Of a stretch of DNA of 41,388 nt, positions 1 through 41,388 are shown piece by piece. Both the position numbers and the translations under genes were made by a program. The stretch comes from Verrucomicrobiota bacterium (GTDB taxonomy: Bacteria > Verrucomicrobiota > Verrucomicrobiia > Limisphaerales > JAIPKD01), in assembly GCA_021733835.1 (NCBI GenBank), contig JAIPKD010000025.1, forward strand, positions 1-41,388, given 5' to 3'. Each line of letters opens with the position of its first letter. Position 1 is the stretch's first letter. Below the pieces are notes generated by a model, which was given only the letters and a program-made list of their open reading frames with translations, searched no databases and was not told the origin of the DNA.

Positions 1-674
1 AATTCAACTTCATTCTCATCGGGCAACCTCATCAGCCAGTCGATCAGCCGAAATAAGTTCAGCACCTCCTCCTTGCTGTAACCTCGCTCGTACAACCGCC
101 GCGTCAGCTCCCACTTCATACGCTTACGCTGCGTCATGTCCCGGCGCGTCCGCTGCGTGGCCAAGTACGCCGCTATCACCACAGCGGCAGGATTCCTCTG
201 CTCTTCCAGCCATTGCCAATTCTTGCCGAATTCCATTAGCTTGCACACCGGATACCGAAATCTAAGCTCATACCCCCACAGCCGCTCCTCGTATGTGTCG
301 GGACACCACTTGGGATTCGCATCGGCCAATATCGCCAGGCTCACCACAGACTCATCATACCGGTCGGCTATCCGGTGATGGTACCGGTACATCCGTCGCG
401 GCAAGTCCTTGTCCACCCAACTCTGCACCTCCACGTGGATCAGTATCAATTCCTTCCGGTCGTCTTTGCGCCATACCTTGACCAATTTATCCACTCGTTG
501 CTTACCCCGTTTTGCGTCCCTGGTCACCTTCTGGAGTTCCTTATCCAAAAACTCGAACTTCTTATGCCAGTTTATATTGCCGGCAACCTCCGGGAAACAG
601 AACTCCAGGAGCGGTTGGAGGTATTGCTCCAGCGCCTCTTTCCAAGCCCCGTCGTAATCGGTTTGTCGTTTCAT
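1..674 (-). CDS. Rpn family recombination-promoting nuclease / putative transposase (PD-(D/E)XK), 3' end truncated by window edge
   Basis: Not in the ORF track because no stop lies inside the window. Manual reverse-strand translation from ATG at 674 gives an open frame to position 1: MKRQTDYDGAWKEALEQYLQPLLEFCFPEVAGNINWHKKFEFLDKELQKVTRDAKRGKQRVDKLVKVWRKDDRKELILIHVEVQSWVDKDLPRRMYRYHHRIADRYDESVVSLAILADANPKWCPDTY..., with the Rpn-type 'ELILIHVEVQ...RMYRYHHRI' core. Confidence 0.88.
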   Translation of the reverse strand, partial: MKRQTDYDGAWKEALEQYLQPLLEFCFPEVAGNINWHKKFEFLDKELQKVTRDAKRGKQRVDKLVKVWRKDDRKELILIHVEVQSWVDKDLPRRMYRYHHRIADRYDESVVSLAILADANPKWCPDTYEERLWGYELRFRYPVCKLMEFGKNWQWLEEQRNPAAVVIAAYLATQRTRRDMTQRKRMKWELTRRLYERGYSKEEVLNLFRLIDWLMRLPDENEVE

Positions 675-781
675 GACAATCTTGTGGTGATGCTACATCG
701 TCAAGTGGTAATAATGCAAAGAAATAATAGCCATGAATATAATCTGGATATTTAGTCAAGTACGCCAAAAAACGCGGAGAA

Positions 782-885
782 GTTTTGATTCCGGTTTCGT
801 TTACGTACACGTTTTTCGTATAGGTTCATCGACTGCGAATAATCAGAAACGCGAACGTGTAGTTGAACCTAGCTGGAATCAAAAC
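782..885. repeat. MITE/REP-like palindromic element, copy A
   Basis: Perfect 11-bp terminal inverted repeats GTTTTGATTCC (782-792) and GGAATCAAAAC (875-885); internal inverted pairs TACACGTT/AACGTGTA (806-813/854-861) and TAGGTTCA/TGAACCTA (821-828/864-871); shares sequence with 15252-15370. Confidence 0.7.
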
Positions 886-1128
886 AGCGGCATTGACAAA
901 AAATCTGTAAATTGGTTAGTTGTAGGATGTTATTAAGGGTGGTCGCGCCCGTAATTAGTAGATGTTGACGTGATTCGTGATTTGGAGCGCTACACAATGG
1001 TGTCGGGAGTCTTGCTGTTGTTTGGAAGTGCCGAGTGCTTTCTTGAACTGTCTGATGTGTGAGATGGTGATGGATTGTGCGGGACGCAATGCGGCGCCGG
1101 CGCCGGCTGAAAAATTCCCGCGTATAAG

Positions 1129-2436
1129 ATGATGAAATCAAATTTTAAGAATATATCCGGTTCGATAAACGCCCCTGTTGGATTCCGTGCGGGCAGTGTG
1201 TTTTGTGATATTAAAAAGCTTGGTACGGGGAAGGGTTCGGAAAAGGGGGATAAACACGATCTGGCCCTTGTGTGTTCGGATACACCTGCGGCGGTGGCAG
1301 GTATGTTTACGACAAGCCAGGTGCGCGCAGCGCCGGTGAAGATCAGTGTCGAACGCGCCGCGCGCAAATCGGCGCAGGCGATACTGATTAATTCGGGCAA
1401 TGCCAACGCATGCACCGGCAGTCGCGGGATGGCGGATGCGCTGGAAATGACAAACATTACGGCGCGCCTCCTGGAAATCCCCGAGGAGCACGTTCTAGTT
1501 TGTTCAACGGGCCGGATCGGCGTTCAATTACCGATGGAGAATGTCAGGGGCGGCATAGACGCGGTGGTGAAGGCGCTTGGTTCCAGCCACGAGTACGCGA
1601 CGCAGGCGGCCGAGGCGATTATGACCACAGACACGCGGCGCAAGGAAACGGCGGTCGAGTTCGAGTTGGATGGCCGGAGTGTCAAGATAGGCGGTATCTG
1701 CAAGGGCGCCGGGATGATCCAGCCCGGTATGAGCCGAACATCCTCCAGGCCCGCGGCGACGCCGTTGCATGCTACGATGCTTTGTGTGATAACCACAGAC
1801 GCAGCCGTCGAAGGTGAGGCGCTGAAGTCCGCCCTCGCTTGCGCCGTGGCGAACAGTTTCAATAGAATTACCATCGACGGCGACATGAGCACGAACGATT
1901 CGGTCATCGCCCTGGCCAACGGTCAGGCGGGCAATGAGCCGCTTTCCTTGGAAGCGGGCGATTGCGAAAGGTTCGGAATATTCCAAGACGCGCTGAATCA
2001 GGTTACGCTCGAGCTGGCGAAGATGATCGTCAGGGACGGCGAGGGCGTTTCGAAGTTCATTACCATTCGAGTTGGGGGCGCCGAGTCGTTTGCTGATGCG
2101 GATGCGGCGGCGCGCTCGGTTGCGAACAGCGCGTTGGTAAAGACGAGCTGGTGCGGCGGCGATCCGAACTGGGGCAGGATAATGGGCGCACTTGGGTATT
2201 CGAACGCGCGCATCGATGAGGAATCGGTCGATATCGGATACTCGCGTTCCGGCGATGCGGAGGTTAGGTTTGCGCTGGAGTTCGGCAAGCCCGCTGTTGA
2301 TTTGGAAAGCCTGAAGGAGATCACCGTTCTCGATGAATTCGATATTCATATTAATCTGAACAGGGGTGACGGTGAAGCGGTGGTTTACACGTGCGATTTA
2401 ACCGAGGCGTATGTCGATTTTAATAAAGGCGAGTAA
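1129..2436 (+). CDS. argJ: Bifunctional glutamate N-acetyltransferase / amino-acid acetyltransferase (ornithine acetyltransferase) ArgJ
   Basis: ArgJ motifs: NSGNANACTG, ICKGAGMIQPGM...ATMLCVITTDA, TIDGDMSTND, WCGGDPNWGRIMGALGYS; followed by argB, argD and argF. Confidence 0.96.
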   Translation: MMKSNFKNISGSINAPVGFRAGSVFCDIKKLGTGKGSEKGDKHDLALVCSDTPAAVAGMFTTSQVRAAPVKISVERAARKSAQAILINSGNANACTGSRGMADALEMTNITARLLEIPEEHVLVCSTGRIGVQLPMENVRGGIDAVVKALGSSHEYATQAAEAIMTTDTRRKETAVEFELDGRSVKIGGICKGAGMIQPGMSRTSSRPAATPLHATMLCVITTDAAVEGEALKSALACAVANSFNRITIDGDMSTNDSVIALANGQAGNEPLSLEAGDCERFGIFQDALNQVTLELAKMIVRDGEGVSKFITIRVGGAESFADADAAARSVANSALVKTSWCGGDPNWGRIMGALGYSNARIDEESVDIGYSRSGDAEVRFALEFGKPAVDLESLKEITVLDEFDIHINLNRGDGEAVVYTCDLTEAYVDFNKGE

Positions 2437-2457
2437 AAATTCTAATCTGCATTTGAA

Positions 2458-3333
2458 ATGAAAAATTTAATTTCCAAGGCGGCGACTCTATTGGAGGCGT
2501 TGCCGTACATTCAAAGGTTCCGTAATCAGACCTTCGTAATTAAATACGGGGGAAGCTTCATGGACTCCGAAGACCCCGCCGTGCGTGACAGCGTGGCAAG
2601 GGACATCGTGTTTTTGGAGGCCGTGGGTATAAAACCGGTCGTCGTTCACGGCGGCGGAAAGGCGATAAGCCGCGCCATGGACGAAGAAAAGCTTGAGACG
2701 AAGTTTGTCCAGGGCATGCGGATGACGGATGAAAAGACAGTGAGTGTGGTCGAACGTGTCCTATCCAACAAGATTAATCCGCATATAGTCGATACAATTA
2801 ATTCATTCGGCGGCATGGCAAAGGGCTTCTCTGGGACGCGGATTTTCCGATGTAAGAAAATGCTCGTAAACGATCCCGAGCACGGCGGAGTCGACGCCGG
2901 ATTCATCGGCGAGGTAACGGACTTATACACCGATCCAATAACCGAATGTGTTTCAAGGAACATAACGCCGATAGTCAGTCCAACCGCCACGGGTGAAGAC
3001 GGCTTTATTTATAATTGCAACGCCGACGTAGCCGCGGCGAAGATGGCAATAGCGCTTAAGGCGAGCCGGCTGGTTTTTATGAGTGACGTGCCGGGATTAA
3101 TGCGCGACATTAATGATCCGGCATCGGTCATCTCGCACCTGCGCACGGGGGAAGTCGAGAAGCTTAAGAACGAAGGTGTGATCGACAAGGGTATGGTACC
3201 GAAGATAGACAGCGCGGTCGAGGCTATCAACTCGGGCGTAGACAAGGTATCATTAGTGGACGGCCGCGTCTCTCATGCCGTGCTGCTGGAGATATTCACG
3301 GACGAAGGCGTGGGAACAGAGGTTGTATTATAA
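2458..3333 (+). CDS. argB: Acetylglutamate kinase
   Basis: FVIKYGGSFMD, VVVHGGGKAIS, FVQGMRMTDEKT, FMSDVPGLMRD; arginine cluster context. Confidence 0.97.
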   Translation: MKNLISKAATLLEALPYIQRFRNQTFVIKYGGSFMDSEDPAVRDSVARDIVFLEAVGIKPVVVHGGGKAISRAMDEEKLETKFVQGMRMTDEKTVSVVERVLSNKINPHIVDTINSFGGMAKGFSGTRIFRCKKMLVNDPEHGGVDAGFIGEVTDLYTDPITECVSRNITPIVSPTATGEDGFIYNCNADVAAAKMAIALKASRLVFMSDVPGLMRDINDPASVISHLRTGEVEKLKNEGVIDKGMVPKIDSAVEAINSGVDKVSLVDGRVSHAVLLEIFTDEGVGTEVVL

Positions 3334-3365
3334 CGCATAATGTTAACACATAGAAATTTGCCGAT

Positions 3366-4616
3366 ATGACAATGAACGCTAAATCGTTGTATGAAAAATA
3401 CGTAGTACCGTCATATAAACGGTTCGACCTCACATTTTCGCACGGCAGCGGGAGCAGGCTTACGGATGTGGACGGCAAGGAATACCTGGACATGGGCGGT
3501 GGTATCGCCGTCTCATGTCTTGGGCATGGGCATCCCGAGCTTGTCGATACACTGCGGGAGCAGGCCGGAAAAATGCTCCATATCTCGAACCTGTACTACC
3601 ACGAGGGACAGGGCAGCCTGGCGGAGGCGATTGTGAATTTGATTGCGCCCGGTAAATGTTTCTTTTGCAACAGCGGCGCCGAGGCCAATGAAGGGCTTTT
3701 TAAGTTGGCACGGAAATTCGGTCATGACGAAGGGCGTTACGAGATCATCACCGCCAGGAACTCGTTTCATGGGCGGACGCTCGCCGGCATCGCAGCTACC
3801 GGACAGGATAAGGTTAAAACCGGTTTCGAACCGATAATGCCGGGGTTCAGACACGTGCCCTTCAATGATATCGACGCGGTCAAAAGCGCCATATCACCGT
3901 CAACCGTAGCTGTAATGATCGAAGGCATCCAGGGCGAGGGCGGGATAACGCCGGCAAAGATCGATTACATGCTTGCGCTGCGCCGCTTGTGCGATGAACG
4001 GAAATTGCTCCTGTTGATGGACGAAGTACAATGTGGTTTCTTCCGTACCGGCAAGTTCCTGGGATACCAGCGGCTGCTTGAGGGTGTCGAAGGCGGTGAA
4101 TCGTTCCTGCCCGACGGTGTGTCCATGGCGAAATCGCTGGCCGCCGGGTTCCCGATGGGGATGTTCTGGACGCGTGAGAGATACGCGGACTTACTGGGCC
4201 CGGGCGCTCATGCGAGCACATTCGGGGGAACGCCGCTGGCGTGCGCCGTCGCATTGAAGGTTATGGAAATAGTCCGGCGCGACGGCCTGGACGCGAACGC
4301 CCGTGATTCCGGTGAATTAATAATGAACCGGCTGCGCGAACTTGCCCAGCGGTTCCCGGGGATCATAACGGATGTACGCGGGCTGGGATTCATAATCGGT
4401 TTCGAGCTGGCTGAGGCCAAGTCCGTCAAGGCCTTCGGTTCCAGCGATGCGCCGAGCTCGTTGCAATTTGTTGAAAGGCTGCACGAGGCGGGGCTTTTGA
4501 CCGTTCCCGCCGGCGCGCGTGTAGTGCGATTGTTGCCGCCGTTGAACTTGAGTAAAGATGATGCCGAACACGCTGTAAGTATAATTCGTAAAGTGGTCGA
4601 AGACGTGGCATCATGA
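3366..4616 (+). CDS. argD: Acetylornithine/succinylornithine family aminotransferase
   Basis: Class III aminotransferase motifs: FCNSGAEANEGLFKLARK, SFHGRTLA, LLMDEVQCGFFRTGKF, STFGGTPLACA; in arg cluster. Confidence 0.95.
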   Translation: MTMNAKSLYEKYVVPSYKRFDLTFSHGSGSRLTDVDGKEYLDMGGGIAVSCLGHGHPELVDTLREQAGKMLHISNLYYHEGQGSLAEAIVNLIAPGKCFFCNSGAEANEGLFKLARKFGHDEGRYEIITARNSFHGRTLAGIAATGQDKVKTGFEPIMPGFRHVPFNDIDAVKSAISPSTVAVMIEGIQGEGGITPAKIDYMLALRRLCDERKLLLLMDEVQCGFFRTGKFLGYQRLLEGVEGGESFLPDGVSMAKSLAAGFPMGMFWTRERYADLLGPGAHASTFGGTPLACAVALKVMEIVRRDGLDANARDSGELIMNRLRELAQRFPGIITDVRGLGFIIGFELAEAKSVKAFGSSDAPSSLQFVERLHEAGLLTVPAGARVVRLLPPLNLSKDDAEHAVSIIRKVVEDVAS

Positions 4617-4626
4617 TGTAAGGCCT

Positions 4627-5523
4627 ATGAAACATTTGCTCAGCATCGAGGCCCTTGATAAGGCGGATATCATATCGATCCTGGACGCGGTACCGCGGAT
4701 CAAGCGTGAACGCTACACGACGGTGGATACGATATTGAACGGCGGTATTTGGGCGATGATTTTCAGCAAGTCATCGACGCGTACCAGGGTATCGTTTGAG
4801 GTGGGGATTCGCGAGCTGGGTGGTAGTACGTTGTTCCTCCCCGCCAACGAGATTCAGTTGGGCAGGGGCGAGCCTATAAGCGATACCGCAAGGGTGCTCG
4901 GCAGGATGGTGCGCGGCGCTGTAATTAGGACGTTTGATCAATCGGATGTCGAAGACTTCGCAAAGTACTCGGCGATTCCAACCGTGAACGCGCTGACTGA
5001 TCGCGAGCATCCGTGTCAGGTGCTGAGTGATCTGTTTACCATTCAAGAGGCGCTGGGCTCGATAAAGGATAGGGTGATTACGTTTATCGGCGACGGTTCA
5101 TGTAATGTACCGACCTCGTGGGTGTTTGCGGCGGGTAAACTTGGATTCGAGCTGCGTATCGCCGCGCCGGAGAAGTACCAGCCTGAGTCGGATGTGCTCG
5201 AGTCCGCGCCGGCTAACGTACATTGTCTCGAGGACGTCCGGGCCGCCGTCGAGGGCGCCGATGTGTTGTACACGGACGTCTGGGTATCAATGGGTAAAGA
5301 GAAGGAGTTCCAGGAGCGACTGAAATGGCTGAAGGGGTACCGTTTAAAAAAGTCGTTGCATGAACACGCCAAGCCCGGGGCCTTGGTCATGCATTGCCTG
5401 CCGGCGTATCGCGGGATGGAGATCGATGAGGACTTATTCGAGGAACATGCCGAAACGATTTTTACGCAGGCGGAGAACCGGTTGCATACGCAAAAAGCTA
5501 TAATCAAGTGGATGCTGCAATAG
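4627..5523 (+). CDS. argF: Ornithine carbamoyltransferase
   Basis: SKSSTRTRVSFEVG (carbamoyl-phosphate binding), DREHPCQVLSDLFT, MHCLPAYRGMEID. Confidence 0.97.
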   Translation: MKHLLSIEALDKADIISILDAVPRIKRERYTTVDTILNGGIWAMIFSKSSTRTRVSFEVGIRELGGSTLFLPANEIQLGRGEPISDTARVLGRMVRGAVIRTFDQSDVEDFAKYSAIPTVNALTDREHPCQVLSDLFTIQEALGSIKDRVITFIGDGSCNVPTSWVFAAGKLGFELRIAAPEKYQPESDVLESAPANVHCLEDVRAAVEGADVLYTDVWVSMGKEKEFQERLKWLKGYRLKKSLHEHAKPGALVMHCLPAYRGMEIDEDLFEEHAETIFTQAENRLHTQKAIIKWMLQ

Positions 5524-5526
5524 ATG

Positions 5527-6723
5527 TCATGCCGGGGGCGACTGATCAACCGGGACGGTAATGAAGAATGTAGTGCCGTGACCGAGCTTGCTCTGTGCGT
5601 GTACCCTTCCGCCGTGTGATTGCACGATATGTTTGACTATCGAAAGACCGAGGCCGGTGCCGCCTTGTTCGCGTGACCTGCCGCGGTCGACACGGTAGAA
5701 CCTCTCGAATATCCGCTCCAGAGCGTCTTCGGGGATACCGGGACCGTTGTCGGATACCTCAAGCTCGACGAATTTGTTGTTTGTATAATGCCCGGATATG
5801 ACGATGCGGACGCCGTTTTGTCCGTACTTGATCGCGTTATCTACCAGGTTTGAAAGTACTTGTTCGAAGCGGTCTGAGTCGATGTTCGCGGATAAACCTG
5901 TCGGGACGCGATTTTCGATAGTGAAGGTCTTGTCGGTGATCGACGAGTTCATGTCGTCTATAACGTGTGTCGTCATGGCGTGAAGAGAGGCGGGGCTGCG
6001 GTTTAGGATCACAGGCCCCGATTCGAGTCTGGAGATGGTAAGTAGGTCTTCGATGAGGAATGTGAGGCGGTCTGCGTGTTTCTGTATTATCTGGAGGAAC
6101 CGTGCGGCGATTGGCGGCTCGTCTTTGGCGCCTGATAGGAGTGTTTCTACGTATCCTTTGATGAGCGAAAGCGGAGTGCGGAGTTCGTGGCTTACGTTGG
6201 CGACGAATTCTTTCCTTGTGTTTTCGAGCTGCTTGATTCGGCTGAGGTCATGGAAGACGAGGATCACGCCGGTTTTGGTATCGCCGGGAGACTTTAGGGC
6301 GGTTGCGTTGAGCTGGAGTATGCATTGATGTAATTCAGGTGGTTCGAATTCGAAGCCGAGCACATTTTCTTCTTTTCGCGCCTTGTCGACTATTTCCTGA
6401 ATTTGATGCATTCGCAAGGCTTCCATTATCGTTCGGCCGCGCGCTGATTGTTGCAAGTTAAAAAGGCGGACGGCGGAATTATTAATGAATTGGATTTTGT
6501 CTGCGTCGTCCAGGATGATTATGCCTTCGGCCATGCTGTCGAAGAGCGTTTCGAGTCTGCGCTGTTCCTGTTGTTTGAGTTCGCGCTTGCGGTATTCGAG
6601 GGTGACCACCCGGTTTCGTATGGTTTCGAGTTCGATGCGAAGCTCCTTAGTATGCCGTAGTAAAAGGAATATTATGAATGCGAGAAGGATCGAGAGTGCC
6701 GCAAAGATGATTTCGTAGCTCAT
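5527..6723 (-). CDS. phoR: PhoR-type sensor histidine kinase (TM, PAS, HisKA, HATPase)
   Basis: Single N-terminal TM; PAS-like FDSMAEGIIILDDADKIQFIN; H-box FVANVSHELRTPLSLIKGYVETL; NLVDNAIKYG; DNGPGIP; GTGLGLSIVKHIV; follows phoB in the phosphate module. Confidence 0.93.
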   Translation of the reverse strand: MSYEIIFAALSILLAFIIFLLLRHTKELRIELETIRNRVVTLEYRKRELKQQEQRRLETLFDSMAEGIIILDDADKIQFINNSAVRLFNLQQSARGRTIMEALRMHQIQEIVDKARKEENVLGFEFEPPELHQCILQLNATALKSPGDTKTGVILVFHDLSRIKQLENTRKEFVANVSHELRTPLSLIKGYVETLLSGAKDEPPIAARFLQIIQKHADRLTFLIEDLLTISRLESGPVILNRSPASLHAMTTHVIDDMNSSITDKTFTIENRVPTGLSANIDSDRFEQVLSNLVDNAIKYGQNGVRIVISGHYTNNKFVELEVSDNGPGIPEDALERIFERFYRVDRGRSREQGGTGLGLSIVKHIVQSHGGRVHAQSKLGHGTTFFITVPVDQSPPA

Positions 6724-6794
6724 GGATTAAAGTGAATGTATCCGGATTTCAAGGGTTGCGAATACGGGCTTATTAATGGTTGCCAAAGTGATAA

Positions 6795-7481
6795 TCATGT
6801 ATCTCTGAACCTGTAACCGATACCGCGGACGGTATCGATGTGCCGCGCGGACTCACCGAGTTTCTCTCTGAGCCTGCGCATGTGTGTATCTACGGTTCGG
6901 GTTTCTATGATCCTGTCATAGCCCCAAACGTCCTGGAGCAATTGGTCGCGGGACTGGACGCGTCCGCGCCGCTGCGCCAGAAGGCTGAGGAGCTTGAACT
7001 CGGTGGCCGTTAGTTCGATCTCCTTGTCTTTGACTATGACCTCGTGGCGAGGCAAGTCTATCTTGAGGTTACCGATCCGGATTTCTTCTTCGGGTTCGCG
7101 CTCGGTGGCGCTGCGATTGAGCAGTTTCTTTATTCTCAGCACCAGTTCGCGCGGACTGAACGGCTTGGTAATATAATCGTCCGCGCCGAGCTCGAGGCCG
7201 AGGACGCGGTCTATCTCCGCGGCCTTGGCCGTCAGCATGATCACCGGTATATGGATTGTCTTTTTATCGCGGCGCAGTATCTTACAGACCTCAAGGCCGT
7301 CCATTTCGGGTAGCATAAGGTCCAATACGATAAGATCGGGCAGGTGCTCCCTGGCTTTCTTTAATGCGTCTTCTCCGTCATCGGCGCTGATTACGCTGTA
7401 ACCCGCGGCCCTGATGTTGAAATCTATCAGCTCGAGCGCGTCCGGTTCGTCATCGACTATCAGTATGGTCTGTTTCTTCAT
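6795..7481 (-). CDS. phoB: PhoB-type response regulator (REC + winged-helix)
   Basis: [19 protein letters not shown]..., [31 protein letters not shown]-terminal DNA-binding [25 protein letters not shown]. Start placed at 7481 (MKKQ) rather than the track's 7586, which would overlap phoU by more than 100 bp. Confidence 0.94.
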
Positions 7482-8187
7482 TACCTTGTGATTCGATCGG
7501 GTTCGTGGTTTCTGTTTTTCGTTGTTGATGCCGAATGTCCTTGGCTTCATAGAGGAACACGACTTCTTCGGCGATGTTGGTGGCATGATCGCCGATACGT
7601 TCCATGCATTTGGATATTACCATCCAGTGCAGCGCCCTATTGATGATGGAAGGGTTGGCGGCCATATATTCGGCCAATTGCAACTGGAAGTCCTTGTTCA
7701 ATTCATCCACCTCCTTGTCGCGTCTGATGTTTGCCATGGCGGTTTGCAGATCGCCGTTCACGAAAGAATGTAGTGATTGCTTCAGCATACCGGCGACTAT
7801 GCTCGCCATTTCCGGGACGGCGTTTGATGTCTTGAGCGCGGGTTCGCTGTTGAGCTTGATTACGCGACGAGCGATGGTGGTGGATTCATCACCGACGCGT
7901 TCGAGTTCGTTCGAGCATTTCATTGTCACGGTGATGAGGCGCAGGTCCGAGGCTACCGGCGCCTTGAGAGCGAGGAAGTCGATCGCCAATTCGTCGAGTT
8001 CTTTTTCGAACTGATCGATTATTGAGTCGTCTTCTTCAACCTTGAGCGCAAGCTCGTCGTTACGTTCCAATAGTGCGCGTACGGCCAGATTCAATGCCGC
8101 CTCGGCGTGGCTGGCCATGGTAAGAAGCTTTTGTTTCAGTGAAACAAGTTCTTTTTCAAATGGGCGTTCCATGTGATAAATATGCAT
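7450..8187 (-). CDS. phoU: Phosphate signaling complex protein PhoU
   Basis: Two PhoU repeats (MASHAEAALNLAVRALLERNDELALKVEEDDSIIDQFEKELDELAIDFLALKAPVASDLR ... RIGDHATNIAEEVVFL); between pstB and phoB. Confidence 0.95.
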   Translation of the reverse strand: MHIYHMERPFEKELVSLKQKLLTMASHAEAALNLAVRALLERNDELALKVEEDDSIIDQFEKELDELAIDFLALKAPVASDLRLITVTMKCSNELERVGDESTTIARRVIKLNSEPALKTSNAVPEMASIVAGMLKQSLHSFVNGDLQTAMANIRRDKEVDELNKDFQLQLAEYMAANPSIINRALHWMVISKCMERIGDHATNIAEEVVFLYEAKDIRHQQRKTETTNPIESQGNEETDHTDSR

Positions 8188-9053
8188 TAACCGAATCGTC
8201 CAGTCACGTAATCTTCTGTTTGTTTATTGGATGGATTGGTGAATATCTTATGGGTTTGGTTGAACTCAATCAGCTCGCCGAGATAGAAGAATGCGGTGTA
8301 ATCGGATATACGCGCCGCTTGTTGCATGTTGTGTGTCACGATTACGATGGTCAGCTTTTCCTTGAGTGTGGTTATCAAGTCTTCAATCTTCGCTGTGGCT
8401 ATCGGATCAAGAGCGCTGCACGGTTCGTCCATGAGCAGGATTTCCGGTTCGACGGCTAGAGCGCGGGCGATGCAAAGGCGTTGTTGTTGTCCGCCGGAGA
8501 GCGATATAGCCGGGCGTTCCAACCTATCCTTGACCTCGTCCCACAGGGCGGCCAGCTTCAGCGATTTTTCGGTTTGTTCTCTTAATATGCGCTTGTTTTT
8601 AACACCGTTTAGTTTAAGTCCCGCCGTTACGTTTTGAGCGATGGACATTGTGGGGAAGGGATTGGACTTTTGAAAGACCATGCCGATTTTCCTGCGTATG
8701 AGTGTGGGGTCGATGTCGGGGGCGTATAGGTTTTGTCCGAGCAGATTGATTCGGCCGTCCATGCGCGCGCCGAGCACGAGTTCATGCATGCGGTTCAGGC
8801 AGCGGATGAATGTGGACTTACCGCATCCGCTGGGGCCGATTATCGCCGTTACGGCGTTGGAGGGGATGTGCAGGTTTACGTCGTGCAGGACATGATGGTT
8901 CCCGAACCAGACATTCAGGTCGCATACATCGAAGGCCCGGTTTATTTGATTGGATTGCGGCGTGTCGTGCGAATTCCGGATGTGCGCCGCACTTTGTGTG
9001 GATGTCTGGTTTGCGGCTGGATTATGTTTTTGTTCTTCCATTATCAGGTTCAT
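8187..9053 (-). CDS. pstB: Phosphate ABC transporter ATP-binding protein PstB
   Basis: [74 protein letters not shown]; stop overlaps phoU start (TAATG). Confidence 0.97.
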
Positions 9054-9064
9054 GCTGATCGGCC

Positions 9065-9916
9065 TTATTTGTTGCTGCCTATATTAATGATAGTACGTAT
9101 ACCGAAATTAATGAACAAGATCATTAGGATCAACACAAGCGCGCCCGCCCAGGCCTGTTGATGCCATTCGTCATATGGGGAGATTGCGTAATTAAAAATC
9201 TGGAGCGGCAGCGCGGCGATCGGTTGATCCAGGCTTTGCGCCCAATATCTGTTGCCGAAAGCAGTGAATAAGAGCGGCGCGGTTTCTCCCGCCACGCGCG
9301 CTTGGGCAAGGAGTACCGATGAGACTATGCCGCGGAACGCGGTTTTCATCACAATGAACACTGTGGTCTTCCACTTCGGTATGCCCAGGGCAAGCGCGGC
9401 TTCCCTGTAATCACGAGGGACGAGGAGCAGGACTTCCTCGGTGGTGCGAAGGATCAACGGAATCATCATGAAACCCAACACTACACCGCCGCTCAGCGCC
9501 GAAAAGCCTTTCATCGGCACGACGATCAATGCGTAAACCACTATGCCCCATACGATCGACGGCACGCCGTTCAGTATGTCGGCCATGAACCGGATCACAC
9601 GATTGAAGTGCGCGTTGCCGTATTCTGAAAGGTACACTCCCCCGAGTACGCCGAAAGGTATGCCGACTGCGGAGGCAAGGCCCAGGAGGATCAATGTGCC
9701 CACTATCGCGTTGGCCATGCCGCCGCCTTTTTCGCCCACGGGCGCCGGGAGGTTCAGGAGGAAATTGAGATCGATAGAACTGATCCCTTCGCTCAGTAGA
9801 TGGAAGAATACGAATCCCAAGGGCGCCACTACCAGAACGGCGCTTAAGACGCAGAGCCCCGATATGAACGTGCTCTTGAGCTTGCGATATCTGTCGTATG
9901 CCGGACTTGTTTGCAT
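9065..9916 (-). CDS. pstA: Phosphate ABC transporter permease PstA
   Basis: Multi-TM permease: [61 protein letters not shown]; between pstB and pstC. Confidence 0.94.
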
Positions 9917-9923
9917 TGGTCGA

Positions 9924-10886
9924 TCAAGTGGACTTAGAGCCCGATGGTGATGTCATCCCGTAGATAAAGACCCTGGCTATTATGTTTGTTAGTATCGTAA
10001 CGCCGAGCAGCACCAGTCCTATTTCGAAGAGCACGGACAAATAGATATCCGTCGTCGCTTCGGTGAATTCGTTGGCTATCACACTGGCAAGTGTATAACC
10101 GGGAGCGAAAAGGGAAGCGGCAATCTCGGGGCGATTTCCGATTACCATCGTCACCGCCATTGTTTCACCCAGCGCGCGGCCGAGGCCGAGCACCGCCGCG
10201 CCCATTAAGCCGCGCTTGGCATAGCTTAAGACGGCGATTCGTATTACCTCCCACCTGGTCGCGCCGAGCGCGTATGCCGCTTCCCTTTGCAGGTCAGGAA
10301 CTGACTCGAGTATTTCTCGTGAAACGGATGTAATTATCGGCAAAATCATTATTGCCACGATAATCCCGGCCGAGAGCATGCCTACGCCGTAAATAGGACC
10401 TTCGAAGATAGGCAGAAATCCCAGCACGCTTTCCAGCCACGGGTAGATATAGTTCCTCAAAAAAGGGATCAAAACGAATATCCCCCATAAACCGAATATG
10501 ACGCTGGGCACCGCCGCGAGCATTTCGACAAGTGATATTACCGGCCGCCTTAAGCGCAGCGGTGCGAATTCGGTGAGGAATACAGACGTCCCGATGCTCA
10601 ACGGCACGGCTATTATCAGTGCCAGGACGGACGACACGACCGTGCCGTAAATGAACGGAAGTGCGCCGAACTCCTCATGCACGGGGTCCCAGCTCGATGT
10701 TACAAGGAACCTCCAACCGTATTCTTTAATGGCTGGATACGATCCGCGTACAAGGTTCCATATGACTATGAATAAGAGGAGGCCGACGGAAAACGCCATG
10801 GCGGCTGTGAACCATTTAAACATGCGATCGGGTATCTTGTTCGTGCCCGGTATCGCTTGTAAGATATGTGTTCGTCGGTTTTCCAT
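9924..10886 (-). CDS. pstC: Phosphate ABC transporter permease PstC
   Basis: FIYGTVVSSVLALIIAVPLSIGTSVFLTEFAP, LAAVPSVIFGLWGIFVLIPFLR, EAAYALGATRWEVIR, GRALGETMAVTMVIGNRPEI. Confidence 0.95.
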   Translation of the reverse strand: MENRRTHILQAIPGTNKIPDRMFKWFTAAMAFSVGLLLFIVIWNLVRGSYPAIKEYGWRFLVTSSWDPVHEEFGALPFIYGTVVSSVLALIIAVPLSIGTSVFLTEFAPLRLRRPVISLVEMLAAVPSVIFGLWGIFVLIPFLRNYIYPWLESVLGFLPIFEGPIYGVGMLSAGIIVAIMILPIITSVSREILESVPDLQREAAYALGATRWEVIRIAVLSYAKRGLMGAAVLGLGRALGETMAVTMVIGNRPEIAASLFAPGYTLASVIANEFTEATTDIYLSVLFEIGLVLLGVTILTNIIARVFIYGMTSPSGSKST

Positions 10887-10978
10887 TTTGCCGATCTCTG
10901 GTGTGGTTTTCTACATTTAAGAATGCCTTCGGCTAAGCGCCTGCCTCCGTCGTATTAGCATGTTACCTCGTCGCGGAT

Positions 10979-12037
10979 TTAGTACTTAATCTGATCGATT
11001 TTTTCGAGGACGCGCTGACGCAGGTTTGTACTTAACGGCGCGTAATCGAGATCGGGCGCGATGTCCTGTCCATCTGTCAGCGCCCATTTCAGGAATTGGA
11101 CGATATGCCTGCCCTTTCTAGGGTCGGGTTGATTCTCGTAAACAAGAAGCCATGTAGCGCCCGAGATTGGATACGCGTTTTCACCGGCGGTGTTTATTAT
11201 CGAAAACCTGAAGTCGTCCGGTATGTCCGCGCCGCTCATTGCCGCTGTCACTGATTCGGCGGAAGGCGAAATAAAGTTCCCAGCGGCGTTCTTGATATCC
11301 GCAAAGGCGAGGTCGTTATGCATGGCATAGATCAGCTCGACGTAACCGATTGCGCCGGGCGACTGCTTGATCTGGCCCGCAACGCCTTCGTTGCCTTTGC
11401 CGCCAAGGCCGGTCGGCCATCGGACGGATTTACCTGCGCCGACTTTTTGCTTCCAATCTGAGCTGACGCCGGAGAGGTAACTCGTGAATATATAGCTGGT
11501 ACCGCTGCCGTCGGAGCGGTGCACTACCAGTATATCTTCGTCCGGTAGTTCGACATCCGGATTCAATTCGGCGATGCGCTGGTCGTTCCATTTCTTGATT
11601 TTGCCGAGAAAGATATCCGCCACTGTCGACCCGTTGAGCTTGAGTTTAATATCTTTTTCGAGGTTATAGGATACGACTACGGCCCCGGCTACGGTGGGGA
11701 TATGGAGAAGATTGCCGCGCGCCTTTGCCAGGCTTTCATCGCTCATCGGCGCGTCGGATGCGCCGAAGCCGACCGTTTGCGCTATGATTTGGTTTTGTCC
11801 GCCGCCGGAGCCGATGGACTGATAGTTGAACCGCACTGATGGGTCCACTTTTATATATTCGTTGAACCACTTCGAGTAAAGCGGGTAGGGGAATGTTGCG
11901 CCGGCGCCGTTAATGAGTATCGTTCCGGATTCACGGCCGGTGTCGGGGCCTTGGCTTGAATCGGATGGTTTACAACCCATCGCAATGGCCGCGATCAGGG
12001 CTGTTCCAATTAAGATAGGTTTTAATGTCTGTTTCAT
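10979..12037 (-). CDS. pstS: Phosphate ABC transporter substrate-binding lipoprotein PstS
   Basis: Lipobox-like IAAIAMGC; NGAGATFPYPLYSKWFNEYIK, GSGGGQNQIIAQTVGFGASDAPM, VHRSDGSGTSYIFTSYLS. Track ORF begins at 12064; start at 12037 (MKQTLK) preferred because the signal peptide begins there. Confidence 0.94.
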   Translation of the reverse strand: MKQTLKPILIGTALIAAIAMGCKPSDSSQGPDTGRESGTILINGAGATFPYPLYSKWFNEYIKVDPSVRFNYQSIGSGGGQNQIIAQTVGFGASDAPMSDESLAKARGNLLHIPTVAGAVVVSYNLEKDIKLKLNGSTVADIFLGKIKKWNDQRIAELNPDVELPDEDILVVHRSDGSGTSYIFTSYLSGVSSDWKQKVGAGKSVRWPTGLGGKGNEGVAGQIKQSPGAIGYVELIYAMHNDLAFADIKNAAGNFISPSAESVTAAMSGADIPDDFRFSIINTAGENAYPISGATWLLVYENQPDPRKGRHIVQFLKWALTDGQDIAPDLDYAPLSTNLRQRVLEKIDQIKY

Positions 12038-12085
12038 AACAATTCGGTTGAGTTTATTTTTCATCCAGTCAAATTAATCTTATTA

Positions 12086-12115
12086 ATGTTACATACCTGT
12101 TCGGTTGATGTTACG
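12086..12115 (-). promoter_or_regulatory. Putative Pho box (PhoB-binding direct repeats) upstream of pstS
   Basis: Minus strand reads CGTAACATCAA-CCGAACAGGTA-TGTAACATTAA: 11-nt phased units, outer two matching [C/T]GTAACATNAA with 22-nt spacing; directly upstream of pstS. Confidence 0.6.
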
Positions 12116-12144
12116 AATTGGCGAAATACCATGCGGCATCGGCA

Positions 12145-13494
12145 CTAGAACTTCCATTTCATATCCAATTGCAACAGTTGGAAGTCGTTCATATTCGATG
12201 TCTTGATATCGCCGGCGCCGCCGGTACCGATGGATTTGTTGATACGGTCGGCGTTTGCGTAGGTCACATTTGCGCTGATATTGTCTGTGACCGCGTAGCC
12301 GAACTTGACGACGAATCCCTCGAGGTTGAGTTTCGAATCGAACAAATCCGAATCGATCAGGTTGGGGTCAAGGGAAAACAGTTCAGCATGTTGCCAGTAC
12401 GCTTTACCTTCCCAAGAGCCCTTGTTATTTAGTTTGCCCATGCTCAAGCCGGCCTGGTAGGCAATGCCCTCCCGGTCGGTTCCGGCCGGTACGCCCCCCG
12501 CGGCAATTGCGGCGTCCCTGCGTTTTCCGGCTTGGGTGTTTATCGCAAAGTCAGCGAAGGCCTTCATGGGTAGATTCGCCACTTTGAAGTTGTACTCGAC
12601 GGGTACCTCGACAACGAGTAGGTCGTTGATACCGGAGAAATTACCCGCCGGTGTGAATGCACTGTTGAACCCAGGTACGTTGTCGCCTTGACCGGTGTAA
12701 TTGTAAACAATCGGCGCGATCCGGAGCGACATCTCGTCATTGAACTTATAAGCGCCGCCCACCTGCCATGCAAGGAGGAACGCATCGCCATCCAACGCGC
12801 CTGCCCCGAACGGATTCTCCGGGTTCGCGTCATCGTAAACGAACTGTCCGAATGTACCGAAGAGTTCGTAGTTATCATTGCTGTATTTGAAACGCTCCGA
12901 TAAACCCTCGGGATTCAAATCTCCGTCCCAAACCATTGATGACGTCTCGAGCGGATTCGCCATGCGCCCTGCCTCGAGTGTCAGCCAATCGGCGGCATGC
13001 CAACCGAGGTATACCCTGCCGACATTGATTCCATCGCTGCCCTTGCCGAACGGGCCGGCATCGTCGCCGATCGTTACATTTGTCGAGCGCGGACTATCGC
13101 TTGTTTCCAGTCGCACGCCGTAATAAAAGTCGTCTTTATACTCTCCCTTGACGCCGAGACGCAACCGATAGCGGAATCGCTGTCTTGACATAGTGTCGCT
13201 GGTCGGGTCTTGGCCCTTTCTGAATTCGTACCTGATACGCGCGTCACCGAAGAACTGGAAGGTTTTAACGGAATCGTTTGTTTCGAATTTAGGGAGGTTG
13301 TCTTCCTCAGTTTTCAGTTCAGCGTCTATCTCCTCGGCTTCGTCGGTCGTTAGTATTCCCTTATCCACAAGTTTGTTGATAAGGGCGTTGTAGTCATCGG
13401 CCTGTGCGGTTACACCCATGGCCGTGGCGGCAAGCACGCTTGCCATGACGAGTCTGATAATGCGTTTCTGTTTTGTTTTCATTTTATTTGGCAA
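12145..13494 (-). CDS. Putative outer-membrane porin (possibly phosphate-starvation induced)
   Basis: Signal peptide (VMASVLAATAMGVTAQA); FFGDARIRYEFRKGQ..., alternating beta-barrel pattern, terminal aromatic (LDMKWKF); upstream of pstS on the same strand. Confidence 0.75.
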   Translation of the reverse strand: MPNKMKTKQKRIIRLVMASVLAATAMGVTAQADDYNALINKLVDKGILTTDEAEEIDAELKTEEDNLPKFETNDSVKTFQFFGDARIRYEFRKGQDPTSDTMSRQRFRYRLRLGVKGEYKDDFYYGVRLETSDSPRSTNVTIGDDAGPFGKGSDGINVGRVYLGWHAADWLTLEAGRMANPLETSSMVWDGDLNPEGLSERFKYSNDNYELFGTFGQFVYDDANPENPFGAGALDGDAFLLAWQVGGAYKFNDEMSLRIAPIVYNYTGQGDNVPGFNSAFTPAGNFSGINDLLVVEVPVEYNFKVANLPMKAFADFAINTQAGKRRDAAIAAGGVPAGTDREGIAYQAGLSMGKLNNKGSWEGKAYWQHAELFSLDPNLIDSDLFDSKLNLEGFVVKFGYAVTDNISANVTYANADRINKSIGTGGAGDIKTSNMNDFQLLQLDMKWKF

Positions 13495-13533
13495 AGTTTA
13501 ATTATCACTTCGGAATACTGATATTAATCCGAA

Positions 13534-13572
13534 GTTACAGAACAAGGGAATTTATGTTACAAAACGGTAACA
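13534..13572 (-). promoter_or_regulatory. Putative Pho box upstream of the porin gene
   Basis: Minus strand: TGTTACCGTTT-TGTAACATAAA-TTCCCTTGTTC-TGTAACTTCGG; 11-nt phased units, same TGTAAC core and 22-nt spacing as at pstS. Confidence 0.6.
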
Positions 13573-13800
13573 ATCGTATCCTTTCCGGCTATAACGCAAT
13601 TTTTAAGGTGGATTAGACGAGTGATTAAATGGAAATTCCAAATCTATCGCAAAAAGCGCCGGATAAACCTCGTAGACGGAGCCGATGATATCACCTGCTA
13701 TTGCGCCGAGCATAAGCCGTATGTTTTTATAACATGCGGCACGGCCGCGGGTACGGCCGCGCCTAACGTGGTTTTTAGAGTGTGGTCGATTGATTACACC

Positions 13801-15099
13801 TTAAACCTTCGGGTATGTCCATGGGTCGCGATATTCGCGTTTCAACAGTTTATTGGCGTCCGGGTCGCCGATCACTGTCTCTTTTTCGCCGTCCCAACTG
13901 ATGCTGCGTCCCAGTTTCAACGAGAGCATGGCGAGCAGGCTCATGTTGGTTGAGTGATGTCCTATTTCTATGTCGCACACAGGGCGTTGTCCTGTCTTGA
14001 TACACTTAAGGAAGTCGGCGAACAGCTCTTTAATGTTCTGCTGATCGGGTTCATGCAGTTCCGGTTCCCAGTGTTTTTGCTTTTTGTTTTGACTGGTGGG
14101 ATAGAATGTGGCGCCGTCGAGCCAGCCGAGGTGGAGCGTGCCTTCGGTGCCGTAGAAGTAGCATCCTATATTGGTGGACTCGGCCTTGTTCCCGGCATAG
14201 AACCTGTGTTCCCAAGTGGCGATGAAAGACTCGAACTCGAACGTGGCGACCTGCGTGTCGGGCGCATCCGTCGAGTCCTGTTTAATGAAGCGTCCGCCCG
14301 TCGAACTGATGTTGCGCGGATATTTTTCTTCCGTCCACCAGAGTATCTGGTCGAGCCAGTGAATCCCCCAATCAGCTATCTGACCGTTGGCGTAGTCGAG
14401 GAATTGCCTGAAGCCGCGCGGGTGGATCGCCGGATTAAACGGGCGGTACGGGGCGGGGCCGCACCACATATTCCAGTCAAGGCCCTCGGGTATCTCCTCG
14501 TTCGGCGTAGGCTTGCCCGGGCCGCCCGGATAGTGAACAAATGACCTTACCATGCCGATCTTACCCAGTCCGCCCGAGCGCAGAAAGTTCATCGCTGCGA
14601 TGTTGTGAGGTGATACGCGACGGTGTGTGCCTACTTGGACGACGCGGTCGTTTTCCCTGGCGGCCTTTACCATTGCCAGGCCTTCAAGGACGGTGTGGCT
14701 GATCGGCTTCTCGACGTAAACGTGGGCACCCGCGTTCACGGCGGCGATGGTTATGAGCGGATGCCAATGATCGGGTGTGGCGACTATGGCGATGTCCGGT
14801 TTCTCTTTCTCCAGAAGCTCGCGATAGTCGGTGTAGCATTTGGGCTTGTCGCCGGTTAGTTTTTCGACACGCTCAGCGGCCGGTTCAAGGAAACGCTTGT
14901 CCACATCACAAAGCGCCGTCATCTTGCATTCGCCCGATTCGATGGCGTATTTCATGATATTCTTGCCCCACCAACCGGCGCCGATAAGAGCTGTGCGGTA
15001 TTTCTTGTCCGTTGCCGCGCGTGTCGACGGCATTGCGCTCAATGCTATTCCCGTTGCTATGGAAGATTTAAGAAATTCTCGACGATTTGTTTTCATCAT
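13801..15099 (-). CDS. Gfo/Idh/MocA family oxidoreductase with Tat-type signal
   Basis: N-term NRREFLKSSIATGIALSAMPSTRA; Rossmann ALIGAGWWGKNIMKYA; VEKPISHTVLEG; W-x-M-W-C-G-P and DWGIHWLDQ typical of this family. Confidence 0.92.
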   Translation of the reverse strand: MMKTNRREFLKSSIATGIALSAMPSTRAATDKKYRTALIGAGWWGKNIMKYAIESGECKMTALCDVDKRFLEPAAERVEKLTGDKPKCYTDYRELLEKEKPDIAIVATPDHWHPLITIAAVNAGAHVYVEKPISHTVLEGLAMVKAARENDRVVQVGTHRRVSPHNIAAMNFLRSGGLGKIGMVRSFVHYPGGPGKPTPNEEIPEGLDWNMWCGPAPYRPFNPAIHPRGFRQFLDYANGQIADWGIHWLDQILWWTEEKYPRNISSTGGRFIKQDSTDAPDTQVATFEFESFIATWEHRFYAGNKAESTNIGCYFYGTEGTLHLGWLDGATFYPTSQNKKQKHWEPELHEPDQQNIKELFADFLKCIKTGQRPVCDIEIGHHSTNMSLLAMLSLKLGRSISWDGEKETVIGDPDANKLLKREYRDPWTYPKV

Positions 15100-15180
15100 T
15101 ACCTCTCGATTGTTTTTGTTTCTTGAGGAATAATATCCGACAAATTACATTCCGATTCAACTGCAATTCAGTGTGATATA

Positions 15181-15213
15181 CTCTCACGAAACTCTGTTGA
15201 GCTTTTGTGAGAG
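15181..15213. repeat. Strong imperfect hairpin in intergenic region
   Basis: CTCTCACGAAACTC-TGTT-GAGcTTTTGTGAGAG; outer 7-bp arms perfect (CTCTCAC/GTGAGAG), inner arm with one bulge. Confidence 0.6.
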
Positions 15214-15251
15214 AAAAAGCCTCTCGGTAAGGGCGCAAGAAACGCAAAGAA

Positions 15252-15370
15252 GTTTCGACTCCGGTTTCGTTCACGTACACGTACACGTTCTCGTTCACGA
15301 TTCCGATTATTCGCAGTCGATGATACTATACGATAAACGGGGACATGAAAGGAAACGTGTACGCGAACGG
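15252..15370. repeat. MITE/REP-like palindromic element, copy B (core inverted relative to copy A)
   Basis: Left arm about 88% identical to 771-812 in the same orientation; 19-nt core GATTATTCGCAGTCGATGA (15305-15323) is the exact reverse complement of 826-844; inverted arms CGTTCACGTACACGT (15268-15282) and ACGTGTACGCGAACG (15355-15369), 14/15 complementary. Confidence 0.65.
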
Positions 15371-15406
15371 GAGAGGGGAGCGGAGCGCGACTGTGTCCGA
15401 AGGATC

Positions 15407-15438
15407 AGCCGCAGCGGCTCTCTCCTCCTGGGAGGAGA
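15407..15438. repeat. Two adjacent short palindromes
   Basis: AGCCGC-A-GCGGCT (15407-15419) and TCTCCTCC-TG-GGAGGAGA (15421-15438), both with perfect arms. Confidence 0.6.
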
Positions 15439-15550
15439 TATAGAGATGGGTAGGACCACTACACCACTCCGAGACAATTAAATTCGAAATGAGAATCATG
15501 TTGTAAGCGGCGTACTTTAATGGATATTACTGCAATTTGAAAGAGATTGG

Positions 15551-16462
15551 TTGGTTTTGAGAAGGATTGATAATATTCATACAGACGGAGACGAACAGGG
15601 CTATCCGTCCGCGATAACGGCGTTCAGCCGGAAGCAGGCGATGGAATGGAGTCTGGTGCTGATGAGTCAGGGCATAGAGTCGACTATTGTCCGATCGCCC
15701 GAGTACCGTTGTTATTTTCTCGTGGTCGCCGAGGAGCAGTATAAGGAGGCGGAGCGGATAATTCGAATTTACCAGATCGAGAACAGGGGTTGGGGTTGGC
15801 GGAGAAAGATCGCTGAATCACGGATCGAATTCCACTGGGGCAGCCTTGTTTGGTGTGTAATGTTGGCGGTCGTATTCGCCGCTCAGGCGTTTCTCGGCGA
15901 GCAGTTTACGAAATCGGGACTGATGGATAACGAGCTGTTCGTCAGTGGTGAATGGTGGCGTGCGTTTACGGCGGTGACGTTACATGCGGATTTGGGGCAT
16001 TTAGGCGCTAACTTAACGATAGGATTGGTATTCTGGGGATTGGCGATGGGGCGATACGGTCCCGGTACGGCCCTATTGTCCGCTTTCCTGGCGGGTGTAT
16101 TTGGGAATTTGGCCGGTGTTATAGTTTACGGCACACCACACCTGAGCCTCGGCGCCTCCGGAATGGTGATGGGCGGGCTCGGGATCGTTGCCGTCCAGAT
16201 CGTCCCCTCGGCATGGCGCAGTCCCCTGGCCGCGCGTATAATTGTACCGAGCATTTCCGGGGGTGTGTTGCTTATGGTGCTGCTCGGGTTTTCACCGGAG
16301 TCAGACGTAATAGCACATGTCGGCGGATTTATCGGCGGACTCGTTTTAGGGGTGGTCATCGGCTTTTTTCCGGATGCATGGATAAAAAACGATAAGGTCA
16401 ACCTATTATGTGTGTGCGTGCTGATAGCATGCGTCGCCGTGCCTTGGGCAATCGCTTTTTGA
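15551..16462 (+). CDS. Rhomboid family intramembrane serine protease with N-terminal DUF2007-like domain
   Basis: HADLGHLGANL, LSLGASGMVMG (catalytic GASG), AHVGGFIGGLVLG (catalytic His); several TM segments; N-terminal soluble region (AFSRKQAMEWSLVLMSQGIESTIV...YFLVVAEEQYKEAERII). Confidence 0.88.
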   Translation: MVLRRIDNIHTDGDEQGYPSAITAFSRKQAMEWSLVLMSQGIESTIVRSPEYRCYFLVVAEEQYKEAERIIRIYQIENRGWGWRRKIAESRIEFHWGSLVWCVMLAVVFAAQAFLGEQFTKSGLMDNELFVSGEWWRAFTAVTLHADLGHLGANLTIGLVFWGLAMGRYGPGTALLSAFLAGVFGNLAGVIVYGTPHLSLGASGMVMGGLGIVAVQIVPSAWRSPLAARIIVPSISGGVLLMVLLGFSPESDVIAHVGGFIGGLVLGVVIGFFPDAWIKNDKVNLLCVCVLIACVAVPWAIAF

Positions 16463-16569
16463 TCGATGGAAACTACGAAATACGCGAAAATGTTGAATGT
16501 AAGCACAGCCGAATATATTATTCTGATATATAAATGTGAGAAACAGTTGGCTTAAATGTACTGCGAATT

Positions 16570-17067
16570 ATGGATATTTACGAAACGATCAACGCCAGAC
16601 ATAGCATCCGCAATTACAAACCGGATGCCGTAGAGGACGAGAAGCTGTCGAGAATATGGACGGCAGTCAGGTTTGCGCCGTCCGCGTGTAATCTGCAGCC
16701 GTGGAAATTTCTTGTCGTTCGCTCCGACGAAACCAAACGCGCATTGAAAGGGCTGTTACAGGAATGGTTATTCACGGCGCCGATGATTATCATCGGACTC
16801 GGTAATACCGACTCGGCGTGGCGCAGGGATGGCGAGAGTATCCATCAAGTCGACGTAGCGATTGCGATGCAACACTTGATGCTCGCCGCCGCGCACGAAG
16901 GGCTTGGCACGTGTTGGATTGGTGCGTTCAACAGGCGCGCCGTAAGCAAGGCGCTGAACCTCGACGCCGCTTGGGAGCCTGTGGCTGTAACGCCGCTCGG
17001 GTATCCGAATGAAAAACCGCGTATCACTTCACGCAAGCCGGTCGAGGAAATTATCGAGGAAATTTAA
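16570..17067 (+). CDS. Nitroreductase family protein
   Basis: YETINARHSIRNYKPDAVEDEKL, RFAPSACNLQPWKFLVV, MLAAAHEGLGTCWIGAFN, PLGYPNEKP. Confidence 0.93.
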   Translation: MDIYETINARHSIRNYKPDAVEDEKLSRIWTAVRFAPSACNLQPWKFLVVRSDETKRALKGLLQEWLFTAPMIIIGLGNTDSAWRRDGESIHQVDVAIAMQHLMLAAAHEGLGTCWIGAFNRRAVSKALNLDAAWEPVAVTPLGYPNEKPRITSRKPVEEIIEEI

Positions 17068-17093
17068 ATTGTGAATATAACTTAGCGGTTGTG

Positions 17094-18146
17094 TTATTCT
17101 ATCACTCCGCCGCCCAAACATATATCGGCGTCGTAGAATACGGCATATTGTCCGGGCGCTATGCCGGTGTCATGGGTGGACATGGCGACGGATAGTTTGT
17201 CTTCGTCGAGTGATTGAATTTCACAATCATACAGGTGCGGACCGTGTCGGACTTTCAGCTGTAATTGAGTTTTTGTCGGCGGCAAGGAAATCCAGTTCAG
17301 GTTGCCGACGTTAAACGTGCTACGCGCGGATTCCTGTAATAGCTCCTTGTGCGAGACGTAGACAATGTTTTTATCGATATCTTTACCGACCACAAACCAG
17401 GGGCCGCCGCCGAGGCCTAGTCCCTGACGCTGACCGATGGTGTAAAACCAGTATCCGTTGTGCTCGCCCAAGATGTTACCGGTTTCGGTATCTATAATAT
17501 CGCCGCGTTTCTCGCCTAAGTGGAATCTGACGAATTCAGGGTATTGGATTTGTCCCAGGAAACATATGCCCTGGCTATCCTTGCGATCTTTTGTTGGAAG
17601 ATTCATCTCATCGGCTAGTCGGCGCACCTCCTTTTTGGTCAGACGTCCGATTGGGAATAACGTCCTTGACAATTGTTGTTGTTTAAGATAACACAAAAAA
17701 TATGTTTGATCCTTCACAGGGTCCGGTGAGCGCTTTAACAGAAATTGGTTTTGGACTTTCTCGATACGCGCGTAGTGGCCGGAGGCCACCTTTTCGAATG
17801 CGGGATCGATTTTGTTTTGGAACAGGCCGAATTTTACATGTTGGTTGCACAGGATGTCCGGACTGGGTGTCCTACCCGCGCGCAGCTCGTTTAAGGCGTG
17901 TTGGGTGACTATTTCGCGGTACTCTGTTTGGAGTGGCACAATCTTCAACGGCACGCCTGTTTGCTCGCAGACGTTCCGCGCGTATTCCATATCGGTTTCC
18001 CAGGGGCAGTTGCCGATATAAGAGAGCTCGTCCTCGAGCCAGATTTTGATATAGAAGGCGGTGATATCGTGGCGACCCTCTTGTTTTAGTAAACTCAGGG
18101 CTAGAGAACTATCGACGCCTCCTGAAAGTAGTACTGCGATTTTCAT
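17094..18146 (-). CDS. mnmA: tRNA-specific 2-thiouridylase MnmA
   Basis: SGGVDSSLALSLL, GRTPSPDILCNQHVKFG, GHYARI, DPVKDQTYFLCYL, RKDSQGICFLG, GQRQGLGLGGGPWFV. Confidence 0.94.
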   Translation of the reverse strand: MKIAVLLSGGVDSSLALSLLKQEGRHDITAFYIKIWLEDELSYIGNCPWETDMEYARNVCEQTGVPLKIVPLQTEYREIVTQHALNELRAGRTPSPDILCNQHVKFGLFQNKIDPAFEKVASGHYARIEKVQNQFLLKRSPDPVKDQTYFLCYLKQQQLSRTLFPIGRLTKKEVRRLADEMNLPTKDRKDSQGICFLGQIQYPEFVRFHLGEKRGDIIDTETGNILGEHNGYWFYTIGQRQGLGLGGGPWFVVGKDIDKNIVYVSHKELLQESARSTFNVGNLNWISLPPTKTQLQLKVRHGPHLYDCEIQSLDEDKLSVAMSTHDTGIAPGQYAVFYDADICLGGGVIE

Positions 18147-18488
18147 TTACACCCGGAAATGTGAGTTTGTTTATTGTATTCGATATTGATCGAGTTGCCG
18201 TGTCGTTATTGGTTCCGTGGTTCTCTGTGTGTTGGAGGTAAATCCTTTGATTATCACCTGATCAAAGATAATTATGTAGCCCGAGTTGAACAAGGACAAA
18301 GATGTTATACTCGTAATCTGAGTGTCTTGTTCTGCGTCATGATAAACTCCGGCGACCGGGTAATTCGTGATTGAGACCTGGGATTTGACAAGGCACGGGG
18401 GTGAGTTCAGATTCAGAAGGCGCAGTGGGATATCGGACGTCGTTAAGAGTGCGGCGTAGAAGAGGGGGATTATTATGCAATTTATGTT

Positions 18489-20660
18489 ATGAGAATGAAA
18501 ATTAATCGATTATCCGCAAGCGTTGCTTCGGGGCGAGCTGGAAGAGGGTATGGAATGCTGATGAGAATTCTTTTTTGGTGCTCTGTAATGGCGGTGATAC
18601 TGCCGGGCGTAACGAGCCTCGATGCGGCGCATACCAGGGCGGAGTTGGTCTTGAACGCCGAGGCGGCCGCGCCGGGTGATACCGTATATGCCGGGGTGCG
18701 TTTGGAAATGGATGAAGACTGGCATACGTACTGGCGGAATCCCGGGGAGGCCGGACAGGCGACGTCCATTGAATGGGAGCTGCCGGAGGGAATTCGTTCC
18801 GGGGATATCCTATGGCCTGTGCCTGAAAAAGATGTGTTGGCCGGGATTACCTCGTATTTTTATTCGGACGAAGTGGTCTTATTGGCGCCGCTGGAGGTGT
18901 CCGAAAGCTTTCCAAAAGGGGAGGAACTCATCGTTAAAGCACACGTATACTGGTTGGAGTGTAAGGAGTTATGTGTGCCTGGGGATGCCGCGGTGAGCGC
19001 GGAATTAAGGATTTCCGATGAATTCAAACCGTCGTATTCGGGGTTGATTGAAGAATGGCGTGCGAGGTTGCCGAGTAGAGGGGAGGGATTGGATGTAAGC
19101 AGCTTCTGGTTCGAGCGTTCCGGCGACGGTGCGGGCATACTGGCCATTGATTGTACGACTGAAACGATGCAGATCATGGATTTCTTCCCGTACGAGAGTG
19201 AAGGTTTTAAGGTCGAAGGGGCGACTGTTAAAGAAGGCGTTGATGAGGTGCCCGTTCGTTTGAAGAAGGATGTGAAGTCCTTTACGGATACGCTCCCGGA
19301 GAAGGTTTTGGGCATCCTCGTCGGCCGTGACGGCAACGGGGTGGGCGGTCGCGGGTTAGAGGTGGTTTTGGAGCCTGGGAGCGCAGCCGGTGGTGCGGCG
19401 GCGAATATGTATGGACGAACGAAGTCGGGCGCTACGCTTACGATGGGATTGTTCTGGTATTATATCGGCTTGGCTTTTCTGGGGGGGATAATACTCAATG
19501 TAATGCCATGCGTGTTGCCGGTGATAGCGATCAAGATACTGGGGTTCGTCCAGGAAAGCAGGTCGAATCCGCGGCGTGTCAAGATGCTTGGACTTGTGTA
19601 CGGCGCCGGCGTGCTTGCTTCGTTCGTCGTCCTGGCATTGATAGTAATTGGAATCCAGCGCGCGGGTGATTTGGCGAATTGGGGTATGCAGATGCAGAAT
19701 CCGTATTTCCTTGTTGCGATAACTATCCTCGTAACACTGGTTGCGCTCAACCTGTTTGGGGTGTTCGAGGTGAACCTCGGTGGGGGCGTCATGGGCGCCG
19801 CGGGTGCATTGACTTCAAGGCATGGGGTGTCCGGCGCTTTTTTCAACGGTGTGCTTGCTACGATATTGGCTACGCCGTGTACGGCGCCGTTTCTAAGTCC
19901 GGCCCTGGGATTCGCGTTGAGTCAGCCGCCGGCGATGGTTATTGCTACATTCCTGGCCGTTGGACTGGGGCTTGCGCTGCCGTATGTTGTTTTGTCATGG
20001 AAGCCGGCGTGGTTGAAGTTATTGCCCAAGCCCGGGGCTTGGATGCAGCGGTTTAAGATAGCCTTGGGATTTCCGATGCTTGCCACGGCGATATGGTTGC
20101 TGAGTTTTTCGCCGAAGGTTATCGGCGATGCGAATGCGTTTGCGCTGGCGTTATTCCTTGTTTTCCTGGCCTTTTCAGCCTGGGTCTGGGGCGAATTCGT
20201 TCAGCGGAATCGTAAGAAGAGACTTGTCGCCGGGGTAGTGAGTATCGCGATCGTCCTGATTTCCGGCGCGTTTTTTGTTCAATCCGATGAATCCGCGGGT
20301 ATCCAATGGCGCGAATGGTCGCCGGCGGAGGTAGAACAGGCGCGAACGCAGGGGCATCCGGTGCTGGTGGATTTCACCGCCGATTGGTGTGTGACGTGTC
20401 GTTTTAACAAAATAACGAGCCTCGAGGTCGAGGAGGTACAGAGGCGGATGCGGGAGCTGGATGTGGCGCCGTTCATTGCCGATTATACCGGCAGGAACGA
20501 AGCGATGACGCGGGAGCTGCGCAAGTTCGACCGTCCGGGTGTGCCGCTGGTGCTCGTGTATCCTGTGGATACCAACAAACCACCGATTGTTTTGCCGGAG
20601 CTATTGACGCCGACATTGGTGCTTGATGCATTGAACGCGGCTGCGCGGAATTCCGACTGA
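18489..20660 (+). CDS. DsbD-like thiol:disulfide interchange protein (DsbC/D N-terminal domain, CcdA-like TM, C-terminal thioredoxin)
   Basis: DEDWHTYWRNPGEAGQATSIEWELP; FLGGIILNVMPCVLPVIAIKILGF; LATPCTAPFLSPALGFAL; C-terminal VDFTADWCVTCRFNK. Confidence 0.92.
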   Translation: MRMKINRLSASVASGRAGRGYGMLMRILFWCSVMAVILPGVTSLDAAHTRAELVLNAEAAAPGDTVYAGVRLEMDEDWHTYWRNPGEAGQATSIEWELPEGIRSGDILWPVPEKDVLAGITSYFYSDEVVLLAPLEVSESFPKGEELIVKAHVYWLECKELCVPGDAAVSAELRISDEFKPSYSGLIEEWRARLPSRGEGLDVSSFWFERSGDGAGILAIDCTTETMQIMDFFPYESEGFKVEGATVKEGVDEVPVRLKKDVKSFTDTLPEKVLGILVGRDGNGVGGRGLEVVLEPGSAAGGAAANMYGRTKSGATLTMGLFWYYIGLAFLGGIILNVMPCVLPVIAIKILGFVQESRSNPRRVKMLGLVYGAGVLASFVVLALIVIGIQRAGDLANWGMQMQNPYFLVAITILVTLVALNLFGVFEVNLGGGVMGAAGALTSRHGVSGAFFNGVLATILATPCTAPFLSPALGFALSQPPAMVIATFLAVGLGLALPYVVLSWKPAWLKLLPKPGAWMQRFKIALGFPMLATAIWLLSFSPKVIGDANAFALALFLVFLAFSAWVWGEFVQRNRKKRLVAGVVSIAIVLISGAFFVQSDESAGIQWREWSPAEVEQARTQGHPVLVDFTADWCVTCRFNKITSLEVEEVQRRMRELDVAPFIADYTGRNEAMTRELRKFDRPGVPLVLVYPVDTNKPPIVLPELLTPTLVLDALNAAARNSD

Positions 20661-20814
20661 ATTTGCCGTAACCGGCAACATGTGTTATCAGTATTACTAA
20701 CTGTTGGAATAAGATACAGATTAAATCCTTGCCGTGTCTGTAAAATTCAGGTATCAATAAGGCGCGTAGCATCGCCGATGGAATGAATCGGCACGATGAA
20801 TTAAGAGGAAAACT

Positions 20815-21318
20815 ATGTCCAAGGACAAGAATAAGAAACCATTGGTCGGCGTTATAATGGGGAGCAAGTCCGACTGGGAAGTGATGAAGAACGCTGCGGA
20901 TAAGCTCGAGGAACTCGGTGTGCCGTATGAGGTTCAAGTGATCAGCGCACATCGGACGCCGGAACTGCTTTTCGAGTACGCTGGTTCCGCAGTTTCGAGG
21001 GGATTGCGGGTAATAATCGCGGGTGCCGGTGGTGCGGCGCATCTACCGGGAGTGACGGACGCCAAGACACCGCTGCCGGTGCTCGGCGTACCGATGGAGA
21101 GCAAGGCGTTGAAAGGCATGGATTCATTGTTGTCGATCGTGCAGATGCCGGCCGGTGTGCCTGTGGGCACATTGGCGATAGGAAAGGCCGGCGCCGTGAA
21201 TGCGGCGTTGCTGGCGACGTCGATTTTGGGAAACGAATTTCCCGAGTTCCGCAAGGCCTATGAGCAATTCAGGATGGCGCAGACCGAGAAGGGGATGGCG
21301 AACAGGGAAATCGATTGA
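20815..21318 (+). CDS. purE: 5-(carboxyamino)imidazole ribonucleotide mutase
   Basis: [83 protein letters not shown]. Confidence 0.97.
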
Positions 21319-21542
21319 TTTCCGGGCTGGGTGCGTTAGTTTCTGAAGGGTTATTTGTGGGAGAGGAGACGTTTTTGTCTTGAGATTTGCATGATCCCAG
21401 TATTCGGAGTGGTTGATCTTGTCGCTCGTTGCCCGGATAAAAACGTTTTTATCTTGCCGGAAATCTCATTTCCCCTAAAATTGATGCAAGGTGGTAATAA
21501 ACCCGCCGAAGACAGTATTTTTCATTTGAGGATTGATCGGTT

Positions 21543-22523
21543 GTGAAAATATTTAGTGGCACTTCGAATCCATGTTTAACAAAGGCCATCTGTGAGTCGA
21601 TAGGAATAAGGCCTGGCCAATGTAAGGTCAATGCCTTTCCCGATGGGGAAACCTTTGTTAAGATCGAGGAGAATGTACGCGGTGAAGATGTGTTCATCGT
21701 GCAGTCGACGTGCCCGCCGACGAACCACCATCTGATGGAGTTGTTTATCATGATCGACGCTATGCGGCGGGCGAGCGCATCGAGGATAACCGCCGTCATG
21801 CCTTTTTATGGGTATGCGAGGCAGGATAGGAAAGACCAGCCTCGGGTGCCGATCACGGCGAAACTGGTTGCGAATCTACTGGTGGCAGCGGGGGCGAGCC
21901 GGGTCTTGACCATGGACTTACATGCGCAGCAGATTCAGGGTTTTTTTGACATACCCGTCGATCACCTCTATGCGGCGCCGGTGATGTATAATTACCTGCG
22001 CAGGAAGAAATTGAAGGACCTGGTTGTAGTGAGTCCCGATGTGGGCGGGTTGAAGATGGCGCATGCGTATGCGGAGGTGCTCCAAGCCGGGTTGGCCATT
22101 GTGGCAAAGAGACGGAAAAGCGCACTCGAGATCGAGGCGAATAATGTGATAGGCGAGGTCGAGGGCAGGAATGCATTGCTCGTTGATGATCTGACCGAGA
22201 CTGCCGGCACATTAACGGGCGCGGCTGAATTATTGAAGCGCGAAGGCGCAAAGAGGGTTTTTGCGTGTGTCTCTCACGCATTATTGAACAACATCGGTAT
22301 CGAGAGACTGCGAAAATCTGATATTGACGAATTGATCACGACTGATAGTGTACCACGTCTTGCCATTGACGGTGTCAAGGTAACGACATTGTCCGTGGCG
22401 GAGTTGTTGGGTGAAGCGATTAAGCGCATACATAATAATTCATCGGTAACATCGTTGTTCATGTATAAAATGAAAGCCGCCGATAAAGCCGCACAGCGGC
22501 GGGCGGAGACATCAGCTATTTAA
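21543..22523 (+). CDS. prs: Ribose-phosphate pyrophosphokinase
   Basis: CKVNAFPDGETFVKIEENVRGEDVFIVQSTCPPTNHHLMELFIMIDAMRRASA, PFYGYARQDRKD; GTG start. Confidence 0.96.
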   Translation: MKIFSGTSNPCLTKAICESIGIRPGQCKVNAFPDGETFVKIEENVRGEDVFIVQSTCPPTNHHLMELFIMIDAMRRASASRITAVMPFYGYARQDRKDQPRVPITAKLVANLLVAAGASRVLTMDLHAQQIQGFFDIPVDHLYAAPVMYNYLRRKKLKDLVVVSPDVGGLKMAHAYAEVLQAGLAIVAKRRKSALEIEANNVIGEVEGRNALLVDDLTETAGTLTGAAELLKREGAKRVFACVSHALLNNIGIERLRKSDIDELITTDSVPRLAIDGVKVTTLSVAELLGEAIKRIHNNSSVTSLFMYKMKAADKAAQRRAETSAI

Positions 22524-22534
22524 CTATTTAAGGC

Positions 22535-23164
22535 ATGAAATCAGTTCCATTGACAGTTTATCCTAGGACGCTGAAAAAGCGGATCGGAGCGAAAAAGATC
22601 AGGGATGCGGGACGCATTCCCGCCGTAACGTACAGCCGTGGACAAGAGGCGCAACCTCTGGAGGTCGGAGTTCGGGAAATTGATAAGGTCATCCAACATT
22701 CACTCTCGGAGAATGTATTGGTCGAGATGAGTGTGGAGGGCGATGACCGGTCGAAACGGCTTGTACTTTTGCAGGAGGTTCAGCATCATCCGTTGAGCGG
22801 GAAGATTCTGCATGTTGATTTTCACGAGGTTGCGGAGGATCAAAAGGTGACCATTACCGTGCCGGTGGAGGGCGCAGGAGAAGCGGTCGGCGTCAAGACC
22901 AGCGGCGGTGTGCTCGAGCACGTGTTGTTTAAGATGCGGATTACCGGGTATCCGAAAGACCTGCCGGAGATTATTAGAGTTGATGTAAGCAATCTTGATG
23001 TCGGGGAGATAATTCATATAGGCGATATCCCTCTTCCGGAGGGTGTTGAAGCCGAGGGTGATGCGTCTATCCCGGTATTCACTGTTGCGGCATCGACAGT
23101 GCGCGAAGAAGAGGCCGAGGAAGCCGCTGAGTCCGAAGAAATCGGCGCAGGCGGAACGTCCTAA
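22535..23164 (+). CDS. rplY: 50S ribosomal protein L25 / general stress protein Ctc
   Basis: L25-type N-terminus (YPRTLKKRIGAKKIRDAGRIPAVTYSRGQEAQPLEV) and TL5 C-terminal domain; upstream of pth. Confidence 0.92.
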   Translation: MKSVPLTVYPRTLKKRIGAKKIRDAGRIPAVTYSRGQEAQPLEVGVREIDKVIQHSLSENVLVEMSVEGDDRSKRLVLLQEVQHHPLSGKILHVDFHEVAEDQKVTITVPVEGAGEAVGVKTSGGVLEHVLFKMRITGYPKDLPEIIRVDVSNLDVGEIIHIGDIPLPEGVEAEGDASIPVFTVAASTVREEEAEEAAESEEIGAGGTS

Positions 23165-23193
23165 TAACAGCCTGCAATACGCTTTTTGCTGTA

Positions 23194-23868
23194 GTGCCGG
23201 GATGCGTTTTCAAGCCGGATATGGAAGGGGATTCAGGGCGGTCGGATACAGAGAGCGCCGGTCTGTGTCTTATAGCAGGCTTGGGGAACCCGGGCGCTAA
23301 GTATAAGGGTACGAGGCACAACGCCGGGTTCATGGTCGTCGAGCGTTTGGTCCAACGATGGAATGCCGAGCTCAGAGAGAGAAAGGCGTTTGTGTCCATG
23401 ATTGCAAACATAAACCGAGCTGGACGGAAAATAATCTTGTGTTTGCCGCTTACTTATATGAATTTAAGTGGCGATGCGGTAGTGGCCGTTGCTGGATTTT
23501 ACAAGATTCGCTCGTGCAATACGTTGGTCATTGTGGATGACGCGGATTTGCCTTTGGGTGCGATTAGGATGAAGCCCGGTGGCGGCAGTGGGGGGCATCA
23601 TGGATTGGAATCGATCGAAGGGCGTATAGGGACGAACGCCTTCCCGCGTTTACGTTTGGGAGTTGGGCGTGGGAGCATCGACAATAAAGAGATTGTCGGC
23701 CATGTCCTGCAGCGATTCTCAGTCCGGGAGCGGGAAGTGTTTGAGAAGGTGCTCGATCGCGCCGTTGAACAAGTCGAATGTTGGCTTATGGACGGAGTGG
23801 AAAAAGCGATGAGCAAGTTTAATGGTTCTATAATTATTTCGGAAAATTCGAAAAAAACAGAGGATTAG
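23194..23868 (+). CDS. pth: Peptidyl-tRNA hydrolase
   Basis: CLIAGLGNPGAKYKGTRHNAGFMVVERL, LPLTYMNLSGDAV, VDDADLPLGAIRMKPGGGSGGHHGLESI; the true start may be 23221 (MEGDSG). Confidence 0.94.
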   Translation: MPGCVFKPDMEGDSGRSDTESAGLCLIAGLGNPGAKYKGTRHNAGFMVVERLVQRWNAELRERKAFVSMIANINRAGRKIILCLPLTYMNLSGDAVVAVAGFYKIRSCNTLVIVDDADLPLGAIRMKPGGGSGGHHGLESIEGRIGTNAFPRLRLGVGRGSIDNKEIVGHVLQRFSVREREVFEKVLDRAVEQVECWLMDGVEKAMSKFNGSIIISENSKKTED

Positions 23869-23871
23869 TAG

Positions 23872-24207
23872 GTGAGAAGGTACGAAGGCTTATTCATCTT
23901 AAATACAATCGGTAAGGAAGAGAGTATCGATGAGTTAATCGAGAAAGTCACCGCCGATATCGAGTCGCTTGGCGGCAAAGTGGAGACATCCCAAAAAATG
24001 GAGAAACGCCAGTTTGCCCGCGTTAGGGATCGCGAGATACCGACGGGATTTTATGTGAACATCATATTTGAATCCGAGCCGCTATTACTGGAGCAGATTA
24101 CAAATAAGTATTCTACGGACAACGATATTTACAGGGTTATGTTCACCCGTGCGCCGGCGGAAATGCCCGTTGGTGTTGAGACCGAGCAAGCGCAGGACGA
24201 TGATTAG
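23872..24207 (+). CDS. rpsF: 30S ribosomal protein S6
   Basis: RRYEGLFILN...GGKVETSQKMEKRQFARVRDREIPTGFYVNIIFES; GTG start; upstream of ssb. Confidence 0.92.
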   Translation: MRRYEGLFILNTIGKEESIDELIEKVTADIESLGGKVETSQKMEKRQFARVRDREIPTGFYVNIIFESEPLLLEQITNKYSTDNDIYRVMFTRAPAEMPVGVETEQAQDDD

Positions 24208-24225
24208 AAATGAGAGAGATGCCTT

Positions 24226-24660
24226 ATGGCAAACTTCAATAAAGTAATTCTCGTTGGAAACCTTACGCGGGACCCGGAACTGCGGTTTACACCTAAAGGC
24301 ACTGCAGTTACAAAGCTGGGGCTCGCTGTAAACCGAATGTGGCGTGATGATGCCGGGAATATGAACAAGGAAGCCACGTTCATTGATATCGACGTTTTTG
24401 GGCGTCAGGCCGAGACACTCAGCAAATACACGCGCAAGGGCAGGCCATTACTCGTTGAGGGAAGGTTAAGGCTGGATTCCTGGGAGGACAAGCAGACGGG
24501 GCAAAAGCGCTCGAAATTAGGCGTTGTCCTCGAGAGCTTCCAGTTTCTCGATTCTTCCGGTGCTGACGAAAATCGGCGGGAACAAACGGTCGATACACGC
24601 GAATTTTCCGGGAATGACCAGGAGGGAGCTTCTCCGGACGAAGAAGATGTTCCTTTTTGA
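24226..24660 (+). CDS. ssb: Single-stranded DNA-binding protein
   Basis: MANFNKVILVGNLTRDPELRFTPKGTAVTKLGLAVNRMW; acidic C-tip DEEDVPF. Confidence 0.97.
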   Translation: MANFNKVILVGNLTRDPELRFTPKGTAVTKLGLAVNRMWRDDAGNMNKEATFIDIDVFGRQAETLSKYTRKGRPLLVEGRLRLDSWEDKQTGQKRSKLGVVLESFQFLDSSGADENRREQTVDTREFSGNDQEGASPDEEDVPF

Positions 24661-24719
24661 TCGAGGGCAATTTAAAGATTTTATTATCGAGATTTTCAAT
24701 TTATTTAACATAAATTACT

Positions 24720-25301
24720 ATGGCAAAGGTTGATATTATCCTAACAGGAAGTGTAAGCGGTCTAGGGGCAGAGTCAGACCAAATAAAGGTGGCTGCGGGT
24801 TATGCGAGGAATTATCTGTTCCCCAAGAAACTTGCCATTCCTCTTACAGAAGCTAATGAGCGGCGTTTGAACGCGCTCAAGGAAAGGCGGCGGAAACGCG
24901 AGGAACAAGAGCTCAAGAACGTCAAGGACTTGAGAAAGGCCTTGGATAAGCTGGTGTTGATTATTACCGTCAAGACCGGAGAGGGCGGGCGTATGTTCGG
25001 TTCGGTTAATGCCGCCACTATTTCCGATGAATTGAAGAGTCAATTTGATATTTCATTAGATAGACGCAAGATCGATCTGGACAAGCCGATTAGATCGCTG
25101 GGAGATCACGAGGTGCAGTTGAAGCTGCATCATAATATCGAGAGCGCGCTCAAGCTGCGTATCGTCAGTTCCACGCCGTTGCCGGAGGATACGGCGGTGG
25201 GGGCTGAAGAATCGGTTGATGCGAAAACACAGGCGGCGGAAACGGCCGGCGAGGCGAAGAAGCGTAAAACGGCCGGACGCAAGAAAACAAAGACCGAATA
25301 A
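24720..25301 (+). CDS. rplI: 50S ribosomal protein L9
   Basis: GSVSGLGAESDQIKVAAGYARNYLFPKKLAIPLTEAN, GRMFGSVNAATISDEL. Confidence 0.95.
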   Translation: MAKVDIILTGSVSGLGAESDQIKVAAGYARNYLFPKKLAIPLTEANERRLNALKERRRKREEQELKNVKDLRKALDKLVLIITVKTGEGGRMFGSVNAATISDELKSQFDISLDRRKIDLDKPIRSLGDHEVQLKLHHNIESALKLRIVSSTPLPEDTAVGAEESVDAKTQAAETAGEAKKRKTAGRKKTKTE

Positions 25302-25332
25302 TACGCGTCATAACGGTTTCGGAATTATTTTG

Positions 25333-25370
25333 ATCCCCTTGCAGGTACCGGAGCTTGCAAGGGGATTTTT
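25333..25370 (+). terminator. Rho-independent terminator after rplI
   Basis: Perfect 11-bp stem ATCCCCTTGCA (25333-25343) / TGCAAGGGGAT (25356-25366) followed by T-run. Confidence 0.85.
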
Positions 25371-25386
25371 AGCGTTTACAGGCGTA

Positions 25387-26562
25387 TCAGCCCTGTAATT
25401 TACCGGTGAATGCGGCAAGCCTGTCTAAGCCTTTACGGATATTATCGATGTCGGTTGCGTAACTGAGTCTGATATATTCGTCTGCACCGAATGCCGCCCC
25501 CGGTACCGCGGCGACTTTATCTTCTTCGAGCAGTCTCCGGCAGAATTCGGCCGATGAAAGGCCGAAGTTCGATATCTTCGGGAAAAGGTAGAATGCGCCC
25601 TTTGCGTTCACGCAGCTGATGCCGGGGATGTTGTTTAGAGTTTCATGCGCGTAGCCGCGGCGTTTCGAGAACTCGTCCAACCATGATTGTAAATGGTCTT
25701 GCGGCCCGGTTAATGCGGCTACGCCGCCCTTTTGCGCGAAGGATGTGGGATTGCTGGTGCTGTGGCTTTGGATGGAGTTGATTGCCTTGGCGATTGGTTC
25801 CGGCGCGGCAAGATAACCCAGACGCCATCCGGTCATCGAGTATGCCTTTGCCAAACCATGGACAATGATGGTGTGCGCATAATGTTGTTCCGAGAAACCG
25901 GCGACACTGGCGTGTTCGGCGCCGTCGTAAAGGAGCTTTTCGTAAATCTCGTCGCTCATGATTAAGACGCCGTTTTCGACGCAAATATCTCCAAGCTCCC
26001 GTATCTCAGCCGGCGTGTAAACCGTGCCCGTCGGGTTTGACGGCGAGTTCAGTATGAAAAGTCGTGTTCGAGATGTGATCGCCGACCTGAGTTGCTCCGG
26101 TGTAACCTTGAATTCCGTCTCATCGCTTGTGGGTATAACAACGGGTTTTGCCCCGGCCAGTTTCACCATTTCAGGATAACTCAGCCAGTAAGGTGCCGGT
26201 ATGACGACCTCATCGTCCTCTTGGCATGTGGCCATTATTACATTATAGCATGAATGTTTGCCGCCGCATGAGATGATGATCTGAGAAGGGTCGTAGTCCA
26301 ATCCATTGTCCGATTTGAACTTGTCGGCGACGGCCTTTCGTAGCTCGGGTATGCCGCTGCTCGGCGTGTACTTGGTGAATCCTTCCTCAAGTGCGGCAGC
26401 CGCTGCGTCCTTGATATGTTGGGGCGTATCAAAATCCGGTTCTCCGGCGCCGAAGCCCACTACGTCATGACCCTCCGCCTTCATCTGTTTCGCTTTGGCC
26501 GAAATGGCGAGTGTGAGTGAAGGTGTCAGTGACTCGGCACGATTAGAAATTCTATAGTTCAT
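25387..26562 (-). CDS. Pyridoxal phosphate-dependent aminotransferase (aspartate aminotransferase type)
   Basis: GFGAGEPDFDTPQHIKDAA, LNSPSNPTGTVYT, SDEIYEKLLYDG, HGLAKAYSMTGWRLGY. Confidence 0.93.
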   Translation of the reverse strand: MNYRISNRAESLTPSLTLAISAKAKQMKAEGHDVVGFGAGEPDFDTPQHIKDAAAAALEEGFTKYTPSSGIPELRKAVADKFKSDNGLDYDPSQIIISCGGKHSCYNVIMATCQEDDEVVIPAPYWLSYPEMVKLAGAKPVVIPTSDETEFKVTPEQLRSAITSRTRLFILNSPSNPTGTVYTPAEIRELGDICVENGVLIMSDEIYEKLLYDGAEHASVAGFSEQHYAHTIIVHGLAKAYSMTGWRLGYLAAPEPIAKAINSIQSHSTSNPTSFAQKGGVAALTGPQDHLQSWLDEFSKRRGYAHETLNNIPGISCVNAKGAFYLFPKISNFGLSSAEFCRRLLEEDKVAAVPGAAFGADEYIRLSYATDIDNIRKGLDRLAAFTGKLQG

Positions 26563-26720
26563 AGCTATGATGGATACTTATTATTTTGATTGGTAAAAGC
26601 AAGGATCAATTATGTGCGGCAAAAATTTTAACCTGAATTAATAATCGGGATTATATGCATAAAACAAGCTAATCTTGCGTGAGACATTGGTTGTGTGAGA
26701 GTATATATAGTGTTGGAGAA

Positions 26721-27158
26721 ATGACGACGGAGTTTACATTGATAATTTCTATTTTGCTCCTGCTGTGTGGTTGTTCTATTGGACAGGACGAGCGGGAATG
26801 GAAAAGCACCGCACCCGCAAGTGGCGCGTCGGCCCTGAATGAACTGTCGGCGCCGGACGATGAAGAGAGACGCCCCGAGGACAAAACCGACGGGCGCGAA
26901 CTCGAGATTATGTTGACCGAGCCGGATTCGGGTAAAGTTGTCTGGGTCGATTCGAAATTAAAGTTTGTCGTTTTGGATTTTTCGGATAGTCACCTTCCGG
27001 TAGAGTCGCAGAGGATGTGGGTTTACCGCGGCGGCAGGCGCGTGGGCGAGCTCAGGATATCATCTAAACGTAAGTATAATTGTGTTGTAGCCGATGTATT
27101 AAACGGCGAGGTAAAGATAGGGGATGAAGTCCGGTTCGAAGACCGGGAAGAGGAGTAA
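26721..27158 (+). CDS. Hypothetical lipoprotein
   Basis: Start at MTTEFTLIISILLLLCGCSIGQDE gives an N-terminal hydrophobic stretch with lipobox LLCGC; small C-terminal domain with VDSKLKFVVLDFSD...GELRISSKRKYNCVVADVLNGEVKIGDEV. Confidence 0.65.
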   Translation: MTTEFTLIISILLLLCGCSIGQDEREWKSTAPASGASALNELSAPDDEERRPEDKTDGRELEIMLTEPDSGKVVWVDSKLKFVVLDFSDSHLPVESQRMWVYRGGRRVGELRISSKRKYNCVVADVLNGEVKIGDEVRFEDREEE

Positions 27159-27186
27159 CGCAGACGGGCTTGATTCGACGGACGAA

Positions 27187-29409
27187 CTATTGACTCAGCT
27201 CTGAGATCGCGGCTTCGAGATCGCCTAGTTGGAAAGGCTTCATGATGTAAGGGCGCTTGGTTTTTTCGAAAAACTCTTGTGCTTCGTCGCCGAAGACATC
27301 GCCGGTGAGGAATATTATTCTTTCGGCCATAACGGGCTTGATTCTCTTTACCTCGTTGAAAAAGACATCGCCGTTCATGTTCGGCATCTTGAAGTCGCTG
27401 AGTATAACATCGAAATCGGTTGAATCGATAAGTTCAAGTGCTTGATTCGGCGTGTGGCAGACGGATGGTTTGTGTCCCAGGAGTTCTATGGTTTGACCAA
27501 ATAACGCAGCCAGCTCTGTCTCATCGTCCAAGACGAGGATAGACAAGTTTTGTTTTTGGGCCTTATGTCTGGATTCGAGGATGGACTCGAATTTGGTGCC
27601 CTCGAGGAATTCGTCGGGTGCATTTTCGATGGTTGGAAGTTCAAGAACGAAGCATGCGCCGCCGGACGGCACGGTTTTATAGGTGAGGCTGCCGCCGTGG
27701 TCTTTTGCAATACTGAATGCAGTAGTCAGTCCGAGGCCTGTGCTCTGGTCTTTTGTCGTATAGAAAGGATCGAACACCTTCTGTGATATATCTTCAGGGA
27801 TACCCGGGCCGTTATCTACGATGTTAATACGCACGGCCGATTTGTCGTGGTCTATAGAAATACGGATTTCGCCTTTATCATTCGAGCTTGAAATCGCTTG
27901 GACGGAATTAGTCACGATGTTTTGGATCGCCCTTTTAATGTGTGATGTATCGCAGAGGATTTGTGGTGCGATGTCCGTGGACTCGAACTTGATTTTGATG
28001 TTGTTCGACTCGATGCCATAGAGTTTTGGATTTGCCACTTCGCCTGCAACCTCGACGGGATTCGCCGCCGAGATAATCTTTGGTCTACCCTTGGCCAGGC
28101 TGGTGAAATTGCGTACGAGATTTATTACTCGTTCAAGCTCTGAAGAGGCCTTGTCTATTGACTTGTTCAATGAAGAGCTTATGACTTCGGTGCTCTTGAT
28201 GGTTTGGAGATGTGTGCTGACTATTGCCAGGGGATTATTGAGTTCGTGTCCCAGACCGGAAAGCATTTTCCCTAGGGCTGCGAATTTCTCTTCCTGACGC
28301 AGTTTTTCCTCGAGTCCGGCCACTTCGGAAAGCTCGCGGAAAAAGAATTGATAGGCGATGCGGCCGGCGAAATTAATTTCCGCGCCGTTGCCTTCGGCGG
28401 GAATGATTACGCCGTCTTTTCGTTTGATACTGAATTGCCGCCTTTTGGACAGCCACTTGATAAGCGACTTCCCTGAATGTCCGGGTATAGGGTCCTCGGG
28501 ATGGATTGAAAAAAAGTCATTTAAGACCTGTGGTTCGGAACCCGAGGTTTCCAATCCAAAAAGTTCTCCGGCGATCGGATTAAATTTGAGTATTGAGCAT
28601 GATTCGTCCGTAATAATTATCCCCTCGCGCGCCTGTTCGAAGAGCGACTTGTATTGGGCCTGCGTCATTTCCATGCTGTTACGGAATCTGTTGCGCTCAG
28701 TTTTTATAGCAGCGGCTTCTTCTATAGCGGCTTCTTTTGCCTGTCTAGCTTCCTCAAGCACCAGGACGATCATGCTTACGGCGATAAAAATCTGGAGAAC
28801 CGCCAGGATGAAAAACGCCGCACTACTCAGTTCTTTGAGGGACTCTAGAACCGGAAAGACGAAAAGGTACCCACCCCAGATCAGAAAACCCATTCCGAGG
28901 AGGCCGGCGCCCAGGTATTCCGGATGTCGCCGCCTAACTTTGAAGAATCCTATTGCTGTTAATACGCTGCCCAGACCAAGGAGGGAAAATAGTGGTAGTT
29001 GCGCGTATACGGCATTGTTGAAGAAAGTCGGAATTGAAAATGTCCAGGCTGCGAGGAACAGCAGGAACATAATGAACAAACGCCCCGGAGACTTGATATT
29101 GATGAATTGCGAGCTGCCCCAAAGTAGAAAGACCACCGACGCGCTCAAGCTCCAGCCCTTGATTATGTCATGCCATGTTGTCTCCGGCAGCTGGCTCAGA
29201 CTTATCGTAAGTGTCAGCCATAAGGCGTAAAACACCCATGCCATCGTCCAGATACTGAAATACTGCCTTCGTGTGTATCGATTGAGATAATAAAAAAGGC
29301 CGATGAGTACCCAGACAGTCAATAACGATGTCAGTTGTGCCGCCTTTAAGTACTCCGTCGAGAATTCGAAGAAGTATCCGAATAAACTTGTCCAAATAGA
29401 ATAATCCAT
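27187..29409 (-). CDS. Hybrid sensor histidine kinase (multi-TM, PAS, HisKA, HATPase, C-terminal receiver)
   Basis: Several N-terminal TM segments; PAS LFEQAREGIIITDESCSILKFNPIAGELFGLE; LSGLGHELNNPLAIVSTHLQTI; DNGPGIPEDISQKVFDPFYTTKDQSTGLGLTTAFSI; REC LSILVLDDETELAALF...DVILSDFKMPNMNGD...IMKPFQLGDLE. Confidence 0.92.
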   Translation of the reverse strand: MDYSIWTSLFGYFFEFSTEYLKAAQLTSLLTVWVLIGLFYYLNRYTRRQYFSIWTMAWVFYALWLTLTISLSQLPETTWHDIIKGWSLSASVVFLLWGSSQFINIKSPGRLFIMFLLFLAAWTFSIPTFFNNAVYAQLPLFSLLGLGSVLTAIGFFKVRRRHPEYLGAGLLGMGFLIWGGYLFVFPVLESLKELSSAAFFILAVLQIFIAVSMIVLVLEEARQAKEAAIEEAAAIKTERNRFRNSMEMTQAQYKSLFEQAREGIIITDESCSILKFNPIAGELFGLETSGSEPQVLNDFFSIHPEDPIPGHSGKSLIKWLSKRRQFSIKRKDGVIIPAEGNGAEINFAGRIAYQFFFRELSEVAGLEEKLRQEEKFAALGKMLSGLGHELNNPLAIVSTHLQTIKSTEVISSSLNKSIDKASSELERVINLVRNFTSLAKGRPKIISAANPVEVAGEVANPKLYGIESNNIKIKFESTDIAPQILCDTSHIKRAIQNIVTNSVQAISSSNDKGEIRISIDHDKSAVRINIVDNGPGIPEDISQKVFDPFYTTKDQSTGLGLTTAFSIAKDHGGSLTYKTVPSGGACFVLELPTIENAPDEFLEGTKFESILESRHKAQKQNLSILVLDDETELAALFGQTIELLGHKPSVCHTPNQALELIDSTDFDVILSDFKMPNMNGDVFFNEVKRIKPVMAERIIFLTGDVFGDEAQEFFEKTKRPYIMKPFQLGDLEAAISELSQ

Positions 29410-29643
29410 ATTCGCAATGATCCCTTAATAGTCCTGATTTGACCATGGAACGGCCGAAAAACCAATACCAAATACGGAATTGGAATCATAATCACAGTGT
29501 TATCGTACAAATCGGAAGCAATGGAAACGCCGAGTGCGCTTTTTCTTTATGTAATTTTCCCGGTGTTATGCCAAAATGAGAATCGCCGGATAACGAGCGA
29601 TATTAATTGCCTGAGCCGGTTAATAATACTAAATTTGATGTAT

Positions 29644-30642
29644 ATGAAACATGAGCTGGACTTCGAGAAGCCGATATTCGAATTACAGCGAAAGCTCAAT
29701 GAATTAAAATCGCATTCGCATGCGTATTCATTGGATATTAAACTCGAAGACGAGATTCGGAGAATCGAGAAGAAGATCGAAAAGACGAAGAAACGTATTT
29801 ACGAAAACCTTTCCGCGTGGCAAAGAGTGCAACTGAGTAGACATCCAAAGCGTCCGTATACGCTTGACTATATACGATTGGCGTTCAAGGAGTTTTCAGA
29901 ACTTCACGGTGACAGATTGTACGCCGATGACCGGGCAATGGTCGGTGGTTTTGGTTCCATAGGCGAGCATAAGGTGATGATCGTCGGCACACAGAAGGGA
30001 CGTGATACTAAGGAGAATATCAAACGGAACTTCGGTTCTGCGCATCCTGAGGGGTATCGCAAGGCGTTGAGACTGATGAAGCTGGCGGATAAATTCGGGC
30101 TGCCGATCGTGACGCTCATCGACACGGCCGGCGCTTTTCCGGGGGTCGGCGCAGAGGAACGGCACATCGCCGAAGCGATAGCGGTTAACTTGCGCGAAAT
30201 GGCGTTGTTGTCGGTGCCTATCATATCGGTAATCCTGGGCGAGGGCGGTTCCGGCGGCGCCTTGGGTATAGGTGTGTGCGACAGAATTCTCATCATGGAA
30301 AATGCGTATTACTCGGTGATCAGCCCGGAAGGTTGTGCGGCCATTTTGTGGAAGGACAGGTCGGCGGCGCCGCAGGCGGCGGAAGCATTGAAGATTACCG
30401 CGCGGCATCTGAAAGAGCTTGATCTGGTCGAGGAGATTATTCCCGAACCCCAAGGCGGCGCGCATAATGACTGGGAAACGACGGCGCAGGCATTCAAAGA
30501 GGCCGTAATTCGTAATCTTGAGGAATTAAAGAAGGTACCCACACACGAACGTCTGGAGGCTAGATACGCTAAATACAGGAGGATCGGGCATTTTGTCGAG
30601 CAACCCTTTATGGGCAGGTCTGTGGCCGAAGACGGAGCATGA
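29644..30642 (+). CDS. accA: Acetyl-CoA carboxylase carboxyltransferase subunit alpha
   Basis: MKHELDFEKPIFELQRKLNELKSHS; RPYTLDYI; FGSAHPEGYRKALRLMKLADKFGLPIVTLIDTAGAFPGVGAEERHIAEAIA; start moved from track 29497 to 29644. Confidence 0.96.
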   Translation: MKHELDFEKPIFELQRKLNELKSHSHAYSLDIKLEDEIRRIEKKIEKTKKRIYENLSAWQRVQLSRHPKRPYTLDYIRLAFKEFSELHGDRLYADDRAMVGGFGSIGEHKVMIVGTQKGRDTKENIKRNFGSAHPEGYRKALRLMKLADKFGLPIVTLIDTAGAFPGVGAEERHIAEAIAVNLREMALLSVPIISVILGEGGSGGALGIGVCDRILIMENAYYSVISPEGCAAILWKDRSAAPQAAEALKITARHLKELDLVEEIIPEPQGGAHNDWETTAQAFKEAVIRNLEELKKVPTHERLEARYAKYRRIGHFVEQPFMGRSVAEDGA

Positions 30643-30691
30643 GGATGTCTTGGACAATCGATTTGGTTGGAATAACGATTAATCTGTTTTT

Positions 30692-31642
30692 ATGCGGAAT
30701 ATACTAGTTACCGGTGGCGCCGGTTTTATCGGATCGAATCTGACACTTGCGCTTCAGAAACGTTTTCCAGAGGCGGTGATAACGGTCGTCGATGATTTCA
30801 GGTCCGGGGATTTCAAGAATTTAAGAGGTTTTTACGGAGACATCGTGGCGGCGGACATTTCGCGGTTGGACTGGAACAGACAGTTTGGAGAGGCGAACTT
30901 CGACGCGGTCTTTCACATGGCCTCGATTACGGATACGACCGAGCATGACCAATTCTTGCAGGTGCACGATAATGTGGAGGGTTTTCGGGCGTTACTGAAT
31001 TATGCGGCGGTTAATCTGATTCCCGTAGTCTACGCTTCTTCGGCCGCCACCTATGGTATGGCTTCCGGGCGGATGAGCGAGTCACAACCACCGCGGCCGG
31101 CCAATGTTTACGCTTTTTCCAAGACACATTTGGATAATCTGGCGCGCATCTACAACCGCATGCATCCGTCATGGCGAATAGTCGGGGTACGGTATTTCAA
31201 CGTTTACGGCCCACGCGAGGCGCATAAGAAGGCCGCCGCAAGTATGATCTACCAACTCTACTCGCAGATGAAAGCGGGCAGGCGACCGCGCGTGTTCATC
31301 GCCGGCGAGCAGAAACGGGATTTCGTCTATATTCGCGATGTCGTGGATATTACGATCAGGGCGATAAATGCGCCTGATAGCGCTGTCTATAATTGTGGAA
31401 GTGGTCATGCGTTTTCGTTTAATGAGGTGATAGCCGCTATAAACGAGGCGTTGGGGACGCATTACGAACCGGATTACTTCGAGAATCCATACGCCGAGTT
31501 TTATCAGTCGCATACCGAAGCGGATTTGAGCATTACGCAGAAATGCTTGGGATACCAGCCCAAGTATACGCCGGAGGCGGGGATAAAAGAATATATTTCG
31601 ATCCTTGAATCCGGCGATGGTTTTTTCGATTTTATCCCATGA
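30692..31642 (+). CDS. rfaD: ADP-glyceromanno-heptose 6-epimerase (SDR family)
   Basis: MRNILVTGGAGFIGSNLTLALQKRFPEAVITVVDDFRSGDFKNLRGF; RYFNVYGPREAHKKAAASMIYQLYSQMKAGRRPRVF; EQKRDFVYIRDVVD. Confidence 0.88.
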   Translation: MRNILVTGGAGFIGSNLTLALQKRFPEAVITVVDDFRSGDFKNLRGFYGDIVAADISRLDWNRQFGEANFDAVFHMASITDTTEHDQFLQVHDNVEGFRALLNYAAVNLIPVVYASSAATYGMASGRMSESQPPRPANVYAFSKTHLDNLARIYNRMHPSWRIVGVRYFNVYGPREAHKKAAASMIYQLYSQMKAGRRPRVFIAGEQKRDFVYIRDVVDITIRAINAPDSAVYNCGSGHAFSFNEVIAAINEALGTHYEPDYFENPYAEFYQSHTEADLSITQKCLGYQPKYTPEAGIKEYISILESGDGFFDFIP

Positions 31643-33405
31643 GGCTGTTCAGAGGAAAAACCGGCGCACAGGATCGATGCTGTTTGCGTTTGTCCGGTTT
31701 AATCAGGAGCCTGTTGTTTATCCCGGCGTGCATTGTTTCCTGGCTGGCCTGCAATTCGTATCTGCGGGAGTCGTTTATTCTGCCGTGGCTGGGGAAACGT
31801 ATAAATGCCGAACTCAAGGCGCAAAAGGTAAGGTTCAATCCCTTTAGAGGTATTGTTTTGGAGCGTTTCTCCATTACTCCCGATTCCTCTGTTTATCCGG
31901 TGTTCAAGGCCGAAAAGCTGAGGCTTGAATTTAAGCTGAGCGATATCCTTGCGAACAGGCCTTATTTCGGCATCGTGGAGTGTATTGCGCCCGTTGTATC
32001 CGTGTGCCGGTTCGAGGATGGATCGACGAGCATGGATTTTTTTCGCCGTGTCTCGCAAGAGTCGACGACGCCGAAAACCAGCAAGCGGAAAGCGGAAGAT
32101 GCCGGAACCGGCAAGCAGCATCCGAATGTACGCGAAATTCGTATTTCCGGAGGTAAACTGAATTTTCACGCAGAGGATATGCGGGAAGCTAACGCAGTCC
32201 TGAGTGTTTACGTTGATCTCACGGGATGCCTGAACCGAGAGAGGCTGGCTTTGCGGCGGTTGACGGTATGCCTGGGTGCATCCGACTGCGGCGAGAATGT
32301 GTTGAACGCGCAAGGACGACTTGACCTGTCCGACTTATCCGCCGTCGGTGGTGATATCGCCGTACACGGAACATCGGCCGATGCCGCTGTGCTCGAGCGC
32401 CTTTACAAAAGGTTGTTCGATTCCGATAAGCGCAAACGGCCTTTGACCACAGACCCGGAGCAGACGGTACAGGGGGACGAACAAACTCAATCAGCGCGAT
32501 TACCTTTTTCAGGTCTCCGGATCAAGAGCAATATAGAGAAGCTTATTTACAGTGGTGAAATTATCTCCGAAGCGATGGTTGAAGCGACTATGAACGCCCT
32601 CGATATATCCATCGACTCATCGGCGTGTAGAATCGGCTCGGGTGTATTGAGAATGAACGGTCGAATTCTGCATCCCGGAGCGATACCGAGGTTCGAATGC
32701 AAGCTTTCCACCGAGGCAATGGAGTTGCATCCGCTACTGAAGATGTTCGGGACGGCAACTGAATTCAAAGGAAAGGTAGGCGCCGAAGCGGATGTAAGCG
32801 GGTTCGGAACTTCGTTGTACTCGATCCTTAATTCAATCAGTGGTAAAGCATCTTTTAAATTGACCGAGACGCAGGTCGATTTAATCAATCCTGGAATCCG
32901 CAGATTCCTCCGGCCGTTAATGATGTTGTTCCGGATTTCCGAATTAGATAAAGCGTATTTTACAAGCGTGGGGGGAGAATTAAGCGCAAGGAACGGCTTG
33001 GTGACGTTGCACGATGTCTGGGCGGCAAGCCGGCTTTTTATAACCAGCGGTTCCGGAGTTATTGATGTCTCCGGAATGCCCGGCGCGTCGTCCGTCATGA
33101 TCCCCCTCCAGCTTCGTGTTGAACGCGCGCTGGCCGCGCGGTTGCATATAGCGCTGAAACAAGAGACACGTTCGGAGGCGTTTGTTGAATTGCCGGATTT
33201 TCTGGGAGTGACAGGTACTGTATTTGCACCCCGGCTGGAGGTGGACATGTACGCTGCCGGCGGTGCGCTGTTCAGAACCCTCGCCAACCACCCGATTGAA
33301 TTCGGCAGAAAGGCCGTGTCAAAGTTCAGGAACTATTACTCCGGGAATAGAGGTAATTCGGTAGAGGGCGATGATGATAATTCTAAGGGCGCCGACACGC
33401 ACTGA
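31639..33405 (+). CDS. AsmA-like / DUF748-type envelope protein
   Basis: N-terminal TM followed by AsmA-like repeats (AQKVRFNPFRGIVLERFSITPD..., GLRIKSNIEKLIYSGEIISEAMVEATMNALDISI..., LNSISGKASFKLTETQVDLINPGIR); overlaps rfaD stop (ATGA). Confidence 0.65.
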   Translation: MRLFRGKTGAQDRCCLRLSGLIRSLLFIPACIVSWLACNSYLRESFILPWLGKRINAELKAQKVRFNPFRGIVLERFSITPDSSVYPVFKAEKLRLEFKLSDILANRPYFGIVECIAPVVSVCRFEDGSTSMDFFRRVSQESTTPKTSKRKAEDAGTGKQHPNVREIRISGGKLNFHAEDMREANAVLSVYVDLTGCLNRERLALRRLTVCLGASDCGENVLNAQGRLDLSDLSAVGGDIAVHGTSADAAVLERLYKRLFDSDKRKRPLTTDPEQTVQGDEQTQSARLPFSGLRIKSNIEKLIYSGEIISEAMVEATMNALDISIDSSACRIGSGVLRMNGRILHPGAIPRFECKLSTEAMELHPLLKMFGTATEFKGKVGAEADVSGFGTSLYSILNSISGKASFKLTETQVDLINPGIRRFLRPLMMLFRISELDKAYFTSVGGELSARNGLVTLHDVWAASRLFITSGSGVIDVSGMPGASSVMIPLQLRVERALAARLHIALKQETRSEAFVELPDFLGVTGTVFAPRLEVDMYAAGGALFRTLANHPIEFGRKAVSKFRNYYSGNRGNSVEGDDDNSKGADTH

Positions 33406-33464
33406 AGCTTTTTCAGGAAGTTCTTCGAATGATTTGAAAATGATGGTAATAAGGATCGTTGATT

Positions 33465-34838
33465 ATGAAACAAGTGTTAGATTATATCGAAGATAACTCA
33501 ACGAAGTTCGTAGAGGAACTTCGTGAATATATTGGGTTCAAAAGCATTTCGGCGCAACCCGAGTATAAAGACGATACAGTCGAATGCGCCCACTGGCTCG
33601 CCGACAAGTGTAAGTCGTTGGGGCTGGATACATATATCTTCGAGACCTCCGGCAATCCGATTGTCGTTGCAACTACACGCAAAAAGACCGCCGAAGATAA
33701 GCCGCATGTGATGATTTACGGACATTACGATGTCCAACCTCCCGATCCATTGGAGCTTTGGGAGAGTCCGCCGTTTGAGCCGCGTATTAATAACGGCGCG
33801 ATCTATGGTAGGGGAGCCAGCGATAATAAAGGACAGAACTGGGTCTACGTAAAAATGTGCGAGGCCTTTATGGCTACGGGATCGTTGCCCTGTGATATTA
33901 CCTTCCTTTTCGAAGGTGAAGAAGAGGTGGGCAGTGAGCATTTGCCGGAATTCCTCCGAACGCATCGGGATATGTTCGATTGTGATGTAGCGATCGTTTC
34001 CGATACCGCAATGCCGGAACGAAACGTGCCGGCGTTGACATACGGATTACGCGGTATCGCCGCTCTCGAAGTCGAGGTGATCGGGCCCTCGCGCGATCTG
34101 CACTCAGGTATTTACGGCGGTTCTATCGAGAATCCCGGCATGGCGTTATGTAAAATGCTGTCCGAATTGAGAGACTCAGACGGCAGGGTTTCAGTGCCGG
34201 GGTTTTACGATGACGTCTTACCTCTGACTCCGTTCGAGAGGGAACAGTTTTCCAGATTGCCATTCGACGAAGCCGCATATAAAGAACTCTTGGGCGTAAG
34301 CAGTCTCTTCGGTGAAAAGGGCTTTTCCCCCTGGGAACAGCGTACCGCCAGGCCTACAATCGAAATAAACGGTATTACCTGCGGCTACCAGGGTGAAGGC
34401 AGCAAGACTATCATCCCTTCACGCGCCTCCGCAAAGCTATCGTGTAGACTCGTGCCCAATCAACAACCTGAACTTATATTAAGCAAACTAGAGGATTTTT
34501 TAAAACGGATTCGCCCGCCGGGCGTCCAACTCCGTATTCTCAAGGGACACCAAGGTAACCCATATATGTTCCAGCCGGATAGCGCCTATGCCAAAGCCGC
34601 CGTCCGCGCAATTGAAAGAACATTCAGTAAGGAGGCTGTGTTCACCCGGGAAGGCGGTTCCATACCGATTGTGAACGATTTCAAAAAAGTTTTAGACGTC
34701 GATACCTTGCTTATTCCACTGGCATTGCCGGACGATAATCACCATTCGCCGAATGAGAAGTTCGATTTGGAATGCTTCAGAAAAGGATTGAAGATGGGGG
34801 TTTTGCTCATGGACGAAATACGCGGCATCGACGCGTGA
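33465..34838 (+). CDS. M20 family dipeptidase
   Basis: VMIYGHYDVQPPDPLELWESPPFEPRINNGAIYGRGASDNKGQ; FLFEGEEEVGSEHL; GPSRDLHSGIYGG; NDFKKVLDVDTLLIPLALPDDNHHSPNEKF. Confidence 0.93.
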   Translation: MKQVLDYIEDNSTKFVEELREYIGFKSISAQPEYKDDTVECAHWLADKCKSLGLDTYIFETSGNPIVVATTRKKTAEDKPHVMIYGHYDVQPPDPLELWESPPFEPRINNGAIYGRGASDNKGQNWVYVKMCEAFMATGSLPCDITFLFEGEEEVGSEHLPEFLRTHRDMFDCDVAIVSDTAMPERNVPALTYGLRGIAALEVEVIGPSRDLHSGIYGGSIENPGMALCKMLSELRDSDGRVSVPGFYDDVLPLTPFEREQFSRLPFDEAAYKELLGVSSLFGEKGFSPWEQRTARPTIEINGITCGYQGEGSKTIIPSRASAKLSCRLVPNQQPELILSKLEDFLKRIRPPGVQLRILKGHQGNPYMFQPDSAYAKAAVRAIERTFSKEAVFTREGGSIPIVNDFKKVLDVDTLLIPLALPDDNHHSPNEKFDLECFRKGLKMGVLLMDEIRGIDA

Positions 34839-34867
34839 TGGATTGACGAGGCAGAAATAAAAACGGT

Positions 34868-34883
34868 CGCCTTTAAAAAGGCG
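34868..34883 (-). terminator. Putative terminator for pckG (minus strand)
   Basis: CGCCTTT-AA-AAAGGCG palindrome; on the minus strand it is followed by ACCGTTTTTATTT. Confidence 0.55.
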
Positions 34884-34928
34884 CCCGCGTTGTCTTCAGC
34901 CACGACGGAGCTGTGCGTATTCTTCTAC

Positions 34929-36734
34929 TCAGGCGTCGTTCAAACGATTCTTCAATGCCTCGAGCTCTTCATGCAGTCGCCCGGGAAGTCTCTCGCCGAA
35001 CTTGGCACAGTAGTCTTCAATTAATTTAATCTCGTTCTTCCAACCTTCTATATCCACATTCAGAATGCCTTCGAGCGCTTCTCTCGGCATATCAAGTCCC
35101 TCCAGGTCAAGGGCCTCAGGTGTGGGAAGGTTGCCGATCGGTGTTTCCTTGGCTTCGGCGGTTCCATCGATTCGCCCGCATATCCATTTCAATACGCGGC
35201 TGTTCTCGCCGAAACCGGGCCAGATAAACTTGCCGTTTTCGTCTTTCCTGAACCAGTTGACGAAGAATACCTTCGGCAGTTTATCGCGACCGGTTCTATC
35301 GGTTAACCCAAGCCAATGCGCAAAATAGTCGCCCATGTTGTATCCACAGAACGGCAGCATCGCAAACGGGTCGCGACGGAGTACGCCGGCCTTGCCGAGC
35401 GCCGCGGAGGTGGTCTCCGATCCTGTGGCGGCGCCCATGAATACACTGTGCTCCCAGTCGAATGCTTCATTAACCAGAGGGATTACACTGGGCCTGCGTC
35501 CGCCGAACAAGAACGCTGAAATAGGTACGCCTTCCGGATTCTCCCAGTCCGGGTCTATAACCGGACACTGCGAAGCCGGAGCCGTGAACCGCGCATTCGG
35601 ATGCGACGCCTTTTGGTCGCTCTCCGGTGTCCACTCATTGCCTTTCCAGTCGGTAAGCTTCGATGGCGCATCTACACCCATGTCTTCCCACCAGACATCG
35701 CCGTCTTCCGTCAATGCCACGTTTGTAAATATTGTGTTCTTTGCGATCGTATTCATCGCGTTCGGATTTGAGTCCATCGATGTGCCGGGCGCCACACCGA
35801 AGAAGCCGGCTTCCGGATTGACGGCATACAGTCTGCCGTCTGAACCTATCCTGATCCATGCGATGTCGTCACCGAGGCACTTCAGTTCCCAACCAGGGAG
35901 TGTCGGCTGCATCATCGCCAGATTCGTCTTGCCGCAGGCGCTCGGGAACGCCCCCGCAATGTAGTATTTCTTCCCTTCCGGTGACTTGAGGGAGAGAATC
36001 AACATGTGCTCGGCCAGCCAACCTTCGTTGTGGGCCGCAACCGACGCGATACGAAGCGCTAGGCACTTCTTTCCTAGCAGCGCATTGCCACCGTAACCGG
36101 AACCGTACGACCAGATCATCTGGTCTTCCGGGAAATGAACAATGTACTTATCCTTGGGATCAGCCTCGCACGGCCATGCTACGTCCTCTTGTCCCGGCTC
36201 GAGCGGTGCGCCAACCGAGTGAAGACACGGTATGAAATCACCGTCGCCCAATGCATCAAGGGCTTTTTTACCCATACGCGTCATGATCCACATATTCGCC
36301 GCTACGTAAGGCGAATCAGTGATCTCGATGCCTATCTTCGAAACAGGTGATCCGATCGGACCCATTGAGAATGGTATTACATACATCGTGCGCCCTTTCA
36401 TCGAGCCACTGTAATACTCCCTCAATTTGGCCTTCATTTCATCCGGGTCGGCCCAGTTATTAGTCGGACCTGCGTCCTCCTGTTTTTTTGAACAGATGTA
36501 AGTCCTGTCTTCAACCCTGGCTACATCGCTCGGATGCGAACGAACCAGGATGCATCCGGGACGCTTCTCCTGGTTGAGTTCGATTGCGGCCCCTTGGTCG
36601 ATCATTTTTTGGCAGATCGCATCGTATTCTTCCTTGGATCCGTCACACCAGTGTATATCCTTTGGTTGACAAAGATTTGTGATCTCATCAACCCAAGCCA
36701 ACAATTTTTTATTACTAGTACGTGCTTCCGACAT
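34929..36734 (-). CDS. pckG: Phosphoenolpyruvate carboxykinase (GTP)
   Basis: [75 protein letters not shown]. Confidence 0.97.
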
Positions 36735-36887
36735 ATTCGTTTTTCAGTTTTGTGTTTTATTTCCAACGTTCATTTTAAACGTGTGAGAATGCTAAATTCA
36801 TGGTTTCTGATTTTAACGACAAATGTATCTGTGAAAAATATATTTCTATATTGTAATTCATTAAATTAATTGAAAACAAATCAGATT

Positions 36888-36923
36888 AAAAAAAAACGGC
36901 CGCCCATCCTCGGACGGCCGGTT
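36888..36923 (-). terminator. Rho-independent terminator, minus strand
   Basis: Minus strand CGGCCG-TCC-GAGGAT-GGG-CGGCCG followed by nine T; no T-run on plus strand. Confidence 0.75.
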
Positions 36924-37106
36924 ACCTCTAAAAAAAATCGGAATCCCGGCCTTACTTGCCGTTTCGGCAATTCTTCGTTCTTCCTTCTTTCGCTCTATAA
37001 TCTTTGACCTCGTTATTTGCCTTCTTTTCTCTGCTTGAAGCTTGATATACTTCTTCCCCCACTTCAAATTATCGCAATAAACTACAGGAAAATAATTCGG
37101 TGTCAA
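36888..37106 (-). other. Candidate small transcript (ncRNA or small basic protein gene) between pckG and helicase
   Basis: Perfect -35 TTGACA on minus strand (37101-37106) with weak -10 TAGTTT (37079-37084) at 16-nt spacing; ends at the strong terminator 36888-36923; contains perfect TTGCCG-AAA-CGGCAA hairpin. Confidence 0.4.
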
Positions 37107-37248
37107 CATGTGACTCGCTATTTTCGAAATTCAAACGGATTAATGGAAAGCAAATGGAAGGCAAATCGTGATTTTGCCTGTGTGAGAATTTACCGGACGA
37201 TCATAAAAAGTTGGTTTGTATATTCGAGTTTTACGTTAAAGTTGTATT

Positions 37249-39786
37249 GTGATTCGGCTGGAAGAGCAGTTTGATGAATCGAAGGTACTGAACCGCGTTA
37301 TCGTTCCGGATTTGTGGCAGCATAAGGCTATCTCGGAATTGAGAAAGGGTAAGGACGTAGTCGTTCACGCACCTACAGGCGCAGGTAAGACATTGATATT
37401 TGAGCTTTGGTCGAATTACGGAAAAAACCACGACCAGGCGATTTATACCGTCCCCACCCGCGCCCTCGCCAACGATAAGATGGCCGAATGGCGGGCGCAA
37501 GGTTGGGATGTAGGCATAACTACCGGAGACCTGTCCGAAAACTTAAATGCACCCGTCGTGGTCGCCACGTTGGAAACCCAAAAACGCACTCTCCTCAGAG
37601 GTAAAGGGCCGGCGTTGCTCGTTGTAGACGAATACCAAATGCTCGGTGATCCCGGACGTGGGCTGAACTACGAACTTGCCTTGTCCATGGCCCCGCCGAA
37701 TACACAGTTGCTATTGCTCAGCGGTAGTGTGGTCAACCCGCATCACGTGGTGGATTGGCTCAGGCGTCTTGGCAGGGATGCCGAAATGATCCGACACGAA
37801 TTCCGGCCCGTGCCGTTGGAAGAGGTCTTCGTCGATCGTCTTTCCTCCCGTACACCCAGGGGAATGCGTGGATACTGGTCGCGGCTGATAGTAAAAGCCC
37901 TGGCCGAAGACCTCGGCCCGATTCTTCTTTTCGCCCCACACAGGCAGTCGGCTGTCTCAATAGCCTCCGAGCTGGCCCGTTCATTGCCGAACGTTAATCC
38001 CCTGATCTTGAGCGAAGCGCAAAGAAGACTTGTCGGCGATAATTTGACCAGAATGCTTAATAATAGGGTGGCTTTCCATCATAGCGGTCTGAGTTACGCC
38101 TCAAGAGCGGGCGTGATCGAGCCGTTGGCCAAGGCAGGACAACTGCGTGTCGTCGTCGCAACGATGGGGCTTGCTGCGGGAATCAACTTTTCTTTGCGTA
38201 GCGTTGCGCTTGCAGGTGATTCTTATCGACGCGGTAATATCGAACACCCGCTCAGAGCGGATGAAATCCTCCAGATGTTCGGTCGCGCAGGACGCCGGGG
38301 AATTGATGAAACAGGTTATATAATCATTACGGCCAACCGAATCCGGCTCCGCGAGGCGTACCCATGCCAATTATCTAGAAATGGACAGGTCGATTGGGGA
38401 GCGTTATTAGGCATAATGGATGCCGCAGTCGATCTGCGAAAAAGCCCTTTCGCTGAAGCGGTCAGAACACAATCACGACTGTTTTCGGCCAAGCCTATTG
38501 TGCTCGGGATCGAAGAATCATTGAACCATCCAGATACACCCTGCGCCCTGAAAACCGATTCGGAAAGAGCGCGGTTCGTACGTAAAAAGTGTAAACGTAT
38601 ATTGAACAGCCGCGGATTTTGGCAGGATTATCCAAAACCCGTCCAAAAGAAGCTCAAAGAAGTAAAGGTTCCTTCCTATACATCCGTAAAACCGGCCGGA
38701 AATGCGGATTCATCGAATGCCCGAGAAACAGAAAAGATCGAAGTCTCCCTCCAAAGTGCCTTGAGTAAACCGGAGGTCTTAAAAAAAGTCGGTGTTGGGG
38801 AATTGGCCGTCCTCAAAGATAGCCCTAAGGAGTGTCTTTACGGCAAAGAGTTCAAGGTCGCAGACGTCCTGGCCGACGGTGGTCTGGTGCTGGTTAAATG
38901 GGTGCGCAAAATGATTAAGTGGCGTGGACGCAGGATAACAAGACGTACCTGGAACAAGCAAACATTGATGCTATTGGAAAAGCGTTTGCGTCAGAATTAC
39001 ATGCCGCTTGTCGGCTTGTTGGAAGCCAATATGAAAATGACCGCTCTTGTAAGCCTGGCGGAACTCAAGGTGCCGGCCTGTGTCGATGATTTCGGTGTTC
39101 CTCTCTGGAAACCGAAACAGAGTTTTGTCGCACCTCCCAAGTGTCGGGATTGCAGGCTAATTCAAACTTGCCGCGAGCTTTCCCCTGCGACCGGTGTGGC
39201 CTTGCTTTGGAAACGGCTCGGACTGGTGGACGAATACGGAATTCCAGGCAGACGCGGGCGAATTATTAGTTTTTTCAACCAAAACCATGGACTGGCTATC
39301 GCCGCCGCGATTGAAGACGAATCGTATCATTTGGAAGATTTAATTTACGACTTGGCGAACCTGGAAGCCGGATTCCGGTTCAGTCGCGACGAATATCGAT
39401 GGGGCGGTAGGCTCGCCCTGGCTTGCCGAAAGCTTTATAATAGACTATCAATTCCAGGCTACCTCGAAGATGGCGTGCCCCCTGATTACGGCGCTGGCGC
39501 CGAAGAGGTGATAGCATCGGTACACTCTAATCCGGCAAATAAACATTATTGGATAACAGATTATACAAGTGCAGGCGATATCGATAGAGTGATCATAGAA
39601 TGGCGTAGCCTTCTACGACAAATAGCCCACGCCCCGGATATACCATGGCAGCGCTGGACTGAATTCAAAAACCTCGCAAATACGGTTTTGCACGAGACCG
39701 ATTCACCGACCATCACCGATCTGCCGCCGCTGGAATATAATCAGTTAAAACGAGTAGACCACCGGCTGACAATAAAACGAAGTTGA
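37249..39786 (+). CDS. Ski2-like superfamily 2 DEAD/DEAH-box helicase with C-terminal Cys cluster
   Basis: Walker A HAPTGAGKT; motif II DEYQ; motif III SGS; HHSGLSYASRAGVIEPLAKAGQLRVVVATMGLAAGINF; motif VI QMFGRAGRRG; C-terminal CVDDF...KCRDCRLIQTC; GTG start. Confidence 0.88.
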   Translation: MIRLEEQFDESKVLNRVIVPDLWQHKAISELRKGKDVVVHAPTGAGKTLIFELWSNYGKNHDQAIYTVPTRALANDKMAEWRAQGWDVGITTGDLSENLNAPVVVATLETQKRTLLRGKGPALLVVDEYQMLGDPGRGLNYELALSMAPPNTQLLLLSGSVVNPHHVVDWLRRLGRDAEMIRHEFRPVPLEEVFVDRLSSRTPRGMRGYWSRLIVKALAEDLGPILLFAPHRQSAVSIASELARSLPNVNPLILSEAQRRLVGDNLTRMLNNRVAFHHSGLSYASRAGVIEPLAKAGQLRVVVATMGLAAGINFSLRSVALAGDSYRRGNIEHPLRADEILQMFGRAGRRGIDETGYIIITANRIRLREAYPCQLSRNGQVDWGALLGIMDAAVDLRKSPFAEAVRTQSRLFSAKPIVLGIEESLNHPDTPCALKTDSERARFVRKKCKRILNSRGFWQDYPKPVQKKLKEVKVPSYTSVKPAGNADSSNARETEKIEVSLQSALSKPEVLKKVGVGELAVLKDSPKECLYGKEFKVADVLADGGLVLVKWVRKMIKWRGRRITRRTWNKQTLMLLEKRLRQNYMPLVGLLEANMKMTALVSLAELKVPACVDDFGVPLWKPKQSFVAPPKCRDCRLIQTCRELSPATGVALLWKRLGLVDEYGIPGRRGRIISFFNQNHGLAIAAAIEDESYHLEDLIYDLANLEAGFRFSRDEYRWGGRLALACRKLYNRLSIPGYLEDGVPPDYGAGAEEVIASVHSNPANKHYWITDYTSAGDIDRVIIEWRSLLRQIAHAPDIPWQRWTEFKNLANTVLHETDSPTITDLPPLEYNQLKRVDHRLTIKRS

Positions 39787-39951
39787 ATCTCCACATCGAT
39801 TACGCCAAGTTAATAATTATTCAGCGATACCGGCATATTCCAACACCGTAAAATACCTAATAAATGATTTCGTATTCCGATAGACGATGTTCAGTACTTG
39901 AAACGCCGGATTCTATTGTCATCAGCCATAGATGTATTATCATGTGACTAT

Positions 39952-40872
39952 ATGAAATCCGAAAATATAACCAGAAGAGACTTTGTAAAGCTCGGTATGA
40001 GCGCCGCTTCTCTTGCGGCCTTAAATGCCGGCAGCGCGGTTGCGCAATCTGTCGAAACAAAACCGAATAAAAGGAAGATCAAAAAAGCGATTAATCTGGG
40101 CATGATCGCTGGGAACATGCCGATACAGGATAAATTCGCACTCGCCAAAGATCTGGGTTTTGATGGACTGGAAATAAACACCCCCGGTGGCCCGGATAAA
40201 AAGGAAGTGATTAAGGCAGCTGAAAAAACGGGACTACAGGTGGCCGGCGTAATGAACTCAGTACATTGGAAATATCCTCTGTCACACCCCGATCCCGAAG
40301 CGCGAAAGCAAGGCCTCGACGGCTTGAAGATAGCCCTGAAGGATGCAAAAGATTTCAATTGCTCGACCGTCTTGCTCGTGCCCGGAGTCGTCAATAAAGA
40401 CATACCCTACGATGCGGCTTATAAGAGAACGCAAAACGAAATACGCAAGATTCTGCCGCTGGCAGAGGATTTGAATGTTGCAATCGCTGTTGAAAATGTA
40501 TGGAACCATTTTCTGTTGAGCCCGCTCGAAGCGGCACAATATGTCGATGAATTTAACAGCAAATCGATAGGCTGGTTTTTCGACGCAGGTAATATCGTTA
40601 ATTTCGGTTGGCCCGAACAGTGGATTAGAATCCTTGATCACAGAATTCTCAATATTCATGTCAAAGAGTTTAGTCGCGCAAAGCGTAATAACGAAGGATT
40701 GTGGAAAGGATTCGACGTCAAACTCATGGAAGGTGACAACGATTGGCCTGCCATCATGAAGGCTATCGATGGAATCGATTATCACGGCTGGTTTATTGCT
40801 GAAATTCCCGGTGGCGGAGAGAAACGACTCAAGGAAATTGCCGAGCGCATGGACACTATAATGTCTCTTTAA
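39952..40872 (+). CDS. Sugar phosphate isomerase/epimerase (xylose isomerase-like TIM barrel) with Tat signal
   Basis: MKSENITRRDFVKLGMSAASLAALNAGSAVAQ; LAKDLGFDGLEINTPGG; NVAIAVENVWNHFLLSPLEAAQYVDEF; GWFFDAGNIVNFGWPEQWIRIL; ILNIHVKEFSR. Confidence 0.92.
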   Translation: MKSENITRRDFVKLGMSAASLAALNAGSAVAQSVETKPNKRKIKKAINLGMIAGNMPIQDKFALAKDLGFDGLEINTPGGPDKKEVIKAAEKTGLQVAGVMNSVHWKYPLSHPDPEARKQGLDGLKIALKDAKDFNCSTVLLVPGVVNKDIPYDAAYKRTQNEIRKILPLAEDLNVAIAVENVWNHFLLSPLEAAQYVDEFNSKSIGWFFDAGNIVNFGWPEQWIRILDHRILNIHVKEFSRAKRNNEGLWKGFDVKLMEGDNDWPAIMKAIDGIDYHGWFIAEIPGGGEKRLKEIAERMDTIMSL

Positions 40873-40922
40873 TCTGAAATCAGAACGATCGGCGTTATAG
40901 ATTCTCTGACGAAATGATCTGG

Positions 40923-40995
40923 AGGCGGAGGTCGGGATCGAACCGACGAATGGGGCTTTTGCAGAGCCCTGCCTTATCCACTTGGCTACTCCGCC
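40923..40995 (-). tRNA. tRNA-Cys (anticodon GCA)
   Basis: Minus strand GGCGGAGTAGCCAAGTGGATAAGGCAGGGCTCTGCAAAAGCCCCATTCGTCGGTTCGATCCCGACCTCCGCCT; 7-bp acceptor stem, anticodon loop CTGCAAA, T-arm GGTTCGATCCC, U73 discriminator as expected for tRNA-Cys. Confidence 0.95.
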
Positions 40996-41007
40996 AACCT
41001 AAGCCTA

Positions 41008-41035
41008 ATTATATACTCTTATTTCTCCCATGCAA
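41008..41035 (-). promoter_or_regulatory. Sigma70-type promoter of tRNA-Cys
   Basis: Minus strand TTGCAT - 16 nt - TATAAT, with the -10 lying 12 nt before the tRNA 5' end. Confidence 0.65.
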
Positions 41036-41129
41036 GCGGATATGTTGATCCGTATCAAGTTTTTGGTGTGAATAAAGATGAAATTACGCCACTCATTTCT
41101 CTTATCATGGATATTTCCGTATAATTGAA

Positions 41130-41147
41130 ACGAGAATCTATTCTCGT
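41130..41147. repeat. Perfect short palindrome
   Basis: ACGAGAAT-CT-ATTCTCGT, 8-bp arms with 2-nt centre, upstream of the Y1 transposase gene. Confidence 0.5.
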
Positions 41148-41255
41148 AATTTTAAGAATGGATATAAGTCATATTATTATTGTCTACTATTGACAGATAT
41201 TACAATATTTGAGAATATCCTTTCAAATAAGACAATGAACCCATAGGCGCAACAG

Positions 41256-41388
41256 ATGAGGACACCAAGGATCAAGGCAAGGGCAGAGGCGGCGGTATAC
41301 CACTGCATCAACAGGGTAGTGGGAGGAGAGTGGCTGCTTGAGAAGGATGAGAAGGAGGTATTCCGGAAGATGATGTGGCGGCAGCTGG
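41256..41388 (+). CDS. Y1 (HUH) transposase, IS200/REP-associated type, 5' portion only
   Basis: Not in ORF track (runs off the window). ATG at 41256 translates MRTPRIKARAEAAVYHCINRVVGGEWLLEKDEKEVFRKMMWRQL, resembling the N-terminus of Y1_Tnp proteins ('MRTPRIK...YYHC.SRV...'). Confidence 0.82.
   Translation, partial: MRTPRIKARAEAAVYHCINRVVGGEWLLEKDEKEVFRKMMWRQL

Follow-up and report, generated by a model that had tools for sequence, protein, structure and literature searches.

REPINs and REP doublets are short, non-coding, interspersed sequences whose inverted repeats form hairpins in intergenic DNA, and REPINs are considered to be non-autonomous mobile DNA (PMC3116915). Bacterial MITEs and stem-loop-containing sequence families are small palindromic interspersed repeats (PMC2267715). 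A third kind of element, the IVS of 23S rRNA with its S23/IVP ORF, makes a long hairpin from terminal inverted repeats. The Coxiella IVS is closed by a terminal stem of 28 bp and carries heptameric direct repeats upstream of its ORF (PMC4990558).

Here, we describe an interspersed hairpin repeat of a known general kind whose arms are unusual in design and in which the fixed orientation of core relative to flank has been demonstrably and recurrently lost. The repeat shares with REPINs and REP doublets its small size, its lack of coding capacity and its dispersal as inverted-repeat hairpins through intergenic DNA. However, its arms are tandem arrays of a 6-nt unit that vary in length, rather than REP units, and it has a conserved asymmetric core rather than a variable spacer. 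We considered a RAYT/Y1 protein as mobiliser and rejected it: the draft genome, which is 92% complete, yielded only a single Y1_Tnp match, to a degraded fragment that lies close to the edge of a contig and is interrupted by two stop codons. Resemblance to MITEs lies in the small, palindromic and interspersed form and, for a second family found in genome G007, in terminal inverted repeats. By contrast, the family described here is a composite that includes two independent repeats, which we call mod and pal, and inspection of its copies revealed no terminal repeats, fixed outer ends or target duplication; nor could we link a transposase or a target-site duplication to the hairpin family. Relative to an IVS, the element has a comparable long hairpin, but it lacks an ORF, lies outside rRNA and has a 6-nt arm unit of different sequence. 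Inverted arms of tandem short repeats are present and the PF05635 four-helix-bundle ORF is absent, and since there is no such ORF within it, the element is not an IVP element despite the similar architecture.

Two copies in one window and the family they belong to

The host genome is a 2.84-Mb draft in 114 contigs, and the window, the whole stretch of DNA analysed here, is the 41,388-nt contig C80. We sampled the genome by similarity searches and by retrieving the stretches around the matches. Two loci in the window, copy A (766-885, upstream of argJ) and copy B (about 15236-15418, forward strand), each sit between divergent genes. An earlier note on this DNA had reported that the left arms of the two copies match directly at 37 of 42 positions over 771-812, that a 19-nt core is an exact reverse complement between them, and that inverted arms surround the core in both. 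Our recount of the left arm agrees, and the direct match extends to 47 nt with 87% identity (766-812 against 15236-15282). The 19-mer at 826-844 is indeed the exact reverse complement of 15305-15323, and the inverted match around it is longer than had been claimed, covering 77 nt at 77% identity (792-868 against 15281-15357). Across the genome, the direct flank match has an E-value of 7e-10 and the inverted core match one of 9e-12, so that neither is due to chance. Inverted arms beside the core are likewise confirmed in both copies, being complementary at 14/15 positions in B and 25/32 in A.

Both loci belong to a family of interspersed repeats with about 24 copies, which are non-coding and form hairpins. 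We compiled the family by using A and B as queries and then scanning the retrieved DNA, which gave 23 clear cores and a diverged one on contig C33. A covariance model, R1, recovered 24 copies in the same genome when we scanned 146 genomes, comprising this one and 145 relatives, none closer than order level. In the 145 relatives, R1 produced a single weak hit, from a separate hexamer-armed family, and the exact core pattern had no match in GTDB genomes or IMG/VR.

Read in the direction of the core, a typical copy consists of mod, a left (CGTWNN)n array, a 42-nt core, an inverted right hexamer array, and pal. The mod sequence reads ..GCGAAGGACGCGAAGAAGTTTCGATTCCGGCTCCGT, the typical core is GATTCCGATTATTCGCAGTCGATGATGCTATACGAAAAACG, and pal (CGGAGCGCGGCTGTGTCCGAAGGATCAGCCGC...CACAGCCGCGCTCCG) is by itself a palindrome of ~130 nt. 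Spacings between mod and core are mostly multiples of six (36, 36, 42, 42, 42, 48, 66 and 78, with 131 in a long form on contig C73). Some copies carry a different core, core II (CGATTTCCGTGATTTCGGTCATT...GGATTTATTCC), either between the same modules or stacked ahead of core I. Both mod and pal are also present without a core. The 24 cores are all situated in the gaps separating long protein-coding ORFs, and no more than four of them overlap even a short ORF (122-176 aa). Elsewhere in the genome, a GxxExxY (PF13366) gene at C93:4440-5400 lies inside tandem palindromic repeats of ~88 nt (CTCTCGCAAAGGCGCAAAGGACGCGAAG...GCGCTTGGCGAGAG), one half of which mod resembles.

Copy B has the normal family form, with every module on the forward strand. 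Alignment and a module scan place mod at 15236..15267; it is followed by the left array CGTTCA CGTACA CGTACA CGTTCT CGTTCA CGATTC at 15268..15303 and by the core at 15298..15339 (R1 hit 15286-15354, 74 bits), which contains the inner hairpin CGATT-C-CG[ATTATT]CG-C-AGTCG. A partly degenerate inverted right hexamer array occupies 15340..15375, and the 5' part of the palindromic pal (CGGAGCGCGACTGTGTCCGAAGGATCAGCCGC...) occupies 15381..15418.

Copy A is the deviant form. A full mod, located in the same way as that of B, lies at 766..797 on the forward strand. The hexamers CGTTTA CGTACA CGTT that follow at 798..813, also on the forward strand, are at once the arm of mod and the inverted right arm of the core, which is reversed relative to the flank (810..850, reverse strand; R1 hit 795-863 minus, 68 bits). 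What is normally the left side of the core then follows on the reverse strand at 850..885, in 6-nt register, as a decayed arm and a truncated second mod, mod' (GTTTTGATTCC, 875-885). The inverted repeat of A, 782-813 / 854-885, reaches out to mod and mod'. An Rpn-like gene, encoding a putative PD-(D/E)XK protein and cut by the contig edge, lies at 3..674 on the reverse strand; the match of its protein to NCBIfam TIGR01784 is weak (E 0.054, far below the cut-off).

Orientation of the core relative to its flanks

In nine of the ten copies with mod within 300 nt of the core, mod is to the left of the core and in the same direction; the exception is A. Similarly, pal is to the right of the core and points the same way in 15 of 15 cases, besides which one distant pal lies in the opposite orientation 171 nt from the core on contig C27. 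The earlier note had regarded B as the rearranged copy. Since B follows the family order and A alone is reversed, we conclude that the discordance between flank and core is real but that the roles of the two copies are swapped.

The extended left flank of A, which is the 5' region of the Rpn-like gene, is common to eight loci including A, with 82-87% identity. Among these eight loci, those on contigs C56, C114 and C73 have core I in the normal direction, those on C64 and C71 have core II in the normal direction, that on C77 has a truncated start of core II, again in the normal direction, and that on C108 has no recognisable core; a reversed core occurs in A alone. It had been proposed that discordance would be refuted if all other copies had a fixed flank-core orientation and if the flank similarity disappeared once more copies were aligned. 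Orientation is fixed in all other flank-bearing copies of this genome, whereas the flank similarity is stronger with more copies. The Rpn-like genes form a family whose 5' region is dispersed at at least eight loci, each time followed by mod and usually by a hexamer arm and core.

The weak R1 hit mentioned above led to a second family, in genome G007, which belongs to the same order but to another family. This genome has about 30 copies (loci L269-L303) with CGTCCT/CGTTCT hexamer arms, a different core, and TIR-like ends, that is, MITE-like terminal inverted repeats (GCCTGTTTT.AAAAT) outside the hexamer arms. When the copies are oriented by their cores, 19 have flanks in the normal order. In four others (L290, L293, L296 and L297), the flipped position of a flank is strongly supported, with profile scores of 22-32 against a null maximum of at most 4.8, and in L297 both flanks are above the null in the flipped position. 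The flank position of the remaining copies is ambiguous or weak. There are thus at least four discordant cores in G007 besides that of A, indicating that core reversal is recurrent in the hexamer-armed architecture. A loop variant, CCAGGGG, tends to be common to the flipped copies, suggesting that a single old inversion took place and then spread. In-place inversion fits L297 better than fusion does, since both of its flanks are in flipped positions. The probable cause of the lost flank-core orientation in G007 is inversion, whereas for A we consider an exchange by way of interchangeable arms to be most likely. Shuffled modules and reversed cores, in small hairpin repeats joined through inverted tandem arrays, are thus seen in two separate families of one bacterial order.

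Origin of the arrangement in copy A

Since the right array repeats the left one in inverted form, arms can be exchanged between copies in either direction. Consistent with this, 19 of 24 copies have a left arm with 12 nt or more in common with an inverted right arm of a different copy, as compared with 0 of 24 in direct orientation. The joint in A, CGTACACGTTTTTCGTATAGG, recurs exactly, as a 21-mer, at another locus and matches the reverse complement of the junction between core and right arm on contig C84. It includes an arm string that occurs both as left arm and, inverted, as right arm, and A keeps normal core-arm junctions on both sides. A has mod on either side of its core and no pal. With the mod PWM, mod' scores 15.8 within 57 nt to the left of the core; two of 1452 background stretches of the window reach this score, and these are taken to be the true mod (36.6) and the mod' stretch itself. 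By eye, about 22/30 positions of mod' match, and this decay makes it uncertain where A originally ended on its right. Another joint at this position is found at C108:10117: there, the same flank, mod and arm lead, by way of the arm, into a pal-side flank in reversed orientation.

We favour, with a probability of about one half, an origin of A by arm-mediated, head-to-head fusion of the Rpn-like flank, mod and arm to an element on the opposite strand. Such an element would already have been present upstream of argJ, with its own mod' and a normal core junction. A dispersed unit, made up of the 5' flank of the Rpn-like gene, mod and the left array, would then have joined through its hexamers to the inverted right array, probably by recombination or template switching within the arms. 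The outcome would be mod on both sides of the core, absence of pal, and a core that is reversed with respect to the Rpn-side flank. The repeat itself may spread as a non-autonomous mobile element. We infer the fusion from this one copy.

A possible but distinctly less probable origin is inversion of the core in place between the hexamer arrays, through hairpin- or cruciform-primed template switching or RecA-type recombination. Quasi-palindrome template switching inverts loops and perfects arms. The inverted arms, the hairpin predicted in the copies that were folded, and the strongly palindromic character of A out to mod and mod' are all consistent with such an event, as are the G007 cores, four of which are in clear disagreement with one flank or more (in L297, with both of them), against 19 that are normal. 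However, a simple flip of a B-like unit does not give A, since pal would stay on the right; mod' takes the place of the expected pal there, unlike in the other 22 scanned cores, and a second event, such as a separate gain of mod', would be needed. The earlier note had offered core inversion, insertion in either orientation or folding-mediated rearrangement as explanations. The reversal of the core in A, the suitability of the arms and the flank-discordant cores of the G007 family bear these suggestions out in part, whereas A would not result from a B-like unit being simply inverted where it lies.

It is improbable that the repeat acts in cis as an RNA or regulatory site for which its direction with respect to mod has no importance. 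In favour of such a role, conservation is higher in the core than in the arms, 93% of cells pair in the inner hairpin (CGATT.CG[ATTATT]CG.AGTCG), where one pair covaries, changing from C-G to U-A in 5 copies, and both A and B lie between divergent genes. Nevertheless, Rfam yields only a tRNA in the window and no family matching the hairpin repeat, and the orientation of neighbouring genes is mixed across copies. Moreover, although in most of the copies that were folded the arms can pair into a long but imperfect hairpin, with 76% of arm cells pairing, the pairing of the whole structure is little above that of column shuffles, 57 of 500 of which reach it. Arm pairing thus follows from the repeated unit rather than from strict compensation, and strict base-pair compensation in the arms is not supported beyond what shuffles give. 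RNAalifold predicts only a few pairs.

Slightly less probable again is an assembly artefact, in which the metagenome assembler joined two loci inside the repeat. The genome is a draft in many contigs, A lies less than 900 nt from a contig end, and its joint has a 21-mer in common with another locus. Yet 21 nt is the longest stretch that A shares with the other loci of its own genome that we compared, which is short for the larger k-mers usually employed and makes a chimeric assembly unlikely. In addition, the modules of A have private substitutions, and its right flank occurs nowhere else among these loci. Finally, a dedicated invertase or programmed switch, with a site-specific recombinase acting on the arms, is not indicated and is very improbable: an asymmetric core flanked by inverted arms has the broad outline of an invertible segment, but the arms are degenerate hexamer arrays of variable length and not fixed recombination sites, every other copy with a neighbouring mod has one orientation, no recombinase is present among the neighbouring proteins examined, and the core contains no gene.

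Inverted arrays at IVP genes

The same genome has at least seven copies of PF05635 (23S rRNA IVP), all outside the hairpin repeat and most with inverted GAAATC/GATTTC hexamers around them. Inverted arrays are also found at IVP genes elsewhere. Among 23 IVP loci of order-level relatives, 17 show an inverted repeat of 30 nt across the gene that pairs at 24/30 positions or more, as against a control maximum of 22, and these repeats are mostly made of 7-nt units. We then considered 61 IVP loci in named genomes, drawn from Verrucomicrobiota, Planctomycetota, Bacteroidota, Fibrobacter, Omnitrophica, Proteobacteria and others. An inverted repeat of 22/30 is reached by 52 of these loci and by 2 of 122 controls. 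In a literature search of partial coverage, we found no account that presents heptamer arrays, paired and inverted, as a general trait. The hexamer-array architecture ties the hairpin repeats to IVS/S23 (four-helix-bundle) elements, and inverted arms of ~7-nt units at IVP genes in several phyla offer a testable handle on the spread of these long-enigmatic elements. We suggest, as a speculation that we hold to be rather doubtful, that inverted tandem arrays of 6-8 nt units are a general architecture of a poorly recognised class of bacterial mobile hairpins that includes IVP elements and non-coding relatives such as the repeat described here, and in which the arms render the enclosed core freely invertible and exchangeable between copies.

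Several of the IVP copies in the host genome, on contigs C66, C105, C13 and C12, have in-frame stops, as if the family were decaying. The tandem units of ~7 nt around PF05635 genes differ in sequence from locus to locus, and the closest named relatives of the IVP proteins of this order are mostly from Verrucomicrobiota.
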